Of a DNA stretch of 64,000 nt, positions 1-64,000 are shown piece by piece. A program made the translations under genes and the position numbers. The notes beneath the pieces were generated by a model, which saw nothing but the letters and a program-made list of their open reading frames with translations, did not search any database and was not told the origin of the DNA. This DNA is from Promethearchaeota archaeon Loki_b31 (lineage in GTDB: Archaea; Asgardarchaeota; Lokiarchaeia; Sigyniarchaeales; SOKP01). The DNA lies in assembly GCA_005222975.1 (NCBI GenBank), contig NJBI01000002.1, positions 1 to 64,000 on the forward strand. The letters are read 5' to 3'. Position 1 is the stretch's first letter. Each line of letters opens with the position of its first letter.

Positions 1-277
1 TAGCTTTTTTAATTTCAGAAGGTTTAGCTGGCATTAAATAAAATAAGGATTTAACGAAGATAAATCTTTCTATTAAGCTCAAGGAGCCTATTTATTTTTG
101 TCGGGTGAGTGTTGTTTGACACTAAAGTTTTTTTTTGTCTTAATATCTCGATTTTTGATTTTTCCTAATTAAAGCTTTAAGATTATCCACTAGCTGAAGT
201 GGTAGTTAAAAAATAGGTTTCTAACTACTTTTATTTCTTTTTTATTCCTTTTTTTTAACTGCCAAGTTTCATATTTT

Positions 278-1468
278 TTACAATAAGTCTGAAGGCAAGG
301 TTTGTTCAATAAATAATCTACGAAAATGCTTCGGGGATGGTTGATTGCCAAATTTTTCAGTTATAAGCCGTTCTCCTTGGTATATTAGTACATAAGGAGC
401 CCATAAATCATCTGATATAAATTTTAATATTGCTTTAATTCCTGCATCAGGAATCACTTTAAAACTCTTTGCATATTTTATAAGTTTATCATCCGTCCAT
501 TTATGAATATATTTATTGTAAGCCATATTACTTTCAAATCTCCTGAATCCTCTTCTAAATTCGCTCTGTTCAGCTAAAGTCTCAATAGTATCTTCAATTT
601 TGGGATTGGGATGAAGTTCTTCTAATAAGATTCGTGCACTTTCAATAGGATTAAATAAAACACTTTCAGCTGTTACTCCAATCCCTTCTGACACTACCAT
701 CTCAGGTGTATAAATTAGTAGAATAGAGCTTTCAAAATAACCTTTAGCGCGATATAAAAGATTTTCTCGTACTATCCGTTCAGTATGATGTCCTGGATAC
801 CCCTCATGGCACATAATATGTAATAATTGGGTCCAGTAATAAACATTAGTAATATCAATCTCTATTCTTGAAGCATAATTTCCTAGATACCAACAATATA
901 ATGACCAACTTTGGTCTTCCACTTCAACTATTTCAACCTCTTCATTATCCGGTAGCAGATTAGGAAAAAGTTCTTTCGTTCGTGTTTGTGCTATGCGAAG
1001 CGCTTTCATAAACACGGATTTTAAACGATCTGCTGGAATAGTCCTTTGTATAGCATACCTTTTTATTCGTTCGGATAAAGTTCCTTTTCCCTTATACAAT
1101 TTATCTGCTTTTGATGCTAGATTATAAAAAAAGTTATCGTCGTATAATATCGGCTCAAAATCAAACAATTTCTCGACATGTTCTAAGTATGGAATTTTCT
1201 CGCCATTTAATGTTTTTAATGTGGTTTCAATAGCAGTAAGAGTTTTATCTAGGAATTTATAGCGCTTTTTTTCGAATCCTTGCTTTGGTAATTGAGCAAT
1301 GAGAGCTCTACAATCTTTTAGGAGTATTATAGGAGAACATTTTTCCTCCATATCCACCATTTTTTTTAATTTAGGGGGACCATAATAATGCTCAACATAG
1401 CCATCTATATGCTTGTTAGTCCTTAATCCTAAGCATAAATATTTTATGGCAAAATCATTTAACTCCAT
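278..1468 (-). CDS. DUF885-like zinc metallopeptidase
   Basis: Probable zinc-dependent peptidase or carboxypeptidase-like hydrolase of 396 residues. The sequence HEGYPGHH at about residues 221-228 matches the variant zinc-binding motif of the DUF885 family, and a downstream Glu in SEGIG (about 261) could be the third ligand. No signal peptide or membrane segment is visible, so a cytoplasmic location is inferred. DUF885 proteins are usually 500-600 residues, so this is a short member, mainly reduced in the N-terminal half. It is the last gene of the leftward run after scpB, with a 65-base gap, so co-transcription is uncertain. Substrate is unknown. The ATG start is the only reasonable one. Confidence 0.65.
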   Translation of the reverse strand: MELNDFAIKYLCLGLRTNKHIDGYVEHYYGPPKLKKMVDMEEKCSPIILLKDCRALIAQLPKQGFEKKRYKFLDKTLTAIETTLKTLNGEKIPYLEHVEKLFDFEPILYDDNFFYNLASKADKLYKGKGTLSERIKRYAIQRTIPADRLKSVFMKALRIAQTRTKELFPNLLPDNEEVEIVEVEDQSWSLYCWYLGNYASRIEIDITNVYYWTQLLHIMCHEGYPGHHTERIVRENLLYRAKGYFESSILLIYTPEMVVSEGIGVTAESVLFNPIESARILLEELHPNPKIEDTIETLAEQSEFRRGFRRFESNMAYNKYIHKWTDDKLIKYAKSFKVIPDAGIKAILKFISDDLWAPYVLIYQGERLITEKFGNQPSPKHFRRLFIEQTLPSDLL

Positions 1469-1533
1469 ATTAAACAGCCAGTTTTGCTATTTTCTTTCTA
1501 TCTCTTCAATTTTTCTTGATTAGCTTTAATTAG

Positions 1534-2382
1534 TTAATTAGTATTTTCTTCAAGACCTAATTGCGACACCATCATTCTTTTCAGCTCTTCTTTATTTTTA
1601 GGCAAACCAAACATATCTGCATACTTATCTGTTGTAGCCAATTCAGCTGACCTTCCTTTTTTTATTGCCGATATTAGATCGTTTTCTAAAAGGTATTTGA
1701 CGTGCTCGTAAGCCCCACTTCCTCTTAATTTAATAACAGTTGATTTTAAAATTGGCTGTTTCAGCGCTATAATCGTTAGTGTTCTTAAGTAACGCTCAGC
1801 AATAGCGCCTCCTTTGGCGAATTTAGATACTGTTTCGGTAAGTTCAGGTCTAAGCTGCATCTGGTATTTCTCTCCAATTTGAGCGACAATTAACGCGCCA
1901 GAACATTCTAAATAATCAAAAGCAACAACTCTTACTAATTCTTCAACTTCTTTTTTGGGAATTTCTAATTTAGTCGATAATTCTTCGACATCAAGGGGTC
2001 TACCTGCTGCGTAAAGGGCGCCTTCTATTAGATTTCTCCGTAGTTCTTTTAATTGTATTTTTAAATCTTCTTTCGTGATTTCTTGGGGAATTTGGGGTTC
2101 TTCACCGTCATTTCCTATAATTTCTATTTCCAGTTCACTTAATATTTCTTCTGAGTTTTCGGAACTTAATGTGTCTTCTTCAAATTCTTCTTTGGATTCT
2201 TTTTCAAGTTCTTCTTCGATATTCTCATCGGTATCAATAGTATCCTCTAATTCTTCCGGAATCTTTTCTACTTGAGAGATATCTTCTTCTATTTCACTTA
2301 TATGTATTTCTTCCTTCTCTTCAACTATTTCAGTTTCAATTTCAGGTAGTTTTTCCAGTTCTTTTTCCCTATTTTCGTTCAT
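1534..2382 (-). CDS. scpB: Segregation and condensation protein ScpB
   Basis: Winged-helix accessory subunit of the SMC-ScpAB chromosome-organising complex. Residues about 112-265 carry the tandem winged-helix ScpB core, recognisable from EGALYAAGRPLDVEEL, the RYLRTLTIIALKQPI helix and the GSGAYEHVKYLLENDLI segment. The first ~105 residues are an extremely acidic, low-complexity extension rich in Glu, absent from typical ScpB and probably disordered. A Shine-Dalgarno GGTGAT lies a few bases upstream of the ATG, giving a reference for how this organism marks starts. It sits 29 bases after scpA in an smc-scpA-scpB operon. Confidence 0.85.
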   Translation of the reverse strand: MNENREKELEKLPEIETEIVEEKEEIHISEIEEDISQVEKIPEELEDTIDTDENIEEELEKESKEEFEEDTLSSENSEEILSELEIEIIGNDGEEPQIPQEITKEDLKIQLKELRRNLIEGALYAAGRPLDVEELSTKLEIPKKEVEELVRVVAFDYLECSGALIVAQIGEKYQMQLRPELTETVSKFAKGGAIAERYLRTLTIIALKQPILKSTVIKLRGSGAYEHVKYLLENDLISAIKKGRSAELATTDKYADMFGLPKNKEELKRMMVSQLGLEENTN

Positions 2383-2411
2383 AATTTATCACCAAAATTA
2401 TTTTGTCAAAA

Positions 2412-3419
2412 TTATTTTTTTAAGTTAATCGAAATATTTTTAAAAACGTCTTCTTGTGATAACGTTAGCTTATTGCCCGTAGACAGGAACATAAGCGCCA
2501 AAAACATTCTTACAAAAGCAAACTTTTTACCAAGGTCGCTTTCTTCTTCAGTATTAATAATTTTTGCTATTTCAAAAAAAGTCGTTTCTTTACCGTCAAG
2601 TTGTATTTTCGATTTAATGCGGTTAAACCAAGAATTGTGCAGTTCTGCTACCGTTTGTTCTTTTCCACTAATATGTTTCAAAAGTTCTTTTGGTAATTGA
2701 GCTTTTGATTTCGTTTGAATTCTTTGTTGTTTTATTTCGTCCCTCCGCATTCTCCGCCGTTTTAATTTTTCTTTCTTTTGCATAGTTTCGATTATGGCAG
2801 ACCTCATCGCGTCAAATAATTCATCTTTAGTGGAGATCAGCATTTTTGGCTGGATGGGTTGCGGTAATGCCTTTGGAATTGTTCGAGAATGTTTTTCCCG
2901 GAATTTCTCTAATTCTTCTTTTTTTTGAATTTGTTCTTCTTCTCTTATAATACTCGAAATTTTATAATGATGAAGTACTGCTGATGTTTTGAGAGCAATA
3001 CCTGAAATCTTATAATTGATTAAATCTTCGTGTAGCATTTTATCGAAAAATTTATCTACCAACGATGCCAAATCATAGAACGCAACATTTGATTCTTTTG
3101 CGATTTCACTATCTAATAGCGAATTATAGGGGGGTTTTTGCCAAAATTTAAAATCAAATTTTTGTTTATGAATCAGTGCAGGATCTTCTTCTTCGCCAGC
3201 AATTAACTCTTCTTCAATTATTTCTTCCACATCTTCCTGTTCTTGAGTTCTATCTACAAATTCTGGATGAGAAGTTATCTCGCTTAAAAACTTTATAATA
3301 TCGTTCTTTTTGGACTTAGAAGGGATTTTAATCTTATTTTTGCTCGCAAATTCTCTTAATTGCTTAACACTCCATTCCGTGAAGGCGTACTTCTTTTCTA
3401 AGGCATTTTTTTCAGGAAT
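2412..3419 (-). CDS. scpA: Kleisin ScpA with N-terminal SAP-like motif, apparent AUU start
   Basis: Kleisin subunit that bridges SMC heads and binds ScpB. The kleisin N-domain helix is seen in DLASLVDKFFDKMLHEDL and ISGIALKTSAVLHHY, and the C-terminal winged helix ends in LSQEDVFKNISINL. A GTG at 3230 would give 272 residues, but the frame stays open upstream and encodes WSVKQLREFASKNKIKIPSK plus KKNDIIKFL, which resembles a SAP/HeH DNA-binding motif. No ATG, GTG or TTG occurs in this extension. ATT at 3419 (or 3422) follows an AGGTG sequence, so I place the start there (335 residues). The start lies 32 bases after the smc stop. Kleisin identity is fairly sure; the start codon is inference. 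Confidence 0.7.
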   Translation of the reverse strand: MPEKNALEKKYAFTEWSVKQLREFASKNKIKIPSKSKKNDIIKFLSEITSHPEFVDRTQEQEDVEEIIEEELIAGEEEDPALIHKQKFDFKFWQKPPYNSLLDSEIAKESNVAFYDLASLVDKFFDKMLHEDLINYKISGIALKTSAVLHHYKISSIIREEEQIQKKEELEKFREKHSRTIPKALPQPIQPKMLISTKDELFDAMRSAIIETMQKKEKLKRRRMRRDEIKQQRIQTKSKAQLPKELLKHISGKEQTVAELHNSWFNRIKSKIQLDGKETTFFEIAKIINTEEESDLGKKFAFVRMFLALMFLSTGNKLTLSQEDVFKNISINLKK

Positions 3420-3426
3420 AATATTA

Positions 3427-3431
3427 CACCT
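3427..3431 (-). promoter_or_regulatory. Shine-Dalgarno AGGTG preceding ATT codons of scpA
   Basis: AGGTG on the minus strand complements the archaeal 16S tail (AUCACCUCC). It lies 7 bases before the ATT at 3419 and 4 before the ATT at 3422, with no ATG, GTG or TTG in the frame between here and 3230. It supports a non-AUG start for the SAP-containing ScpA. Confidence 0.45.
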
Positions 3432-3451
3432 AAAACTTTTGATTGTTAATT

Positions 3452-6400
3452 TTAATTTTCTTCTACATTTGTGGGCACATCTGGAAGTTCAAGTAACCTC
3501 TTGGCTTCTTCTTCCAAGTCTACGCTAAAGATATCGGTTATTCCACTTTGTGGCATGGAAACGCCATAAATTCGATCAGCATTTACAATATTTTCCTCTC
3601 TATGACTGATTACCATAAATTGTGCTTGTCTCGCAAATTCCTTTATAACCACACTGACTCTATGCACATTTGGGCCGTCTAAAGCGGCGTCAATCTCATC
3701 CATGATGTAAAATGGAGCAGGATAAAATTCTTGAACGGCAAATATAAAGGATAACGCAACCAAAGTTTTTTCACCCCCACTAAGGATCTGCAAACTAGAG
3801 ATACGTTTTCCACGAGGTCGAGCTTCAATAGTAACACCTCCCTCAAACGGTTTATCTGGCCGATCAAGAATCATTTTAGCTGATCCCCCAGGCGAAAGTT
3901 TCTGGAAAATGCGTGAAAACTCTCGGTTTATCTCGTGGTATGCTTTCATGAAGGTTCTAGTCTTCTCCAATTCAATCTTATCAATTGCATCAAGTATAGC
4001 TTTCCTCTCGCGTTGAATCGTCTGTCGCCTCATATCAATTTCGTCGAATCGCTCTTTTACAGTATCATATTGAGTAATTGCCTTTAAATTAACGGGTTCT
4101 ATTGCTTTTTTCTTGCTATTGGTAGTTGAAATATCCGATTGCAAACCAGCTTCAGATAAGTCGTCAGTAACTGGGGGTAATGAGCCATAATCTTTAGATC
4201 GTTGATATAACATTTCAATTTGATCCGTGGTGATAATTTTTTTAGATTCGTAATTATTCAATTTAGAACGTTCCATAGAGTGGTCTGATTTAAGTTCATT
4301 CAATTGATTATGATAATTTTTTTGTTTTTTCCAAGATATATCCTTTCCTTGAATTTCTTTGTTTATCTCTTCTTGCTTGAGGCTCTTTTTATCGTTTTCC
4401 TGGTTTAGGTCGTCTTTAACATTTTCAATATCTTTTAATATAGAATCAACTTGTTTTTCGGCATCTTTAATATCTTCGTGTAAGGATATGATTTTTTGTT
4501 CTCTTTCCTTATTTTTGTTTAATTCGTTTAATTTAGCTTGAGATTTGTGAAGATCTTTGTTATATTTATTTAATTTTTTTTGAGCTCTCTTTTGGGCGTC
4601 TAACTCTTTGTTTTTATCCTCATGCATTGAATTTATTATTTGTTGTACCTCGTCAACTTTCTTTTGTACTCCATCTACCTGAGAGTTAAGCCCTTCTGTC
4701 TCTTGATTACAAATTGTAATTCTTTTGCTTGCTTCAACATTTTCCTTGGATAATTCTTCAATTGAATTTATAATCATCATTACATTTTCAAGACCCCTTA
4801 ACTTATCCATGGTCGTTTCTAAATTCTTGTTCTGTTCATCAATTTGTGTTCTTAACTTTTCAGTACTTTCCCAAAAGTTGTCTTTTTCAGAAAGACGGGC
4901 TTTTATTTTTGAAATTATTGCATCTTGCTCTAGCTTAAGATTCTTTATATTTTCTTCAGTATTGATTATAACATTTTTCTTCTCTTCTATATTACTATTT
5001 AATTCTTTTATATTACTTTCAATTTCAATAATATTGTCGTAAAACGATTGAATACCTTGTAGTTCTTGTAGTTTCTTTTGCAGCCCACCTAATTCTATTT
5101 GTTTGCCTTCAATATTTTTTTTAATTATCGAAATATCGTCCCAATACATGTTTTTTAACTGCTTTAAATTTTTAATCTCAGCCTCAAAATTTTCTTTTTG
5201 CTTCTCTTCTATTACCAAGTTCCTCTGCTCAATTTCATCCCCAGATTTCTTAATTTTTTCATTAATTTCGCTAATTCTTTTATTAACATCTTCTAGTCTT
5301 TTATTACAAGCAGTAAGATCTACTGAATCGTGGTTGTTTTGAGTGCTAATCACGCTTAATTTTTTGTCAATAGTATTTAAGTCGTTATTTTGAGAATGAA
5401 AATTTTCAGTGATTTCTTCGAGTTGTTTATATAAATCTTGGCTTTTCGACATAGTTAACTTTCTTAACGAAAGATATACATTTTCAAGGATCTCCATTAA
5501 ATCTTGTACAAAGCTATCAAAGGTTGAGGTAGATTCTTGTATCTCCACATCTGCTGATTCTTTTACCTTATCTATTAATTGATCTATGGTAGAATCAATG
5601 TTATCAGTAAAGAGTGCTAAAGTTTGAAGGATAGATTTAAGAGTTTCAGACATTTCAGAAGCATCAGATCTTTCTTCAGCTTCAGAGCTAACTCCTTCAA
5701 TAGTTTTCATAATGTCAACTATGTCTAAAACAAATTGTTTAAAATTCGTTCCACTGGTTTCGATAGCTTCTGCGTTTGATTGTTGAATGTTACCCTTTAT
5801 TGATTCAACGGATATATTGATGTTTTGAGTTAACATATTTAAAATCTGAAGGATTCCTGTAATATCTTCTGTGTTTCTTTCGTATTCTTCTTCTGTACTT
5901 TCAATCTTCACCAATAAACTATCTTTTTCGGTTGAAAGTTCCCCCAGGCGTCTTTGAATATTTTCTTTTTTCTTATTCAAATTTTGTGATTCTTTGTCTG
6001 TTTTAGTAAGGTTACCGCTTAAAGTAAACGATTTTAAATCCAATTCACGCTTTTCGCGTTCAAGATTTGTAAGTTCTTTTTTAATTAATTTTAATCTAGT
6101 ATTGATATTTTCAATCCTAGATTTGTTATCATAGATTTCATTTACGATAGAATCTTGTTTCATTAACAATAATTCTAAATTTTGTTCATTTTTTCTATAA
6201 GTAGAATCTTCTTCTTTAGTTTGTCTTCTAAACTCGTTAATATCTTTAAGCAAAGTATCTCTTTTTTTCAACAATTCTTTTAAAACTTCTTCTGTATCTT
6301 TTCCTTTATTAAGGTCTTTAATTTTATTTTCAGTAGCAACTTTTCTCAATTTTAATTTCTCAATACGGTCACTATTCATTTTAATTTCCGTATTCAATGA

Positions 6401-7909
6401 GGATAGCATAGAGTTGAAATCGGCTATTTTCGAATTTAATTGGCTCTTTTCATCTCGTAATTCATTTATATCTTTTTCTAATTCTTTCTGGTTATCGTTT
6501 TCCTTAGAAATTTTTACATTTAAGTTAACTACTTCTTTTCTTATAATTTCCGCTTCCTTTTTTGTGTTTTTTATCGCTTCCTCTACACTCTCAGAATCTC
6601 CTTTCAATTTATTAAGTTCTGCTTTCAACTTTATTTTCTTCTCTTCATTTTTTTTAATGTTTTCTTTTAGAAACTTTAATTTGGCTTTAGTTGAGGAAAT
6701 GCTCTGCTTAATCGTTGAAATTTCTCGATTAAGTGTAGATTTTGTGTTGTTATTATTTTTGATTTTAGTATCAATTTCTGCTTGTTTTTGTTGTTTACTT
6801 TCGATTTCGTCTTTAGCCTCTTCAATCAAGTTATCTGTTTCCTTTATTACCTTTGATTCTGACTCTATTAAAGAATCGTAAGTCTGACCCTCTTCAAGTT
6901 CCATTTGTAAATTTTCTAACGTTTTTATCTCTTGAGTTAGTTTTTCTATTGATTTTTTAAAATTTTTTAAAGAAGTTTGATTCGAAGATTGTTGGGTTTT
7001 TAATAGAGTAATATTTTCGGTAATGACTTCTCTTTCATTTTCTTTCTCAGATATAGTTTTTTGTATGTTTTCCATAACTAGGGTTTCTTGTTGTAGCAAC
7101 TCTTCTTGTCTTGTTAATTTTTCCTGCAATTCTTCAATAATAGAATTAGATTCCTCTATTTTAACCTCCAATTCGTCCTCTTCTTTCCTCAATTTTGAAA
7201 TCTTTAAAGCGATCAATTGAGCATTGTAATACGAAACCTTTTCATCTAGTTCCTTCCAAGCTAAAGCATCGTTTTTTTCTTTTTCAACCTTTTTAAGTTG
7301 AGAAGACACTTCTTTAAAAATTGCTTCAAATTGTCCTAAATCGCGCTCGGCTTTTTCTAACTCTTTCATCGTTGCGTCCTTCATTTCGTCGTACTTTTGA
7401 AGGCCAATTAGATTTTCAATGAATAGTCTACGACCCTCTTCGTTCATATGAGTCAATTCCACGATTTTTCCTTGCAAAACAAATTGGTTGCTGCCATCAG
7501 GATCTACATTAGCTACAGCTAAAGCGTTAAGAATTTGTTGACGGGTAGCTTTTTTCCCATTCATTTTATAGCCGCCACCACCCCCTCTTTGTATAGTTCG
7601 ACTAATTTCAAAAGTATTAGTTCCGCCTGGAAATATTTTTTCGGAATTATCAAAATATAGAGACACTGTGGCTCTATTTGAAGGGTTTTTACCTCGAGAA
7701 CCAGCAAAAATTAAATCTTCAAGACTTTTAGCTCTCATAGTTTTCTTGCTTAATCTACCTAAAGCAAAAGTTAATGCATCAATAATATTGGATTTACCGG
7801 CCCCATTAGGCCCTACGATGCATGTAAAACCTGAAGAGAGCCTTATAGTTACCGTACGATCTCCGAAGGATTTAAATCCTGTCATCGAAATTTTTTTAAT
7901 ATAGGTCAA
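3452..7909 (-). CDS. smc: SMC chromosome-segregation ATPase with atypical centre
   Basis: Structural maintenance of chromosomes ATPase, 1485 residues against about 1150-1200 for usual prokaryotic SMC. The N-terminal head has Walker A GPNGAGKSN (about 33-41); the C-terminal head has the ABC signature LSGGEKT and Walker B FYIMDEIDAALD. Between them lie two coiled-coil arms of roughly equal length, about 170-680 and 820-1330. The centre lacks the glycine-rich hinge (GVxGxVxDL-type); instead about residues 681-739 and 753-812 look like two copies of one helical unit (ILQILNMLTQNI versus ILQTLALFTDNI). No CxxC zinc hook is present, so it is not Rad50. The start is TTG at 7909; scpA and scpB follow downstream. 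Confidence 0.9.
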   Translation of the reverse strand: MTYIKKISMTGFKSFGDRTVTIRLSSGFTCIVGPNGAGKSNIIDALTFALGRLSKKTMRAKSLEDLIFAGSRGKNPSNRATVSLYFDNSEKIFPGGTNTFEISRTIQRGGGGGYKMNGKKATRQQILNALAVANVDPDGSNQFVLQGKIVELTHMNEEGRRLFIENLIGLQKYDEMKDATMKELEKAERDLGQFEAIFKEVSSQLKKVEKEKNDALAWKELDEKVSYYNAQLIALKISKLRKEEDELEVKIEESNSIIEELQEKLTRQEELLQQETLVMENIQKTISEKENEREVITENITLLKTQQSSNQTSLKNFKKSIEKLTQEIKTLENLQMELEEGQTYDSLIESESKVIKETDNLIEEAKDEIESKQQKQAEIDTKIKNNNNTKSTLNREISTIKQSISSTKAKLKFLKENIKKNEEKKIKLKAELNKLKGDSESVEEAIKNTKKEAEIIRKEVVNLNVKISKENDNQKELEKDINELRDEKSQLNSKIADFNSMLSSLNTEIKMNSDRIEKLKLRKVATENKIKDLNKGKDTEEVLKELLKKRDTLLKDINEFRRQTKEEDSTYRKNEQNLELLLMKQDSIVNEIYDNKSRIENINTRLKLIKKELTNLEREKRELDLKSFTLSGNLTKTDKESQNLNKKKENIQRRLGELSTEKDSLLVKIESTEEEYERNTEDITGILQILNMLTQNINISVESIKGNIQQSNAEAIETSGTNFKQFVLDIVDIMKTIEGVSSEAEERSDASEMSETLKSILQTLALFTDNIDSTIDQLIDKVKESADVEIQESTSTFDSFVQDLMEILENVYLSLRKLTMSKSQDLYKQLEEITENFHSQNNDLNTIDKKLSVISTQNNHDSVDLTACNKRLEDVNKRISEINEKIKKSGDEIEQRNLVIEEKQKENFEAEIKNLKQLKNMYWDDISIIKKNIEGKQIELGGLQKKLQELQGIQSFYDNIIEIESNIKELNSNIEEKKNVIINTEENIKNLKLEQDAIISKIKARLSEKDNFWESTEKLRTQIDEQNKNLETTMDKLRGLENVMMIINSIEELSKENVEASKRITICNQETEGLNSQVDGVQKKVDEVQQIINSMHEDKNKELDAQKRAQKKLNKYNKDLHKSQAKLNELNKNKEREQKIISLHEDIKDAEKQVDSILKDIENVKDDLNQENDKKSLKQEEINKEIQGKDISWKKQKNYHNQLNELKSDHSMERSKLNNYESKKIITTDQIEMLYQRSKDYGSLPPVTDDLSEAGLQSDISTTNSKKKAIEPVNLKAITQYDTVKERFDEIDMRRQTIQRERKAILDAIDKIELEKTRTFMKAYHEINREFSRIFQKLSPGGSAKMILDRPDKPFEGGVTIEARPRGKRISSLQILSGGEKTLVALSFIFAVQEFYPAPFYIMDEIDAALDGPNVHRVSVVIKEFARQAQFMVISHREENIVNADRIYGVSMPQSGITDIFSVDLEEEAKRLLELPDVPTNVEEN

Positions 7910-8059
7910 ATTAAAACTGCCATTTCTTTATATTTTTTTTAAAATTAAAGAATACATTCGTATATTTATATACTAATACTCAGTATTTAAAAAAATAAGG
8001 TTGTGGTTTTTTATTTTGCTACATTTTTGAAAAATCTAGAGTTAAGAGCATAATTGATA

Positions 8060-9259
8060 TTAAAAAAGAAAATTGTGTTTATTAAAAATTGCGTCTAAAA
8101 TGCTTTTTAATTGCCGTGGATTTATCACCATGAAATAAAAATTGTAGTTTAATATGTTATCGGAAAAATTTCTATAATCGTTTAGGTTATTTTTTTTAGA
8201 GGCGTTTAAAATTCCAATGTTTCTAAGTGTCGTAATCAAATTTTTAAATTCTTCCATATCTTTTTCGTAATCAATTGATTCACACGAAACAAGATAAAGA
8301 TCTTTTAATTCCTTTATAGTTATGTAAAGATTTGAGTTTTTTAAGAAATGGTTCGATAAATTGTCTAAAAAGATTATTGTTAATAATTCTGCTTCAGAAA
8401 TATAAGAAAGCATGCTAAACTCGTCTGTAGCTTGAAGCGAAACGAACTGATTTCGAAGGATTTCAGAGATTTCTAGATTGTTTAAACTACCTTGCTGATT
8501 TAATACGGGATAAACCTCCCGTAATATTTCGATCCCTTTTCCTGGAACTGGCACATAATGCTCGAAAATTAAATCGGTTATAAATTCTACTAATTCTTTG
8601 TCAACTTCATGTAAAAAAGTTAAGGAGACTCTTTGTTTTAGAATGTCGAAAAGTTCCTTATATGAAAAATAATTTAATTTCTTCTTTAAGTCAAATTCAC
8701 TTATGAGATCTAATGTTGAGGGTTTTAAAGCCTGATTTACGGTAGCTAGAAAGCTAACGCTCGTATCTTTACCGTATTGTAAGAATTTTTTGAAGATTTC
8801 TGGCTCCAAATGCTCGATATTGTTAAAAATGAATACAAGGTTGTGATCAACTTTTCTACACGTTAGTTTAAATAGATTCCATAAATTTGATATATTCGAA
8901 TTTATAATGCTTTTAAAATTAAAATTAGTATTTTGATTTTGACCAATTTTAGTTAGTAAAGAAATAATAATTTCCTCTAGATTTTTTTCCCTACAATCAA
9001 CTTGGATGTTTAAAAATTCGGTGTTCAAGTTTGATAAATCTCTAATAACTTTATTTATAATAACTTGCTTTCCAATTCCTTGGATTCCTTGATATATGAT
9101 AGATAAACTAAAATCATCTGAAAATGAATCTTTTAGAATTGAAAATAGAGATTTCTCTTCTCTATTGCGATACAATATTTTGGGTGGGACATATTGTGCG
9201 TCAAATAAAGCTCGAGGACCTACATAACTACTATTATTAACCTTTGGTGTTGATATCAT
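8060..9259 (-). CDS. Orc1/Cdc6-like AAA+ protein with degenerate ATPase motifs
   Basis: Resembles archaeal Orc1/Cdc6 replication initiators: N-terminal PPKILYRNREEKSLFSIL precedes the ATPase core, as in PxxLxxRExE of the family, and the C-terminal ~100 residues look like a winged helix. Walker A is QGIQGIGKQ (about 57-65), with Gln where Thr/Ser is normal, and Walker B is LVFIFNNIEHL with Asn-Asn in place of Asp-Glu. It is therefore probably a weak or non-hydrolysing paralogue. It lies 150 bases upstream of smc on the same strand. No Shine-Dalgarno is visible before the ATG, consistent with a leaderless message. A general STAND/AAA ATPase is the alternative. Confidence 0.6.
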   Translation of the reverse strand: MISTPKVNNSSYVGPRALFDAQYVPPKILYRNREEKSLFSILKDSFSDDFSLSIIYQGIQGIGKQVIINKVIRDLSNLNTEFLNIQVDCREKNLEEIIISLLTKIGQNQNTNFNFKSIINSNISNLWNLFKLTCRKVDHNLVFIFNNIEHLEPEIFKKFLQYGKDTSVSFLATVNQALKPSTLDLISEFDLKKKLNYFSYKELFDILKQRVSLTFLHEVDKELVEFITDLIFEHYVPVPGKGIEILREVYPVLNQQGSLNNLEISEILRNQFVSLQATDEFSMLSYISEAELLTIIFLDNLSNHFLKNSNLYITIKELKDLYLVSCESIDYEKDMEEFKNLITTLRNIGILNASKKNNLNDYRNFSDNILNYNFYFMVINPRQLKSILDAIFNKHNFLF

Positions 9260-9304
9260 TTTTTTTTTTATTTTTTATTATTATTTTAAATTTTCATATA
9301 TAAA

Positions 9305-9331
9305 CCCCTCGGGGGGATAGGTCATTGGAAC
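9305..9331. other. GC-rich dyad and degenerate origin-box-like sequence upstream of the Cdc6-like gene
   Basis: In otherwise very A+T-rich DNA, CCCCTCGGGGGG (9305-9316) forms a short GC dyad. It is followed by CATTGGAACTAAAAG from 9323, which loosely resembles the archaeal origin recognition box core CAGTGGAAAC plus A-rich tail. Only one copy is seen and the G-string is misplaced, so origin function is speculative. It could be an operator for the Cdc6-like gene, which starts about 45 bases away. Confidence 0.25.
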
Positions 9332-9421
9332 TAAAAGTTTTTTAAAAATTAAAATATAAAACCAGTTATCCAATTAGAAAAAAAATTAGAACCCAAATTT
9401 AAAAATTTGATTCTTAATTTC

Positions 9422-10237
9422 TTACATCTTAACTTTTCTTACTTTTAATGAGTTCTTATCAATAATCTCCTTAAATCGCAATTTTCGAAGCTTTTTTGGA
9501 AAGTCTAAATTAATCTCATCATATACAAATCCATTGGAATCAATAGGACCTTCAACTACTCTTAACTTAGAAGGCGAAATATAATTTTTCACAAACGAAA
9601 TTATTTTACTTTGTCCAGGAAATTTTCTTTTTAATAAACTTCCATAGGTATTACAAGCTACTACAGGAATTCGATTTTCAAGCGCTCGCGCTTTTAAATA
9701 TATTTCCCAGTTTTTGATTCCCTCCGCTCTGATTTGTGTAGGGGAGAATAATATCTCCGCTCCATTTTCGGTTGCTAAACGAGGCGTTTCGAAAAAAGCA
9801 ATGTCAAAACAAATAAGAATTGCAAACTTCGATTCACCTAATTTAAAAATATTTAACACCCGTCCCGGTTCGAATTGCCCCTGTTCATATGAATAGAGAT
9901 GGATTTTATCTTGCCTTCCTATTTCTTCACCTTTTTTATTGAAATAGTAGCATGTTATAAATGGTTTTTTTTGATTATTCCTTTTTTCCCAAATTGCTCC
10001 AGATAAAAAGGAAATTTCATATTTATTTGCCAAATCTTTAATAAACTCATAATTTTCACCTCTTTCTTCTTGAATATTTAGAGGAATATCATTGAAAAAG
10101 GGAGTCCATCTTTCTGGTAAACAAATAATATCACAATTATTAAATTCATCTAATAAATTTTTCAATAGATATTCGATTTCAGAATAACATTTTTCGATAT
10201 CTTTATGAAATTTTGGTTGAATACATGCAACTTTCAT
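9422..10237 (-). CDS. Carbon-nitrogen hydrolase (nitrilase superfamily)
   Basis: Intact 271-residue amidase/nitrilase-fold enzyme that would hydrolyse a non-peptide C-N bond. The Glu-Lys-Cys triad is visible: Glu42 in LPERW, Lys111 in GRQDKIHL and Cys143 in LICFDIAFF, followed by the usual ARALENRIPVVACNTYG segment. Length matches the family. A second, truncated paralogue (about 60% identical by eye) lies at 20379-20858, so the two bracket the accessory block between them. The substrate cannot be deduced. The ATG start gives MKVACIQPKF, the canonical first strand. Confidence 0.85.
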   Translation of the reverse strand: MKVACIQPKFHKDIEKCYSEIEYLLKNLLDEFNNCDIICLPERWTPFFNDIPLNIQEERGENYEFIKDLANKYEISFLSGAIWEKRNNQKKPFITCYYFNKKGEEIGRQDKIHLYSYEQGQFEPGRVLNIFKLGESKFAILICFDIAFFETPRLATENGAEILFSPTQIRAEGIKNWEIYLKARALENRIPVVACNTYGSLLKRKFPGQSKIISFVKNYISPSKLRVVEGPIDSNGFVYDEINLDFPKKLRKLRFKEIIDKNSLKVRKVKM

Positions 10238-10341
10238 TTTTTTTCTTATATTTTATAGTAGTATAATCATAAAAATATATAATTAAAAATACGATAAAAA
10301 GAATTTAAACTTTAACTGGTAAGAAAACCTAATTAAAATCT

Positions 10342-11853
10342 TTAAAGCCCAAAGAAAGAATCATAATCAATATTCATAATTTGAAGATCGGAATCTAAAT
10401 CCCGAGTTGAAAATAAATCTCTTCCATATTTTTGAAGAAATTGAGCCTGAAGATTTTCGTAGAAATCTCGTAAATCTGTTAAATTAAAAGAATAATAAAG
10501 ATTTAAAGCATGGTTAAAATATTCTAGAAACTTTCCTTCTAAAACAATCAATTCTGCAAATAAATCATACCTGATAATGATTACATTTCTAAATTTTGTA
10601 TATATAATTTGTTTAATAGCATTTTTTATCCATCCTTTCCATCGGGTTCCGACAATGAATAACATCATATCTTTTTTTTGATATTTAATCGTTTTATCTT
10701 TAATATTATCATTAGAAAGATCACTCGTATAATCAAACATGAACGCACTTAGTATTCTTAAGGAATTAATATCTAATCCAAGTCTATTCAAAAGTTTTGG
10801 ATTATTGACGAGCCTAAAAAATAAATATTTCATGTTATTTATGTTTAAAAGAAGTGAATCAACTTTATATTTTCTCCTCGTTGAAACTATAGTTTCTGAA
10901 TATATTTTCAGTTGTTTTGACATAAAAAACATTGTAATAATATACTGAAAAGCTAAATGTAAATATGTTCCCATAAGACCATATATTTCAACGCAATCGG
11001 GACATCCTCTGCCTCTTTGAATAGAATTATAACTTGCCTTCCACACATGGTCTGAAACCGCCATACATTGCCATCTGAGTTTCGTCTTGTTCGGAGGTTT
11101 CTTTCCCCTACAACGCATTGTCGCTTTAAATTCCTCACGAGTCATATCCAATTCCAGGTCATCCCTAGAATTTCCCAATAATACACAATCCTCATAAGAA
11201 ATTTCTCTACAACGAGGACAACCAGTACCTCCAGCAATGCTTCTATAATGTGCAAGCCATGTATGGCTTGAATTTATTGAACATCGCCACGTTAACTTTA
11301 CTCTGCTGGGAGACACATTTCTCCTATTGAGCATTGCGTTATCAAATTCCTCACGAGTCATATCAAATTCCAAATCATCTCTAGAATTTCCCAATGCGAC
11401 ACAATCTTCATAAGTAATTTCTCTGCAATGAGGACAACCATACCCTATTTTAATAAAACTATAGCCTTTTTCCCAAAAATGGCGTGGATTTATCGAACAT
11501 CGCCATCTTAGCATTACTCTGCTGGGAGACACATTTCCCCTATTGAGCATTGCGTTATCAAATTCCTCACGAGTCATATCAAATTCCAGGTCATCTCTAG
11601 AATTTCCCAATGCGACACAATCCTCATAAGTAATTTCTCTGCACTGAGGGCATCCATAACCTATTCTAATAAGGCTGTAACCTTTTTCCCAAAAATGGCG
11701 TGGATTTATCGAACATCGCCATCTTAGCTTTACCTGGCTTGGACTTATTGTTCCTCTGTTTCTTATAACCTCATCAAATTCCTCACGAGTCATATCAAAT
11801 TCCAGGTCATCTCTAGAGTTTCCCAATGCGATACAATCCTCATAACTAATCAC
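10342..11853 (-). CDS. Four-repeat treble-clef zinc-finger protein with possible nuclease C-terminus
   Basis: A 503-residue protein. Residues 2-289 are four copies of a 72-residue unit, each with YEDCxxLGNSRDDLE, a MTREEF helix and a zinc module of the form WxC-x-H-x-W-x-GCPxC. This arrangement matches DUF4379-type treble-clef zinc ribbons often attached to nucleases. The C-terminal ~215 residues are not clearly recognisable; RRKYKVDSLLL and LFIVGTRWKGW could be strands of an endonuclease-like core, but I cannot assign catalytic residues confidently. It lies at the left edge of the accessory block on the minus strand. Nucleic-acid binding is likely; function is unknown. Confidence 0.55.
   Translation of the reverse strand: MISYEDCIALGNSRDDLEFDMTREEFDEVIRNRGTISPSQVKLRWRCSINPRHFWEKGYSLIRIGYGCPQCREITYEDCVALGNSRDDLEFDMTREEFDNAMLNRGNVSPSRVMLRWRCSINPRHFWEKGYSFIKIGYGCPHCREITYEDCVALGNSRDDLEFDMTREEFDNAMLNRRNVSPSRVKLTWRCSINSSHTWLAHYRSIAGGTGCPRCREISYEDCVLLGNSRDDLELDMTREEFKATMRCRGKKPPNKTKLRWQCMAVSDHVWKASYNSIQRGRGCPDCVEIYGLMGTYLHLAFQYIITMFFMSKQLKIYSETIVSTRRKYKVDSLLLNINNMKYLFFRLVNNPKLLNRLGLDINSLRILSAFMFDYTSDLSNDNIKDKTIKYQKKDMMLFIVGTRWKGWIKNAIKQIIYTKFRNVIIIRYDLFAELIVLEGKFLEYFNHALNLYYSFNLTDLRDFYENLQAQFLQKYGRDLFSTRDLDSDLQIMNIDYDSFFGL
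10987..11850 (-). repeat. Four tandem 216-bp coding repeats
   Basis: Units at 11850-11635, 11634-11419, 11418-11203 and 11202-10987 encode the four treble-clef modules. Units 2 and 3 are nearly identical at the DNA level (including the stretch reading CCTCACGAGTCATATC on the plus strand), indicating recent duplication or gene conversion; unit 4 is the most divergent. The array could expand or contract by recombination. Confidence 0.9.
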
Positions 11854-12019
11854 ATTAATTACCTTTTTTCAATTTTTTTTTTAAACTCTTTTTAAAATAA
11901 TAATAAAAAATAGGATTTAAATATCTTTCGTGATTTACATATTTTGAAAATGTAATAGAATTAGTTTACAATCATGAAATAATTGTAATTCAATATTAAA
12001 AATATAAACATGCGATTTG

Positions 12020-13681
12020 ATGCCAACTTACGATATATTACTTAAAACTTTTACTACCCGAAAACTAAATTACTTATTTGCTATAAGTAAATTTGTTTGT
12101 GATACAAGAACACCTATTCCACCGTTAAATAATAATGACTATAGGATAAATAGAGAATCTTATAGAACATATTTAGAAAAGCTAACTTCTCTAACAGGCA
12201 CCTCCCTCCATTCATCATATATACGACAATTGGAATCATTAGAAATAGATAAATTATTATTTAAAGATAAAAATAATAATTTGAGATTTACTGAACTAGG
12301 ATTAAGCGTAGCCGATTTTTTTAATCAGTTACATATATTTTTTGGAGAATCAGATTTCTTCTATTTTCTTGAAAATACAAAGGATTATTTTAAAAAGAAG
12401 AAGACAAAAATTATTTTTTTTTTTGTTATATCAGAAATAATTTCAATTGCATCATACTTAGACTCATTATGGAAACTGAAGAAAATAATAGAGTATTCAG
12501 ATAAAGAAAGAATATCTATTTTTGAAATACGTAATATTAAACGCGAATTTGAATCAGAAATGCCAGTTGAAGGTTCATTATTAGGATATTTAAAAATAGA
12601 TAATTTTAAAACATTTATTGAAAATATTGCTTTAGCTTTAAAAGAACTACCCGCATATACAGAACGGAGAAAGAAATTGTTAATTAGAATAGATTCTGCT
12701 TTTCAAATATTACTGGGAAAAAATTACGATAAAAAAAAAATAGCTGATTTTCTATCCTTAGAAAAAAGTTTTAGCGAATGGGGATTTTTACAGCCAAATC
12801 TCCAATCTAATATTCAACCTCCTTTAGGATTTGATGAAAAGCTTTCAAACATCCTTAAGGAAGAAATTCAACCCACATATGCGTTTGTAAGGGAAAGATT
12901 TGGAAATGAAGATCTCAAATTCTGTTCCAAAATCCTTAGAAAAAATGAATCCAATCGAATTTTAGTTTCGAATAAAATCATTGAAATATTACCCTTATTA
13001 AAGCATATAGGTAATGTATTACACGTTCCTTTTACAAGTCTTAAATTAATTGAAATTTCAATCCTAATTCCATATATTGAACAACAAGCTAAACCCAATA
13101 TTTATTTAATACCATTTGACAAAGGATTTTTCTTAGTAACAGCATTAGTTCCTTTATATCGATATTCTTCGCCTCCAATCAGAAAATTATCTATAACATA
13201 CCCCTTGAATTTGACTATAGCCGAACATATTTATTATACTTTAAAAGATAAAACCTTTATGGATTTAAACAATTTTGATGTACGAGTAATTTATTATCTG
13301 CTCCGTTCCCTTGAAAGGATTGTATATGGAATATATTTTAAAAAATTATATACTAAAAGTGAGGAAGCAGATTTAATAAAGGAGTGGGGTGTTGGCTCAG
13401 AGCATTATGACACTTATAGAGTAGGTTCAGAATTCTTCAAAAAAGATACAGAATTTAATTTTGAAAGAATTAATTCAAGAGAAGATCCTTTATATAGTTC
13501 AGAAAATTTATGTATTTTGCTTGTTCCGAGAGTTAAGATATATTATGATAATTATTTCATATCATGTGGAATAACTATTGAAGCAAAAAATCACATATAC
13601 TTTCAAGCATTTGAATCTAAAAATTCTCCAAATCCGATATATTCTAAAATAATTAGACTTGTAGGAACTTCATTAAAATAG
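12020..13681 (+). CDS. Protein of unknown function, opposite strand within the island
   Basis: Not recognised. The 553-residue product is soluble-looking, rich in Lys, Ile and Phe. Residues about 1-100 could hold a winged-helix-like segment (YIRQLESLEIDKLLFKDK then LRFTELGLSVADFF, resembling recognition helix plus wing and an ITELG-like strand). A hydrophobic patch KTKIIFFFVISEIISIA (about 127-143) may be a single membrane segment or buried helix. The C-terminal ~200 residues look alpha/beta. I chose the ATG at 12020 over the TTG immediately before it. It is transcribed divergently from the treble-clef gene and convergently with purB, so it is a separate unit. Confidence 0.6.
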   Translation: MPTYDILLKTFTTRKLNYLFAISKFVCDTRTPIPPLNNNDYRINRESYRTYLEKLTSLTGTSLHSSYIRQLESLEIDKLLFKDKNNNLRFTELGLSVADFFNQLHIFFGESDFFYFLENTKDYFKKKKTKIIFFFVISEIISIASYLDSLWKLKKIIEYSDKERISIFEIRNIKREFESEMPVEGSLLGYLKIDNFKTFIENIALALKELPAYTERRKKLLIRIDSAFQILLGKNYDKKKIADFLSLEKSFSEWGFLQPNLQSNIQPPLGFDEKLSNILKEEIQPTYAFVRERFGNEDLKFCSKILRKNESNRILVSNKIIEILPLLKHIGNVLHVPFTSLKLIEISILIPYIEQQAKPNIYLIPFDKGFFLVTALVPLYRYSSPPIRKLSITYPLNLTIAEHIYYTLKDKTFMDLNNFDVRVIYYLLRSLERIVYGIYFKKLYTKSEEADLIKEWGVGSEHYDTYRVGSEFFKKDTEFNFERINSREDPLYSSENLCILLVPRVKIYYDNYFISCGITIEAKNHIYFQAFESKNSPNPIYSKIIRLVGTSLK

Positions 13682-13745
13682 AAGGTTTGCTATGTTTCAG
13701 AAGTAAATTATATCGAGTGTTTCTTCTAAAATTCTCAACAGATAA

Positions 13746-15134
13746 TTATTCACTTACATCATCCTCAATATTGATAATTAACCTCTCCCAAAGATCACAT
13801 ATTTCGGCAGTTTTTTTGGGAGCTATCCCAATATAATTTTCTGGATGTAAAATTAGCTTTATATGGTTCTCATTAAATTTCTTTAAATATGGTTTAATAG
13901 TTTTATCCTCGAAAATTAATTTTATAAGAGATTTACTTTCTTGATTAGATACTATAGTCAATTCTCGCACTTTTTCATATGCATTTGAATACCCTGATTG
14001 AGAAAGTAATATCTGTAATGGCTCAGCAATGATTTTATCTGCACTTTGTACGAAATTTTTCTTCATTTTATCTCTGTTTATCTGTAAATTTTTTGTGACA
14101 TTAATTGCTCGTTTTACAGAAGAATCGAATATAACAAATAATTCAGGTAAATACCTTGATGATAAAGAATTGGTTAAATCACCTTGATGTTCAATGATTT
14201 GATTTAAGTACAATGTTATCATTGTTGGCATAAATTTTTTCCAAGAACTTTTTATATTTTCAAAATTAATAGGATTTCTCTTCTGAGGCATTGTTGAAGA
14301 TCCTATTTGTTTTACATCAAAACTTTCATATACTTCTCCGATCTCTGTTCTCTGTAAATTTCTCATATCGTCAGCATAATTAGCCAGAACTCCCCAACCT
14401 AAAACAACTGTATGAATTAAGTTAATTAATGGTTCTGGAGGCAAAATTTGAGTAGAGATTTTTGATGATTTTAATCCCAAACTTTTTAATAAATCATATT
14501 CAAATTTTTCAGGATTGTCTAAAAATAAGGATAAAGCATTATAGGCCCCAATAGACCCACTAAATTTTCCTACTAAATTATTTATAGCATTTTTTACTTT
14601 TAAAATCATATTGCCCCATCTATTAACATATTGAGCAATAAAAAATCCAAAAGTTAATGGTTCTGCATGTTGTCCATGAGTTCTACCCATTTGAAGTGTG
14701 TTTTTTTCATTTCTAGCCATTTCAATTAATGAACGTTCTAACTTGACCATATCTGGCAAAATTATGTCATAAAACGCATTTTTATATCTTAAAATATTAG
14801 CGATATTAATAATATCATAAGAAGTCGCTGTTAAATGAATATAGAGCTTTGCTTTGGGGGATACTTTACTTTTTATAATTTCAACTAATGCTCGGATATC
14901 ATGCTTTAATTCTTCCTCCTTTTGATATACTTCTTTTGTATAGATTTTTTCACTAGCTTTTTCAACTTCATCTATTATATCTTTAGGACATATACCATAT
15001 TCCGCAAGTTTCCTTATAAGTGCAACTTCTACAATTGTTTTATATTTAATAAAAGCATCTTCAGTTAAGTAATCCTTTAATTCTTCTACTGAATATCTAA
15101 AATCGGTTGGAGAAAAACAATCAAATTTTTTCAT
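13746..15134 (-). CDS. purB: Adenylosuccinate lyase
   Basis: Fumarase/aspartase-superfamily lyase of 462 residues that removes fumarate from (deoxy)adenylosuccinate-type nucleotides. Family signature GSSTMPQKRNP is at 278-288, the catalytic-loop region, with TATSYD near 102-107 and GRTHGQHAEP at 150-159. The start overlaps the stop of the upstream kinase gene in an ATGA junction, so the two are translationally coupled. Chemically PurB could serve ordinary AMP synthesis, but its placement after a PurZ-like and a deoxyguanosine-kinase-like gene suggests it processes a 2-amino-deoxyadenylosuccinate intermediate. That specificity is inference; PurB identity is firm. Confidence 0.9.
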   Translation of the reverse strand: MKKFDCFSPTDFRYSVEELKDYLTEDAFIKYKTIVEVALIRKLAEYGICPKDIIDEVEKASEKIYTKEVYQKEEELKHDIRALVEIIKSKVSPKAKLYIHLTATSYDIINIANILRYKNAFYDIILPDMVKLERSLIEMARNEKNTLQMGRTHGQHAEPLTFGFFIAQYVNRWGNMILKVKNAINNLVGKFSGSIGAYNALSLFLDNPEKFEYDLLKSLGLKSSKISTQILPPEPLINLIHTVVLGWGVLANYADDMRNLQRTEIGEVYESFDVKQIGSSTMPQKRNPINFENIKSSWKKFMPTMITLYLNQIIEHQGDLTNSLSSRYLPELFVIFDSSVKRAINVTKNLQINRDKMKKNFVQSADKIIAEPLQILLSQSGYSNAYEKVRELTIVSNQESKSLIKLIFEDKTIKPYLKKFNENHIKLILHPENYIGIAPKKTAEICDLWERLIINIEDDVSE

Positions 15135-15730
15135 TGAATTTCATTTATAATTTTTGTTCTTATTTGTTTAAGTTTAGGATTATCAACATTTAATTCTAAT
15201 TCATCAACATTGATGAACCAAATTTTGCTTTTTGTCATAAACTTAAAGAAATTCTTAATTTTTTCATGGAAGTCCATAAAATATCCTGGGTCCGCATTCT
15301 TCTCATACTCACGACCTCTTTGTAATATTCTACGCTTTAATATTTCAATTGATAAATCTAAATATATTACTAAATATGGAATTCCTACTTTTCTTATAAT
15401 ATAATCATAAAGATTTTTAAAAATCTTCAATTCTTCATCTTTTAAATTTAATTCTGCAAATACTAAATCCTTTTCAATTGAAAAATCTGCTATTAAAAAT
15501 GAATTTTGGCAGTTTTTAATAGAGTCTTTCAATTGTGTAAAATGAATTAAAAGAAATGTAACTTCTGTCTCAAAATTTATACTTAAATCTCCACTATAAA
15601 ATCTTTTCAGGAAAGGATTTATATTATATTTCTCAAGTATTTTCCCGATTTTTAATTCACGAGAGAAATAGTTAGTTAAACTTGTTTTACCAGAACCTAT
15701 ACCTCCTTCGAAACTTATTAATTTCACCAT
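15131..15730 (-). CDS. Deoxynucleoside kinase, deoxyguanosine-kinase-like
   Basis: A 199-residue P-loop kinase of the dNK family: FEGGIGSGKTSL at 7-18, the IADFSIEKDLVFAE segment around 80-93 and lid arginines in RGREYEK near 138-144. The family usually has DRS at the second site; here it is ADF, which by memory resembles the ADY of bacterial deoxyguanosine kinases. The likely reaction is dG (or another purine deoxynucleoside) to its 5'-monophosphate. It is coupled to purB by a 4-base overlap. TTG at 15739 is possible, but ATG at 15730 gives the natural MVKLISFEGG start. Substrate preference needs assay; thymidylate kinase is less likely given the lid motif. Confidence 0.75.
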   Translation of the reverse strand: MVKLISFEGGIGSGKTSLTNYFSRELKIGKILEKYNINPFLKRFYSGDLSINFETEVTFLLIHFTQLKDSIKNCQNSFLIADFSIEKDLVFAELNLKDEELKIFKNLYDYIIRKVGIPYLVIYLDLSIEILKRRILQRGREYEKNADPGYFMDFHEKIKNFFKFMTKSKIWFINVDELELNVDNPKLKQIRTKIINEIQ

Positions 15731-15812
15731 AATAATCAATATTATAATGCTACTAAATTTTTTACAATTAAGAAAGATTTAAATTATAATCCAAGAGTTA
15801 TTGCATTAACTT

Positions 15813-16820
15813 TTATTTTTCTTTTTTTTTCTTTAATCCTTTAAATAGATTAATATTAATTAATGCCTTTACACTAGAATTTTTCTCTAAATGCATATTT
15901 TTCTTGACTCCTATTTTATATTTCGGTTTTTTTTGAGATTTATATAGTGCAATAAAAGCAATTAAAATCGCAAAAAAAGATAGAATGAGACTTATAATAC
16001 TTATATTACTTGTTTCTGTTTCATCAAATTTAATTGAACTTGATGAAAAAGTAGTGATTATGGTAAGAGCCGTTATTAAGATTGCTAGAACAGAAAAAAC
16101 TGTAGTACTAAGTGTGTCTATTCGTTTTGAGAACGCTTTTTGAAAGTCTTCAATATTTTTATCCATTTTATCTAATCGCTTTGGTATTCGTGCAAATAAA
16201 CCACTTTTTAATTTAGTATTATAATGGTAAATATCATATATTTCTGTAGGTCGATTTTTATAAGGCAGACTGACTCCTTCTTTATATTTAGTTGTTCTAA
16301 CAAAATCTATTAAAGCCAACTTTTCCCCTAGCTTAAATGTTACATTCTCATCGGATAAATTAAAGATAGGACAATGTAATGGACCGACCCAGCCAGGATC
16401 GACTTGTAATGCTCCAAGCCAGAGCAACCCTTTATATATCATACTTACTCGAAGATTCCACCTAGCTATTAAAAATGCTGGTAAATTAATTCTCTCGGCA
16501 GTACTAATAATTACACATTGGAATGGAGGGATATTGATTTCATTAGAAATTTTGTCAAGTTCATAAACTTCTTCATTTTGAGCATATTGCTTTCCTATTG
16601 TTAATAGATATCCCGCAGGTTTTAAATTTTCTTTATTAAAATGTTCTTTATCAATTAATTCACATTTTTCAACTAAACGCTCTATTTCATCACTTAAAAG
16701 TACTCCTGCTTCTCCATTTGAGTCCTCCTTTAAATAAATTGCATTTATCTTTTCAGTCTCTTTCGACTTTTCCCTATCAGATTTTCTTTGTGTTTTTTTA
16801 CTACTTGGTTTTTTACCTAT
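15813..16820 (-). CDS. dCTP deaminase/dUTPase-fold protein with two C-terminal membrane helices, apparent AUA start
   Basis: The first ATG (16442) falls mid-domain; the open frame upstream completes a Dcd-type fold: GVLLSDEIERLV, IPPFQCVIISTAERINLP, ARWNLR, then LQVDPGWVGPLHCPIFNLS. ATG, GTG and TTG are absent until 16442; ATA at 16820 lies 7 bases after GGAGGTG, so I start there (335 residues). The DPG strand-turn of dUTPase/Dcd enzymes is present, but the catalytic Glu expected after it (DPGFEGxLTLE) appears to be Pro, so it may bind rather than deaminate or hydrolyse. Two helices near 238-258 and 274-294 are followed by a basic tail. It overlaps purZ by 8 bases. A role as membrane-tethered nucleotide sensor is inferred. 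Confidence 0.6.
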   Translation of the reverse strand: MGKKPSSKKTQRKSDREKSKETEKINAIYLKEDSNGEAGVLLSDEIERLVEKCELIDKEHFNKENLKPAGYLLTIGKQYAQNEEVYELDKISNEINIPPFQCVIISTAERINLPAFLIARWNLRVSMIYKGLLWLGALQVDPGWVGPLHCPIFNLSDENVTFKLGEKLALIDFVRTTKYKEGVSLPYKNRPTEIYDIYHYNTKLKSGLFARIPKRLDKMDKNIEDFQKAFSKRIDTLSTTVFSVLAILITALTIITTFSSSSIKFDETETSNISIISLILSFFAILIAFIALYKSQKKPKYKIGVKKNMHLEKNSSVKALININLFKGLKKKKEK

Positions 16821-17865
16821 ATTTCACCACCTCCACTATTTTTCTATCAATAAGTTCTTCGTCCATAGGACCTATACCAAGAAAATTTATCTTTGTCTCT
16901 AATCTTTCTTCTAAAAAATAAATGAATGACTTAGTTTCTTGTGATAAGTCTTCAAATGTCTCAACACCTTTATTTCTATAATCAAGATAATCAGTTCCCA
17001 TTAATGCTATTTCTGTGGGTCTATTTATAAAAACTGCTTTTTCGACTATGTCAATATCAAATCTCGCTACACGTCTTAGCCTTTTAGTTACAGATGTAAA
17101 TTCTTGAATTTTATATGGATAATTACTTTCGCTTCTTATTGTTTCCCAATCAATTTCATTTGGAAGAGGTCCAGAATTTCCGCCAACTCTAATGGGAAAT
17201 GTCCTTATTACCATTATAATATCGGAAACGATTAATGGACTAATACCTACTTCACTTATAAATGCGGCAGCTGTTGTATCTCTACTCGTTGTGTATGGAT
17301 AATATTTACTATGATAAACAGAAAGACCGAATCCCTGAGTTCCCTCGATTACAATTTTATTATTATCTGAATAATGCTCCATTACTTTTTTATGTGTACA
17401 AGCTAAATATTGTTGTAATTCAGGAACATCTTTCGCAAGTTTTATATCTTTAGTTCTTAAAGCTCGTTTTGCTACGGCAATCCCAGTTCCTGTGCATGTT
17501 GATCCTATACGATTATTCAAATTATTTCTAATTTCTTCTTGATCATATCCTTCGTCTATAATGACAGCATTGCGATCTATACCTAATCTATCTGGAAACA
17601 GTTTAAACAATTTAATTTCCTCTAATAATACTTCTAAGTCAATGAGACAACCAGCAGCAAGATATAATCTAGCAGATGGATTTACAACACCTGCAGGAAT
17701 TTGTCTAAGAACCACAGGTTCGTTATTAATATTTATTGTATGTCCGGAATTTGGTCCACCACATCTAATAGCGACATTATAATTATGATTGCGACATAAA
17801 TGTGCGGTTACCTTCCCTTTCCCTTCAGATCCAAATTGACCTCCTATGACAACAGTAATAGTCAA
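16813..17865 (-). CDS. purZ: PurZ-like adenylosuccinate synthetase homologue (2-aminodeoxyadenylosuccinate synthetase candidate)
   Basis: PurA-superfamily ligase of 350 residues, the short archaeal/phage length. The P-loop reads GGQFGSEGKGK (8-18): Ser13 replaces the catalytic Asp of PurA (GDEGKGK), the substitution known in phage PurZ, which joins Asp to dGMP. His42 in NSGHT matches the second catalytic residue. Other PurZ-like stretches are PIRVGGNSGPLPNEIDWE (PurA has RVGAGPFPTE) and SVTKRLRRVARFD (PurA has TGRRRRV). TTG start with AGGTGAA upstream. The gene lies 22 bases after the nuclease gene and overlaps the next, with kinase and purB following. Superfamily is firm; dGMP specificity is inferred from the Asp-to-Ser change and context. 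Confidence 0.8.
   Translation of the reverse strand: MTITVVIGGQFGSEGKGKVTAHLCRNHNYNVAIRCGGPNSGHTININNEPVVLRQIPAGVVNPSARLYLAAGCLIDLEVLLEEIKLFKLFPDRLGIDRNAVIIDEGYDQEEIRNNLNNRIGSTCTGTGIAVAKRALRTKDIKLAKDVPELQQYLACTHKKVMEHYSDNNKIVIEGTQGFGLSVYHSKYYPYTTSRDTTAAAFISEVGISPLIVSDIIMVIRTFPIRVGGNSGPLPNEIDWETIRSESNYPYKIQEFTSVTKRLRRVARFDIDIVEKAVFINRPTEIALMGTDYLDYRNKGVETFEDLSQETKSFIYFLEERLETKINFLGIGPMDEELIDRKIVEVVKYR
16828..16834 (-). promoter_or_regulatory. Strong Shine-Dalgarno GGAGGTG inside the 3' end of the purZ-like gene
   Basis: GGAGGTG is a near-complete match to the anti-Shine-Dalgarno and lies 7 bases before ATA at 16820, the first codon of the deaminase-fold frame compatible with its spacing. The sequence is also part of codons for the PurZ C-terminus, so coincidence cannot be excluded. 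Confidence 0.4.
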
Positions 17866-17887
17866 TATTATTCACCTTTTTTTATAA

Positions 17888-19519
17888 TTATATTAATCTT
17901 GGAATTATTAAATGTTCTTCAACATCATTTCCTAAAGCTTCATATTCCTCAGCAAGATAAAAATAACCAACAAGAGCAGAAGTAAAAGCATCGAGTTCAT
18001 CGTGAGTAATTTTTTCATTTTTTGAAATAAATTTTATTCCTAAATTCTTTAATTCTATTTCTAATTCTTTTAAATCAACTTTTTTTCTTGGTATGCATAA
18101 AATATCTTGAGCGGCACCAGGATAACTTTCTATTACTTTAAAACCTTTTTCACGAAATATACGAGATAATTTAATCCCCCTTAGAGTTAATTTTTGCATG
18201 CTTTTAATGAGACTTGGATATACATTTATACCTCTACTCTTAAGAATTCTTTCACATTCGCGTGTAATTCCAAATTTTCTGCATTTACAAGAGTCATCTG
18301 CACAACATCTCCCTTTAGGTAAACCTAATGGAGAATCTATAGATATAATAGTTGGCTTTGCATTTATTGTTTTAGAAATAATATCATCATCATTTTCTAA
18401 AGGTGATAAATATGCCTCTTTATCTTTAAGAATACAAAATCCAGAACTTCTATTTTGAGAACCTGTTAGGTCTATTCCAACAGACACGCATGAATTATTA
18501 TGTTTTTTAATCTTTTTAATCATATTCTCTAAATTAATATTAACTCTTTCAATTTTCTTTGGATTTATACAAAATAAGAGTTCATTATTTAAATAAACCT
18601 CAATTATACCGTTTGGTCTATTTTGTGTAATAATTTTTGGAATAAAATGCTCTGATTTCTTTTTTAAATTCTCTTTTTCTTTTCTTATGATTTCTTTAAA
18701 ATTTTTGGTATGAGGTTGTTGAATTAATTCACCTAAATAATATGAAATTGTCTCTTTTTCATCTCTAATTAATTTAGATTGAATTTGAGATAATTTTTTT
18801 AAAAAACAAAGATCCATAATGTATTTTAAATTAATAATATCATAGATATTATATAAAACCAAGTTCTCTAAAGCTTTATTATTACCTCTTAAAAATTTAT
18901 TCCAAAAAGAGACTGCTTCTCTGCCATTTACTTCTTGTAGATTATCTGGTCTTTTAATATTTAATTTTTTTTCAATTTTTTTTAAAGGTCCTTTTAATCC
19001 TAGACTCCTTAAAAGATATCTTAAATCTATATGTAATGGAGGAAGTCTAATTTCAGGAAGCTCCTTTTTTATAAAGGGAATATCAAATAATTTACCATTA
19101 AAAGTAATAATAATTTCATAATCTTTGATATAATCAATAAATTCTTCTAAATTACTATCTTTTATAAAAATCTTAACCTCTTTTCCATTATAAGTACCAA
19201 TTACGGTGATTTTGTCATAATATAAAGATAATCCTGTCGTTTCAATATCCAAAAATATCGTCTTATCGATGAAATCTTTGTAAACTCTCCAATATTCTTT
19301 CTTTGGTAAGTATTTAACAAAATATGATATAAGATTTCCATAGAATTCTCTCTCTATTTTGTCTAAGTATTCATTAATAAGTTCTCTCTTGTTTTTACTT
19401 AATCCAAATATTTTTGATTTTCTTCTAAAGATTTCCCAGGTCAAAATGCCCATATTCCATAAATGTTCCTCTGTTTTTTCTCCAATTCCCGGAACACAAA
19501 TAAAAGTACTTTTCATCAT
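17888..19519 (-). CDS. YprB-type RNase H-like exonuclease fused to DUF429 domain
   Basis: A 543-residue two-nuclease-fold protein. A short N-terminal helix-hairpin-helix-like part (VPGIGEKTEEHLWNMGI) precedes a DEDD exonuclease: FLDIETTG (Asp91, Glu93), ITFNGKLFDIPFI, and HIDLRYLLRSLGLKGPLK, typical of YprB/RNase_H_2. From about residue 345 a DUF429 predicted RNase H-fold nuclease follows: VGIDLTGSQNRSSGF, ISIDSPLGLPKGR, VYPSLI and HDELDAFTSALVGYF. It is the first gene of the leftward set ending in purB, 22 bases ahead of the PurZ-like gene. A nucleic-acid processing role is likely; the specific substrate is unknown. Confidence 0.75.
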   Translation of the reverse strand: MMKSTFICVPGIGEKTEEHLWNMGILTWEIFRRKSKIFGLSKNKRELINEYLDKIEREFYGNLISYFVKYLPKKEYWRVYKDFIDKTIFLDIETTGLSLYYDKITVIGTYNGKEVKIFIKDSNLEEFIDYIKDYEIIITFNGKLFDIPFIKKELPEIRLPPLHIDLRYLLRSLGLKGPLKKIEKKLNIKRPDNLQEVNGREAVSFWNKFLRGNNKALENLVLYNIYDIINLKYIMDLCFLKKLSQIQSKLIRDEKETISYYLGELIQQPHTKNFKEIIRKEKENLKKKSEHFIPKIITQNRPNGIIEVYLNNELLFCINPKKIERVNINLENMIKKIKKHNNSCVSVGIDLTGSQNRSSGFCILKDKEAYLSPLENDDDIISKTINAKPTIISIDSPLGLPKGRCCADDSCKCRKFGITRECERILKSRGINVYPSLIKSMQKLTLRGIKLSRIFREKGFKVIESYPGAAQDILCIPRKKVDLKELEIELKNLGIKFISKNEKITHDELDAFTSALVGYFYLAEEYEALGNDVEEHLIIPRLI

Positions 19520-19667
19520 ATTTACTTCTGAATCACCATTTTTTATTACATTTAGTCCTATTTTTATCTTTTTATTTTGAATTGTAATTAGATTTTGTAT
19601 TAATTGATTTTTATTGAAGTATTTTAACCGAATGTATTTAAAAAAAAAGTTAAGATACTATGTTTTA

Positions 19668-19840
19668 TGTATAAAATTATATATAAAAATATTCTTATTA
19701 AGCCCTAAGTATTTTACGATTTTATTAAATATATGAATTATACATAAAATTACATATAAAACATTCCTATTAAATCCTAATATTATTTCATCAAGAAAAA
19801 TCTATAATTAATGAAATTACACATAATTTTATATATAATC
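19668..19840. repeat. A+T-rich iteron-like repeats upstream of a small basic protein gene
   Basis: The gene-free stretch 19520-19857 contains two imperfect direct copies about 72 bases apart (starting near 19668 and 19740), each with ATAAAATTAYATATAAAA, then ATTCYTATTAARYCCTAA. A third, inverted partial copy (CACATAATTTTATATATAA) lies near 19820. They sit just before the gene at 19858 and may be its operators or a plasmid/virus-style replication iteron set. Nothing else is recognisable in the stretch. Confidence 0.45.
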
Positions 19841-19857
19841 CTTTTTTTAAATTTTTT

Positions 19858-20247
19858 GTGACCGACAAAAAAGACCTATATATTATTATTGGTGGACTTG
19901 AATCACTATGCAAAAATCTAACACAACTATCACAAAATCTCATATATGAAGTAAATAATATAAAAAGCTTAATTAATTCTTCAGAAAGTAATAATTCTGG
20001 AAAGAAAATTTCTAAAATTGAATTACCAAATTATGCTCGTACTTTTTATGAAAATTATTTAGTAAAAATTTTAAATAATCATAAAGAATTAACAAAAAGA
20101 GAAATAAAAATTGAATGTGAACTCAGGGGAAAGAAACTTACTTATTCCGCAATAACTAAATATTTAACTAACCTAGTAAAATATAAATATTTAATATCAA
20201 GAAAAAATCCTAAAAAAAAAAGTGAAATGTTATATAAATTAAATTAA
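19858..20247 (+). CDS. Small basic protein with winged-helix-like C-terminus
   Basis: A 129-residue protein from a GTG start. Residues 1-45 look like an amphipathic coiled-coil helix (LESLCKNLTQLSQNLIYEVN). Residues about 60-129 resemble a winged helix: NYARTFYENYLVKIL, HKELTKREIKIECE, LTYSAITKYLTNLVKYKYL as recognition helix and a wing ending in SEMLYKLN. This would suit a transcription regulator of the island or an iteron-binding protein. Spacing to repeats immediately upstream supports that idea but does not prove it. No named family is recognised. Confidence 0.5.
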   Translation: MTDKKDLYIIIGGLESLCKNLTQLSQNLIYEVNNIKSLINSSESNNSGKKISKIELPNYARTFYENYLVKILNNHKELTKREIKIECELRGKKLTYSAITKYLTNLVKYKYLISRKNPKKKSEMLYKLN

Positions 20248-20378
20248 AAATAAAATCTTCTTTTAATATTTTAAAATCCTTTAATACCCAAAAAGATAAG
20301 AGAGAACAAGAAGTAATTGAAAAAAATAATGTAATTAAAGTTAAATGTGTTTTTATAATTGCTAACCAAATTGAAACA

Positions 20379-20858
20379 TTATACCAAAAGATTCATTGTA
20401 ACCCAAAAGAATTTATTGAACATGTCAAAGCAAATTAAAATTGCAAAATAAATTTTATTAAAGGGAAATAACACTAACTCTTTTCCTGGCTCAAAATTTT
20501 GTCTTTCATAAGAGTATAAATGGATTTTATCTTGTCTACCAATCTCTTCTCCGTCTTTATCAAAATAATAACTAGTAATTCTCGGTTTGATAGAATTTTT
20601 CCTTCTTTCCCAAATAGCTCCTGAGATTATACTTATACCGTACTCTTTTGCTAGATTTTTAATAAAGTTGTAATTATTTCCTCTTTCATTTTGTAAATTT
20701 AGTTCTTTTCCGTTTGTTAAATTTACCCACCTTTCTGGTAGGCATACGATGTCGCAGCTATCAAATTCTTTAATTAATTTTTTTAATATTTCTTCTACTT
20801 CAAAATAGCATTTATCTCTTTCTTGGAAAACTTCTGGTTGAATACACGCAATTCGCAT
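20379..20858 (-). pseudogene. Truncated nitrilase paralogue
   Basis: N-terminal 145 residues match the intact nitrilase at 9422 throughout (ACIQPEVFQERDKCYFE; LPERW; GRQDKIHLYSYE; ILICFD), keeping Glu, Lys and Cys of the triad. Homology ends abruptly after CFDM; the last ~14 residues are unrelated and the C-terminal ~110 residues needed for the alpha-beta-beta-alpha sandwich are missing. The breakpoint near 20425 is the right-hand junction of the accessory block. A HAD gene begins 3 bases upstream on the same strand. The product is unlikely to fold as an active amidase. Confidence 0.8.
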
Positions 20859-20860
20859 AG

Positions 20861-21616
20861 TTAAACTTTACCAATATAAAATCTTTTATTTATGTCAATA
20901 ATTATATCAAAGAGTTCATTCAACTTAGAGATTTCGTAATCGGGTTTATATTCTTTTGGAGTCTGTTCACCTGTTATATTAGTGTCGTATTTACCACCGC
21001 GATGTATATATACACTATGAATGTCGTTTAGTTTTGCCGGCACTATATCTTTATATATATTATCTCCAACATAAATTGTCTCGTGTCCTTTTACATTGAA
21101 TTTATTTAGGCAGTACGAGAAAAGTTTTGGGTTTGGCTTTCTAATCCCGATTTCGTCTGTTATAACGACTAAATCAATTAAATCGTCAATACCAAGCCTC
21201 AATATCTTTTCGTATTGCTTGATAGGGATCCCATCTGTTATAATTGCTGTTTTAATAGAAGTCTCTTTAAGTTTCTCTAAGCAACTTTTTACGTCGTCGT
21301 ATAACTTTATAAGCTTAATTTTTTGGGCGTGATAAGCCATTACAGCAGCGGCAATATATCTAACCTGATCGATGAATGAAATAGAAAACTTTTCAAGCTC
21401 GTTTAATCTTCTAATAAAATAATTATAATGTTTTGGAGAATTGCTTCCATATTCTTTAACGATTTCATCGATCAATATGAGGGCTTTTTGGCGATCAATT
21501 TTCAACCCGAAGTTTATCATCACGTCTATACCCTCAATTCTTGCTCGTTGAGAAAGCATCGTGGAATCAAAAAGGCAGTCATCCAAATCAAATCCTACTA
21601 GTTTTATAGGACACAT
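20861..21616 (-). CDS. HAD-superfamily phosphatase
   Basis: Haloacid-dehalogenase-fold hydrolase of 251 residues. Motif I is GFDLDDCLFDS (nucleophile and acid Asp at the N-terminus), motif II Thr in AIITDG, motif III Lys in GIRKPNPKLF and motif IV YVGDNIYKD. The alpha-helical cap lies between motifs I and II. The TDEIGIRKPNP stretch is typical of the TIGR02253-type archaeal HAD group (phosphoglycolate or sugar-phosphate phosphatases), but the substrate is not determinable. It precedes the truncated nitrilase by 3 bases and was probably co-transcribed with the original intact gene. Confidence 0.8.
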   Translation of the reverse strand: MCPIKLVGFDLDDCLFDSTMLSQRARIEGIDVMINFGLKIDRQKALILIDEIVKEYGSNSPKHYNYFIRRLNELEKFSISFIDQVRYIAAAVMAYHAQKIKLIKLYDDVKSCLEKLKETSIKTAIITDGIPIKQYEKILRLGIDDLIDLVVITDEIGIRKPNPKLFSYCLNKFNVKGHETIYVGDNIYKDIVPAKLNDIHSVYIHRGGKYDTNITGEQTPKEYKPDYEISKLNELFDIIIDINKRFYIGKV

Positions 21617-21822
21617 AATCTTTTTCGGTTTAACCTTTTAGTTTTATTTAATTGAAATATTAATACATTATATTTTACACTACAGTAATAGATGACTATG
21701 TAAGATAAATTTATTTATCCTTACGAATATATAATTTTTAATATTAATTTATTCTAGGTAATACTATAAATATATTAGCCATAAAGATATTAAAAATATA
21801 ACACTTAATGGAGTTTAATTAA

Positions 21823-22980
21823 TTGAAACCCGTCGTTGCATTATCTTATTTCCATCGAAAAATCGGTCCACTAGTTTTTTATTCCTATCCAGATAGTATA
21901 CTAGACGAGCAGCTTTCAATCAGAATCGCAAATATAATGGATCAAACAGTTAGTGAAGGGTTTTTCACACACTCGTTCGAGAAAAATAACTCAAATAATT
22001 ATTACTTCGAGATTTCTTCAGACTGGGCACGGGGCAATAGAGATATGTTAATGGTTTCGATTATCTTCGATGAACAGATTACTCCAGAAATCGAACAAAT
22101 TGTGCACAAATTATGCTTAGAATTTTCAGAAAAGCTTTTAAAAACCGAAGAAATTTTTGCAGCATTTTACATCTCCGATATAAATAACTTTGAAGAAGAA
22201 GATAAAGAGGTTATCTACAAATACAATGCGTTGGTTAAACTATGGGTCCAAGAATTATACTGGAATGTACTTGAAGATACTAGGGAAAAAAGCGAAGAAG
22301 AAAAGATTGCAACATTATTGAACAAAAAACACATGTTCCTGACACTAAAAAAGTTATCCAAAGGTCCAACTACGCTAGAAGGATTAAGAGAATGGTACAA
22401 CGAGACCTTTCCAAAATTAGATTTTAAAGAATTAATTGATACGCTTGTTAGAAAACAGTTTATTTTCATAAATCAGATTGGAATTGTAGAAAAATATGTA
22501 TTACTACTAAAAGAAGTTAACGCCGAAAGAATCCCTCCCGATAGCGTCATAGAATACATCGATGAAACTCCCGAACTAATTGAACCCGAATTAATAGAGT
22601 TATTACTTCCGAAAGTCCAAGAATATTTTAGTACTTATGAGAACAAAAGTAAGGAAGAATTAGAAGAAGATACCTTTACATTATTTCAAATTGTATCTGA
22701 CCCTAAAAAATATAATGTGCTTTCAGAATTAAGGCACGGGCTAATAGCTAGCGATAAGCTACCAAAGTTAGTCTCCAAGACGACTTTAGACCATTTAAAT
22801 ACTTCGTTAATTTTTCTAAAAAAACACGACATTATTGAAGAATTAAAGTTTAAAAACGAGAGTTATATCTTTTTAAAAGCAAATATCCAAATAACTACCG
22901 CATTCCCCGAATATTTAAGAAAATCTTTATCGAAAGAATCTAAACCCATCAAAGCTAAAACCAAAAGGGAAATAACATGA
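21823..22980 (+). CDS. Longin-like domain plus winged-helix protein
   Basis: A 385-residue protein. The N-terminal ~120 residues start VVALSYFHRKIGPLVFYSYP, alternate strands and helices, and resemble longin/Roadblock-type domains found in Asgard trafficking-related proteins. Two winged-helix segments follow, around 165-220 (MFLTLKKLSKGPTTLEGLRE) and 290-355 (KYNVLSELRHGLIASDKL). The TTG start follows GGAG. The stop overlaps the next gene by 4 bases (ATGA), so the two act together. Longin assignment is by pattern only; a signalling or transcriptional role would also fit. Confidence 0.55.
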   Translation: MKPVVALSYFHRKIGPLVFYSYPDSILDEQLSIRIANIMDQTVSEGFFTHSFEKNNSNNYYFEISSDWARGNRDMLMVSIIFDEQITPEIEQIVHKLCLEFSEKLLKTEEIFAAFYISDINNFEEEDKEVIYKYNALVKLWVQELYWNVLEDTREKSEEEKIATLLNKKHMFLTLKKLSKGPTTLEGLREWYNETFPKLDFKELIDTLVRKQFIFINQIGIVEKYVLLLKEVNAERIPPDSVIEYIDETPELIEPELIELLLPKVQEYFSTYENKSKEELEEDTFTLFQIVSDPKKYNVLSELRHGLIASDKLPKLVSKTTLDHLNTSLIFLKKHDIIEELKFKNESYIFLKANIQITTAFPEYLRKSLSKESKPIKAKTKREIT

Positions 22981-23231
22981 GTAAAGTCGACGATTCTCTC
23001 AAAGATATAAAGTATTTACTAGGGAATATGGGTATGGACATCTTTTTTGCCATCGATAATGGAGCAAAAGATTACGAGACTATAAAAATCTTCTCTGGAC
23101 TTCCAATGGCTTGCGTTAAGGGACGATTACCAGTTCTCCTCGACCTCCTACTCGTTGTAAAAAACGATGATGGCTACTTTTTAACTAATAAAGGATTAAA
23201 TTTTAAAGCTCAGATCGAAAATAACCCTTAA
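22977..23231 (+). CDS. Small winged-helix protein
   Basis: An 84-residue protein that looks like a single winged helix: DIFFAIDNGAKDYETIKIFS, a recognition-helix candidate LPMACVKGRLPVLLDLLLVV and a wing VKNDDGYFLTNKGLNFK, a common archaeal arrangement in which the final strand carries TxKG. Its ATG overlaps the preceding longin-like gene in an ATGA junction, indicating translational coupling. No catalytic motif is present. It probably binds DNA or partners the upstream protein, which also has winged helices. Confidence 0.6.
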   Translation: MSKVDDSLKDIKYLLGNMGMDIFFAIDNGAKDYETIKIFSGLPMACVKGRLPVLLDLLLVVKNDDGYFLTNKGLNFKAQIENNP

Positions 23232-23257
23232 TTAAGATTTAAATTTCAGATTGGGGC

Positions 23258-23296
23258 GACAACGTCATCGCTAGAGCTTAGCTCTTATCTATTGTC
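23258..23296. terminator. Nested hairpin between convergent genes
   Basis: Inner stem AGAGC-TTA-GCTCT (23273-23285) sits inside an outer stem GACAA (23258-23262) / TTGTC (23292-23296). The element is GC-richer than its surroundings and lies exactly between the ends of two convergent genes (23231 and 23309), so it probably terminates or insulates both transcripts. Confidence 0.55.
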
Positions 23297-23308
23297 ATAA
23301 GTTCATCA

Positions 23309-23851
23309 TTAATCTAAATTCTTACTTTTATTAAGGTCGTTATTAGTTAAATTTTTTGCTCTATGGTACTTCCTTTCAAAGTAGCCGGGCGTCTTTAAAC
23401 CACCATACTCGTTTATTAATTTCTGTAAACCCCCCTCTTCTTTTATCCGATTTTTTAAGACATTGTATTCTTGGAGGGTTAATTCTTTTCTTTCTAAAAG
23501 ATAATCTAAAATAGCAAACGCTTCCTCGTTTTCCGTACAACGCCTAATGAAATCGATTGCACCAGTATTTCGTAAGTCCTCGCAATAATCGTTAACTTGA
23601 ACCAACTGTGGTTCCTCATCGCAACGTTCAATCTCGTAATCTACTGCCTTAATCTTTAAAGATTTACTCTTTTCAGATAATTCGCGCATTAGTCTAGGAA
23701 ATTGGCGCTCTATTTTTGCTTTGTCGTACGACATTTTCAAACCGTCCTCATTAATAACATCTATATTCTTCTCTAAATCTTTAAGCTCCTTCTCATTTTC
23801 CTTTTCTTCTTTTGCATTTTCACCGTTTATGTTTTTTCCCGTTTTCTCCAT
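23309..23851 (-). CDS. DUF2095-like archaeal protein
   Basis: A 180-residue soluble protein of unknown function. The first ~40 residues are Lys/Glu-rich. The conserved core FPRLMRELSEKS through GAIDFIRRCTENEEAFAIL, DYLLERKELTLQEY and the final GGLKTPGYFERKY resembles the archaeal DUF2095 family, which ends in a similar PGYY segment. All-helical and without catalytic motifs. It is convergent with the wHTH gene and divergent from the L15e gene, so it is a monocistronic unit. The family name is from memory with moderate confidence. Confidence 0.55.
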   Translation of the reverse strand: MEKTGKNINGENAKEEKENEKELKDLEKNIDVINEDGLKMSYDKAKIERQFPRLMRELSEKSKSLKIKAVDYEIERCDEEPQLVQVNDYCEDLRNTGAIDFIRRCTENEEAFAILDYLLERKELTLQEYNVLKNRIKEEGGLQKLINEYGGLKTPGYFERKYHRAKNLTNNDLNKSKNLD

Positions 23852-24179
23852 TTGTAAATCGATTTCCTGTAGTAGTAAATTCTATGAGAGTTTGTTAATT
23901 ATAAAAATCCAATTAAAATTATAAAAATATCTGTTAACAAAAATAGGAAAAGATTAACTTATGCGCCCTTCGAAATGAAATCTATACCCGCTAAACTTAA
24001 ATTTTAGCTATTATAGAAATTATAATAAAAATATAACTAAATTTAATGACTACAGATAAAAGATGTGAATATTTTAAATATTATTGCCAATTCAAAATGC
24101 TAACAAAATAATAAAATTAATTAATTTTACATAATTTCAATATTTATTAATATTGGATTGCTATTGGAGATTGACTAAA
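23852..24179. other. Divergent promoter region upstream of L15e
   Basis: This 328-base gap separates two divergent genes. It is mostly A+T-rich with several TATA-like runs. One less A+T-rich patch, around 23963-23996 (GCGCCCTTCG to ACCCGCT), stands out and could be a small RNA or regulatory site, but no paired structure is evident. GGAGA at 24166 serves the L15e start. Confidence 0.4.
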
Positions 24180-24767
24180 TTGACTAAATCGGGATATAGT
24201 TATGTAAAAGAAACATTCGAAAAACACGAAACTGGGTATCAAACAAATCACTGGGAAAGAGGAATCAAATACAGAAAGGGAAAGTCTGTCGAACGGGTTG
24301 AGAGGCCGACTAAATTGCATAGGGCACGAACTCTTGGCTACAAAGCTAAACAAGGTTACATCGTTGTTCGAGCGAGAATTAGAAAAGGGGGAATGCACAA
24401 GGTTCGGCCGAAACGAGGTAGAAAGCCTCGCGCGATGGGTGTCTCTAAATATACTACCGGTAAAAATTTACAATGGGTCGCTGAAGAACGCGTACAACGT
24501 AAATATCCCAACATGGAAGTACTTAATAGCTATAAAGTATATGCCGATGGTCGAAGTTGGTATTACGAGGTTATACTTGTAGATCCATCGCATCCTGCAA
24601 TAAAAGCAGACCCAAAAATTAATTGGATTTGCGAAGCACCTCATAAAAGGAGAGTTTCCCGGGGTTTGACCTCTTCGGGAAAAAAAGCTCGAGGGTTACA
24701 TAAAAAAGGATGGGGCTCTGAAAAGACTCGCCCGAGCTTAGGCGCAAATAAAGGGCGTGGTAAATAA
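24180..24767 (+). CDS. rpl15e: Ribosomal protein L15e
   Basis: Large-subunit ribosomal protein L15e, 195 residues from the TTG at 24180. This start is preferred over the upstream TTG at 24153 because GGAGA lies 9 bases before it and the product then begins MTKSGYSYVKETFEK as in the family. Diagnostic stretches are RGIKYRKGKSVERVERPTK, RARTLGYKAKQGYIVVRARI and RGLTSSGKKARGLHKKGWGS. The protein is basic and lacks introns or gaps. In many archaea this gene neighbours the RNase P protein genes; here they begin 4.6 kb away with a reverse-strand cassette between. Confidence 0.95.
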   Translation: MTKSGYSYVKETFEKHETGYQTNHWERGIKYRKGKSVERVERPTKLHRARTLGYKAKQGYIVVRARIRKGGMHKVRPKRGRKPRAMGVSKYTTGKNLQWVAEERVQRKYPNMEVLNSYKVYADGRSWYYEVILVDPSHPAIKADPKINWICEAPHKRRVSRGLTSSGKKARGLHKKGWGSEKTRPSLGANKGRGK

Positions 24768-24888
24768 AAAGGTTTTTTAGGATTTAAATATTTATTTTGG
24801 GTTTTATCTAATCCAAATCCATTAATCAAAAGAAATTATTATTAGAATATTAGTAAGTTTTGATTTTGAAGTCATTTGATGTGCCAAT

Positions 24889-25689
24889 TTATAGTTTATT
24901 GATGGAGACTGTCATTCCGCCGTCTAGAATTATGTTTTGGCCAGTTATGTAGTCAGCTGTTGGAGAAGCTAAAAATAGGGCGAGATCTGCCACCCATTTG
25001 GAATCTCCAATTTTGTCTATAGGGATTTTAACTCCTCTCGTTTCTAGGAATTGTCGAATTTTTCTTGGGTCGTTATCATATATTGGGGTAAGGAACACTC
25101 CCGGCGATAAAGCATTGACAGTTATATCAACTGGGCCAAGTTCCAAAGCCCAAAGTTTTGTAAACGCAATAACTGTGGCTTTAGAAGCGCTATATATACC
25201 TAACATTGGATTTATTCCATTCGCTGTTCCAGCACAGGATGCAATATTGATGATTTTAGCCCGAATTGGTTTAAATTGCCTTTGGCTTTTCATTTTTCTA
25301 AAGAAAGTCTTAGTCACATTCCAAGTACCTTTAGCATTGATCCCCATAACTTTATCGTATGTTTCTTCTGATGCAGAGAGCGATTTATATGCACCACCAT
25401 CAATTCCAGCGTTATTAATCAATATAAATACATTATCAAACCAATCAAACACTTGTTTTTTCATTCTTTCGACGTCTTCTAACTTTGAAATATCTGCTTG
25501 AGCGAGAAGTATTTCCACATTACTATCTTTTAAAACCAAATCACGCGTTTCTTCAAGACCCTTCATAATGATGTCATTCAATACTAAGTTTGCCCCTTTA
25601 CTGGCGAAAGTTATAGCCATTTCTCTTCCAAATCCATTTCCCGCCCCAGTAATGAGAACTACTTTACCATCTAAAAATTTATTTTCCAA
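24889..25689 (-). CDS. Short-chain dehydrogenase/reductase
   Basis: Classical SDR of 266 residues. Rossmann glycine motif VLITGAGNGFG (about 10-20), NNAGIDGG in the middle strand, catalytic Ser in NIASCAG region and YSASK as the Tyr-Lys pair, then the PG segment SPGVFLTPI. LVLNDI after the second strand ends in Asp, favouring NAD(H). The C-terminus has the usual DYITGQNIILDGG motif. It follows a ThDP-enzyme gene by about 48 bases in the same direction, suggesting a shared pathway acting on a 2-hydroxy or 2-keto compound. Substrate is unknown. Confidence 0.9.
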   Translation of the reverse strand: MENKFLDGKVVLITGAGNGFGREMAITFASKGANLVLNDIIMKGLEETRDLVLKDSNVEILLAQADISKLEDVERMKKQVFDWFDNVFILINNAGIDGGAYKSLSASEETYDKVMGINAKGTWNVTKTFFRKMKSQRQFKPIRAKIINIASCAGTANGINPMLGIYSASKATVIAFTKLWALELGPVDITVNALSPGVFLTPIYDNDPRKIRQFLETRGVKIPIDKIGDSKWVADLALFLASPTADYITGQNIILDGGMTVSINKL

Positions 25690-25737
25690 AATTTATTTCA
25701 CTTCCAGTTTATAAAAAATTATAAGATAAATTAAAAA

Positions 25738-27480
25738 TTAGTAGCCTGCTTCGAATAATCCCTTATTAGCTTTATATTTTCCTAAAAATTTTCCAGCTGG
25801 TGGTGATTCAAAAGCGATAGCTATATTAAGAACACTTGGGAGTCCAGAATCGAAAGCACGTTTTAATGCGGGCTTAATATCCTCAGGTTTCTCTATATTT
25901 TCTCCATAGCACCCAAAACTTTTCGCGATTTGAGAATAATCAATACTGGGAAGATCAACATCACAATATCGTCTTTTCATATTATTTTTCTGGTAAGTTT
26001 TTAGCATTCCCCACGCACAATTATTTGCTACACAGATTACGATGGGAAGCCCTAACCTAACAACAGTTTCAAGTTCTTGAACATTAAACATGAATGAACC
26101 ATCACCATTAATACACACTACTGGTTTATCAGGTTTTGCTAATTTTGCGGCAATTGCAAAACTCGACCCTACTCCTAGATGTCCCATTCCTATAGAACAA
26201 AACGTACTTCGTGGATTTCGGTGATAATTAGAAATCAATCCAAAAGTAAATAAAGCAATATCTCCCCCATCCACTGCTATAAGTGTGTCTTGAGGGATGT
26301 TTTCCAGAATTTCTATAATCATTCGTTCTGGTTTCATAGGAATTTTATCAGATTTTAAAATTTTATCAATTATATTTCTATCAATTTCACGAGCTGTTTG
26401 AAGATAGTCATTCCATTGAGACCATTTACTAACCATACTTTTTTGAAGATCTTTTTCCATATCCACAATTAATTGGTTGATTACAGCCTTTACATCTCCG
26501 ATTATTGCAATCTCAGCAGGTCTATTTTTACCTATTTCTTTTGGATCAATATCCACTTGTATGATTTTTTGATCCTGATTCCAAAGAGGTCCAGAACCAT
26601 ATATGGTAGTATAATCCCATCGACATCCGAATGATAAAACTACATCTGCTTCTGAAGCCGCTCTACGATATGTGCTAGATAAAGGATAGGATCCTGCGTA
26701 GGTATTCTCATCGATCGAGATTGCTCCAATACCATTAATTGTTGTGAGCGCAGGGATTTTATATGTTCTCGATAACTTTTTTAATTCATTTGAAGCTTCA
26801 GAGGCAATAGTTCCACCTCCGGATATAATAATTGGTTTTTCAGCTTTTTTTAAAAGGTCAACAGCAGCTTTAATCATTTCAGGATTTCCACTAGGTCTGT
26901 AGAAAGGACGGTATTTTTCTGGAGAGATTAACTTCTTGAAATCATTTTCAGTTGCGTTTCGAACCAATGCAGTTTCCCTAAGTTCAAGAAAAACAGGACT
27001 TCTTCTTCCAGATAATGCTGCTCTAATGCATCGTTGTACTGCAAAAGGAATTTCATAAGGTTCTTCAACAGAAATCTGTAATTTAGTTATCGGCTTCATT
27101 AATTCCATTTGGTTTAATCCACCTTGTAAAATTCCAGTATCATCGAACATCCTAGCTATTTGGGCTCCAATGACTAACATGGGTATAGAATCTGCTTGAG
27201 CGGCAGCAACGGCGGGTACAAGGTGGGTCACACCTGGCCCTGCTGTACCGAGGCATACACCTATTCCTCCCGTAGTTCGCGCCCAAGCATCAGCCATATG
27301 GCCCCCCGCTTGTTCGTGACGGACCATTACAGTATCTATACCTTCCTCGCGACCAAACCTTTCGATAGCGTCATAGACTCTTGTTAATTCACCACCAATA
27401 ATTCCAAACATTTTAGTAATTCCTTCATTTAGGAGACATCTAACAAGTAGATCGCCGCCATTAGATAATTGTTTAGACAT
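25738..27480 (-). CDS. ThDP-dependent enzyme, acetolactate-synthase-like
   Basis: Thiamine-diphosphate enzyme of 580 residues with three-domain layout. The N-terminal PYR domain has the catalytic Glu in MVRHEQAGGHMADAWAR, then GTAGPGVTHLVPAVAAA. A central NAD/FAD-fold-like domain (IISGGGTIASEA) follows. The C-terminal PP domain binds ThDP-Mg through GDGSFMFNVQELETVV and, about 28 residues later, ANNCAWGM. The family includes acetolactate synthase, oxalyl-CoA decarboxylase and sulfoacetaldehyde acetyltransferase, and sequence alone does not decide. No small regulatory subunit gene is adjacent, so biosynthetic acetolactate synthase is not assured. It lies between the SDR and VOC genes. Confidence 0.8.
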   Translation of the reverse strand: MSKQLSNGGDLLVRCLLNEGITKMFGIIGGELTRVYDAIERFGREEGIDTVMVRHEQAGGHMADAWARTTGGIGVCLGTAGPGVTHLVPAVAAAQADSIPMLVIGAQIARMFDDTGILQGGLNQMELMKPITKLQISVEEPYEIPFAVQRCIRAALSGRRSPVFLELRETALVRNATENDFKKLISPEKYRPFYRPSGNPEMIKAAVDLLKKAEKPIIISGGGTIASEASNELKKLSRTYKIPALTTINGIGAISIDENTYAGSYPLSSTYRRAASEADVVLSFGCRWDYTTIYGSGPLWNQDQKIIQVDIDPKEIGKNRPAEIAIIGDVKAVINQLIVDMEKDLQKSMVSKWSQWNDYLQTAREIDRNIIDKILKSDKIPMKPERMIIEILENIPQDTLIAVDGGDIALFTFGLISNYHRNPRSTFCSIGMGHLGVGSSFAIAAKLAKPDKPVVCINGDGSFMFNVQELETVVRLGLPIVICVANNCAWGMLKTYQKNNMKRRYCDVDLPSIDYSQIAKSFGCYGENIEKPEDIKPALKRAFDSGLPSVLNIAIAFESPPAGKFLGKYKANKGLFEAGY

Positions 27481-27525
27481 AAATTGAACTTATTTTAAAT
27501 CAATAAAAAAGTTTCTTAAAAATAA

Positions 27526-27969
27526 TTAAAACTCTATAAGTTCAATATAGTATCCTAAAGTGTCTATTGTATCTAAATATGTAAAGTTCAGTTTTCCTAC
27601 TTTTCCAGTTTGGGCAATTTCTACATTAAACTTATTTTTAAAATCTTCTATAAATGGTTTCGCGTCTTTTACATAAACCCCTATATGATGTAAACCAGTT
27701 TTTCCCTCTCCAATAAAATCCGAATACAAATTAGGTCCAGTTGTTTCAATTACTTCTGCAATTTCAAATTGCTTTCCCCCAAAGAATTGCATTATCTTTT
27801 TCATTTTAAATGTAGTTTCTTTACCTTTATACATTACAGTAGCATCTTGCGTGACTATATTAATTGGCCCTTTAAAGTTGAAATAAGTTCGATAAAATTC
27901 AGCAGCCTTCTCTATATCTTTAACAACAATTCCTATTTGATCGAATTTATCTAATTTCATTTCTGACAT
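27526..27969 (-). CDS. VOC-superfamily protein (glyoxalase/epimerase-like)
   Basis: A 147-residue vicinal-oxygen-chelate protein with two beta-alpha-beta-beta-beta modules. The first begins DKFDQIGIVVKDIEKAAEFY, the second GLHHIGVYVKDAKPFIEDF. Metal ligands fit a His in HHIGV, Glu in FEIAEVIE and a final Glu in YYIELIEF; the first-module ligand normally His is Gln in DQIGI, so metal binding may differ. Length and layout resemble methylmalonyl-CoA epimerase, though without nearby mutase genes. It is placed between the ThDP enzyme and DUF39-ferredoxin genes. Confidence 0.7.
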   Translation of the reverse strand: MSEMKLDKFDQIGIVVKDIEKAAEFYRTYFNFKGPINIVTQDATVMYKGKETTFKMKKIMQFFGGKQFEIAEVIETTGPNLYSDFIGEGKTGLHHIGVYVKDAKPFIEDFKNKFNVEIAQTGKVGKLNFTYLDTIDTLGYYIELIEF

Positions 27970-27986
27970 GATCTTAATCAGACATC

Positions 27987-29285
27987 CTATTTAAGTGATT
28001 CGGCAAAATCTAGTCTGCCAGTGGGGTGTTTTAAGACGAACTCTCCGTTTAATATCTTTGTTTTTAGTTCTTCTGCTAATTTAATTGCTCCGAATCTATC
28101 CGACTGTCTTAAAACGACTGGAATTTCGCTTCCTTCGAACTCAATCGATTTTAGGTCCAATTTAAAAGCATCGGGACACAATCGAACGCAAGTACCGCAA
28201 TTAAAGCATCGAGACCTATCAATTGCTGAGATAGCTCCGTCTTTTATTATGAACGCGTTTGTCGGGCAGTAATCGATAGTTTTGCATTCTTCGCAATCTT
28301 TACACACTTTAGAATCGAACTTCATGAAGAAATTGTTATCCCAAACATCGGCGTAGGTGATTTCTCCCACTTTCTCTCTTCCGACAAGGCTTAAAATAGT
28401 TAAATTAACATCTTTATCCGATTGTATTATGTTATCGAATATTTCTTCGTTGAGAATTGGAATTGGCAAGGCTATGCTACAGATAGGTTCTAGACCGTAC
28501 GATGTTTTAAACGCACCCATGTATTCTGGCTTCATTTGAATCATTGGAGCTATAGTCATCATGTTTGGTTTTGCGACATAGTTACGGGTTCCAGGGCCAA
28601 TAAGATAACCCATGCTACCGTTAACTAAAAGCGGCGAACCTACGCCGAAGGACTGAAATTTTGGGTCGTTTTGAAATGGATTTAAAGCGCCACATCCAGA
28701 AAAGGTAAGTTCTGTTTTGTTTGCTTCAAAAGGAAGGCAAGAAAATATGGTATCAACTTTATAAGATTCACAATTAAGCATTGCGTTGTAATTTTTTATA
28801 GCTTGCCTTGTGCCTACTAACTTTGCATATTGCATTTCCTCTAAAGTCATTTCTTTTTCGACTTTTTCTCCTTCGCTACTTTTTGCTACAAGTTCTACCG
28901 CTTTCCCTTCGACGAGTTCTCTAAAAAGAGAGCCTCCACAATAGCTATCTCTTTCTTGACTTTGAGCGGTCCCATATACGATCAAATCGACAATACCTAG
29001 ATACTCGTTTGGGCACGGACCTGGAAAAGCAGGAATTCCATTTATAGAAATCTCAGTAAATTTTCTCAATGTTTTAGGTGCGACCAGCCTGAACGAGAAA
29101 ACCCCCATAATTCCACTCATTAGGCCTTTAGTGGCCGTAGTAATCACATCTACATCTTCAAATTTAATGAGCTCGCCGTTATCCAATCGATTGATAAATT
29201 CCTGAACTGTGACAATGTTCGCAGTTCCGGTATTAATTTTCCTTCCTATATCAGAAAGCTTTCTTTTCTTAGGCAAGAGAACCAC
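27987..29285 (-). CDS. DUF39 homocysteine-biosynthesis-type protein fused to a ferredoxin domain
   Basis: A 432-residue protein. The N-terminal ~330 residues are a DUF39 domain: MSGIMGVFSFRLVAP, a Cys in RDSYCGG, a Cys-containing SGCGALNPF and GYLIGPGTRNYV. The C-terminus is a two-cluster ferredoxin with CKDCEECKTIDYCP and CFNCGTCVRLCP. DUF39 proteins in methanogens work with a separate ferredoxin-type partner to make homocysteine from aspartate semialdehyde and sulfide; a fusion would supply its own electron route. It starts the leftward cassette, 17 bases ahead of the VOC gene. Role in homocysteine synthesis is family-based inference. Confidence 0.75.
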   Translation of the reverse strand: MVLLPKKRKLSDIGRKINTGTANIVTVQEFINRLDNGELIKFEDVDVITTATKGLMSGIMGVFSFRLVAPKTLRKFTEISINGIPAFPGPCPNEYLGIVDLIVYGTAQSQERDSYCGGSLFRELVEGKAVELVAKSSEGEKVEKEMTLEEMQYAKLVGTRQAIKNYNAMLNCESYKVDTIFSCLPFEANKTELTFSGCGALNPFQNDPKFQSFGVGSPLLVNGSMGYLIGPGTRNYVAKPNMMTIAPMIQMKPEYMGAFKTSYGLEPICSIALPIPILNEEIFDNIIQSDKDVNLTILSLVGREKVGEITYADVWDNNFFMKFDSKVCKDCEECKTIDYCPTNAFIIKDGAISAIDRSRCFNCGTCVRLCPDAFKLDLKSIEFEGSEIPVVLRQSDRFGAIKLAEELKTKILNGEFVLKHPTGRLDFAESLK

Positions 29286-29412
29286 TCATAATATAAAACG
29301 CTTTATCATGTAAAATATTTATCTTAATAAAATTTTTTTTATTTAAAAAATACTTTAAATTCTTAAAACGCTACATTAAATTCAAAATCTTAAAACAGAG
29401 GTCTAATTCTAA

Positions 29413-30138
29413 TTGTCTTACTTTGAATCTAGGTTAAAAATAAACTTAAACGATTTCGCAGAGATTGAGAGAAAGTTAAAATTCTGTCAAGAATTGCGGA
29501 TAACCAATTTAATTTTAGAACCAAAAAATGACATCATAAAGCTCAATTCAGAGTTGAAGCAGCGAATTAGTAAAATCTCGACTCTGAACCTCTACTATCG
29601 CATTAATTTGAGGCCAAATAGCCTAAACGACCTAAAAAAACTAATACAACTTTATAATAATTTCTCAGATATTATTTCGGTGGAATCTATGGATAAAAAC
29701 ATTCAAATTCAAGCTGCTAAAGATTCTCGAGTGGATATAATTTCGTTTTCAGACCAAAATGTAATCAAGACAATTTCTCCAGGAATTATTTCCCTTATAA
29801 AACAAAATAGGTCTTTCATAGAATTTTCGCTAGCATCAATAATGACGAGAAACCAAGCAGTTCAATCGAGGTACTTGAGGAGTTTATATCGTGCAGTCCA
29901 ATTAGCAATGCAATTAAAAGTTAACTACATTATAAGTGGAAATTTTGACGACATCTTTAAACTAAGACATCCTAGGGCTTTAATTAGCGTTTGTCATACG
30001 TTGTTGGGCATACCTTTATTGAGCGCCAAGAAAGCTTTTTCTGAAAATGTGTTAACCTTAATAAATCGCGTACAGGCACGTCAAGACAAGAATATCATCG
30101 AATCCGGGGTAAAGCTATTAAACGAGGGTGAGCTATAG
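29413..30138 (+). CDS. rnp3: RNase P protein component 3 (Rpp30)
   Basis: TIM-barrel RNase P subunit of 241 residues that pairs with Pop5 to activate the catalytic RNA in tRNA 5' maturation. Supporting stretches: LYYRINLRPNSLNDLKKLI, DIISVESMDKNIQIQAAKD, RVDIISFSDQNVIKT and FIEFSLASIMTRNQAVQSRY, the order seen in archaeal Rpp30. TTG start preceded by GAGGT. The stop TAG overlaps the GTG start of the Pop5 gene by one base, giving the usual archaeal rpp30-pop5 pair. No truncation. Confidence 0.85.
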   Translation: MSYFESRLKINLNDFAEIERKLKFCQELRITNLILEPKNDIIKLNSELKQRISKISTLNLYYRINLRPNSLNDLKKLIQLYNNFSDIISVESMDKNIQIQAAKDSRVDIISFSDQNVIKTISPGIISLIKQNRSFIEFSLASIMTRNQAVQSRYLRSLYRAVQLAMQLKVNYIISGNFDDIFKLRHPRALISVCHTLLGIPLLSAKKAFSENVLTLINRVQARQDKNIIESGVKLLNEGEL

Positions 30139-30479
30139 TGGTAAAAAAAGAAAGAAATAGGTACATTCTATTCAAAGTAATTGCAAAAGGAAACTCCGAT
30201 TTGGACCAAAGAGAGGTTTTAAACGCTATTTGGCAATCAATTTGGAAATATTTTGGATTGAGAGAAGCAAGTAAGATCGGCTTATGGCTGTTAGATATAG
30301 ATTTCAAGGAAGGTTTCGGCGTCATTCGGTGTTCTCATAACACGAAGGAAATAGTTATTTCGGCAATAACTCTGATTACTGAAATATCTAGCAAAAAGGT
30401 AATTTTATCTCCAATAAAGACTTCCGGAACGATTCGTAGCATAAAGACTTTAAAAAAATTAATAACAAATAAAGGATAA
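30138..30479 (+). CDS. rnp2: RNase P protein component 2 (Pop5)
   Basis: A 113-residue RRM-like Pop5 protein that binds the RNase P specificity/catalytic core with Rpp30. It opens KKERNRYILFKVIAKGNSDL and shows EVLNAIWQSIWKYFGLREAS, LWLLDIDFKEGFGVIRCSH and the helix ISAITLITEIS, which match archaeal Pop5. GTG start overlaps the Rpp30 stop, with GAGGGTGAG upstream acting as ribosome-binding site inside the Rpp30 3' end. Length is normal for the family. Confidence 0.85.
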   Translation: MVKKERNRYILFKVIAKGNSDLDQREVLNAIWQSIWKYFGLREASKIGLWLLDIDFKEGFGVIRCSHNTKEIVISAITLITEISSKKVILSPIKTSGTIRSIKTLKKLITNKG

Positions 30480-30512
30480 ATTAATTAGATATTACAATCA
30501 TTAAAAAAGAAA

Positions 30513-30953
30513 ATGAAAAAACCAAGCCTTACAGTCGCCCAAATCAAAGAAATTGACGAATCTTTTAACTTAAATTTGAATATTTCATTATTACACATTA
30601 AAGAGAAACACAAATACAGTTATTTATTAATTGTCAAATCAGAAACTACCAGATTTGCAAAATTAACAATATACCCTATAAAAAAAGAAAATGTCATAAA
30701 GGTTACATTAACGGGTTTAAACCAAATTGATGAATATATAGAAAACTTCTCTATGAAACTTCACGAATACGAGATCATTCATTCTTCGGGGTTGGTTTTG
30801 GTGGAGGGAAAATTATTTTTTGAGTGCTACCTTAATCTTTCATTAGGTGACGAAAAACATAAAGATTTAAAAACGCTTTTGGATAAGAATAAAAATAAAT
30901 TCAAAGATATAAAAATAGAAGAAATAAGTTTAGCTAAAAGTAAAGTGAATTAA
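30513..30953 (+). CDS. Conserved-looking protein of unknown function
   Basis: Not recognised. The 146-residue product looks like a mixed alpha/beta domain: strand SYLLIVKSE, strand-turn-strand KLTIYPIKKENVIKVTLTGL, helix QIDEYIENFSMKLHEYEI and strands GLVLVEGKLFFECYLNLS, faintly reminiscent of ACT-type beta-alpha-beta units. It is highly Lys-rich at the C-terminus and lacks Cys or catalytic signatures. It begins 33 bases after pop5 and is followed 4 bases later by another unknown gene, so the four genes may form one transcript. Confidence 0.6.
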   Translation: MKKPSLTVAQIKEIDESFNLNLNISLLHIKEKHKYSYLLIVKSETTRFAKLTIYPIKKENVIKVTLTGLNQIDEYIENFSMKLHEYEIIHSSGLVLVEGKLFFECYLNLSLGDEKHKDLKTLLDKNKNKFKDIKIEEISLAKSKVN

Positions 30954-30957
30954 ATAA

Positions 30958-31407
30958 ATGAAAACATGGAAAGTTTTTCTGAAATTCTCTGATGGTACGG
31001 AAAAAGAGCTAGAATTATTCGATGCTAATGTATATTTTAATGGGTATTTAAAATTAAAAAGGTCTTACTTTATACGTTTGGTAAAAGCAATAAAGATGAC
31101 TAAAAAATATACTACTGGACACGCGATTGAGAAAATCATTGGACCGGATGCAAAAGAATGGACTTTAAACGCTTGGATGTTGCTTTTGATCAAAGATAAC
31201 GAAAAAAAGAAGCCGTTTTGGCTTTTCATTAAAAGAGAGAAAGATTTATCTGGTCTACTAATTGCGATAGGGCCAAAAGCGTTCGCAGAATATAATAATA
31301 GTAATATGCTTGAAGCAAAGCGTGATATAAAGCGATTAATAAATTACATTATAGCGTATTTAAACAAGTTTAATTGTAGCGTCCTACTTCCCAATTATCT
31401 CCCTTAA
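30958..31407 (+). CDS. Protein of unknown function downstream of RNase P genes
   Basis: Not recognised. The 149-residue basic protein begins with a beta-rich part (WKVFLKFSDGTEKELELFD), has a central helix-rich region YFIRLVKAIKMTKKY and AKEWTLNAWMLLLI, and ends with a helix KRDIKRLINYIIAYLNKFN. No membrane segment is convincing and there are no metal-binding clusters. It is 4 bases after the preceding unknown gene and likely co-transcribed with rpp30-pop5, which hints at an RNA-related role, but nothing in the sequence confirms that. Confidence 0.6.
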   Translation: MKTWKVFLKFSDGTEKELELFDANVYFNGYLKLKRSYFIRLVKAIKMTKKYTTGHAIEKIIGPDAKEWTLNAWMLLLIKDNEKKKPFWLFIKREKDLSGLLIAIGPKAFAEYNNSNMLEAKRDIKRLINYIIAYLNKFNCSVLLPNYLP

Positions 31408-31555
31408 ATTGAGGTTTTACGCCATCATTATAGAGATGAGTTCTTTTATTAAAATATAATGAATGATAATATTTGATTAATATCGTTAATAATTAATTAA
31501 GTAAAGAAAAAATATTAAATTCAATTTTAATTATCATTTTTAATTAAATGCTAAA

Positions 31556-32410
31556 TTGAACAATTCAAAAAGTGGATATAGAACTTTGAAAAAAAACACA
31601 ATAAAATTCTTAACTCTAATTGTCATAACCCAAATATTCTTGAGCTCCATATTTTTAATAACAAATGGCTATGGAGATCCAATTGAAATTAAAGTAGGTT
31701 TTGGAGCTGCCCCCGTTATAGACGGGATCATTGATGGCACTACGGGCGAGTGGGATCAAGCCAAGAAGCAAAACATTAACTTATATCCCAATATATCCGT
31801 TCCAGAAAACGGATTGGCAATTGACTTATGGGTCATACAAGAGGGTTTAAACTTATATATATTAGTACGATTTGACTTGCAAGATCATGGTTCTAGTAAA
31901 TACGATAACGAGTTCATAGGAATATTAATTGCGGATGAAGGTTCTAACTCTGATTTTGCTGACGCTAAAATTGTTCAATATTCAAACATAAGTGAGAACA
32001 CATTTCAATATCTAGATTACCATATTAATGATACAGAGTACGAAGAAGATATTATTTCTAATGGAGCCGGTGCAGCTAACTTAGAGGAAAATCAAATAAC
32101 ATATGAATTTTCAATGCCGGTTAAAGATACTGAAGATGAAGTTCAAGATGTTTATTTAAATTATCAGGATTTTTATGATTTTAAAATTGTGTTCGGAAAT
32201 AAAACAGCGCTTTACCCAGATGATATTATGATTTCAAATATAGTATCATTATTTTTAGAATATAAACCAGGAGGTCCTGACAAACCGTTAAGCGAATTAA
32301 TAATGTTTATTTCAACAATCGTTATTTTCAGCATAATTAGCGCTCTTTATATTTTTTATATATATCGAATAACTCAACTCAAGAAAGAAATCAGAAGAAT
32401 AAGGAGTTAA
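31556..32410 (+). CDS. Membrane-anchored extracellular protein with CBM9-like domain
   Basis: A 284-residue surface protein. An N-terminal hydrophobic segment IKFLTLIVITQIFLSSIFLI acts as signal peptide or anchor. The exported ~200 residues open PVIDGIIDGTTGEWDQAK, continue YILVRFDLQDHG and EFIGILIAD, the pattern of CBM9-like/DUF1083 sugar-binding beta-sandwiches. A C-terminal helix LIMFISTIVIFSIISALYIF followed by basic residues anchors it in the membrane with the domain outside. TTG at 31556 is used; TTG at 31586 would give a more typical short signal peptide. It is 1 base ahead of the next membrane-protein gene. Confidence 0.65.
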   Translation: MNNSKSGYRTLKKNTIKFLTLIVITQIFLSSIFLITNGYGDPIEIKVGFGAAPVIDGIIDGTTGEWDQAKKQNINLYPNISVPENGLAIDLWVIQEGLNLYILVRFDLQDHGSSKYDNEFIGILIADEGSNSDFADAKIVQYSNISENTFQYLDYHINDTEYEEDIISNGAGAANLEENQITYEFSMPVKDTEDEVQDVYLNYQDFYDFKIVFGNKTALYPDDIMISNIVSLFLEYKPGGPDKPLSELIMFISTIVIFSIISALYIFYIYRITQLKKEIRRIRS

Positions 32411-32411
32411 C

Positions 32412-32828
32412 ATGTCAAAAATTAATAAAAATAGTGTTAAATCACAACCAACTAAAAAGAAGGAAAGATTAGAAGAAAAATTTGCATATCGTTCAGTTAT
32501 TCTCTCTGCGATATTTGGAGGGCTATTTTTAACAATTTCAATTTTATTAAATGGAGAAATAATTACATTATTTCTGGGTGATAACCCATTTTTGTTAGCT
32601 TTAGATATTACAATTAAAGTTCTCGTTATTCTAATATTTAACATTTTAATCATGATTAGTCTTGGGAATTACAAAGAATTAACGGGCAAACCAGTAGATT
32701 TTAAAATAATAGGGCTGTTATTTTTCTTTTCGTTAATTCAAGCATTTAGAGATTCGTTGGTTTTCTCCTTTACTCTAGTAGGTCTATTAACTATCGTTCT
32801 TTACTTGTATTTAGTTCAAGAGAGCTGA
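32412..32828 (+). CDS. Small polytopic membrane protein
   Basis: A 138-residue protein with a basic N-terminus (KKKERLEEKF) and about four membrane helices: VILSAIFGGLFLTISILL, LALDITIKVLVILIFNILIM, IIGLLFFFSLIQAF and LVFSFTLVGLLTIVLYLYLV. No family is recognised. It begins one base after the stop of the CBM9-like surface protein gene, so the two are probably translationally coupled and may form a membrane complex. GDPD follows 34 bases downstream. Confidence 0.65.
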   Translation: MSKINKNSVKSQPTKKKERLEEKFAYRSVILSAIFGGLFLTISILLNGEIITLFLGDNPFLLALDITIKVLVILIFNILIMISLGNYKELTGKPVDFKIIGLLFFFSLIQAFRDSLVFSFTLVGLLTIVLYLYLVQES

Positions 32829-32862
32829 AAGTCATTATTTTTTTAACATTTTAAATTCAAAC

Positions 32863-33606
32863 ATGAAAAGCAATTTACTGTTTATTGGTCACAGAGGGAC
32901 TAGAATCAATAACAATGAAAATACGTTAAAATCATTCGAAGCAGCGATTAAATCCGGAGCTCAGTACATTGAATTTGATGTTCGGAGATTGAACGATGGA
33001 AATTTGTTGGTCTTTCATGATGCCTTCATAGACTGGACTATAGTTGGCTCTGTGTATCTAAAAGATTTAACTTACGATGAACTGAAAAATTGTAAAACTA
33101 AAATTAGAACTGCTGAAATTCCTCTTTTATCTGAAGTGTTAGATAAACTTGCAAAAAGGACGAAGTTCATGATTGAATTAAAAGAAGAAGAAATAAAAAA
33201 TGATGTAATCAATATGGTGATTAAGAAAGGATTATTAAAAGATTGCGTTATTTGCGGAAGAAATTATGATTTATTAAAGATAATTAAAAAAGAATTTCCT
33301 AAATGTCAAGTTTGTTATAATATTACTAAAGGAAAGGGATTAAATTTAAAAGAATTTATAAAATTGGGGAATCAGAAGAATTTACATTTCATACCAGACA
33401 TGATAAGTTTAAAGTCAAATTTAATTAAAGCTAATTTTATAGACATTTGTCACGAAAACGGTATTAAAGCTCTTGCTTGGGACTTTATTAAATACGCTAA
33501 TTCTGTTAAAATGATTAAAGATTTAATTAAACTTCAAATAGATGGGATTTTATTTGATGATCATAAAAATATTAAAATTATAAAGCAGTGGTTAAAAAAA
33601 GCTTAA
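32863..33606 (+). CDS. Glycerophosphodiester phosphodiesterase
   Basis: GDPD-family TIM-barrel enzyme of 247 residues that would release glycerol phosphate from glycerophosphodiesters, possibly archaeal lipid breakdown products. Key motifs: IGHRGTRINNNENTLKSF (catalytic His and Glu), YIEFDVRRLNDG (metal-binding Glu and Asp), VFHDAFID (second catalytic His) and FMIELKEEE. The C-terminal IDGILFDDHK closes the barrel. No signal peptide, so cytoplasmic. The 3' end overlaps the convergent NFACT gene by 4 bases. Confidence 0.9.
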   Translation: MKSNLLFIGHRGTRINNNENTLKSFEAAIKSGAQYIEFDVRRLNDGNLLVFHDAFIDWTIVGSVYLKDLTYDELKNCKTKIRTAEIPLLSEVLDKLAKRTKFMIELKEEEIKNDVINMVIKKGLLKDCVICGRNYDLLKIIKKEFPKCQVCYNITKGKGLNLKEFIKLGNQKNLHFIPDMISLKSNLIKANFIDICHENGIKALAWDFIKYANSVKMIKDLIKLQIDGILFDDHKNIKIIKQWLKKA

Positions 33607-35660
33607 CTTAATTTCGTTATTTTAGATGTTCCGGGAGGAAGTATAAGGATAATATCGTCTAAAGACAAAATTTTTACCCACTTTTTATTATCCACTTCAG
33701 AGTTATTAAGAAAGATTGATTTCAATTCCTTTGCTAACTTTCCTTTGGTTAGTCCAGATTTTGAAGGTTTAATTAGTATTGAATTGCTTGTTTTATTTTT
33801 AATGGTGCCTGATGGCTCGCAAATTACTTGCGGATATAATATTTTAACATTCGGATTAGCTCCGTCTTTGATTTCTATGAACTCTAATCGAAGAGTTAAC
33901 TCAGTTTTAGCGTCTTTAATTACATTCTTCTTTCCAGAAATCATAAAAGAGCCTTTAGGTAAATACTCGCCAGAAGGAGGTGTTTTTGAAATTTGATTCG
34001 CTAAAACATAAAAAACATCAACAACGCCCCAATTTTCTTTCCAAGCTATAGAAAAACTTGCTACGAAGTCAGCCGCCTCCTTAATTGAACTTTCGGGAAT
34101 TTCTTTATTTTCTGGATTTTTAATTACGGTTAGAGGAGAGCCCGGAAAATTTGTGTGAAAAATTAAATCGTAAGGCGTTATATATTTTTTAAATATCGTT
34201 TCGTTCGAACTCGCGTCCCTTCCGCCAATTACTAAGAAACCATCTGAAGAAATAAACCACCTAAATTTTTCATACCATTTTTTTGTTGGTTTTTTAATTA
34301 AAAAATTCACTTCTAATTCGATTGATTCTTTTTTAAGTTTTAGTTTTTCAACGTTGCTTTTTGTTTTTTCAATTGCCGGAAATGTTCCGGTTAATTTCTT
34401 TTCTGCTTTTTTACCTTTAGAATAAATTAAGTTTGCGTTTTCGCCAACCGATTTATTTAAATCCAAATATACTTCGTTATTGTTAATGTCAATTACAACT
34501 TGTTTGGTTGCGGGGATTATTTTAACAAAAAATGCTAACTCTTCTAAGCTTTCGTTTTTAGCACTTTGTAATTTAGCGTTAATTTCTTCCCAACCGTAGC
34601 CTTTAGCTTTTGCGTCTAAAATTCCATCAAATAACTTATATATGGCATTAAAATTGGCGTATATAAAATCTCCATATTCGTAATACATGTCTTTTCTTAT
34701 TTTGAGTTCTTCAAGGTATTCTTGTTGATTTCTTAATATCTTTTCCTGAGATTTTATTTTTTGATTGATTGATTGATCTTGTGGCGTTATCAAATTACTG
34801 GAATCTATTTTTGAAAAGTATTCATCAACAGCGTCATTAAAAGAATTCACTTGTTTTTTCTTATTGTTTTTGAAAAGTTCTAATTCAAAAGGGATAACGG
34901 AGATCTCTTCTTCGTCCTCATTAAAAACAATCTGTGCATTTATTTCACCAAAAAGCAATTTATTTCTTAAGTTTTTGAAAGCGTGAAATAATAAATTCAA
35001 TTCTTCTTGATTTAGATCGTTACTGTTTTTAGATTTATCAATCTTTGCCATATGACAAATTTCTTCACCATATAATCCTGAAATGTTTATATTTCGTGCT
35101 AAAATTCTTACTATTTCACCCTCAAAATTATGAATAATTTCGTTAAAGTCATTTTGATTAATAGTTAGAAAATCTATTCCCCTAGATTTTGGATATATGT
35201 ATTCTCTATTAGCTAAAATATCCCTATCTCTATATTTGCTGTAGCGTTTTGCTATTTTTACAAGGTTTTTATCGTCTAATACTATATAATTTCCCTTATT
35301 GAATAGTTCTATTATAAATTTCCAGGGTTTTCCCTCTATATTGCTTAATTCGAATATAATAATTCTATCAAAATTATGTTGATTGATTGCTAAAATTCTT
35401 CTATTCTTTAGAAGTTTTCTTAGAGACCCAATGTATTGACTTGGATATTTTGGTATTGGGTAATCGTAATTAGTAAAATTTATACGCGAATCGTTTTTAA
35501 CGATTAATATTTTTTTTTCATTTAATTTAGTCTTAATTTTTAAAATTAATATATCCTCAATTTCGTAGATATTAGTAATTTTACCTTGAGTTAGAACTAA
35601 ATCTAATTCTTTCGTAATAGCAAATACATCGAAATTTGAAAATTTAATATTTTTTTTCAT
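33603..35660 (-). CDS. NFACT-family protein (NEMF/RqcH homologue)
   Basis: A 685-residue ribosome-quality-control factor of the NFACT/FbpA family, which binds split 60S/50S ribosomes carrying stalled chains. N-terminal NFACT-N begins NFDVFAITKELDLVLTQGKI with GKPWKFIIELFNKGNYIVLD; a coiled coil spans about 290-340; then NFACT-R appears as WYEKFRWFISSDGFLVIGGR, DASSNET, YDLIFHTNFPGSP and WGVVDVFYVLANQISKTPPS with GEYLPKGSFMI. Length and domain order are normal for archaeal members. The gene is convergent and 4 bases overlapping with GDPD and has its own promoter at the other end. Confidence 0.9.
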   Translation of the reverse strand: MKKNIKFSNFDVFAITKELDLVLTQGKITNIYEIEDILILKIKTKLNEKKILIVKNDSRINFTNYDYPIPKYPSQYIGSLRKLLKNRRILAINQHNFDRIIIFELSNIEGKPWKFIIELFNKGNYIVLDDKNLVKIAKRYSKYRDRDILANREYIYPKSRGIDFLTINQNDFNEIIHNFEGEIVRILARNINISGLYGEEICHMAKIDKSKNSNDLNQEELNLLFHAFKNLRNKLLFGEINAQIVFNEDEEEISVIPFELELFKNNKKKQVNSFNDAVDEYFSKIDSSNLITPQDQSINQKIKSQEKILRNQQEYLEELKIRKDMYYEYGDFIYANFNAIYKLFDGILDAKAKGYGWEEINAKLQSAKNESLEELAFFVKIIPATKQVVIDINNNEVYLDLNKSVGENANLIYSKGKKAEKKLTGTFPAIEKTKSNVEKLKLKKESIELEVNFLIKKPTKKWYEKFRWFISSDGFLVIGGRDASSNETIFKKYITPYDLIFHTNFPGSPLTVIKNPENKEIPESSIKEAADFVASFSIAWKENWGVVDVFYVLANQISKTPPSGEYLPKGSFMISGKKNVIKDAKTELTLRLEFIEIKDGANPNVKILYPQVICEPSGTIKNKTSNSILIKPSKSGLTKGKLAKELKSIFLNNSEVDNKKWVKILSLDDIILILPPGTSKITKLS

Positions 35661-35773
35661 TGTATATTATAATGATTCTCTTTTTTTTTCTTTTATTAAA
35701 ATATCAAAAATAAATTGAACTAAATCTAATTTACAAAATTTTAATAAAAAAAATAATATTAATAATACTAATT

Positions 35774-36193
35774 ATGGGAAAAAAAGATAAACGGCCGAAA
35801 AGGGTTAATATTAAAAAAGAACGGCAAAGACTTATAAAAGAGAAAAAAAAACTACTTCCAAAGCAAGATCTTCAGGTGGATAAAAAAGCGACCAAAAAGA
35901 TTGATATTCGATTAGAAAAAGAGACAAGATTATATTGGGTAAGAGCGATTTCAGGCGCTTTAAGCGGGTTAATAGGAAGATTGTTGTTTGATTTGTATGG
36001 TTGGAGGTTGTTAATTTGGATGTTATGTTTTTGGATTATTACGCCATTTTTTGTTAGTTTTATTGTGTATAAATACGAATACGATAAAGAGGAATGGAGC
36101 TGGAAGAATATTATAAAACCAGGTATTGGAATATTTTTCTTATTATTTATGATTGTTACTGTTATTACACATACATTTTTAGCTTTTCTCTGA
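35774..36193 (+). CDS. EMC6-like small membrane protein
   Basis: A 139-residue protein: a very basic N-terminal ~50 residues, then three membrane helices. The first helix region WVRAISGALSGLIGRLLF resembles the RxxxSxxSGxxAGxLG pattern of EMC6, a core subunit of the eukaryotic ER membrane insertase complex; the second helix is LLIWMLCFWIITPFFVSFIV, and WSWKNIIKPGIGIFFLLF recalls the loop and third helix. Archaeal EMC6-like proteins are known in Asgard and other lineages. Assignment is by topology and motif only. It is convergent with pyrI with a 6-base gap. Confidence 0.5.
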   Translation: MGKKDKRPKRVNIKKERQRLIKEKKKLLPKQDLQVDKKATKKIDIRLEKETRLYWVRAISGALSGLIGRLLFDLYGWRLLIWMLCFWIITPFFVSFIVYKYEYDKEEWSWKNIIKPGIGIFFLLFMIVTVITHTFLAFL

Positions 36194-36199
36194 ATCGAA

Positions 36200-36703
36200 C
36201 TATAATTGTATTGTTTGTTTTATTTTCTTCTCAATCTTCCCCTTAGAACTAAAGACAATTTCGTCCAATTTATATATCCTGTTGCAGTATATGCATTGAA
36301 TTTTCAGTGGTTTTTCTTCTAGAACCATGAATTCTGTTTCAATTGGTTCATTGGAATTAGAAATGCACGTCTTGTTCCGGCATAAAATTAATTTCTTAAT
36401 TACTTCAGGGAGGTTTACCTTTTTCTTTTCAATAACCTTATATTCTTCAATTAAAGAGATATTCGCATTTGGAGAAAGTATAGAAATTTGTTGCATTTGT
36501 TTTTTGTTAAGAAATACGCCTTCAATTTTTATAATATCTTTTCTTTGATATTTCTTAGACGAAACATTAACACCAATTGTAATAAGATTTGGAGATTCGT
36601 CAAGTCCCGTTAAACTCATAATAGTTAACGCGTATCCGGCGTCAATATGGTCAATAACAGTTCCCTTCTTTAATCTGGCTATTTTTAATTTTTCTTCCAA
36701 CAT
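36200..36703 (-). CDS. pyrI: Aspartate carbamoyltransferase regulatory chain
   Basis: Allosteric subunit of pyrimidine biosynthesis. The nucleotide-binding domain has KKGTVIDHIDAGYALTIMSL and LSPNANISLIEEY; the zinc domain has four cysteines in ILCRNKTCISN and IQCIYCNRIYKL. Length 167 is near the usual 150, with a slightly longer basic tail. The catalytic-chain gene pyrB is not adjacent: upstream is a lipid kinase-like gene and downstream a convergent membrane-protein gene. Whether pyrB lies elsewhere cannot be judged from this window. Confidence 0.9.
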   Translation of the reverse strand: MLEEKLKIARLKKGTVIDHIDAGYALTIMSLTGLDESPNLITIGVNVSSKKYQRKDIIKIEGVFLNKKQMQQISILSPNANISLIEEYKVIEKKKVNLPEVIKKLILCRNKTCISNSNEPIETEFMVLEEKPLKIQCIYCNRIYKLDEIVFSSKGKIEKKIKQTIQL

Positions 36704-36767
36704 TTTCTTAATTATTAAAAATTATTTAATTGAAAAATTTTACTAAATAAATTATTACTTTAATTTC

Positions 36768-37859
36768 TTAAATTAATATTAATATCGATATAAAAAATAA
36801 AACTGTTGACACAATAAAATTATAAGACAAGTTATCGTCAACCTCCAAATCCAAAAAATCTAAAAATCCAATAATTACAGCTCCAACTAAGGGAATTAAA
36901 ATTAAACTTACGGGTTTTAACATATACACTTGTCTTAAAAGCAATAAAGTGATAATTCCAGAGATATATGCAACACCCATACCCGCAAATAAACCCTCAT
37001 AAGTTTTTTTTGTATTTCGAATATTCTTGCGCCCAAATTTTTTTCCGACTAAATTTGCAGTCATATCAGCAAAAATTGACATCGTCATTGAAGTGCAAAT
37101 TACCAATGGACCTATAGGTTGAAACATCCCATATAAGATTATTATTGAAAAACAACCAATTCCCATGGATATATGTGGGCCCAATCTCATGTGTCGCTCT
37201 TTTTTTCTTAAAATTCGATTAACTGGCTTCAAAGGGTAGAGGTCTGGTCTTAAAATTCTAATAAAATCGGCAGATAACATACCAAGTAAAGAGACTCCAA
37301 CTAAAAAAACTACTAAATATTGAGTAAAAATCATTTTATTAACCTCTATGTTATAGATGGAAAAGAAGATCTCTGAAATGATATTAGGGAAAAATTCTAA
37401 AACATCTCTAAATATGTTTTGAACTAGAAAACCTAAAGTGAAGTAAAAAAAAACAATCCCTAAAACAACCAAATGAGTTAATTTTCTATAAAGTTCGTAT
37501 TTAAATGGAAGCACCTCAGAGAATAAGGAGAAATCTTCTTTCCAAGGTTTCTCTTTTAAATCTCTTTTAACAATTCGCTTTTCTCTATAAATCGAATAAT
37601 AAAAAAGAGGAAGAAAAAATATGATAAAGATTATCATAAAAATATCAAATGGAAAAACTATAAAATCAATATTCGAAATGTGTAAAAAGTTGATAGTAAT
37701 TAAATTGATTGTTATACTAATTATTAGTATTAGAGAGTTTACCAAATTATTAATAAAGGCCCCTCTTTCGCCTCTTTTCTTCGCTAAAAGGGCGGTATAT
37801 AATGAGATTAACCCATAAAGGTATAAGGTGCTTGTAATAATAAATGATAAAATATTCAA
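36768..37859 (-). CDS. CTP-dependent dolichol/diacylglycerol kinase-like membrane protein
   Basis: A 363-residue polytopic protein with roughly ten membrane helices. The C-terminal half carries the CDP/polyprenol-kinase signature: RKLTHLVVLGIVFFYF, SIFADMTANLVGKKFGR and NTKKTYEGLFAGMG, matching the Sec59/SepH/VTE5 family that phosphorylates dolichol, phytol or diacylglycerol with CTP. The N-terminal ~110 residues are additional helices. In archaea such enzymes make polyprenyl phosphate for glycosylation or digeranylgeranylglycerol phosphate for lipid salvage. It is upstream of pyrI with a 64-base gap. Confidence 0.75.
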   Translation of the reverse strand: MNILSFIITSTLYLYGLISLYTALLAKKRGERGAFINNLVNSLILIISITINLITINFLHISNIDFIVFPFDIFMIIFIIFFLPLFYYSIYREKRIVKRDLKEKPWKEDFSLFSEVLPFKYELYRKLTHLVVLGIVFFYFTLGFLVQNIFRDVLEFFPNIISEIFFSIYNIEVNKMIFTQYLVVFLVGVSLLGMLSADFIRILRPDLYPLKPVNRILRKKERHMRLGPHISMGIGCFSIIILYGMFQPIGPLVICTSMTMSIFADMTANLVGKKFGRKNIRNTKKTYEGLFAGMGVAYISGIITLLLLRQVYMLKPVSLILIPLVGAVIIGFLDFLDLEVDDNLSYNFIVSTVLFFISILILI

Positions 37860-37971
37860 AAATTAACAATCTCCTTAAGTTTTCTTATAGATATTATCTG
37901 TGAAATATTAAAATCTTTATTAAAATTGAATTGATAAACAATTAAATTAAAAAAAAAATTGAAAATTTGAC

Positions 37972-39372
37972 CTAAAAACGGGTTTCGTCAATATTGGGCA
38001 TATCCGGTGCGGTTAAAGCTTTTTGAATTTCTTCATACGGTAGCTCGTAATCTACTAAATTGCCATTCATGTATTCTTTGTATGCTAATAAGTCGAAAAA
38101 TCCATGACCACTTAGACAGAATATAATATTCTTCTTTTCGTTGTTTTCTTTAGCTAATAAGGCTTGATCTACTGTTTCTTTTACAGCGTGAGCCGCTTCA
38201 GGTGCGGGTAATATGCCCTCTGTTTTAGCAAACATTAATCCTGACGCAATAGCTTCAGTTTGATGGTGCATAACAGACGAGATTATCTTCTTACTTGATA
38301 AAATTGAAATTATCGGCGCCATACCATGGTAACGTAAGCCTCCTGAGTGAATTGGGCTAGGAATGAAATTATGTCCGAGCGTGTACATTTTTAAAATTGG
38401 AGCTTTTTTCGCAGAATCTCCGTAATCCCATCTGTACTCTCCTTTATTAACGCTTGGACAAGCTCTTGGTTCTACTCCAATGATCTCTATATCAGGGTTT
38501 TTGCCTTGCAGTTTGTCTCTAACGAAGGGTATCATTAATCCTCCTAGATTAGACCCCCCACCCATACATCCTATTAATATATCAGGTTGAATATGAATTT
38601 TGTTAAGTTGAGCTTTCACCTCTTGTCCTATTATCGTCTGATGTAATAGGACAAAATTTACAACGCTACCCAACGAATATCTTGCTTTATCACTTCTCAT
38701 ACTATGCTCTACTGCTTCAGATATAGCTATTCCTAGACTTCCGGGGTGATCTGGATCGTTTTCATAGTAATATTTTCCAGAATCCGTAAGGTTAGAGGGG
38801 CTTGCATGAACTTGTGCATTAAAAGCCCTCATTAATATATTTCTTCCAGGTTTTTGCAAAAAACTAGCTCGTACCATGTAAACCGTACAATTTAAATCGA
38901 ATAAATTGCACCCGTAGGACAAAGCTGAACCCCATTGACCAGCCCCAGTTTCAGTGATCAACTCACTTACTCCATCTCTTTTAGAATAATAGGCTTGAAC
39001 TAAAGCTGTATTTGGTTTGTGTGAACCTGTTGGAGAGACTGATTCGTTTTTAAAAAAAATTTTAATGTCATCGCCTACTATTCCAAGTTCTTTTTCTAAA
39101 CCATAGGCTCTATGAAGAGGGGTGGGGCGGTATGATTTTGCAAAAATCTCCCTTAATTCTTTCGGGATGGGGATTAATGGATCTTGAGAAATTTCTTGAA
39201 GTACACACTCTTTTGGAAATATTGCAAAAGCAAGTTCTGGAGGTGCAGGTTTTCCATCCATTGGATTTATTAAGGGCGTCATAGGAGCAGGTAAATCGGG
39301 TAAAATATTAACCCATTCCTTTGGTAACTCGTTTGGTTCGAGTAAAATTCTTGTTTTATTAAAATCTATCAT
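37972..39372 (-). CDS. trpB: Tryptophan synthase beta chain, TrpB2 type
   Basis: PLP enzyme of 466 residues, the long TrpB2 form typical of archaea. PLP lysine is in SPTGSHKPNTALVQAYY; ETGAGQWGSALSYG is the Glu-containing active-site loop, and GCMGGGSNLGGL binds phosphate. The extra N-terminal region (PAPPELAFAIFPKE) is characteristic of TrpB2, which joins serine and indole and often acts without TrpA. No other trp genes are nearby. A 300-base upstream region with an unusual inverted repeat precedes it and may regulate it. Confidence 0.9.
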   Translation of the reverse strand: MIDFNKTRILLEPNELPKEWVNILPDLPAPMTPLINPMDGKPAPPELAFAIFPKECVLQEISQDPLIPIPKELREIFAKSYRPTPLHRAYGLEKELGIVGDDIKIFFKNESVSPTGSHKPNTALVQAYYSKRDGVSELITETGAGQWGSALSYGCNLFDLNCTVYMVRASFLQKPGRNILMRAFNAQVHASPSNLTDSGKYYYENDPDHPGSLGIAISEAVEHSMRSDKARYSLGSVVNFVLLHQTIIGQEVKAQLNKIHIQPDILIGCMGGGSNLGGLMIPFVRDKLQGKNPDIEIIGVEPRACPSVNKGEYRWDYGDSAKKAPILKMYTLGHNFIPSPIHSGGLRYHGMAPIISILSSKKIISSVMHHQTEAIASGLMFAKTEGILPAPEAAHAVKETVDQALLAKENNEKKNIIFCLSGHGFFDLLAYKEYMNGNLVDYELPYEEIQKALTAPDMPNIDETRF

Positions 39373-39511
39373 ATCATATTCCTTTTTAATATTATTTCAT
39401 CATCTATTTTATTTGATGTCTCATTTTAAGATTGGAGCCCAATTATAATAATGCCCAATTGCAAATGCAATTGAAATTTAAAATTCGATGTTTAGAAATA
39501 AAAAGAGCACG

Positions 39512-39609
39512 AAGTATGGTTTAACCATTGAAAAAGCGTTTTCAGGAACGCCAAGGCCACTGCCAACAAAAAAGAATATCTTCAGTAACCATAGATATAA
39601 ACCATGCTT
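39512..39609. other. Candidate structured RNA or operator between trpB and the Roadblock gene
   Basis: In the gene-free stretch 39373-39672, AAGTATGGTTTA (39512-39523) pairs with TAAACCATGCTT (39598-39609) over 12 positions with one G-U. It encloses GCGTT/AACGC (39536-39551) and GGC/GCC (39555-39564) hairpins in a GC-rich core. On the minus strand a TATATAAAAGC box lies at 39617-39607 and trpB begins downstream. AACCAT occurs three times and ATGGTT once, so operator boxes are the alternative. No known riboswitch class is recognised. Confidence 0.35.
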
Positions 39610-39672
39610 TTATATAGTGATATTATTGTCAGAAACTTATAAAGTTAATCCTCTGTGTTAAAAATGTATCTG

Positions 39673-40080
39673 TTATTTCCCTTCAAAAATACTTGCTAAA
39701 TTTTTAGCTGCTACCCTCATTACCTTAACGGTCTTCATTAAAGTGTCAATAAGTGTTCCCGCACATACAATTACTAAACGTCCGGCATTACTAACGATAA
39801 TGTAACCATCTTCTGCCCTCACAATTATTTCACTTAGCTCCTCTTGAAATAATGTTTTGATTGTTGAGCTTCCGGTCATCAGCAAAGCGCTCGCAAGCCC
39901 ACAGAATTGATCCCCGTCTACTTTATATTGCGGAAGCGCCGAAAATGCGATCTGGTACCCTTCTACGCTTACGAGGGCAATGGCTTCTATGTCTGCGTTT
40001 GAAGTAATAAATGTAATTTGAGGGCTAATTTTTTCAATTTCTTCAGGTCCTATTCCTAAGTCGCTTCCAAATTCGATAAT
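39673..40080 (-). CDS. Roadblock/LC7-domain protein, apparent AUU start
   Basis: Small regulator of Ras-like GTPases (MglB/Roadblock type), about 135 residues. A TTG at 39885 would leave only 70 residues, missing half of the fold. The same frame is open to 40080 and supplies the first helix and strands: GIGPEEIEKI, ITFITSNADIEAIALVSVEG, YQIAFSALPQ, then GLASALL and the final strands GYIIVSNAGRLVIVCAGTL. There is no ATG, GTG or TTG between the upstream TGA (40086) and 39885; ATT at 40080 or ATC at 40077 follow GTGAT. It is divergent from the two large orphan genes. Confidence 0.65.
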   Translation of the reverse strand: MIEFGSDLGIGPEEIEKISPQITFITSNADIEAIALVSVEGYQIAFSALPQYKVDGDQFCGLASALLMTGSSTIKTLFQEELSEIIVRAEDGYIIVSNAGRLVIVCAGTLIDTLMKTVKVMRVAAKNLASIFEGK

Positions 40081-40082
40081 AC

Positions 40083-40087
40083 ATCAC
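40083..40087 (-). promoter_or_regulatory. Possible Shine-Dalgarno GTGAT ahead of the Roadblock ATT/ATC codons
   Basis: GTGAT matches the GGTGAT used before scpB, but lies only 2 bases from ATT (40080) and 5 from ATC (40077), so it is the weakest of the four cases. A leaderless transcript starting at or near the ATT is an alternative. Confidence 0.3.
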
Positions 40088-40328
40088 ATTCTGGGGTAAT
40101 TTTTTAATTTATTTGAATTTAAAGATTTTACAATATTTTAATTATAATTAATATAATGTTGATACTTTTTATTTTTTTATTTTTTGTTCCTCGTACTTTT
40201 AATAGAGTTACTATTTAAATCTTTTATCTGAAGAAAATAAAATCCTTAAAAAATAATTTCTATTGCTAAAAGTTAAAATAGATCATTATTATTCTATATA
40301 AAATTAAATTTGAAAAAACAACGAAATT

Positions 40329-42635
40329 ATGATAACTACAAGAGAATCAATAAATTTTCAATTTTCTTTAATTTTTGGTTACTCTAGTCCAACAGATTTA
40401 ATAGTTGGTGATGTAATTGGGCCGGGCAAGTTAACTAAAGAAAAAGTTAACGAACTAACGCAAGATGTAATTAAATTCTTGCGTATGTATAACGCTATTC
40501 TAAGAGATTATTCAGGTTCAGAAGTTTTTAGTATTGAATTTGAGTTGTATAATTTTGACGAAAAAGATGCGATGGTTAATATTTATCCAAAATCTATGTT
40601 ATTAATTCCGGGTAAGTTTAAAGACTGTGAAAGTTTATTACTTGCTTTGAAACCGGAAACGGGCTATTTGGATCCTCATAAATCAAGGAAGTCTGTTAAC
40701 CACATTAGTAGACTATTTTTTGAAGTGGAAGAGTTTACGAGTCGGCCCGAATTGGGAACTAGTGATAAAACTCAAGTCCTTAAAAAATTTGCTACGCGTT
40801 TTAGCAAAAAACTTTATGGAGATTTAATTGAAGATAAATGGAATAAAAAATTAATTGGTTTAAGCGTTTCTCTTCCAACCGAGAAAGAAATGTTAATTAC
40901 TTATGCTGCGATAAAATCTGACACCAAATTTCTATGGAATAAAAGACCTATTGAAATGGTATTTTCAAATCATAAATATGAGCGCTTTAAATCTCCATTT
41001 ACGGGCAAATCGATAATTGATCATCTTAAATATACAATATCTGAGCCTAGTGCTAATTTTATAATAGAAAAAACCTTAAAGTTAGGGACTAATCTCCTTA
41101 AATTAGCAAATACGGGGACTATAGATGAAATACAAGATAAGTTAATCTCTTTTTTTATCGTAAAAATCAAAGAAAAACTTGAGAATGTTAAAGAATTACA
41201 TTCTGGAGATTGGGTAATTTCTAATATTGAGAGCATAATAAAAGAATTGGAGTTAAATATTGACAGTTTTTTAAAATACTCTAAAAAATTTCTAACTACG
41301 GGGGAAACTGGAGATTTGTTCGAACTTTTGGATAAATATAACAAATACATTATTAGTATTGCTGGAGATAACCTCAATATTTTTAAAGAACTTTGTCAAT
41401 TTGCAACTGAATCTATTAAGTTATCAATTAGTAGTGGAGAAAGATTTAGAGCTATAGAATTAAGCTCTGTAATCAATTATTTTGCGGAAGTTATTAAGAA
41501 TAGTTTTATGCTAATAATAGAGTCGCTTCCTCAATATCTCTCGAGACGTAGACTAAAAACCTTGACTTATTATTTTAGTGGTAATTTAAGCGAAAAATTC
41601 GATAAAGAACAGAAACCTTCGAAAACTTTAGGTCAAAACATATTAACTAAGTTTGAACAATATTTAATAAGCCAAATAGAAATAAGTCCAAGCGTATTGT
41701 CAAAAGTAAATAAATTCAATGAAGATTCTTTAACAAGAGAATTTAAAAAAATAGTAAATGGGAATATTAAATCGTTCTTTGAAGGGATTAAGTTAAATAT
41801 AAGTGATTTAATTGCCTTTGCAGAAATTCAAATGGAAAAAGACTCGAAGGTAATAAAATCACATATAGTTAAATTTGAGCGATATTCTAACGAACTAAAA
41901 TATTTATTGAATTACATTCTAAGGTACACTACGATAAATCGGTTTTTAAAAGAAGAACCAGATGTTGAAATAACAGACCCAGTAACTTTTTCGAATAGGT
42001 TTCATCGATTCTTAGAAAAGAGAGTTGGTGGGATTGATTTAGCCTGGAAAACTTATGTACTAGAATGGATAAAAGATTATGCTAAGAAATTCTTTAAAAT
42101 AGAAGAAAAAAGAAATTGGTCTTTAGATGAGACCGTATTTGATTTCATAAGATATCTTGAAGAAAGGGAATCAAAAGAGCAAGAACCAGAAAGTTTTCTC
42201 AAGTTATTAGATAAATATATTTTAACCGTCTCAGATGAGATGGAGAAAGAACATTTAATAGATTTTTATAAGCATTATGATTTTTGCATTGATATAAAGA
42301 CAGAATTTCCAAAATACATTCAAAATAATGTTGAAAAGGAAATTAATTTATTAAACATTAATCGAGAAAAAATAATTCCCGTTAAATATTTCAGCATTGA
42401 TGGGGCAGAGCCGTTCTATAATTACATAAAAGAGAGAAAACTGAAGTATTTTTCGAAGTTAATACCAAGGCCTGTATCCTTGATTTTAAAGCATGAATTA
42501 ACAAATGAAGAAAAAGAATTGTTTAATGCTGATTTATATCACACTTTTAATTTTAAATATTGGTATAAAAAAGCCAAATATGATATCGCAGATAATTTTA
42601 AGGAAGTATATCGAGAATGGATAAAAGATTTATGA
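40329..42635 (+). CDS. Large orphan protein, first of an overlapping pair
   Basis: Not recognised. The 768-residue product has an alpha/beta N-terminal ~210 residues (FQFSLIFGYSSPTDLIVGDV; DAMVNIYPKSMLLIPG; LIGLSVSLPTEKEMLITYA) and a long helical remainder with many Ile/Leu/Lys heptad-like stretches. No signal peptide, membrane helix, metal cluster or P-loop is visible. It overlaps the following 803-residue gene by 19 bases out of frame, implying tight coupling and probably a complex. A scaffold-like role is only a guess. The Roadblock gene is divergent from the same intergenic region. Confidence 0.65.
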   Translation: MITTRESINFQFSLIFGYSSPTDLIVGDVIGPGKLTKEKVNELTQDVIKFLRMYNAILRDYSGSEVFSIEFELYNFDEKDAMVNIYPKSMLLIPGKFKDCESLLLALKPETGYLDPHKSRKSVNHISRLFFEVEEFTSRPELGTSDKTQVLKKFATRFSKKLYGDLIEDKWNKKLIGLSVSLPTEKEMLITYAAIKSDTKFLWNKRPIEMVFSNHKYERFKSPFTGKSIIDHLKYTISEPSANFIIEKTLKLGTNLLKLANTGTIDEIQDKLISFFIVKIKEKLENVKELHSGDWVISNIESIIKELELNIDSFLKYSKKFLTTGETGDLFELLDKYNKYIISIAGDNLNIFKELCQFATESIKLSISSGERFRAIELSSVINYFAEVIKNSFMLIIESLPQYLSRRRLKTLTYYFSGNLSEKFDKEQKPSKTLGQNILTKFEQYLISQIEISPSVLSKVNKFNEDSLTREFKKIVNGNIKSFFEGIKLNISDLIAFAEIQMEKDSKVIKSHIVKFERYSNELKYLLNYILRYTTINRFLKEEPDVEITDPVTFSNRFHRFLEKRVGGIDLAWKTYVLEWIKDYAKKFFKIEEKRNWSLDETVFDFIRYLEERESKEQEPESFLKLLDKYILTVSDEMEKEHLIDFYKHYDFCIDIKTEFPKYIQNNVEKEINLLNINREKIIPVKYFSIDGAEPFYNYIKERKLKYFSKLIPRPVSLILKHELTNEEKELFNADLYHTFNFKYWYKKAKYDIADNFKEVYREWIKDL

Positions 42636-45028
42636 TAAGTGGAGTAAAGCGAAAAACAACTGCTGTAGAAAGCACCTATAGATTTTTTCAGACGATTGAT
42701 CTGATAATTTCGCACTTGAAGCGAGAAGCCGATAAAAAGATAATTTTTGCATTGATTCATACGGCCCCTACATTGCGCTCATTGCTAATTGCTACGGCGG
42801 CAGTACATTTGTACCATTATATGGGTATTAAAGTGCAAGAATCGTTGGAGTCAAACAAATTTACTTTCGATTCAACTAAAGAACTAGAATTAAAAGAAAA
42901 AAAAATTTTGATAGAGGAAGTTGATTCCTTTTTAAAAACATCATTTGAATTGGAAGGAAGCATATTTAACAATATAATTGATTTAGAGAATTTGTTTTTG
43001 ACGCTATTAATTGAAGAAAGAACAGGTGATCTTCAACAAACTCAGAGAGTGAAAAAAATAAACGATATTGAAACCCAAATTGAACGCGAACTGTTAAATA
43101 TTATCTCTAAATTCCCATCCTTTTATTTTTACGATTTTATTGGAGATTTAATTGGGCTTAATGATATTATAAAAAGAGAAATCTTAGAGGAAAGCGCGGG
43201 ACTTAAAAGTACATCGATTGAGATGGAAAAAAAATTAGAAAAAGAGGATAAAGAGGATAAATATATTGAAGTATCCACATTAAATCGCTTAATCGAAAGA
43301 ATGCAAAAGCAGTTTGAGTTCAAATCATACAAGGAGTTACAAGTTCAGACAATGCCCATAAGAATGATAAAAAAAAGAATATTAGAGCATGAATTTAATA
43401 AGTTTCCAATATCAGTTCCAGGATTAAGAAATTACTTAGAAGGAAATAATTTAAAAAAGAGAATAATAAGGTCTATTGAGAGTGCTTTCAAAGAAAATAT
43501 AAATTACGAACAATTTGAAGAGAAAATCCTATCAGAATTAAAATCTGAATTAATAAAGCAATTTAAGACAAATCCAAACGATTTTATTTATTTTCTTCAA
43601 AGTTTATATGAATCTAGTTTTGAAGATATTATTTTTTTAATTAACAAAAGAGGAATTAAGGATATTTTACATTTAATTAATGTCGATTATGAGTTAGTTG
43701 AAAATGTAAAGAAAAATATGATTAGATATAACATTAAAGAGCAAGATTTAATTGCTTTAAACGATAAAAAGAAAAATTTAATTAATTTAGCAAAAAAATC
43801 ATTGTGTAATCTTAAATTTCCCTTTCTTGAAAACATAATTGCAAAATTTGGCAATTTTACAGAATTTAACCTGTTAAAAATTCTTTATAGAAATGATGTT
43901 GAACTTGAAGAGTTATGGAAAATTTTAGAGAAGACATTGGGTTTTTCAATTAATGATTTAAGAGAATTCGTAAGGAAAAAGCAAATTATCGACAAAAATT
44001 TTTTCCAAGATTTAGGTTTGAGCAATTATTCCCAAATAATTCTTCTTAATGATTTTGATAAGATTTTGAATAATTTAGTGAAAGATCTATTTTACTTTAT
44101 TTTATCTAAAATTTTAAGACAACTAAGTCGGATCATTGAATTATATGGCATAATTTCAAACGATAAAGCGCTATTTATTTCAGCGTTAAAACGTGCAGGA
44201 AAAACTATAGATATTGAAGATTGGGCTCAAATAAAATTAGAAGAATTAAGCATCGAACGATTGATAAAAAGGCAGAATGAATTAGTTGTTGTTTTTAACG
44301 CTAATAATCAAGTTTTTCTTGTAAATGGTTTTATATTATCACGTTTAACTAATACATCATTAGAGGAAAGCATTTTTGAATTGAAAAATGAAGATAGTTA
44401 TATCTACAAAGAAATTTTACCTTTAAAATTAAAAGCCGACTTAATATCCCCCATTTCATATTGTATCGCCTATGATTTAATTAAAAGATTTGAAAGTTTT
44501 GAAAAAGTAGAGAAAGAAAAAGTTGATATTGCCACAGAAGCTGAAAAGAAAATAGAGAAAGATAAGAAAATAGAAATTCGTAAAATACAAGAAGAAAACA
44601 CTCTTAATTGGATTGAACGGAAAATAACTTCTACTTTAATGGGCATAAATCGTCCTGGTTTGAACCCCCGTCAATTCTATTGGCAAAAAAAAGATACTAA
44701 AATCGCAACAGAACAGATTATAATACATAGCAGGTTAAAAGGTGGCTGCTTTAATAGGTTTTATGAATTTTATCATTTTGCTGTAGAAAAAATTAAATCT
44801 CACATGGTAAATATGAATTTACCTAATTATGACAGAATTAAATCTGATGTCTCAGCTATTATAGATAGAATTTTATCTGAAAGATTGGGTCATGCTCCAA
44901 ATTCTGTTGAAATTGATAAAATTCTTGATGGAGAGAGATACGAAATAGCTAAAGAAATTGTAAAAAAGATTGGGGTACTTTTAGACGACGCAGCTTATTT
45001 AAAATTCAAGAAAAAACCGAAGAAATAA
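42617..45028 (+). CDS. Large orphan protein, second of an overlapping pair
   Basis: Not recognised. The 803-residue product is almost wholly helical, with a charged coiled-coil-like stretch near 200-215 (EMEKKLEKEDKEDKYIEV) and another near 620-655 (EKVDIATEAEKKIEKDK). The C-terminal ~150 residues are less charged and end SERLGHAPNSVEIDKIL and DDAAYLKFKKKPKK; NRPGLNPRQFYWQK is a distinctive motif. No enzyme signature is visible. Its ATG lies inside the preceding gene with AAGGAAG 10 bases upstream as ribosome-binding site. Confidence 0.65.
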   Translation: MDKRFMISGVKRKTTAVESTYRFFQTIDLIISHLKREADKKIIFALIHTAPTLRSLLIATAAVHLYHYMGIKVQESLESNKFTFDSTKELELKEKKILIEEVDSFLKTSFELEGSIFNNIIDLENLFLTLLIEERTGDLQQTQRVKKINDIETQIERELLNIISKFPSFYFYDFIGDLIGLNDIIKREILEESAGLKSTSIEMEKKLEKEDKEDKYIEVSTLNRLIERMQKQFEFKSYKELQVQTMPIRMIKKRILEHEFNKFPISVPGLRNYLEGNNLKKRIIRSIESAFKENINYEQFEEKILSELKSELIKQFKTNPNDFIYFLQSLYESSFEDIIFLINKRGIKDILHLINVDYELVENVKKNMIRYNIKEQDLIALNDKKKNLINLAKKSLCNLKFPFLENIIAKFGNFTEFNLLKILYRNDVELEELWKILEKTLGFSINDLREFVRKKQIIDKNFFQDLGLSNYSQIILLNDFDKILNNLVKDLFYFILSKILRQLSRIIELYGIISNDKALFISALKRAGKTIDIEDWAQIKLEELSIERLIKRQNELVVVFNANNQVFLVNGFILSRLTNTSLEESIFELKNEDSYIYKEILPLKLKADLISPISYCIAYDLIKRFESFEKVEKEKVDIATEAEKKIEKDKKIEIRKIQEENTLNWIERKITSTLMGINRPGLNPRQFYWQKKDTKIATEQIIIHSRLKGGCFNRFYEFYHFAVEKIKSHMVNMNLPNYDRIKSDVSAIIDRILSERLGHAPNSVEIDKILDGERYEIAKEIVKKIGVLLDDAAYLKFKKKPKK

Positions 45029-45130
45029 TTAAACACTTCAAAATAAAATAACAAAAATATTAAAATCATCATAATTTAGTTTATATACAAATTTTAATTT
45101 AAAACACCATTAAACGCGTATGATTAAACC

Positions 45131-45397
45131 ATGTCGTGGCTTAAAAAAGAATTGGGCTATATAAAAGATTCATTTTCTCAAGTAATTAAAGGATTTATTC
45201 TTTTTGTTTGCGCAACTTCGGGTTTAGGATGTGCTTTATTATTAAGACATCTAGGGTATAATGGGACAATAATTGCATTTACCGGAATAGTTGTAGAAGC
45301 AATTGGCTTATTTTTGAGCTACTTGTTTTTCCAAAAGCATTTTACGCTAGAAGAAGAAGATGAAGCAATGCAAAAAGGGAAGAAATCATTTAAGTAA
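45131..45397 (+). CDS. Small two-helix membrane protein
   Basis: An 88-residue protein with two predicted membrane helices, VIKGFILFVCATSGLGCALLL-like (about 18-38, hydrophobic with Gly-Leu-Gly) and GTIIAFTGIVVEAIGLFLSY (about 45-64), then an acidic and basic tail (EEEDEAMQKGKKS). Hairpin topology with both ends cytoplasmic is inferred. No family recognised. It lies 103 bases after the large orphan pair with its own TATA-like upstream sequence and is convergent with the nuclease gene (7-base gap). Confidence 0.6.
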   Translation: MSWLKKELGYIKDSFSQVIKGFILFVCATSGLGCALLLRHLGYNGTIIAFTGIVVEAIGLFLSYLFFQKHFTLEEEDEAMQKGKKSFK

Positions 45398-45404
45398 ATT
45401 AGAA

Positions 45405-46139
45405 TTATTTTACAAAGTCTTCCCATTTCCTTTTATTAATTCGATGAGAAACCAAATAATCCTTTACTTCTGTTAATAAAATTACGGGGTCATATTCCCA
45501 AGCTTCCGTTTTATTGAAAGAAAGGCATTTAATTTGTTGTAATTCAAATTTTGACTTTATTAAAAGGCCATAAGTAGCAACTTGTGGTAATGAATTCATA
45601 AAGTTTCCTTCTGGTTTATAATCAATCACTTTTACTATGTTGTCCTCAATTTGAATAAGATCTATGTGTCCGGTAATGAAGTTATTGTTAATCTTTTTCC
45701 AGATTGGAACTTCAATTGCGACTGAATTCTTATCTTTGATTAAAATGTTCTTTAAAACAGGTTCGTGACCAGGAACTTTTCCAATTTTATTGGTTTTAAA
45801 ACTTTCAAATACATTTTGCGTGTAATTTGGTAATTTAGAATCTGAACCGAGGTATCGTATTTTTCCTTCTCGAATCAATTTTTTACTGAAACTTGTGATA
45901 AAAGCCGGTTTTAACCCTCTCATTTTAAATTGTGAGACGCGGGAAAGTCCTTGTAAATTGAACAAGTCATTGGGAATTTCTCCTTTATATATTCTCTTAA
46001 AATAGGAACCTAGCTTAATGAATTCTTCTCGATTAGGGTTTTTTTGCAAAATCTTTTCCTTATGATGGGCAATATTCCAATTAAAAGCATAAGGGATGTT
46101 CTGATGTACAAAAATCTTTTTTTTAAGCAAATTTACCAC
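45405..46139 (-). CDS. PD-(D/E)XK nuclease, RecB/Cas4-like
   Basis: A 244-residue predicted DNase. The C-terminal half holds the restriction-endonuclease-like core: Glu in SVAIEVPIW, Asp in ITGHIDLIQIED, the Asp-Tyr-Lys triplet in VKVIDYKPE and a Gln motif in SLPQVATYGLLI, the order seen in RecB and Cas4 nucleases. No cysteine cluster for an Fe-S domain is evident and no CRISPR array lies in the window, so Cas4 function is not indicated. The N-terminal ~110 residues are unassigned. It probably acts in DNA repair. Confidence 0.7.
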   Translation of the reverse strand: MVNLLKKKIFVHQNIPYAFNWNIAHHKEKILQKNPNREEFIKLGSYFKRIYKGEIPNDLFNLQGLSRVSQFKMRGLKPAFITSFSKKLIREGKIRYLGSDSKLPNYTQNVFESFKTNKIGKVPGHEPVLKNILIKDKNSVAIEVPIWKKINNNFITGHIDLIQIEDNIVKVIDYKPEGNFMNSLPQVATYGLLIKSKFELQQIKCLSFNKTEAWEYDPVILLTEVKDYLVSHRINKRKWEDFVK

Positions 46140-46375
46140 TCAATAATATAGAATCGTATTTTTAGCGGAATTTTAAAATGTATTAACATTTAATATTAAT
46201 AGTGTTCCAAATTTAAAAGAAAATCATATTAACAAATTATTAATTTTTTGTTAGCGAGTAAGATATTTTCAGTTACGAATCGATTGCTATTAACCGTGTT
46301 TAGATTTTTACGAATTTGAAAATAAAGCTTAAATATTTATTAAAATGTCTCTAAACAAAAAATTTAAAGACGATT

Positions 46376-46384
46376 TTATATTTA
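46376..46384 (+). promoter_or_regulatory. TATA box of tRNA-Arg
   Basis: The run TTATATTTA is centred about 27 bases before the mature tRNA start at 46407, the usual archaeal spacing. The wider gap 46140-46406 is otherwise A+T-rich with no gene. Confidence 0.5.
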
Positions 46385-46406
46385 TTATTATAACTAAAAT
46401 TGAATA

Positions 46407-46481
46407 GGACCTGTAGCCAAGCCTGGATATGGCGTCGGACTTCTAATCCGAAGATCGCAGGTTCGACTCCTGCCAGGTCCG
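46407..46481 (+). tRNA. tRNA-Arg (anticodon TCT)
   Basis: A complete 75-nt cloverleaf with no intron: acceptor GGACCTG pairs with CAGGTCC (46474-46480) plus discriminator G; D-arm GCC...GGC; anticodon stem TCGGA/TCCGA with loop CTTCTAA giving anticodon TCT at 46442-46444 (reads AGA/AGG); T-arm GCAGG-TTCGACT-CCTGC. CCA is not encoded. It lies next to a cluster of tRNA-modification genes (trm5, tgtA). Confidence 0.97.
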
Positions 46482-46627
46482 CTTCATTAATTCAAAGAAT
46501 TAACTCCTGTTTTTATATTTAAAAACATCATTGATACTAATACCATAATGTGCAAGTTTTTTATGAATCTTGTTTCTATTATACTCTTTTTGATTACTTT
46601 CTAAGATTTATTAAATCGTTCAATAGA

Positions 46628-46677
46628 GATTTAAAAAAGAAAGGAAAATAATTAGTGGTCTTATAAAGAGCATTGAC
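46628..46677 (-). terminator. U-tract terminator after trm5
   Basis: Immediately after the trm5 stop, the minus strand reads through ATGCTCTTTATAAGACCAC then ATTATTTTCCTTTCTTTTTT. A very similar arrangement recurs at 50622-50690, about 75% identical over 47 bases, suggesting a conserved archaeal U-rich terminator. Confidence 0.5.
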
Positions 46678-46678
46678 T

Positions 46679-47836
46679 TCACATAACATGCTTAATTTTT
46701 ACATCCACCACTATCAAATCGGATTTAGGAGAAAACGGTTTAACGATCTTAGAGTTAATTATTTCTTCTATGTACCATCCCATCCTATTTAACTTAGTTA
46801 TTAAATTTTTAATTCCTTTTTCAATTGGATCTGGTTTTTCACAGAATTGATATAAATGTAAAATTCCGCCTGTTTTTTTCATCAGGAAGCATGCTATATC
46901 TACGTAATTAATAGATTGTTCCGGTAAATTCATTATTATTCTATCTAAGCGGTTTTTCAAATTAATTCCTAATTCATTGGATGAATTTATAAGGTCCATG
47001 ACATCGATGTTATAAGCAAGAATTTCTCCTTTCAGTTTATTTAATTCTATATTTTCAATGAGATATTTATATGCCGTTGGATTAATATCGAAAGAATAAA
47101 TTTTTACATGGTTGATTCTTGCTATTTGAATAGAGATTGGCCCAACACCCGCAAACATATCTACGATTAATTCATTTTTTGCAAATTTGAGTAAACTTAA
47201 CCGTTTTCGCTCAAAAACTAATCTTGGCGTGAAATATGTATTTTTTACGTTTAATTTAAAAATACAATTATTTTCTTTATGAAATGTTTCAGGGTTATTT
47301 ACGCCAAAAAGAGGTTGTAATTCTTTTAGCCTATATTTTCCTTTTACTTCGCTCTTTTTCTCGTAGACTGTTTCTACCGTCTTATTCACTTTTGCTATCG
47401 CCTTAGCAATTTTTCTCTTATATAATGAGGTTTTGTCCACACTTAACGAGTTTAATTGGTCAAATTCGATAATAGCAATTTTTCCAATAACATCATAGGA
47501 TTTTGGTATTAAATCTATAATATCTTCTGATAATTCGCCTACTAAAGCTTCTTCAAGGGAGCGAAATTTATAATTTGGATCCATTTCCCCCTTGGCGTTA
47601 ACAATTTCAAAATTTAAATCGTTTACATTGCTTTCATTTAATTTGTTAACATTTTCCTTGTTCTTTATTAAAGGAAAGAGCACATAAGCTCCACTATGTA
47701 TAACTTTTTTTCTTTTATCTATAATATTTTCATCTGAAAATTTTGTTTTAATTAATTTTAGAAATTTTTCAGCGGAATCCTTTTTAATTTTTAAAAATTT
47801 AGTGTTTTCTTTTCCAGTTCTATTCATATGTATCAT
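46679..47836 (-). CDS. trm5: tRNA (guanine37-N1)-methyltransferase Trm5
   Basis: Class I SAM methyltransferase of 385 residues that makes m1G37 and prevents frameshifting. The N-terminal D1/D2 region contains DVIGKIAIIEFDQLNSL; the catalytic domain has KNTYFTPRLVFERKRLSLL, SAM motif I VDMFAGVGPISIQIA, motif II YSFDINPTAYKYLIENIELN and the NLPEQS motif for base binding. Length is normal for archaeal Trm5. Its 5' end overlaps the DUF371 gene by 17 bases, and tgtA precedes that, so a three-gene leftward operon is likely, ending beside a tRNA gene. Confidence 0.9.
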   Translation of the reverse strand: MIHMNRTGKENTKFLKIKKDSAEKFLKLIKTKFSDENIIDKRKKVIHSGAYVLFPLIKNKENVNKLNESNVNDLNFEIVNAKGEMDPNYKFRSLEEALVGELSEDIIDLIPKSYDVIGKIAIIEFDQLNSLSVDKTSLYKRKIAKAIAKVNKTVETVYEKKSEVKGKYRLKELQPLFGVNNPETFHKENNCIFKLNVKNTYFTPRLVFERKRLSLLKFAKNELIVDMFAGVGPISIQIARINHVKIYSFDINPTAYKYLIENIELNKLKGEILAYNIDVMDLINSSNELGINLKNRLDRIIMNLPEQSINYVDIACFLMKKTGGILHLYQFCEKPDPIEKGIKNLITKLNRMGWYIEEIINSKIVKPFSPKSDLIVVDVKIKHVM

Positions 47837-48251
47837 TAACCTTGAAAAGTATTGAAATTTGTTTCTTGGAATTAGTTAATTTGCTAATAATATTCCTGTT
47901 CAATTCCCTTGAGGATTTTGTACAATTTATAAGGATGGTTCTATCGCATATATAATTGCTTTTTCGAAAAACCAAATCTTTTTTACTTAGCAAAGTTAAG
48001 TTTTTATTGCCATAGCCGTAAAAAGAATCGGTTGTATCATCTAATTTTATTACGACATCGATCTTTTCCCCGTTCTTTACTTTTTTCTTTAATACTGAAT
48101 TTAAATCATAACAAGATTTTGACGCTTTAATACCCAAAATACAGGTTCCCTTTTTAGTAAGGTAATCGTCCTTAGTTAACTCTATAGTTGTACTATGAGT
48201 ACATTGAATAAGGGGATGGCCAACTGCATTGATTGAGTCTAATATAATCAT
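47820..48251 (-). CDS. DUF371 protein
   Basis: A 143-residue archaeal DUF371 protein, recognised from AVGHPLIQCTHSTTIELTKD, YLTKKGTCILGIKASKSC and SFYGYGNKNLTL. Function is unknown in the family. Its gene is wedged between tgtA (3-base gap) and trm5 (17-base overlap), a linkage that suggests a part in tRNA modification or ribosome function. Two conserved His residues and one Cys are plausible functional sites, but this is speculative. The ATG start gives MIILDSINAVGH, consistent with family length. Confidence 0.8.
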   Translation of the reverse strand: MIILDSINAVGHPLIQCTHSTTIELTKDDYLTKKGTCILGIKASKSCYDLNSVLKKKVKNGEKIDVVIKLDDTTDSFYGYGNKNLTLLSKKDLVFRKSNYICDRTILINCTKSSRELNRNIISKLTNSKKQISILFKVNDTYE

Positions 48252-48254
48252 TTC

Positions 48255-49907
48255 TTATTCTTCCTTTAAAAATTGAAAAAGTTCATCTATTTGTTTAATC
48301 ACACAAGAATTTGATTCGTATATTCTATTTAAGATGCTTTTAAGCCCGTTAATTGGATGTGTGTTTGGAAATTGTGTAGATTCGTTAAATTGGTTAACAT
48401 AAAATTCTGGAATGAGAAGGACACATTTTTTATAATTGTTCGAACGAATTTTTAAAAACGCTTCTGAATTTTTTATGGAATTTTGATAGAAAACATCATT
48501 AATAGAAGAGGAATAGCACGATTCGTATTGTCCCATTGGAAACGAATCGATTAATTCATATGGAATAATCCCGAAAATTATAGAATAAAAAACCAAATGG
48601 ATTTCATTTCTTTGAATAAGTTGATTGTTATTTATTATATTTAACCAGTTACTCATGGTAGGCGAGTTTTTACCTTTTACATCCAATTCGGGTAAAATTA
48701 TTAGATATTTAGCTTCTTTAGGGGGGCGGTAATTGTTAATTATTTTTTGTTCGAAACGATAGATTAAAGGTCTATCTAAACTTTCGGTACACGCATAAAG
48801 CCTTCCATGATTTTTATATACTTTCTCGTAAATCTCAAAAAAAGGTTTATTCTTTTTTATTAGACTGGCGGCTTTCACTAAATTAGGATGAGCTCGAATC
48901 CTTTGTTCGACTAACTCCCATAGATTTCCTTCTCTTATTGCTTGTCTTATCGTTCTTAATTCGGAGAAAGATAAGTATAAGTTGTGCTTTGCGAGTAATT
49001 CAACCCTTAAATTATCTTCAAAATTTTTAATTTCCTTAGGTGTAAATTTTGAGCAAATTGGGCAATGACACGGGAATTCTTTTAATTCTTCAAGATTTTT
49101 AGTACCTGTTGATAAGGAAAAATAGCGATTTTGCTTTGCAAATAATATATATGCTGCCGAATCCATTAAATCACAACCACACGCGACCGCCAAAGAAAAA
49201 TATTGCGGCAATCCTAAACCAAACATGTGAATTGGTTTGTTGGGAGCAATATACTGTTTTACAGTCAATAACATTTGTGTGGTTAATTCAAACCTGTAAT
49301 TTAAAAACGCTTTTACTATTCCGCCGATAGCGTAGACTCCAAAATCTAATTTACTCATTTCGAGTGAGCTTTCTTTCAGCAAGTCTAAATGTTTTCCTCC
49401 GTGTATTGGACCAAACCAATAGCAATCTGAGCGTGATCTCCTTGAAATATTACCTTTTGCCCTTTGAATAGTAGTTAACACTTTTTCCTTTGCAATATCA
49501 TAGTGATCTTCTAATTGAACTGGTATATCTAATATAACAGAAAAATCAGCTCCTATACTTTCTTGAAATTTCTCAATACTATTCGCATCAATATCTAATG
49601 AATCATTATTATACATATATTGTTGAAACGCACCACTATCGGTTGCTATTATTCCATCATAATTTAAATATTCGTGAAGTCCTTTCTGTAGAACTTGAGT
49701 TCTTAAGTTTTCCTTTTTATAAATAATGTATGCGTTAGTAAAAAGACATTGCGCACCAATTTTCTTTAAATTGAGAGGGGAAATAATGTTTTTGTAAGGA
49801 TGTACTACTGGAAATAAATTAGGAGTAAGCATCTCTTTATTGTTTAATTTAATGCTACCTAAACGCGCTAATGCATCGATATCATTTATTTCAAATTTCA
49901 TATTCAA
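48255..49907 (-). CDS. tgtA: Archaeal tRNA-guanine transglycosylase
   Basis: TIM-barrel enzyme (550 residues) that exchanges G15 of tRNA for preQ0 in archaeosine synthesis. Active-site Asp is in ATDSGAFQQYMY, with the substrate pocket GPIHGGKHLDLL and YAIGGIVKAFLNYRF and second Asp in GCDLMDSAAY. Zinc ligands are in PCHCPIC followed by a downstream His. The C-terminal ~150 residues (KYLIILPELDVKG onward) match the C1-type extension domain, but the PUA domain found in many euryarchaeal TgtA is not apparent, so a separate PUA protein may be needed. First gene of the tgtA-DUF371-trm5 operon. Confidence 0.9.
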   Translation of the reverse strand: MNMKFEINDIDALARLGSIKLNNKEMLTPNLFPVVHPYKNIISPLNLKKIGAQCLFTNAYIIYKKENLRTQVLQKGLHEYLNYDGIIATDSGAFQQYMYNNDSLDIDANSIEKFQESIGADFSVILDIPVQLEDHYDIAKEKVLTTIQRAKGNISRRSRSDCYWFGPIHGGKHLDLLKESSLEMSKLDFGVYAIGGIVKAFLNYRFELTTQMLLTVKQYIAPNKPIHMFGLGLPQYFSLAVACGCDLMDSAAYILFAKQNRYFSLSTGTKNLEELKEFPCHCPICSKFTPKEIKNFEDNLRVELLAKHNLYLSFSELRTIRQAIREGNLWELVEQRIRAHPNLVKAASLIKKNKPFFEIYEKVYKNHGRLYACTESLDRPLIYRFEQKIINNYRPPKEAKYLIILPELDVKGKNSPTMSNWLNIINNNQLIQRNEIHLVFYSIIFGIIPYELIDSFPMGQYESCYSSSINDVFYQNSIKNSEAFLKIRSNNYKKCVLLIPEFYVNQFNESTQFPNTHPINGLKSILNRIYESNSCVIKQIDELFQFLKEE

Positions 49908-49928
49908 TCACTTCTAGTTCAGAATTTA

Positions 49929-50522
49929 TCAATCAAAAAATTCTTGTAAACGGTTTTCTTGAAATAATTTTTCTAACCAGTCTACTTTCCCTGCGTAATA
50001 CTTTTCTATATCTTTTTCTTTTATAATATCATCCATTATCGTTTTAGTTATTGATTCAATATTTATTTTTGTGGTATTAATTTCTAATATGGGCGTATCT
50101 AATTGTTTATTCATAAAAAATTTTACGCAGTTTCCTAAAATTTCTGATTGAACATTTTCTCTAATTTTTTCTATTTTATATCCTCTTTTTTTTAACCTTA
50201 TAAATAATTCATCTGGATCACATCTCAATATTATAACCCAATCGATATATCGTTCGGGAACAATGTCTGAAAAATGGCTTTCAATTATTAAAAACTCAAA
50301 ATTTTCTTTTCTATATTTTTCTATTAACTTAATTAAAAAGGGAATTAATTTACTTCTATTTATAATAGATGTTTCTCTTTTAGTGTCATAATCTATTATT
50401 AAATTTTCTGAAATTGCTAATTCATTTAAACTAATTACTTTAAGTTTAAGATAATTAGCGATGTTATTTGAAACAGTAGTTTTTCCCGTTCCTGGGGTGC
50501 CAGAGATCACTAAAATTTTCAT
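49929..50522 (-). CDS. AK6/Fap7-type adenylate kinase-like NTPase
   Basis: A 197-residue P-loop kinase of the AK6 (hCINAP/Fap7) family, which acts in small-subunit ribosome maturation. It begins KILVISGTPGTGKTTVSNNI (Walker A 8-16); the substrate-binding region includes EFLIIESHFSDIVPERYIDW, the family's GTHE-like site, and the lid LIRLKKRGYK-type segment reads FIRLKKRGYKIEKIRENVQ. The EILG(N)C motif follows. C-terminal KVDWLEKLF is typical of archaeal members. It is 21 bases upstream of tgtA and likely heads the same transcript. Confidence 0.85.
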   Translation of the reverse strand: MKILVISGTPGTGKTTVSNNIANYLKLKVISLNELAISENLIIDYDTKRETSIINRSKLIPFLIKLIEKYRKENFEFLIIESHFSDIVPERYIDWVIILRCDPDELFIRLKKRGYKIEKIRENVQSEILGNCVKFFMNKQLDTPILEINTTKINIESITKTIMDDIIKEKDIEKYYAGKVDWLEKLFQENRLQEFFD

Positions 50523-50621
50523 GTTTAAATAAGTAAAATCATCGGTAAAATATAAAATACATTCACCTAATAATAAGAATATCTTAAAATTTAATTACTG
50601 CTAATAAGAATTATCCGTGTT

Positions 50622-50690
50622 AAAAAAGAAAGAAAAATAAATGGTGGGCTTACATAGAGCGCTAAAGTAAAATGCTCTTATAAGAAGCAC
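50622..50690 (-). terminator. Hairpin plus U-tract downstream of the insertion sequence
   Basis: The gap 50523-50857 holds no gene. On the minus strand GGTGCTTCTTATAAGAGC and GCGCTCTATGTAAGCCCACC fold into a bulged stem (GGTG/CACC, GAGC/GCTC), followed by ATTTATTTTTCTTTCTTTTTT. This matches the motif after trm5. It would terminate transposase or an unseen small RNA before AK6. A second hairpin, AAGATG/CATCTT, lies near 50777-50800. Confidence 0.45.
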
Positions 50691-50857
50691 CAAATTATGG
50701 ATTAATATAACCTTGACCTGGCATTACTCTCACTTTAAATATTAATTCGGTTAATTTTCTGATAAATTTAAACAAAAGATGGAAATTTTTTTCATCTTTT
50801 CATTAACTAATTTTCATCTTTTTTATTTAAACTTCGAGTATGATCTTTGAATAATAG

Positions 50858-52515
50858 CTAACTTTTTAATTCTTCCAAAACGCTTGGAACTATGATGAAA
50901 GGACACTCAAGATAGTATTTAAGTCTCATCTCCAGAGTTTCAACCGTTCGCATTCCGAACTGCGTTTGATACAGTTTGTTAATCTTTCTCATGGTCGATT
51001 CATCAACTACTTTTATCGACTTAACGTTCTTTAACGCCGGATATTTCTTAATTAGCACTTGGAAACGAAAGATTTGCTCCTCACACCTTATTAGCGTATC
51101 TACGGCACTTTTAAGCCAAGAATGACAATTTTCTGAAACAAGCCTTAATAAGAAGTTTAAAGAACATCGTTTTGCAGGGGAGAGGCGAAATTGATAATAA
51201 AATTTAGTCATGATTCTACGGATTGGGCGAAGCCACGGAAATTTTACCAGTGCTTTTCTTAACGCTTTCTTTTCGAATCGATCCATGTTTATTGGGTTCA
51301 TTAAAACCAAGTATTTTGCGTCTTGGAAACCAGATTTTAAGTCTTCTAATTCTTTGCGAAAAGAACGGATAATTGCCCTCCACGCTCGATAAACCCTTGA
51401 ATTAAAGGTTTTGAGCCCTTTCTCGGTAAGACCGTGTGCGGGAATGAACGACCCGCATTTTTCTTTTAATAGATTCGCACCTTTCCAGTGAGTCAATGAC
51501 AATTCACTCAAAAATTGGATGAAGCGAGTTTCAATCTTAGCAGGGTTGCTTAACGAAAAAAGTGAGCGGAGCTTCAAGTAGATCTGCCAAGCTTTTTTAG
51601 AATCGGCAAATTTTAATTCCCTTTGCTTGTTATTCCGTTTTTTCGCTTCAAACTCTAAAGAAAGGCGTCCTAAGGACGACAATTCCTGAATTTCATCTTG
51701 ATATTTTTCGTTTTTAAGCCTCGTTAACTCTTTTAATAAGCCCCTATTTAAAAGTTGAGGTGCGTGGAAGGCACATTTTAGAATTTGCTCTTCGTTAAAA
51801 AATTGTTTCACGCCAGCTTCAAGGCGGGCGGAAAAATCAATAGTCACGTAATTGATTGGTCCTAACCACTCTATTAATTTTTCCACGAAAAATGCCGTGT
51901 CTTCTTCGCTTTCGCTTTTAACTATGGCTCCTGCAAGGTTCTTTTTTGTAACTCGGTCGTTTGCTACGAGTATTCCTTTCTTGTCTACTTTTTTGTTCCC
52001 GTTTTGAGATCGTTTTTTTTTGTAGTCGCCGCTTTAAACGTCCCGTCAATGGAAATGAATCCCGAAAAATCTTTTGGAGGTTCTTCGTTAGAAAAATCAA
52101 CGTTTAATTCGCCCCGTTTTCCCTCTTTATCGACCCATAATTTAACTTCACTAACAGAAACTTCTACGTTATGTAACTCGTTAAGATCCTTAGTTACGCG
52201 ACGAATAGAATCTCCTTCTTTTAATATTCTTAATGTAGCGTATTTTATTACTCCGGGCATGTATGAAGTGCGAGGAGGTATGAGGGGATGCCTGATCGTG
52301 AATGTTTTCTTACAATCCTTACAAATGAATGTTACTTTCTCGTATCTTATCCGCCTACAGATCGTCGGCGTGCCAAGGTCTTGAATTGTTCGCATTTTAT
52401 ACGTTTTGCGTTTAATTTTTTCGCTACCGCAAGAGGGACATTTTTCAGGGAAGAAATCTGCGTCCGAATGCTCGCGAATTTCAACTTCTAACTTATCTTC
52501 GTGTTTTTTTTCCAT
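50858..52515 (-). mobile_element. Insertion sequence with zinc-ribbon DDE transposase
   Basis: A single transposase gene in two frames with gene-free flanks. I could not identify terminal inverted repeats or target duplications in 50523-50857 or 52516-52818, so the bounds given are those of the coding region only. Family is uncertain (ISL3-like or unclassified). Codon use is richer in G+C than the neighbouring genes by eye, consistent with recent arrival. Confidence 0.7.
50858..52515 (-). CDS. DDE transposase made by apparent programmed -1 frameshift
   Basis: Frame 1 (52515-51985, 176 residues) encodes a zinc ribbon (CPSCGSEKIKRK and ICKDCKKTF), a helix-turn-helix region and the first catalytic Asp in FISIDGTF, then stops at TAG. 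The continuation to 50858 in the -1 frame supplies VDKKGILVANDRVTKKN, the second Asp in INYVTIDFSARLEAG and a possible Glu in RLVSENCHSW. The junction is at ACA AAA AAG TAG, so a -1 slip on A AAA AAG yields a ~552-residue enzyme. The 176-residue product could act as inhibitor, as in other insertion sequences. A sequencing indel is the alternative. Confidence 0.75.
51985..51994 (-). promoter_or_regulatory. Slippery heptamer A AAA AAG with adjacent stop codon
   Basis: AAAAAAG (51994-51988) is in the correct phase for tandem -1 slippage and is directly followed by TAG (51987-51985). About 15 bases downstream, ACTCG and CGAGT can form a 5-bp stem around an 11-base loop, a possible weak stimulator. 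Confidence 0.65.
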
Positions 52516-52818
52516 GAATAATATTTGTTTTTTGAAGATTTAAGTTTTTTGTTTCAATTGGTTGGTAGAATTGGAGGATACGGGAATTGAGATGCGTAAT
52601 AAGAAGCAAGCTATACTTTTTAGAGGAAATTTACTTGATAAGCTAAATAAGTTGAATAAAACACAAATTTTGTCGAATGAAAACACTTAAATGATTTATT
52701 AGCTATTCTTTAATAAACATACTCTATTTTTTAAAAGAATTAGCAATTGATTTTTTAATTTTAAAATCTAATTTTTATAAATTGATGTTGATTTCGTTCT
52801 TATGCTAATTATTTTGAC
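52516..52818. other. Intergenic region upstream of the insertion sequence
   Basis: 303 bases without a convincing gene. It includes GGAGGATACGGG (near 52574) ahead of a 32-codon plus-strand frame (52591-52689), which I do not consider supported. The rest is A+T-rich and probably holds the transposase promoter and the end of the DUF47 transcript. Confidence 0.4.
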
Positions 52819-53511
52819 TTAAAGACCGCTCGTACTTGTAAGAAGAACCATAATATAATCGGCAACGCCTTCAATAGAATCGGAAATAGCTTCCAAAATA
52901 TCGAATATGTTTCCTATAGTAAAAATTGTAAAAAAATTTACGTTGTAGTCTGTTTCTTGAAGGCTTTTTCTTAATTTAATATTTAATAGGTCCACTTCGT
53001 GTTCGTATTGATTTATTAGCTTAGCGTACGGTCTCACATTTTTCCTTTCTTCCACTAAATCAATCACAAGCTTATCTAAATATTCAACTGCTTCTACGGT
53101 TGTTTCTATTATTTTCAAGATAATACTTACAGTCTCTTCGCTACATTGTTCCCAAAAACTTATTGGTATCGTAAGAATTCTTCGAGCAACACCAGTACTA
53201 CAATTTGCTACATCATCCAATCTTTTTACTAAATGTGATAAGTTTTGTCTTATGCTGGGGTTTAATTCTCCTTTAGAGACGTCTTTTTGGATTCTCCTTC
53301 TTAATTTATCCGCATCGTCTTCTAGAAGATCAACTTTTAGAAAATTTTTATTAGCTTTTTCGAGATTTTTGTCTTTTAATAATAAATTTAACCCAACTTC
53401 TAATTCTTTCACGCATTCTTGAACGATTTGCGCGTGTTTGATCGTTTTTTCCAAGACATTTAAAGCCGTTTCTCTTTTTAAAAATTCTATTAATGAACCC
53501 ATTTTTATCAC
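52819..53511 (-). CDS. DUF47/PhoU-like protein
   Basis: A 230-residue all-helical protein of the DUF47 family (PhoU-like regulator or chaperone of phosphate transporters). Recognised from KHAQIVQECVKELEVGLNLL, DLLEDDADKLRRRI, LNPSIRQNLSHLVKRLDDVA and the C-terminal IFDILEAISDSIEGVADYI. The acidic clusters probably bind metal ions. Its gene follows the PiT transporter by 53 bases and a second DUF47-like gene precedes the transporter, so the three form a phosphate-uptake operon. Confidence 0.85.
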   Translation of the reverse strand: MIKMGSLIEFLKRETALNVLEKTIKHAQIVQECVKELEVGLNLLLKDKNLEKANKNFLKVDLLEDDADKLRRRIQKDVSKGELNPSIRQNLSHLVKRLDDVANCSTGVARRILTIPISFWEQCSEETVSIILKIIETTVEAVEYLDKLVIDLVEERKNVRPYAKLINQYEHEVDLLNIKLRKSLQETDYNVNFFTIFTIGNIFDILEAISDSIEGVADYIMVLLTSTSGL

Positions 53512-53564
53512 ATTTTTTTATTTTTTTGTAATGCTCTATATTACAATATATTATATATATTTTA

Positions 53565-54596
53565 TTAGGTTAATCCAAATAAATTAAATCCAAAATAAAT
53601 AAACCCAGCAAAAGCAGCAGCTATTGGAAAAGTAAGAACCCAATATATCCCCATTTTTCCTAATCCTTTATAATCTACTTCTTTTTTTTGAGCTAAACCC
53701 ATACCAATTATACAAAATACGATGACGTGACTATGAGATATTGGTAAACTTAATAATGTAGCAACCATCAAAATTAAGGCAGTACTTAATTGAATAATTA
53801 AACCTTCGCTCGGACGAGAATCAATCATTTGCGACGCTAAGTTTCTAATTACATATCGTGCGGCAATATATATTCCAATACAAGAAGCAATCCCGCATAT
53901 AAATGCGTAGAATAAATACTGCCCCATATCCAACGAGCCATTGTCCAATAACCCATAAAGGATACCTAAGGCCTCGCCCGAATTTGCTCCCACCCATATC
54001 TCGGCAAAGATAACAGTAATTAACAATAACCATTTGAAAATCTTTTCAGAATTCTCGATCTGGTTCAAACCTTTTAATTTGGATAAATAAGTTTTAGCAA
54101 TTATTTTAAAAAGTACAAAAGTAATAATTAAACCAAACACAGGCGATATAAACCAACTAAGGACAACATTTCCCAATTTAACCCAATTAAACGATGTTTC
54201 TGGATTTACTCCTCCTTGTAAAAAAGAATACACGATTACAACTCCAACTATGCTCCCTATTAATGAGTGAGTGCTGCTTAAAGGAATTCCCGCGAAACTC
54301 CCAATTACTAACCAAATTATACTGCTTATCAAAACAGTTAACAACATAAAAGTAGTATAAGTTAAACCCTCTCCTAATAAATCAGCACCTACAGTTTTTG
54401 CTACAAACGCAAAGCTAAAGGAGAACATCCCAGCACCAACGGCTATACCCCCAATTAATAATGCAACCTTAAACTTCAAAACTCCTGCTCCTACTAACGA
54501 AGATAAAGTTTCGTCATTAGCGCCTATAGCGAATGCAAGGGAGATTGCCAAAAAAATTAAAACGATAACTAAAATTGAAGTTAGGTCGCCCGCCAT
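53565..54596 (-). CDS. Inorganic phosphate transporter, PiT family
   Basis: A 343-residue polytopic transporter with about ten membrane helices in two homologous halves. The PiT signature FAIGANDETLSSLVGAGVL lies near the N-terminus, and GIPLSSTHSLIGSIVGVV matches the conserved STHS segment; the second half has LSLPISHSHVIVFCIIGMG. Likely couples phosphate import to a cation gradient. It is flanked on both sides by DUF47/PhoU-like genes in the same orientation (21 and 53 bases away). The ATG start gives a short periplasm-facing N-terminus typical for the family. Confidence 0.9.
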   Translation of the reverse strand: MAGDLTSILVIVLIFLAISLAFAIGANDETLSSLVGAGVLKFKVALLIGGIAVGAGMFSFSFAFVAKTVGADLLGEGLTYTTFMLLTVLISSIIWLVIGSFAGIPLSSTHSLIGSIVGVVIVYSFLQGGVNPETSFNWVKLGNVVLSWFISPVFGLIITFVLFKIIAKTYLSKLKGLNQIENSEKIFKWLLLITVIFAEIWVGANSGEALGILYGLLDNGSLDMGQYLFYAFICGIASCIGIYIAARYVIRNLASQMIDSRPSEGLIIQLSTALILMVATLLSLPISHSHVIVFCIIGMGLAQKKEVDYKGLGKMGIYWVLTFPIAAAFAGFIYFGFNLFGLT

Positions 54597-54617
54597 ATTA
54601 AATCGTAGTTTTATATT

Positions 54618-55280
54618 TTAATCGAAAATTAAATATTTAGTCGCTAAAAATTGAATGTACTCTGAAAAACTCTTGATGTGGTCAGCCAACATCATTACAC
54701 CTTCTATTAATTCTTTCAAGTAAAGGAAGGTCCTTGATAAATAATCCATATCATAATTATACAGCCTGTTAAGAAGTTGCCACTCTTCTATTCTCATCTT
54801 ACGCCTTTCGTTTTTGATATTTTCGCAGATATCGTGAGCTTTGATTAAATCAGAACCAATAAATTTGATTGCGTCTGTTAATTGACTTGAAATCAATTTT
54901 AATGATTTAAGTATATTCAGTATTTGGAGTTTAAACTCTTCATCAGGAAATACAACTCTATAAAGGAGCATTTTGTTAGCAGAAAATTCTCCAATATTTT
55001 TGATATCGTTAATTTTATTAAATAGTTTTAGCCTATCCGCCTTTGAAAACATTAACTTAGATTTAAATATCTTAGATTCAAAAGCTTTTTTGATTCGAAC
55101 TTCAGTGTTAGTCTCAATGACATAATTTAGGTTTTGTGTGAAATTGTCAAAATCTTCCTCGACAAGAAATTCAATACCTTCAATTAATTTCAAATTTTGT
55201 TCGTTTATGTTGTCAACAAATAAGTGCGTTAATTCATCAATACTTAATTTTTTTAGCTCTTTCTCACTTATCTCCTTCAT
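54618..55280 (-). CDS. Second, divergent DUF47/PhoU-like protein
   Basis: A 220-residue all-helical protein with the layout of DUF47: heptad-rich helices such as ADRLKLFNKINDIKNIGEFS, ILKSLKLISSQLTDAIKFIG and FLYLKELIEGVMMLADHI. The metal-binding acidic clusters are weaker than in its neighbour at 52819. It is first in the operon, 21 bases ahead of the PiT gene. Two PhoU-like proteins per transporter suggests they form a hetero-oligomer or act in different phosphate states; that is inference. Confidence 0.65.
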   Translation of the reverse strand: MKEISEKELKKLSIDELTHLFVDNINEQNLKLIEGIEFLVEEDFDNFTQNLNYVIETNTEVRIKKAFESKIFKSKLMFSKADRLKLFNKINDIKNIGEFSANKMLLYRVVFPDEEFKLQILNILKSLKLISSQLTDAIKFIGSDLIKAHDICENIKNERRKMRIEEWQLLNRLYNYDMDYLSRTFLYLKELIEGVMMLADHIKSFSEYIQFLATKYLIFD

Positions 55281-55460
55281 ACTGAATATAACCCTTGAGA
55301 ATTCTTAAATTTTTGATATATACGATATATATAATTAATAATTTCTATTGGGAATTTAATTTTACCATTTTTTTATTAATACCAAAATATATACATTGTA
55401 TGTTAGAAAACTAGTAGCCTTACTTGAAATTTAAATTAATTTTTTTATTATCACCTTAAG

Positions 55461-55706
55461 ATGCGCAATGTTCAAAAGTTCTACTTTTTTCGGTGTTATC
55501 ACTGTGGTGAATGGTTTTATAGCAATAAGATATTAAAATCAAAAAAATGTTGGAAATGTAGTCGGTCGTTTCAGTTTAAAAATTCTTTTAAAATTTCCAA
55601 GATGGTAACGCTCCAAGAAGCCATTAAAACTATCAAGAAACTAAAGATGAGTGGAGAAAAAGAATCTCTTTTTTATTATCTTAACCCAAAAGATAATTTT
55701 AAATGA
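55461..55706 (+). CDS. DUF1922-like zinc-ribbon protein
   Basis: An 81-residue protein with a zinc ribbon made of FRCYHCGEWFYS and KKCWKCSRSF, then strands FKISKMV and a helix LQEAIKTIKKLKMSG. The order resembles the archaeal DUF1922 family, small zinc proteins of unknown function, with two CxxC pairs here. No operon partner: the upstream phosphate operon is divergent and tldD starts 105 bases later. Probably nucleic-acid or protein binding. Confidence 0.6.
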   Translation: MRNVQKFYFFRCYHCGEWFYSNKILKSKKCWKCSRSFQFKNSFKISKMVTLQEAIKTIKKLKMSGEKESLFYYLNPKDNFK

Positions 55707-55811
55707 AAATTATTATAAAAAATAAAATTATTTAAACCTCTATTCTTCAATCTTTTTAAGATTCTAAATATAATATTATTAAATTTTTATTAATAATTCA
55801 TATACGGTGAT

Positions 55812-57275
55812 TTGGTGAATACTACGGAAATTAAAGACGAATTAAAGCTATTTGATAACAGTTTTATAAATCACTTAACTCAAGAAGCGGGAAACCAGAT
55901 CGATTATTGGGACATAAGAGCAACGATAAGCAATGGAACAACTATAGATTTTACGGATCAAAAAAGTACAGAAATCTCTTCCTATGAAATTACAAATTGT
56001 GGAATACGAACTTTTGTAAATGGGGGAGTAGGATTTTATGTGTTGAAAGATCTTAACAAAGATTTAATTAAAACAAGCTTTTTGAAATCGATTAAGCTAG
56101 CTAAATTAACAGAGTCTTTATCAAAACACAAGTTCAAAATCAAAGAAGTTGATCCTATTAGGAAAAACTTTAAAATTAAGAGTAAGAGAAAGCTTGCAGA
56201 TGTAGATATTGAAGAAAAGATTCTTCTCGTAAAACATCACGAAAAGCTTGCATCTACTTATTCTAAAAAGGTAAAAAATACGCATACGATTTACATGGAT
56301 GGCGTTAAAAGCTATGTTTTTATAAACTCGTTTGGTAGTAATATTTATCAAGATTTTTCATATTTACGCTTACTGAACATAGTTTATTCCCAAAAAGGGG
56401 GTGTAATCCAAAGATCGATTAATTCTGTCGGAGGTTTAGGGGGGTTCGAAATATTATCTACAGAAAAAGCAGAAAATTTAAGCGTTAAAACAGCAAAAGA
56501 ATCGATTCAATTATTAGAAGCAAAATCTCCTGTTGGAGGAAAATTTACGATTATAGCCGATCCTAAACTTGCCGGAACCTTAATTCACGAAGCACTTGGA
56601 CACGCTTGTGAAGCAGATTTGGTTTTGAGCAAAGAAAGCATATTGGAAGGAAAGATTGGTCAAGAAGTGGCTTTTGACGATATTAATGTAGTAGATGATC
56701 CCTCAATGGGACAAGGTTCTAAATTTGGATTACCATATGAGTTATTTGGGAGTTATTTTGTAGACGATGAAGGTATCCCTTCCCAAAAAACAGTACTAAT
56801 TGAAAATGGAGTGTTTAAAAATTATTTACATAACTTAGAAACCTCTTCTAGAATGAATGTACCTCCAAATGGCCATGGAAGAGCTTCATCTAGCTCTTCT
56901 AAACCTCAAGTTCGAATGGGATTTACTTATATCGAACCAAAAGACTGGAATGTCGATGAAATGATTCAAGACACAAAAAACGGAATTCTTTGTGAAGATT
57001 TTTTATACGGTTATACGAATCCGACCACAGGAAACTTCCAATTTAAGTGTAAGTTTTCCTATAAAATTAAAAATGGAGAAAAACAGGAATTGATGAGAGA
57101 TGTTGCGTTGTCAGGTATGATTTTAGAAGTTTTAAAAAAAATCTCCGCTATTGGTGATAATAATACATTCACCTTTTCATCTGGAATATGTGGTAAGGGT
57201 GGCCAGAGCGTTCATGTAAGTGATGGAGGGCCATACATTAGGATCGACAATATAACCGTAGGGGGATTGAATTAA
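55812..57275 (+). CDS. tldD: Metalloprotease TldD
   Basis: Catalytic subunit of the TldD/TldE heterodimeric zinc protease (487 residues), which degrades unfolded peptides and processes ribosomal peptides. The active-site helix HEALGH lies around residue 258 in LAGTLIHEALGHACEAD, with downstream Cys in SGICGKGGQSVHVSDGGP, where the third ligand is usually found. A TTG at 55812 or the GTG at 55815 may start translation, after GGTGAT. The stop abuts the tldE ATG with no gap. Confidence 0.9.
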   Translation: MVNTTEIKDELKLFDNSFINHLTQEAGNQIDYWDIRATISNGTTIDFTDQKSTEISSYEITNCGIRTFVNGGVGFYVLKDLNKDLIKTSFLKSIKLAKLTESLSKHKFKIKEVDPIRKNFKIKSKRKLADVDIEEKILLVKHHEKLASTYSKKVKNTHTIYMDGVKSYVFINSFGSNIYQDFSYLRLLNIVYSQKGGVIQRSINSVGGLGGFEILSTEKAENLSVKTAKESIQLLEAKSPVGGKFTIIADPKLAGTLIHEALGHACEADLVLSKESILEGKIGQEVAFDDINVVDDPSMGQGSKFGLPYELFGSYFVDDEGIPSQKTVLIENGVFKNYLHNLETSSRMNVPPNGHGRASSSSSKPQVRMGFTYIEPKDWNVDEMIQDTKNGILCEDFLYGYTNPTTGNFQFKCKFSYKIKNGEKQELMRDVALSGMILEVLKKISAIGDNNTFTFSSGICGKGGQSVHVSDGGPYIRIDNITVGGLN

Positions 57276-58652
57276 ATGGATAATACGATTGATATTTTTG
57301 AGCTTGCCAATTATGGGATAAAAATCGCCGAAAAAAAAGCTCCAAATTTTAAATGCGCAGAAATTTTCGTTGGCAAGAACGAATATACTAATATTGAACT
57401 CGAAGAAAATTCAATAAAATACAGTGAAATTGGAAGTGACCATGGAGTTTCGATTAGAATTTACAATAAAAGAGGTTCTCTAGGGTTTGCGTTTACAAAC
57501 AAATTAAATAAAAGAATTATTGAAAAAATTATTAAAAACGCTATAAAAATGATGAATGCAGGCACTGCCGATCCTAACTTTCAAAATTTGCCATTAAAAT
57601 ACAAAACTTATCCTAATGTTAAACAATTATACGATATCAGTATAAAAACATTAACCATCGAAGACTCAATTGAATACGTTAAAGAATTGATTAAAGTATG
57701 TAAAGACGATGACTTAGCGATTTCTCAATCTGGTGATTTCACATCTAATTGCAATATCTCCTATGTATTCAATTCAAATGATATTGAAGTGTTTGAAAAA
57801 GAAACCGAATTTTCAATTTCATCAAACATTATTGTAAAAAATAAAAGTACTGGAGAGACTTCAAATGGGTACGAATCCCAAATGAAAAGAAAACTAAAGG
57901 ATATTAACGGAATAAATACCGCGATTGAAGCTTTAAAAAACGCGAAAAGAAATCTTAATAGAATTAAAATTAAGACCAAAAAGATGCCTATAATTTTATC
58001 TCCTAAAGGGACTATTAATCTTATTTTAAACCCAATTGCTTCCGCCATAAACGCAGAACAATTTCAATATAAACGAAGTTTTCTGGTTGATAAGAGAGAA
58101 GAAGTTATTGGTTCTGAATATTTAACTCTTGAAGATAACGCATTGATAGATGGTGCTGTAGGATCTAGTAATTTCGATGGAGAGGGCGTCCCTTGCAAAA
58201 ATAAAAAAATTATTGATGAAGGAATTTTTTTGAAATCGGGCTTATTACACAACAGTTATACAGCAGGGAAGGAAGGCGTTGAAAGCACTGGAAACGCTTC
58301 TAGAAGGTCCTTTAGTTCTGTCCCTTCCATAGGTATATCAAATTTCGTTATGCAAACTGGAACTTCTTCTATAGAAGAAATGATACAAGATGTTAAAGAG
58401 GGCATATTCTTAAATTCTACCGGAGATTCTGCAAATATTGCTACAGGGGACTTTAGTGGATTAATCTCTCAAGGAAATTTAATTATAGATGGAGAAATAA
58501 AACAAGCTTTAAATGAAACTATGTTTGGAATAAATCTATTGGATTTATTTAAAAATATTGATGCCGTATCAAAAGATTATAGAATTTATGGGCCATTTAA
58601 AGCCCCGTATGTAAGGGTTAACGATGTACAAATTATAGGATCTAAAAATTAA
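57276..58652 (+). CDS. tldE: TldE/PmbA subunit
   Basis: Non-catalytic partner of TldD, 458 residues, lacking the HExxxH helix as expected. Family stretches are MPIILSPKGTINLILNPIAS, a substrate-channel segment FDGEGVPCKNKKIIDEG, NSYTAGKEGVESTGNASRR and GDFSGLISQGNLIIDGEIKQ. The ATG directly follows the tldD stop, so equal translation of both subunits is likely. It forms the bottomless half-cage of the protease dimer in known structures. Confidence 0.9.
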   Translation: MDNTIDIFELANYGIKIAEKKAPNFKCAEIFVGKNEYTNIELEENSIKYSEIGSDHGVSIRIYNKRGSLGFAFTNKLNKRIIEKIIKNAIKMMNAGTADPNFQNLPLKYKTYPNVKQLYDISIKTLTIEDSIEYVKELIKVCKDDDLAISQSGDFTSNCNISYVFNSNDIEVFEKETEFSISSNIIVKNKSTGETSNGYESQMKRKLKDINGINTAIEALKNAKRNLNRIKIKTKKMPIILSPKGTINLILNPIASAINAEQFQYKRSFLVDKREEVIGSEYLTLEDNALIDGAVGSSNFDGEGVPCKNKKIIDEGIFLKSGLLHNSYTAGKEGVESTGNASRRSFSSVPSIGISNFVMQTGTSSIEEMIQDVKEGIFLNSTGDSANIATGDFSGLISQGNLIIDGEIKQALNETMFGINLLDLFKNIDAVSKDYRIYGPFKAPYVRVNDVQIIGSKN

Positions 58653-58691
58653 ATTATTATGATTTAGTTTATTGCTATAATTTCACGATTA

Positions 58692-59216
58692 TTAAAAAGT
58701 AATATTTAATTTTAAAAATACCACATCATAAAATCTTCTAATACCTACAGAAGGGATTTCCCATAATTCCGCAATTATAATTTGATTCATTCCGGCCTGT
58801 GAAAAGGAAACATTAAATGCACTTGAAATCCAAACCTCTCTATGATGTAAAGTAATTGTCGACGAATTTACAAATGAGGTCGCGTTTAACGAGGGTGATG
58901 AGCCTAGTACAGTATCGTTATTTCCCTTCAAAATTTCTATATGGAATGAAAAATCCCGATTTAAATAATTTCCAACAGAAATATAAAAAGTAATATTTTC
59001 ATCAACTGCAGCATTTGTAGGGTAATTTTCTGCTTTTTTGTCAGAATTCAAAATACCAAGATACCAATAACCCGGTTTAGGAGTTAATACGGCATAAATT
59101 ATAAAGCCAGATACAATAATTATACCGATAATTAAGAGAATCTTGAGAATTTTATCAAATTCTTCATAACTGTTAAGTACTTTTTTTTTTCCTTCTTTAA
59201 GATTCATTTTGAACAT
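58692..59216 (-). CDS. DUF1616-like membrane protein
   Basis: A 174-residue protein with one N-terminal membrane helix (ILLIIGIIIVSGFIIYAVL, about 28-46) and an exported beta-sandwich-like domain. Features such as YWYLGILNSDKKAENYPTNA, ITFYISVGNYLNRDFSFHIE, TLHHREVWISSAFNVSF resemble the extracellular part of DUF1616 proteins common at archaeal surface-polysaccharide loci. Its start overlaps the nucleotide-sugar epimerase gene by 20 bases, supporting a cell-surface glycan role. The first helices of full DUF1616 proteins are absent, so this is a short variant. Confidence 0.6.
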   Translation of the reverse strand: MFKMNLKEGKKKVLNSYEEFDKILKILLIIGIIIVSGFIIYAVLTPKPGYWYLGILNSDKKAENYPTNAAVDENITFYISVGNYLNRDFSFHIEILKGNNDTVLGSSPSLNATSFVNSSTITLHHREVWISSAFNVSFSQAGMNQIIIAELWEIPSVGIRRFYDVVFLKLNITF

Positions 59217-60270
59217 TATCTTTAAACCAAGCTATTGTTTTCAATAACCCATCTTTTAGAGAAGTTGTAGGTTGCCAATTTAGAATTTTTTTAGCTTTTC
59301 TTAAATCAGCAGATCTTCTAACAGGATCGTCAATAGGTAAAGACTTGAATACAATTTCTGAATTAGAATTAGTCAATTCTGTTATGATTTTAGCTAATTG
59401 TAAAATAGTGTATTCTTTATCGTTACCCAAATTAATCACTTCTCCAATTGCTTCGTCTTTATAAACTGTCTTTAAAATTCCTTCAATCTCATCTACAACA
59501 TAAATGAAAGAGCGAGTTTGAGAACCATCGCCAAAAATTGTTATATCTTCGTCGCTTAACGCTTGACGAATAAAGTTTGGAACAACTCTTCCAAACTCCG
59601 GCCCAGATCTGATTCTTGGTCCCGAAGTGTTAAAGATTCTTACTACCTTCGTTCTCATTTCGTGTTGTAATTCATACGCCTTGACAAAAGCTTCTCCAGC
59701 CCTTTTAGACTCATCGTAACAACTTCTGGGACCTACAGGGTTTACATGCCCAAAATAGGTCTCAGATGTCGGAATTGCTTCATCGGGAGGATTACCATAC
59801 ACTTCCGAAGTACTTGTATAGAAAAATAACGCATTATGGGCTTTCGCAATACCTAAAGCGTTCATGGTTCCAAGAGTATTACTTTTTAGTATTGGAATTG
59901 GAAATCTTTTGAATTCAAATGGAGACGCCCTGCTAGCCATATGCATAACAATATCAATTCTCTTAATATCGCCCACGCAAATCCCGTTTGGATGATGAGT
60001 CAATCCAAAATAAATAGGTTTAGAAATATCGTGATTAATAAAACGGAAATATTCTTTTTCCATCAAATGAGAGATGTTATCGAACCTCCCTGAAGATAAA
60101 TTATCTAAACATATGCAATATGCCCCTTGTTTTACTAGAACATCGCACACCCAAGAACCTAGGAATCCTGCGCCTCCAGTTACTAAAATAGTTTTATCTT
60201 GAAATGAAATATTATCTTTTCTTAGGCGATTAATTATTTCAGTAATATCATCTTGTATCTTATAAGTCAT
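59197..60270 (-). CDS. NAD-dependent nucleotide-sugar epimerase/decarboxylase (UXS-like)
   Basis: Extended SDR of 357 residues. Glycine motif VTGGAGFLGSWVCDVLV binds NAD; LDNLSSGRFDNISHL follows; catalytic Thr/Ser region FYTSTSEVYGNPPDEAIPTS and YDESKRAGEAFV give the Tyr-Lys pair. GPRSCYDESKR closely matches UDP-glucuronate decarboxylases (UDP-xylose synthases), which is my best guess; a UDP-glucose 4-epimerase is less likely. The product would feed surface glycans. Its 3' end overlaps the DUF1616-like gene by 20 bases. Confidence 0.8.
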   Translation of the reverse strand: MTYKIQDDITEIINRLRKDNISFQDKTILVTGGAGFLGSWVCDVLVKQGAYCICLDNLSSGRFDNISHLMEKEYFRFINHDISKPIYFGLTHHPNGICVGDIKRIDIVMHMASRASPFEFKRFPIPILKSNTLGTMNALGIAKAHNALFFYTSTSEVYGNPPDEAIPTSETYFGHVNPVGPRSCYDESKRAGEAFVKAYELQHEMRTKVVRIFNTSGPRIRSGPEFGRVVPNFIRQALSDEDITIFGDGSQTRSFIYVVDEIEGILKTVYKDEAIGEVINLGNDKEYTILQLAKIITELTNSNSEIVFKSLPIDDPVRRSADLRKAKKILNWQPTTSLKDGLLKTIAWFKDNVQNES

Positions 60271-60342
60271 TTTTACAACGCCTTTTTATCTTTATAAAAT
60301 TTTCAAAAAATTATAAATAATTAATTTCCTAATATAGTAGAA

Positions 60343-60933
60343 TTAGCGAGTTTTTTCCCCACAATATTGGCAGTATTTTAGCTCTAAGGGATAAAATTTA
60401 TTACAACTAGAACATTTTTTTAAAGAATTCTTGAGAATCTGTCGTCCAAGCATCTCGAAGACATTTTCTACATTTTCTCCCGTCTTTGAAGAAACTCCAA
60501 TTATTTCTCCTTGAAATTTGTATTTATTAAATAGTTCGTTAGCGTCTTCATGTTTGACTTCCCTTTGGTTTTCTAAATCAATCTTAGCTTCAATCATTAA
60601 TTTTGTTTTTGGAGAATTTGGAACTGAAGTAATAACCTTAACCCAATCGTGAAGATCTTTTAAGGAATCTCTATTCGTAATGTCATATAGAATAAGAGCT
60701 CCAGAAGCGCCCGAGACGTAAGAGGGTAATAAAAGACGAAACTTTTTTTCTCCAGCAAAATCCCAAATGTTGAGAAGTATCTCTGTATCGTCCACTACAA
60801 CCTTTTTTGTTTCGAAATCAACCCCTATTGTCGATAAAGTTGATTTATCAAACTTTCCAGTGGCATAGCGCCTAATGAGAGATGTTTTTCCTACATTTTT
60901 AGCACCTGCTACTATTACTTTAAATTTGATAAT
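60343..60933 (-). CDS. Ras/Rab-like small GTPase with C-terminal zinc ribbon, apparent AUU start
   Basis: A GTG at 60795 would remove the P-loop, but the open frame reaches back to 60933 and restores a full GTPase (196 residues): GAKNVGKTSL (P-loop about 10-19), Thr in STIGVDFET (switch I), WDFAGEKKF (57-65, switch II), EAKID (115-119, weak NKxD) and SSKTG (148-152). Switch II has Glu where the catalytic Gln normally lies, suggesting slow hydrolysis. C-terminal CSSC and CQYC form a zinc ribbon in place of a lipidated tail. The frame has no ATG/GTG/TTG upstream; ATT lies 8 bases after GGTG. Typical of Asgard GTPase expansions. Confidence 0.75.
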   Translation of the reverse strand: MIKFKVIVAGAKNVGKTSLIRRYATGKFDKSTLSTIGVDFETKKVVVDDTEILLNIWDFAGEKKFRLLLPSYVSGASGALILYDITNRDSLKDLHDWVKVITSVPNSPKTKLMIEAKIDLENQREVKHEDANELFNKYKFQGEIIGVSSKTGENVENVFEMLGRQILKNSLKKCSSCNKFYPLELKYCQYCGEKTR

Positions 60934-60941
60934 TGTTTTTA

Positions 60942-60945
60942 CACC
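60942..60945 (-). promoter_or_regulatory. Shine-Dalgarno GGTG 8 bases before the GTPase ATT codon
   Basis: Within TTGGTGTAAAAACAATT on the minus strand, GGTG is correctly spaced for ATT at 60933. The in-frame stop TAA lies only 9 codons upstream of the ATT, with no standard start between. Confidence 0.5.
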
Positions 60946-61247
60946 AAGTTTTTTTGATTATAATCTTATTATTGTAAATATTAGAATAAAAGTATTAATC
61001 TTTAATCATAAAAATTTTATTACTAAATTTAATTGTTTGTTTTTTCAATTTTTAAAAAATTTCTCATGCAATTATGAAATTTTATTACAACCTTTTTAGT
61101 ATTATTTGCCATAAAAAGTATCCTTTTATTTCTAGAATTCAATTTTAAATAAAAAAATACTAAATTTACTTCCACGCGTGTGTTCTTTCGCTTTTACATT
61201 AAAAACTATAAGCAATATTTTAATAGAAAAAAAAATATTGTCAAATC
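60946..61247. other. Divergent promoter region between GTPase and aminotransferase genes
   Basis: About 300 A+T-rich bases with no gene. TATA-like runs near 60958-60975 (minus) and 61210-61225 (plus) are plausible promoters for the two divergent genes. A less A+T-rich patch, CCACGCGTGTGTTC (61172-61185), contains the palindrome CACGCGTG and might be a regulator site. Confidence 0.35.
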
Positions 61248-62555
61248 ATGGAAAATCGTTCAAATAAAAAATATATTGGGACTTTATCACAGAAAGAGTT
61301 AATGAAATTATACGCAAAGCATGTGAACGCACCAAAAGTTCGCACTTTTAAAGGATTTGGGTTAGGAATCGTACCAGGAGAGAGGAAAGGAGTCAAATTT
61401 AGGACACTTGCTGGACCAAGACCCTCTGATTCACCAATGGAACTGTTTGATTGCCACACATGTGGAGGTGTTTATAATTTAGGTCATCAAAATCCAAGAA
61501 TTATTCAAGTTCTTAAGGATGCTTTAGATGGTGGGCTAGATATCGGTGATCATCTGCAATTATCAGAATGGAGAGCTATTTTGGGGAAAAAATTAGCGGA
61601 ATTAATGCCTCCAGGAATAACAAAAACCACATTTGGAGTTAGCGGTGGTGAAGCAGTTGATACTGCCATTAAGTTTTCAAGGGCATATACAAAAAGGAAA
61701 GGATGTATCTCCGCAATTGGAGGATTTCACGGACATACCGGATTTGCCTTGGCAACTGGAGACCCTGGCTTTAAAGAAAACTTTCTATGGAATCTTCCTG
61801 GTTTTGAGCAAGTACCTTTTGGCGATGGAGACGCCTTGAAAAAAACTATTTCGGATGATGTTGCGTGTGTTATTTTAGAAACTATTCCAGCAACAGGCGG
61901 AGTATTAATCGCTCCAGAAGGTTACTTTTCAGAAGTTCGGGAACTCTGCGACGAACATGGGGTTATGATGATCATTGACGAAGTTCAAACCGGACTTGGA
62001 CGAACAAGTCATTTCTGGGCGATTTATGGCGGTTTATATGAGAATGAAAAAGTTGTTCCTGATTTTATGGTTTTAGGGAAAGGTATGAGCTCTGGGATAT
62101 ATCCAATCTCTACTTGTAGTTACAAACCATTTATAGAGAAGTCAGTTTTTAAGGAGGATCCGTTCATTCATATTTCTACAACTGGTGGCTCAGATTTAGG
62201 TTGTACGATTGCGTGCGAGATGTTAGACATACAGTCCGATCCCGAATTTTTAAAACATGTAAAAGAAATGGGTAAGTTATTTGGTAAAGGTTTAGAAGAA
62301 ATAGCGGACGATAATTCTGAACTAATAAAAGAAGTGAGGGGAAGAGGGCTTATATGGGGAATGGAGTTTAATAGCGAAACATTTGGGCAATTAGCTATGC
62401 TCTCCATAATAAAAGAAGGCGTCTTACAAAATTACTGTGGTAATAGAAAAGATACTCTTATTATGATGCCACCATTAATCGTGAAAGAAGAAGAAATTGA
62501 AGAGATTATAGAGAGAATAGGTAAAGGTGTCCATAATCTTAAAAAATTAAGTTAA
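61248..62555 (+). CDS. Class III PLP aminotransferase
   Basis: Fold-type I aminotransferase of 435 residues, in the acetylornithine/ornithine/4-aminobutyrate group. Seen are FDCHTCGGVYNLGHQNPRI, the cofactor Gly-rich turn GVSGGEAVDTAIK, GGFHGHTGFALA, the Asp-Glu-Val motif MMIIDEVQTGLGR and the Schiff-base Lys in MVLGKGMSSG. Substrate is not deducible: omega-amino or 2,4-diaminobutyrate types are all possible. It stands alone, convergent with hef (18-base gap). The ATG follows a leaderless-like A+T-rich sequence. Confidence 0.9.
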   Translation: MENRSNKKYIGTLSQKELMKLYAKHVNAPKVRTFKGFGLGIVPGERKGVKFRTLAGPRPSDSPMELFDCHTCGGVYNLGHQNPRIIQVLKDALDGGLDIGDHLQLSEWRAILGKKLAELMPPGITKTTFGVSGGEAVDTAIKFSRAYTKRKGCISAIGGFHGHTGFALATGDPGFKENFLWNLPGFEQVPFGDGDALKKTISDDVACVILETIPATGGVLIAPEGYFSEVRELCDEHGVMMIIDEVQTGLGRTSHFWAIYGGLYENEKVVPDFMVLGKGMSSGIYPISTCSYKPFIEKSVFKEDPFIHISTTGGSDLGCTIACEMLDIQSDPEFLKHVKEMGKLFGKGLEEIADDNSELIKEVRGRGLIWGMEFNSETFGQLAMLSIIKEGVLQNYCGNRKDTLIMMPPLIVKEEEIEEIIERIGKGVHNLKKLS

Positions 62556-62573
62556 TAATATTTTTTTCTCAAT

Positions 62574-64000
62574 TTAGGAGTCACTATGATATTTAAATCT
62601 ACTTAATTTATAGATTTCTTGAGCGATTTTCTTTCCAATATTCTCAACTTTTAATAAATCACCAATTTCAGCGTTGAAAATATCTTGGAGGGATTTCAAT
62701 TCTCGAAGAAGGTTTCTTGCTCTAAGCGAATTTACGCCAGGAACGCCTGCAACAATATATTCTAATAAACGAGAAATTTCGATGGGTTTCTTCTCAAACC
62801 TTAGTTTTAATTCACCTTTAATACTAGATTGTTCTTTTTTCGCTAATTGAAAAAGGAAAGTAGCAGTTTCAGTGGAATCTTTTGTTTTGTATATAGAAAT
62901 TCCTAAATTCAAAATAATGGAAGTTATTGCACCGTAGAGCGCGTTTTGATTAATATTTGAATTAATAAAAGGGTCTCCTTCTAAAATTAAGATGGGTCTA
63001 ATAAAGTTATTTTTTAAATCGTTCAATTCGTTAAATAATCTTCCATCTTTAATAGAATCATTAAAATCTTGGGCAGATTTTCGTTCAATCCCAACTCTTT
63101 CCGACACTATGTAATCAGCCACAGCTAGTTGTTTTAATTTTAAATCAACTCCCATTAAAGATAGTGTTCTAACAACCGCAGAGGCTGTTTCTCTATTGTC
63201 ACAAATAATTGTAAATTTTTCAGCACCTTCAATTTTTTGGATCAACTGAATTTCATTTTGATTTTTTAAATTAGCCTTATCTCTACCTTCTTTTTCTTTT
63301 TTAACGAAATTTAAGAGACTCGATTGCCCAACAACTTTAGAGTTGGAATCAGTTTCTTTTATTTTTTTTAAACTCTGTTTCATAGTACGCTCCTTAGCTC
63401 TTTCTGCCCAATAGTACCCTTCATCACGGGTACCCTCAGCCATTAAAATAATAACTTTTCCTTCTTTTTCTCTACCAGTCCTCCCGCGACGTTGAATTGA
63501 ACGTACAGCACTCGGAACGACATCATAAAAAATAACTAAATCACATTCTGCTATATCTAATCCTTCTTCGCCAACACTCGTCGCTATTAACGTATTGTAA
63601 ATTCCCTTTTTAAAGTCGTCAAGAAGTCTTATTTGTTCCTTTTGAGTTAAACCTTTGTCAGATGTTTTACTCTGTTGTCCAACGAATTTATGTGCCGTTA
63701 TGCTTGGATCTTTTTTAAGAAATTTAACTATATTGTTAACAGAATCCCGAAAATGACAAAATACCAAAATTCTTGAATTATTATCTCCAATTATCTGATT
63801 ATGTAGAATTTCCGCTAATTTTTCTAGTTTAGGATGTACAACTCCCTTTATTTTGTTAGATTCAATTAATTTAATAACGCGTTTAATGTCAGGATCTCTT
63901 AGGAGTTCTTTTAACGATTTATTTGCTGTATTTTGTTTTATCTTTTCTATGTTTTTTTTCATGTAATCATCTAAAGCGCTCAACCCCTGAGTTTCTATTA
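62574..64000 (-). CDS. hef: Hef-type helicase/nuclease, N-terminal part beyond window
   Basis: Archaeal FANCM/XPF-like fork-processing enzyme; the reading frame stays open to the window edge, so only the C-terminal ~475 residues are seen. Helicase domain 2 shows LVFCHFRDSVNNI, SVGEEGLDIAE and motif VI RRGRTGR. The XPF nuclease has ICDNRETASAV and the catalytic GIERKSAQDF, with SIKDGRLFNEL. Two helix-hairpin-helix motifs, GVPGVNSLRARNLLRE and KVENIGKKIAQEIY, close the protein. It would cut or remodel stalled replication forks. Confidence 0.9.
   Translation of the reverse strand, partial: IETQGLSALDDYMKKNIEKIKQNTANKSLKELLRDPDIKRVIKLIESNKIKGVVHPKLEKLAEILHNQIIGDNNSRILVFCHFRDSVNNIVKFLKKDPSITAHKFVGQQSKTSDKGLTQKEQIRLLDDFKKGIYNTLIATSVGEEGLDIAECDLVIFYDVVPSAVRSIQRRGRTGREKEGKVIILMAEGTRDEGYYWAERAKERTMKQSLKKIKETDSNSKVVGQSSLLNFVKKEKEGRDKANLKNQNEIQLIQKIEGAEKFTIICDNRETASAVVRTLSLMGVDLKLKQLAVADYIVSERVGIERKSAQDFNDSIKDGRLFNELNDLKNNFIRPILILEGDPFINSNINQNALYGAITSIILNLGISIYKTKDSTETATFLFQLAKKEQSSIKGELKLRFEKKPIEISRLLEYIVAGVPGVNSLRARNLLRELKSLQDIFNAEIGDLLKVENIGKKIAQEIYKLSRFKYHSDS

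Follow-up and report, generated by a model that had tools for sequence, protein, structure and literature searches.

Lokiarchaeota, which belong to the archaeal group considered closest to eukaryotes, encode a chromosome-organizing SMC protein that appears to have swapped the standard hinge for a doubled helical hairpin. The gene of this protein, here called SMC-A, begins with a TTG start codon in the window (the whole 64,000-nucleotide stretch that was analyzed, from a draft genome of 99 contigs). At the level of sequence, SMC-A combines SMC heads, linkage to scpA-scpB, and a duplicated, conserved center with the absence of a detectable canonical hinge. We think it fairly probable that SMC-A is the SMC of a Lokiarchaeal Smc-ScpAB condensin whose hinge was replaced, in the ancestor of the order, by a hairpin of duplicated units that forms a putative tip dimer. 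The features discussed are as follows.

3452..7909, minus strand: SMC-A gene, 1485 aa, long arms, without detectable canonical hinge (open reading frame, Pfam, TIGR02168)
7415..7909, minus strand: N-terminal ATPase head, aa 1-165, Walker A at aa 33 (boundary approximate)
5870..7402, minus strand: N-terminal arm, aa 170-680 (boundary approximate)
6593..6877, minus strand: N-arm repeat copy 1, aa 345-439 (probability 98.4, shift 98 residues)
6299..6583, minus strand: N-arm repeat copy 2, aa 443-537
5450..5869, minus strand: center module, aa 681-820, at the hinge position
5699..5854, minus strand: center unit 1, aa 686-737
5660..5677, minus strand: predicted hairpin loop, aa 745-750, within an acidic stretch, variable in length and poorly conserved
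5477..5632, minus strand: center unit 2, aa 760-811
4070..5437, minus strand: C-terminal arm, aa 825-1280 (boundary approximate)
4961..5197, minus strand: C-arm repeat copy 1, aa 905-983 (probability 97.9, shift 90 residues)
4691..4927, minus strand: C-arm repeat copy 2, aa 995-1073
3500..4057, minus strand: C-terminal ATPase head, aa 1285-1470, signature and Walker B (boundary approximate)
2412..3230, minus strand: scpA-like kleisin gene in a conserved position, frame open upstream at least to 3446
1534..2382, minus strand: scpB (kite subunit) gene (PF04079, E = 3.2e-32)

Normal heads and linkage to scpA-scpB

The first-pass annotation had described a 1485-residue SMC with normal heads, and all ATPase motifs are indeed in place. 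The N-terminal head carries Walker A (GPNGAGKS at 33) and a Q-loop (FVLQG at 143), and the C-terminal head carries the signature (LSGGEKT at 1376) and Walker B (FYIMDEIDAALD at 1400), giving the split ATPase head of SMC proteins. Pfam matches at E ≤ 1 were SMC_N and four ATPase families. SMC-A scored 576.3 bits against the NCBIfam equivalog TIGR02168, above the cutoff of 567.35, and 582.3 against TIGR02169, below the cutoff of 729.4.

Linked kleisin and kite genes (scpA and scpB), as in Smc-ScpAB, were present downstream on the same strand at 31 of the 41 SMC-A loci fetched; seven further loci were interrupted by contig ends, and three had no scpA-scpB within 3.7 to 4.1 kb. The ScpA of the window matched Pfam ScpA below the cutoff (E = 0.017). 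An Rfam scan of the window returned tRNA only.

A duplicated unit at the hinge position

SMC_hinge (PF06470), the canonical hinge domain of SMC proteins, was absent from SMC-A in a Pfam search at E ≤ 1, which bears out the earlier description of a center lacking a hinge motif; we therefore class SMC-A as a hinge-replaced SMC variant rather than a canonical SMC. Although 56 of 58 genomes searched had an SMC_hinge match somewhere, none of the matches listed fell inside an SMC-A gene when contigs and coordinates were compared. For the center stretch of the window, none of the best 25 of 26 Pfam families reached its own cutoff (the best, Apolipoprotein, gave 24.8 bits versus a cutoff of 90); across 25 center members, SMC_hinge was not among the 25 listed of 229 families with matches at E ≤ 10. 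A profile search of solved structures gave a best E of 0.0043, to a chain named sc-apCC-6-SLLA. SMC-A also lacks CxxC, with three cysteines in the whole protein, and so does not carry the zinc hook of Rad50, SbcC, and ASRP. Residues 640 to 860 include five glycines and zero prolines.

The two ungapped copies of about 52 residues reported for the center were recovered as the top-scoring of 714,342 pairs of ungapped 52-residue segments from the coil (15 of 52 positions identical; score of 79, versus 64 for the next-best other pair and 56 for the best of 1,000 shuffled centers). Family profiles of the two units matched each other with a probability of 98.5 (E = 3.6e-15, 61 columns), compared with at most 5.3 in 44 control comparisons of units with arm windows. 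Profile-profile comparison puts the unit size at ~60 residues, with two copies within residues 681 to 820. The strongest of 150 sampled arm-arm pairs equaled the unit pair (98.5) because the arms carry tandem repeats of their own, and duplication is thus not special to the tip.

Across 37 rows, conservation was 0.68 in the center (0.70 and 0.71 in units 1 and 2), compared with 0.61 in the N arm, 0.57 in the C arm, and 0.55 and 0.51 in the arm parts adjoining the center. The center is richer in large hydrophobic residues than the arms (36.5% versus 26 to 27%) and poorer in charged residues (25.5% versus 39 to 41%), with Lys plus Arg at 6.8% versus 17 to 19%. The hydrophobic pattern is conserved and identical in both units. 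Its periodicity is 3.636 in both, versus ~3.5 in five of eight arm windows and 3.6, 3.41, and 3.29 in the others, a difference that is only suggestive.

Predicted structure of the center

AlphaFold2 models of the window center and of a divergent homologue both consist of two long helices with a six-residue loop between them; neither contains a beta strand in the center. Both units are thus predicted to form continuous long helices joined via a short loop. Packing in the center is uncertain, since confidence was modest, at 53 to 77 (window) and 56 to 76 (homologue) per 10-residue center block and pTM values of 0.44 and 0.47, respectively. Foldseek gave no match at E ≤ 0.001 (best E = 0.042), and the best Z in a VIA fold search was 12.7, under the stated mark of ~13 for helical models. 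The chemoreceptor hairpin fold fared similarly (top Foldseek rows at E = 0.042 to 0.059; VIA Z of ~11). Judged from these models, the matches are generic for long helices.

Arms and arm repeats

The arms are long, as had been claimed, at ~510 (N) and ~455 (C) residues with approximate boundaries. Each contains a tandem repeat of 90 to 98 residues, and one family is shorter by about that length in each arm. A more ambitious reading, which we would neither back nor bet against, is that the condensin of the order uses an SMC with a naturally swapped, reusable duplicated hairpin (found in non-SMC coiled-coil proteins as well) and with arms each lengthened by one 90- to 98-residue unit. That length is near one superhelical period of a coiled coil, as would be expected under the tuned-arm model. 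With the repeats, the periodicity reported for arm length could be tested in a natural system.

Distribution and origin

SMC genes encoding the center are present in 65 of 79 genomes from the order, and open frames with the center occur in 67 of 227 genomes. A collection of 55 named loci is not a second independent set, because at least 41 share their exact sequence with fetched genome loci. The module was also found in four non-SMC proteins (E = 2.6e-24 to 2.5e-22), twice in three of them (second copies in standalone proteins of G046, G049, and G050, E = 2.0e-14 to 5.2e-12); no second copy was listed for the protein of G042. Two candidate carriers in G030 and G148, with open frames of 487 and 488 aa (E = 7.4e-7 and 1.7e-5), were read by eye as cysteinyl-tRNA synthetase and rejected as chance helical similarity, which indicates that weak matches of the center profile are not homology. 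A zinc-hook SMC (L191) was likewise dismissed as a wider family, its center matching in 4 of 227 genomes, strongly only in its own (E = 1.2e-4 to 4.5e-4 in the other three).

Comparison with other Asgard SMCs had been proposed earlier as a check. In a 49-row head tree, which bears long-branch warnings, the 20 SMC-A rows were monophyletic (100/100) among hinge-bearing Asgard SMCs and grouped with four hinge-type SMCs (97/95). Three of these sisters matched PF06470 weakly but above the cutoff (E = 2.4e-7, 1.2e-5, and 6.4e-11), and the fourth fell below it (E = 0.0047). A first head tree with 34 of the 49 rows (15 dropped for a missing motif) recovered only one hinge-type SMC as sister (85/78). 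A single origin of SMC-A among hinge-bearing SMCs is supported by the 49-row tree. Considering this position, with sisters that mostly have a weak hinge, the hinge was probably replaced.

What the tip may do

In the favored view, SMC-A serves as the SMC component of Lokiarchaeal Smc-ScpAB and descends from an ancestor of the order in which the hinge gave way to a helical hairpin built from two copies of the ~60-residue unit. The hydrophobic faces of two hairpins would pack to form a homodimer via a helical (probably four-helix) bundle, so that two SMCs would stay joined at the tip; ScpA would bridge the heads, and ATP would drive DNA loop capture or extrusion by the pair. The first-pass annotation had proposed a pseudo-twofold helical dimerization element. 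The duplicated, all-helical center is upheld by profiles and two models and recurs in many genomes; our most likely inference is that two SMCs pair through a helical bundle at the tip. Since the center is acidic and poor in Lys and Arg, the module probably does not assume the DNA-binding role of the hinge.

It is possible, but rather unlikely, that the hinge was simply lost and that the helical tip docks another partner (an adaptor, chromatin, or a membrane protein), the pair being held by heads and kleisin only. Low model confidence at the tip, the occurrence of the module without SMC heads, where it is able to serve elsewhere, and reported hinge-less SMCs without a described substitute (PMC12153180) are consistent with such docking, but Bacillus subtilis Smc is described as nonfunctional once hinge dimerization is lost (PMC5344682), and the conserved hydrophobic faces suit self-packing. 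We give very little credence to the center being a canonical hinge diverged past sequence recognition: the sister SMCs score weakly with PF06470 (E = 6.4e-11 to 0.0047), but profile comparison of the center with five hinges gave a probability of 0.2, both models are strandless, and two repeated helical units are present instead. Heterodimerization with a canonical-hinge paralogue seems similarly improbable. Both proteins occur together in G026, G028, G036, G039, G042, G045, G046, and G050, but 33 of 37 genomes of the window's own family have at most one hinge match, always weak (E of about 1e-10 or worse), in drafts that may miss genes, and the two weak-hinge matches put in the tree (from the window's own genome and G034) fall within a distant group of SMCs. 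An assembly or annotation artefact, conceivable for a draft genome, is refuted by the homologues in 67 genomes and can practically be discounted.

Comparison with known systems

SMC-A resembles the Smc of bacterial and archaeal Smc-ScpAB in its heads, ATPase motifs, TIGR02168 match, smc-scpA-scpB order, and long arms but differs in the duplicated helical module that replaces the hinge and in arm length (about 510 and 455 residues, versus 344 in B. subtilis Smc [PMC5344682]). Rad50/SbcC and the archaeal ASRP proteins (coalescin, Sph) are likewise SMC-like ATPases with arms and a small non-hinge tip (PMC9389158), whereas SMC-A lacks CxxC and its heads score as SMC. The chemoreceptor cytoplasmic hairpin is also a long hairpin of helices (the title of PDB 1qu7 names a four-helical bundle), an analogy only, with no significant sequence or structure match.

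The first-pass annotation had anticipated a new SMC architecture. A natural hinge replacement is probable, but its newness is limited because hinge-less SMCs of marine Actinobacteria (a 2025 paper, PMC12153180) and an engineered hinge swap (PMC5344682) are already in print. The actinobacterial clade shares SMC heads and has neither hinge nor zinc hook; it belongs to another domain of life, and the available text gives no replacement module, duplicated unit, or scpAB linkage (PMC12153180). The nesting of the Lokiarchaeal clade within Asgard SMCs would fit a hinge loss independent of that in Actinobacteria. Among the open-licence matches listed, we found no literature on a Lokiarchaeal hinge-replaced SMC; the passages of PMC7203096 and PMC8707338 that mention Lokiarchaeota and SMC are silent on its hinge.

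SMCs are described as unable to do without the hinge for their assembly, DNA binding, and loading (PMC12153180), and a natural replacement in an ScpAB-linked SMC provides a way to ask which of the hinge's jobs matters. B. subtilis Smc functions when a Rad50 zinc hook is substituted for the hinge, with normal growth in rich medium, and the fold of the dimerization domain was judged irrelevant to chromosome segregation in those experiments (PMC5344682). That protein, like SMC-A, carries an unrelated element at the hinge position (PMC5344682). It is a laboratory construct, whereas the tip of SMC-A is natural, helical, order-wide, and a putative dimerizer; evolution seemingly made, in Asgard archaea, a change akin to the dimerization-domain swap in B. 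subtilis.

SMC-A heads, hinge region, and gene context

The long SMC of the window (SMC-A) has the following coordinates:

3452-7909, minus strand: SMC-A open reading frame (ORF), 1485 residues

Walker A, Q-loop, signature, and Walker B motifs were all found in its heads, which the first-pass annotation had described as normal. That annotation had also reported no hinge motif; in agreement, Pfam matched SMC_N in SMC-A at E ≤ 1 and gave no SMC_hinge match at that threshold. The NCBIfam cut-off was exceeded for TIGR02168 (SMC) and not reached for TIGR02169, and no CxxC occurred in the entire 1485-residue sequence. Downstream lie an scpA-like (kleisin) gene with a Pfam E of 0.017, under cut-off, and the kite gene scpB (E = 3.2e-32). 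Both genes were found downstream on the same strand, 0 to 3.7 kb away, at 31/41 fetched SMC-A loci; seven of the 41 end at a contig edge, and three had neither gene within 3.7 to 4.1 kb.

The scpA frame stays open upstream of its GTG start (3231-3446, minus strand), and this stretch shows sub-threshold similarity to domains of the helix-extended-helix type (Ish1, E = 2e-4; Rho_N, E = 0.0016). In relatives L064 and L066 the corresponding frame includes a start codon, and no such extension was seen in longer-branch relatives L080, L082, L085, L086, and L089. It is possibly a DNA-binding extension of the kleisin. A 503-residue protein elsewhere in the window (10342-11853, minus strand) has four tandem matches to the DUF4379 treble-clef zinc finger.

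A duplicated, predicted helical centre

The SMC-A centre contains two units:

aa 686-737: centre unit 1, ungapped pair with unit 2
aa 760-811: centre unit 2, ungapped pair with unit 1

These correspond to the two ungapped copies of ~52 residues noticed initially. The pair was the top-scoring of 714,342 ungapped 52-mer pairs in the coil (79 versus 64), the best of 1000 shuffles scored 56, and family profiles of the two units matched with a probability of 98.5 (E = 3.6e-15, 61 columns). Centre units compared with arm windows gave ≤5.3 over 44 profile comparisons. The best of 150 sampled arm-arm pairs equalled the unit 1/unit 2 match (98.5) because the arms contain tandem repeats of their own:

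aa 345-439 and 443-537: N-arm repeat, shift 98 residues, probability 98.4
aa 905-983 and 995-1073: C-arm repeat, shift 90 residues, probability 97.9

The three aligned homologues from family f4 lack residues 482-578 and 874-961 (97 and 88 residues). In Bacillus subtilis, arm lengths that support function come back every 91 residues, a spacing close to one turn of the coiled-coil superhelix, at ~99 residues (PMC5344682). The agreement of the SMC-A repeats and the f4 gaps with this arm-length period is suggestive.

Across 37 rows, the commonest-residue share was 0.68 in the centre, 0.61 in the N arm, 0.57 in the C arm, 0.55 and 0.51 in the arm parts adjoining the centre, and just 0.40 in the loop stretch 745-756. 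The centre is net acidic, with higher hydrophobicity and far lower charge than the arms, and its conserved hydrophobic positions follow an identical pattern in both units.

An AlphaFold2 model of aa 631-870 (55 alignment rows; mean pLDDT, 79; pTM, 0.44) predicted helices at 632-744 and 751-869 with a loop of six residues between them; pLDDT was ≥90 in the outer arm parts and 53 to 77, by block, in the centre. The same layout was computed for divergent homologue L169 (33 rows; 31% identity to SMC-A across this region; mean pLDDT, 76.2; pTM, 0.47), although most rows are common to both models, which are thus not independent. Neither model contained a beta strand. Structure searches gave no significant match; the hits included chemoreceptor hairpins and coiled coils of SMC proteins along with other structures.

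The centre module also occurs outside SMCs, in coiled-coil proteins of 925 to 1041 residues without SMC heads from family f2 of the order (G042, G046, G049, and G050):

L091, 3497-6622: standalone module protein
L092, 2912-5692: standalone module protein
L093, 1083-3860: standalone module protein
L094, 2901-5678: standalone module protein

The centre profile matched all four at near full length (E = 2.6e-24 to 2.5e-22), with a second match in three (G042 being the exception). Against their joint alignment, profile-profile probabilities were 98.6 to 98.9 for copy one and 96.1 for copy two, whereas five comparisons against the arms and hinge of canonical SMCs gave ≤2.2. A reverse search from one standalone protein placed 25/30 matches at E ≤ 1e-6 inside SMC-A genes, by coordinates. 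Pfam matched no family in the two standalone proteins searched. The L091 and L092 proteins end in Lys-rich tails.

Distribution and origin

The centre profile matched 67/227 genomes of the phylum: 54/65 in the window's own family, 12/14 in the order's other families (G049 through its standalone protein only), and G104 outside the order. Rather than being an assembly artefact, SMC-A is present in 65/79 genomes of the order, some copies being truncated frames; the denominators 65, 14, and 79 assume that the genome listing follows kinship, 140 of the genomes without a match not having been individually identified. Eleven own-family genomes had no centre match. Whole-protein searches of seven of these recovered SMC-A parts in G008 and G018 (contig end) and G022 (residues 1-435), a canonical-length SMC only in G141, and no match at E ≤ 1e-10 in three. 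The G154 copy of SMC-A (L204, 4393-8844) is broken into separate ORFs of 878 and 529 residues, perhaps by a sequencing frameshift. A named-genome scan, whose patterns favour close relatives so that more distant ones may exist, found 55 SMC-A loci; 54 bear the label Candidatus Lokiarchaeota or Lokiarchaeia, and the remaining one is assigned to Hodarchaeota. At least 41/55 had exact sequence in common with fetched genome loci, and the two sets therefore overlap.

In a head-sequence tree (49 rows, 344 columns, midpoint root; long-branch warning from the program), the 20 SMC-A rows formed a single clade (100/100). The G104 copy clustered with family f2, making transfer or misbinning likely. The sister group of SMC-A (97/95) comprised four SMCs of ~1190 residues (L192, L193, L194, and L197) whose genomes belong to different families within the class or phylum; in an earlier, smaller tree, L194 alone adjoined SMC-A (85/78). 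SMC_hinge matches in three of the four sisters were weak yet above cut-off, and L197 scored 17.7 against a cut-off of 22.5. In this computed history, the hinge was probably lost along the stem leading to the order, by an ancestor that still bore one; the weak hinges of the sisters would be consistent with gradual decay.

Some genomes of the order retain a second SMC clade with a canonical hinge. The window's own genome encodes one further SMC, distantly related and with a weakly matching canonical hinge (L002, contig C46, 4515-7883, minus strand), followed by 216- and 171-residue genes that match no Pfam family at cut-off and are perhaps its kleisin and kite. A canonical-hinge SMC with scpAB in G047 of family f4 (L101; bin contamination, 9%) groups with G057 from another family of the phylum (100/99) and is therefore probably misbinned. 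A 1260-residue SMC of the same class (L191, 1736-5518; G053) has SMC heads, a zinc-hook-like FCKTCPHV (CxxC) near its middle, and no SMC_hinge match at E ≤ 0.01; strong matches to its centre were confined to one genome. It is possibly a second natural hinge replacement.

Proposed mechanism and comparison with known systems

We propose that the hairpin tip would most likely assume the dimerisation role of the hinge, with the amphipathic hairpins of two SMC-A molecules packing into a helical bundle and the rest of Smc-ScpAB working as usual. The sequence features and gene context are direct observations, and the history and helical layout come from computation. We infer the pairing and function with reasonable confidence, slightly lowered because the named loci overlap the genome set and the models have rows in common.

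The first-pass annotation had suggested that a helical dimerisation element in place of the canonical hinge would be a new SMC architecture. Among the papers listed in literature searches, none dealt with the Lokiarchaeal SMC, but a hinge-less SMC clade of marine Actinobacteria is already in print (PMC12153180), and novelty is therefore limited to the Lokiarchaeal variant. There are also precedents for exchanging the dimerisation element: a zinc hook has been put into B. subtilis Smc (PMC5344682) and, in the opposite direction, a MukB hinge into yeast Rad50 (PMC6969161).

Follow-up and report, generated by a model that had tools for sequence, protein, structure and literature searches.

A PurZ-type ligase shares a mobile archaeal operon with genes for a nuclease and a degenerate dUTPase-fold membrane protein

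PurZ has been characterised from phages, and four archaeal sequences, carrying Ser or Gly, lie at the base of the PurZ tree in PMC12884076, whose available text does not give the gene context of those four. The phage PurZ/PurZ0 pathway (S-2L, phiVC8, Ghobes and Wayne) shares with the archaeal operon described here the ligase family, the replacement of Asp13 by Ser, a loop insertion and the lyase step; PurZ0 phages also have a dUTPase-family partner, as in this operon. By contrast, the operon is cellular, represents a third PurZ branch, has its own PurB and kinase, and adds a nuclease gene and a membrane-bound degenerate dUTPase fold, while DatZ, MazZ and DpoZ were not found. Archaeal short PurA proteins (2d7u and 5k7x, the best solved matches) resemble its ligase in length and overall sequence, but the ligase lacks the catalytic Asp, has the PurZ insertion and Thr, and falls in a separate clade. 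In Pycsar (PycTM) and CBASS, as in the operon, a nucleotide-making enzyme stands beside a ligand-binding-like domain on transmembrane helices; unlike them, the operon lacks a cyclase and any recognisable infection sensor, and its signal would be a modified mononucleotide. No account of this combination of genes turned up in a search of the open-access literature.

We analysed a window of 64,000 nucleotides from Promethearchaeota archaeon Loki_b31. An earlier note had described four adjacent minus-strand genes there, for PurB, a kinase of the deoxynucleoside kinase (dNK) family, a dUTPase/dCTP-deaminase-fold protein and a ligase. All four are present, and the 4-base overlap of purB with the kinase gene (ATGA) was confirmed. 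The note had, however, missed a fifth gene upstream, as well as the membrane helices encoded by gene 3 and the wide but patchy distribution of the system. The fifth gene (gene 1) ends 22 bases before the ligase gene and belongs to the operon, because the same position is kept in six other genomes. Thus, the gene set is real and larger than first described (Table 1).

Table 1. Positions of the operon genes and of other island features in the window
Feature	Position	Strand	Description
Mobile island	about 9800..20420		~10.6 kb, in CN-hydrolase gene; from comparison with same-genus relatives
Hybrid CN-hydrolase gene	9422..10237	-	5' part island-borne, 3' part native; Pfam CN_hydrolase
Zinc-finger protein	10342..11853	-	503 aa; repeated treble-clef zinc fingers (DUF4379, Pfam 4.1e-20), on island
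Island ORF	12017..13681	+	554 aa
Gene 5	13746..15134	-	operon-type adenylosuccinate lyase (PurB); 462 aa
Gene 4	15131..15739	-	deoxynucleoside kinase family protein; 202 aa
Gene 3	~15813..16820	-	dUTPase/dCTP-deaminase-fold domain and C-terminal transmembrane helices; about 333 aa
Gene 2	16813..17865	-	PurZ-type ligase, resembling succino-aminodeoxyadenylate synthetase; 350 aa; starts at TTG
Gene 1	17888..19519	-	nuclease: HHH, RNase_H_2 (DEDDy exonuclease) and DUF429-like RNase H-fold; 543 aa
Divergent ORF	19858..20247	+	129 aa; winged-helix-like by eye; possible regulator
Displaced native CN-hydrolase 5' part	20379..20858	-	98% identical to intact gene of relative

The ligase had been proposed to be PurZ-type rather than PurA, and both its residues and its tree position bear this out. 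The three stretches singled out earlier, GGQFGSEGKGK with Ser13, RVGGNSG and TKRLRRV, were all found. Ser13 occupies the position of the PurA catalytic Asp13, RVGGNSG contains a loop insertion (the S-2L Val241 loop; PurA mostly reads RVGxG), and Thr stands at S-2L position 273, where PurA mostly has Gly (S-2L numbering from PMC8342488). In the tree, the ligase fell within a PurZ-type clade (support 100/100) that left every PurA outside, and within a third branch (99/92), separate from phage PurZ and PurZ0, whose members are cellular operons and large viruses. It matched PHROG 1211 (2e-70) and NCBIfam amino_Aden_PurZ (1.6e-69), the latter with 234 bits against a cut-off of 300; by sequence, it is therefore a PurZ-type relative outside the membership of the phage PurZ model. 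A full-length PurA of 437 aa is encoded separately in the same genome (G000:C63), and the genomes of three further operons (L004–L006) also have a separate PurA. We rejected a housekeeping PurA on the grounds of this second copy, the tree position and Ser13. Two outcomes that the note had named as refuting its reading, a ligase branching inside PurA and a genome lacking any other PurA, thus did not occur. Scanning viral sequences with the ligase alone gave no match and scanning with the ligase alignment gave 33 loci; large viral contigs are among the closest relatives of this PurZ.

The residues also bear on the chemistry. At S-2L position 308, where Gln or Asn would go with an adenine nucleotide as donor, the ligase has Asp; PurZ0 and PurA share this residue, which suggests GTP as the donor. 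In two archaeal members, L104 and L105, Gly takes the place of Ser at the PurA Asp13 position. Residues of this kind do not establish that the substrate is dGMP rather than another guanine nucleotide; PurZ-type chemistry, in which the operon would make a 2-aminoadenine nucleotide, is fairly likely.

Gene 3 matched Pfam DCD (6.8e-10), and its AlphaFold model, with a pLDDT of 55.8 overall and good in the core only, matched dUTPases (9ln0 and 8y1w, E about 1e-12). The protein shares its fold and the VDPG motif with archaeal dUTPase and dCTP deaminase but differs in its transmembrane C-terminus, and each of the eight system members has other residues in place of the deaminase Glu, the motif-1 Asp and the first motif-2 Ser; the 8y1w dUTPase itself also lacks the deaminase Glu. 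The dCTP-deaminase fold claimed before thus stands, as a dUTPase-type match, but an enzymatic role is doubtful, and we rejected an active depletion-type dCTP deaminase because the catalytic residues are replaced. The protein extends beyond its ATG-started ORF and carries two C-terminal transmembrane helices, over which PycTM matched weakly (2e-4). No ATG, GTG or TTG occurs before about residue 125; the start candidate is ATA at 16820-16818, with an in-frame TGA just upstream, and the reported 8-base overlap with the ligase gene holds only with this non-standard start. Given the lost catalytic residues and the transmembrane helices, a sensor or effector fits better than an enzyme; the lost residues are not proof of ligand sensing.

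The nuclease protein matched Pfam RNase_H_2 (9e-34), and its catalytic acidic motifs are invariant across 7 loci. DUF429 and HHH domains gave weak matches in its homologues, and an AlphaFold model (moderate, pLDDT 73) matched exonuclease domains and RuvC. The DUF429 part weakly resembles the phage-defence candidate PDC-S44, for which PADLOC gave a weak match in 4/4 members. A viral scan with gene 1 returned one weak match only.

The kinase, whose likelier start is the ATG at 15730, matched Pfam dNK (PF01712, 8e-25) with the P-loop included, and its nearest solved structure is a deoxynucleoside kinase (2.4e-10). A DRS-type (D/E-R-S) motif is functionally important in deoxynucleoside kinases; its position reads DFS or DYS in 6/6 aligned kinases of the system. 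In the haloarchaeal operon L004, the kinase slot holds an adenylate-kinase family protein, which points to phosphorylation of an adenine-like monophosphate downstream of PurZ. In light of this slot, the suggestion that dGMP comes from the kinase instead of from dGTP cleavage is unsupported. Gene 5 matched NCBIfam purB (2.8e-90, just under the cut-off), carries both lyase signatures (GSSxMPxKxNP and GRTHGQHA), and is 53% identical to the PurB at the same position in L104, as against 29% to another, distant PurB-like protein encoded in the genome.

Seven loci have the same gene order, in which the nuclease comes first, followed by PurZ, the dUTPase-fold membrane protein and the kinase: the window, L004, L005, L006, L104, L105 and L106. 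Besides the window, the hosts are three other archaea, one cyanobacterium and two Pseudomonadota. Because this order recurs in two domains of life, with ligases that, where aligned, are 42-63% identical to that of the window, the arrangement is not due to chance. Among these loci, PurB is part of the operon only in the window and in L104, also an archaeon. The operon is rare and patchy, found in 1/228 genomes of its own phylum and in 1/386, 2/399 and 3/394 genomes of three other phyla. Next to L004 lie genes for an AAA_5 (McrB-like) protein and an HD/dGTPase-like protein; ordinary chromosomal genes surround L005, L006 and L106.

Related loci vary in composition. L027 has PurZ and a dUTPase-fold protein with no segment above the transmembrane threshold, and lacks gene 1 and the kinase, both of which are therefore dispensable there. 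Alphaproteobacteria carry kinase-PurZ fusions (L028-L031, L107, L139 and L140), which likewise pair a PurZ-type ligase with a P-loop kinase and are rare and in some cases island-like; they differ from the operon in their fused kinase, separate clade and partners, namely DUF7002, ImmA/IrrE-like or M48-like peptidases (putative, by eye) and HD proteins. HD (YfbR/DatZ-like) genes adjoin L027 and L028-L031, and two fusion loci lie near HsdR-like or helicase genes. From the operon to the fusions, the PurZ-kinase core is constant and the partners vary. A PurA-like gene with folE and que genes was observed on a Rhizobium plasmid (L032).

The operon had been placed on an archaeal island, and an empty site in same-genus relatives bears this out. 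By blastn, four such relatives are collinear with the window to position 10230 and again from 20421, the two blocks overlapping by 431 bp in the relative. The flanking genes are ~3.3 kb apart in the relatives versus 13.9 kb here, and GC is 0.25-0.30 on the island versus 0.31-0.34 in the flanks. In the relatives examined, the CN-hydrolase gene is intact and the island absent; the left copy here is about 68% identical to the relative's gene, as against 98% for the right copy. We rejected a contaminating contig because the flanking genes are 94-97% identical and collinear in the nearest same-genus genomes. The 554-aa ORF belongs to no Pfam, NCBIfam or PADLOC family and has no plasmid relative, and the 129-aa ORF has no PADLOC match.

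A PurZ relative beside a nuclease, a kinase and a sensor-like membrane protein may mark an undescribed nucleotide-based antiviral system. As the likeliest of the readings considered, though with somewhat more doubt than conviction, we take the locus for a horizontally moving conflict operon built around a cellular PurZ. The ligase would join dGMP and aspartate, probably with GTP, into the succino-adduct of 2-amino-dAMP; PurB (the operon copy in archaea, elsewhere perhaps that of the host) would free the 2-aminoadenine deoxynucleotide; and the kinase would phosphorylate it further. This product, absent from a normal cell, might bind the catalytically degenerate dUTPase-fold domain, whose transmembrane helices would then disturb the membrane and halt the infected cell, while the nuclease would act on foreign or damaged DNA. 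That this deoxynucleotide or its succino precursor is an immune signal, with the dead dUTPase-fold protein as receptor and killer in both prokaryotic domains, is a possibility that we hold more doubtful.

The antiviral reading draws on the PurZ-type clade and residues (Ser13, Thr and loop insertion) alongside a separate PurA, the conserved gene order, the dedicated PurB, the rare and patchy spread, the island with its empty site, the degenerate fold on transmembrane helices, the PDC-S44 resemblance, the neighbours of L004 and the changing partners of the fusions. Against it stand the ordinary chromosomal setting of L005, L006 and L106, the reduced L027, and the Gly of L104 and L105 with residues that do not decide for dGMP. 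PADLOC-DB 2.0.0 also gave no system-level match, and its single-protein matches (PycTM, VakA, PDC-S44 and DEDDh) were weak.

Other readings explain parts of the same evidence. Nucleotide-depleting dCTP deaminase and dGTPase defences exist, and PADLOC has models for them. It is conceivable, if rather unlikely, that PurZ depletes dGMP along with (d)GTP/(d)ATP and that gene 3 is a DutZ-like membrane pyrophosphatase; viral replication would then be blocked by dZ nucleotides or by a shortage of dNTPs. S-2L PurZ is a dATPase (PMC8342488); PMC12884076 reports that PurZ0 phages have an enzyme of the dUTPase family, DutZ, that acts on dATP and dGTP by cleaving them; and HD genes lie beside L027, L028-L031 and L004. 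The residues replaced throughout the gene 3 family argue against such an enzyme, however, and the search of the window's island turned up no HD gene. Unlikely, too, is that dZTP from the operon enters the DNA of the cell, the island or a resident virus, with the nuclease discriminating or processing DNA accordingly. Ligase, PurB and kinase would be enough for dZMP and one further phosphorylation, viral contigs are among the closest PurZ relatives, and the S-2L gene triad, as PMC8342488 reports in its title, suffices to replace adenine with Z in bacterial DNA. Yet, as had been claimed, MazZ, DatZ and DpoZ are absent among the flanking genes examined (Pfam found none of these family types among the main ORFs, a few short ORFs aside, between 0.3 and 29 kb in the window), and the degenerate membrane protein has no place in such a scheme.

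The earlier note's own scheme, in which deoxyguanosine is phosphorylated to dGMP by the kinase and then carried on to dZMP, a free nucleotide, by PurZ and PurB, appears improbable. The dNK family, the deoxyguanosine kinases among the solved relatives and the presence of PurZ and PurB speak for it, but the L004 kinase slot and the DFS/DYS motif do not, and gene 1 and the membrane protein are left unexplained. We give as little weight to a ligase acting on IMP or another purine in ordinary salvage or specialised metabolism: PurA-like proteins have been recruited elsewhere, as with the folE/que genes of L032, and the Asp at the S-2L Q308 position is shared with PurA, but the PurA Asp13 is lost, the PurZ loop and Thr are present, the tree position is outside PurA, and a nuclease and a membrane protein are conserved alongside.

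A cellular PurZ is now placed in a conserved mobile operon of archaea and bacteria, together with a nuclease and a degenerate membrane protein. This makes two questions testable, the cellular use of 2-aminoadenine nucleotides and the descent of phage Z-genomes from a cellular conflict system or the reverse. If the immune-signal reading is true, the enzymes of phage Z-DNA and a cellular immune pathway would have a shared history.

Both the presence and the identities of the ligase, deaminase-fold, kinase and PurB genes were as the earlier note had described them, but its four-gene unit was too short, since it had overlooked a first gene encoding a nuclease-like protein. All five genes share one direction on a contig that is archaeal, with ribosomal L15e encoded at 24153-24767. 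The reported 8-base overlap between the ligase and deaminase-fold genes holds only given an ATA start; a TGA precedes the latter gene in frame, ATG, GTG and TTG are absent until about residue 125, and the start as read from the sequence is uncertain. The observation was confirmed and extended, and its interpretation, local synthesis of a 2-aminoadenine (Z) deoxynucleotide, was partly supported.

Genes of the operon in the window, in operon order
Gene	Product	Position	Strand
1	Nuclease-like protein, 543 aa	17888-19519	-
2	PurZ-type ligase	16813-17865	-
3	dUTPase/dCTP-deaminase-fold protein, C-terminal transmembrane helices	about 15813-16820	-
4	Deoxynucleoside kinase family	15131-15739	-
5	PurB	13746-15134	-

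The unit is conserved as an operon: genes 1 to 4 keep their order in loci from Halobacteria (L004; ligase 63% identical to that of the window), Xenococcaceae (L005; 50%) and Rhodospirillales (L006; 44%), in two archaea of the same sampled phylum as L004 (L104 and L105), and in L106, which shares its phylum with L006. PurB is the fifth gene in L104 as well, where PurZ is broken by a stop codon; the L105 contig terminates past the kinase. These two archaeal PurZ genes (L104, 1749-2543; L105, 1747-2826) have Gly replacing Ser at the catalytic position. Sinorhizobium medicae plasmids carry PurZ and the dUTPase-fold protein without gene 1 or the kinase, with an HD gene adjoining. Strong matches were rare, occurring in 1 out of 228 genomes of the window's own phylum and in 1 out of 386, 2 out of 399 and 3 out of 394 genomes of three other phyla; in the 394-genome set, they scored at least 499 bits and every other match at most 273. 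We found no description of the operon in the resources searched.

Both residues and phylogeny mark the window ligase as PurZ-type. A maximum-likelihood tree of 60 rows placed every protein in which Ser or Gly replaces the PurA Asp in a single group (support 100/100), with long PurA and the short PurA of archaea outside it. The window ligase fell in a branch (99/92) made up of cellular operons and of viral contigs, several of which are large; other branches held phage PurZ (S-2L, VP5), PurZ0 (Ghobes, Immaculata) and alphaproteobacterial kinase-PurZ fusions. Compared at S-2L positions (PMC8342488), its PurZ-like residues are Ser13, the loop insertion RVGGNSG and Thr at T273, where nearly all PurA rows have Gly; Asp at Q308, shared with PurZ0 and PurA, suggests GTP as donor. 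The ligase scored 234 bits against the NCBIfam PurZ model, below the cut-off of 300, and therefore represents a new branch of the PurZ family, set in an operon, and falls outside the phage model. The window genome encodes its own 437-aa PurA elsewhere, and the L004, L005 and L006 genomes each have their own PurA. Four archaeal Ser/Gly sequences are reported to branch basally in the PurZ tree (NAR 2026, PMC12884076), with no gene context discussed in the passages on them; our sequences may include them.

Six viral contigs of 25-312 kb (L047, L048, L050, L051, L053 and L054) encode PurZ of the window branch (43-60% identity), and the remaining operon genes were absent within 8 kb or less on each side. 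A second kind of cellular locus encodes a fusion of a P-loop kinase with a PurZ-type ligase (L028-L031, L107, L108, L109, L139 and L140). It occurs in genomes of Rhizobiaceae, Methylobacterium and others of Pseudomonadota type, where DUF7002 is the usual partner and a YfbR-like HD gene a frequent one; in L107 an M48-like peptidase (HEYGHH, by eye) is present instead. A Rhizobium leguminosarum plasmid (L032, 3045-14724) carries folE, PurA-like, purB, queE, IMP dehydrogenase, nitrile hydratase, queC, phosphoribosyltransferase and queD-homologue genes, a cluster that we take to resemble a toyocamycin/sangivamycin-type nucleoside pathway.

The operon is on a mobile island. The window is collinear with four same-genus relatives on both sides of the island, to about 10230 on the left and from 20421 on the right, and the SMC gene lies about 3.3 kb from the downstream gene in G010 and G004, compared with 13.9 kb in the window (measured where both flanking genes share one contig). 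The insertion site is a CN-hydrolase gene, whose right partial copy (20421-20851) matches a relative's gene at 98% identity and whose left partial copy (9799-10230) does so at only about 68%; the island therefore carried in a replacement 5' part, and the native 5' part persists as a truncated ORF. No integrase could be recognised. At window 8002-8054, beside the SMC gene and near the island, the relative L133 (G013) contains some 1.4 kb of additional sequence.

In gene 1, an RNase_H_2 domain retains the full DEDDy set and a DUF429-like domain keeps its acidic residues, both invariant across seven loci; the DUF429 family is RNase H-like, with a predicted nucleolytic function (PMC3985635). The DUF429-like part matched PADLOC candidate PDC-S44 weakly in 4 out of 4 members, and in bacteria gene 1 encodes a further P-loop kinase domain. 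A Dyadobacter plasmid (L138, 4447-6609) encodes, next to a diadenylate cyclase, a DUF429-like protein that stands alone and shares 48% identity with the C-terminal part of gene 1.

In fold, the gene 3 protein comes closest to the dUTPase 9ln0 and the archaeal dUTPase 8y1w. Its motif-1 Asp, first motif-2 Ser and deaminase Glu are all substituted, the last by Pro in 8 out of 8 members, and VDPG is retained (IDPG in L106). The window protein has two C-terminal transmembrane helices and most relatives have one to three; the counterpart in L027, a locus lacking gene 1 and the kinase, had no segment above threshold. Plasmids of Sinorhizobium fredii (L033, 6349-7642) and Qipengyuania (L034, 6312-7624) encode a dUTPase-fold protein with a transmembrane segment, preceded by a small protein of about 170 aa, with thymidylate synthase or ribonucleotide reductase genes nearby, possibly pointing to a wider family of dUTPase-fold/TM sensors.

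Gene 4 belongs to the dNK family, its D-R-S motif reading DFS or DYS. L004 has an adenylate-kinase family protein in this slot instead, evidence that the kinase step follows PurZ and PurB and takes an adenine-like monophosphate as its substrate. Gene 5 has intact PurB signatures and is 53% identical to the L104 PurB versus 29% to the window genome's other PurB-like protein, indicating that PurB travels with the operon.

The best reading of the chemistry, and a probable one, is synthesis of a 2-aminoadenine deoxynucleotide. The product may be incorporated into DNA, or the operon may act by pool depletion, with gene 3 in a DutZ-like role (PMC12884076). Points against a conflict system are that three operons lie amid ordinary genes and that defence-library matches are weak. 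In support of such a system, L004 neighbours AAA_5 (McrB-like) and HD/dGTPase-like genes, and the related kinase-PurZ fusions change partners (DUF7002, or ImmA/IrrE-like or M48-like peptidases), with HsdR-like or helicase genes near those in L139 and L140 (peptidases and neighbours read by eye). With its predicted nuclease, its probable producer of an unusual nucleotide and an inactivated enzyme domain anchored by membrane helices, and with its mobile, patchy occurrence across two domains of life, the operon looks most like a conflict system in which the nucleotide would serve as a signal.
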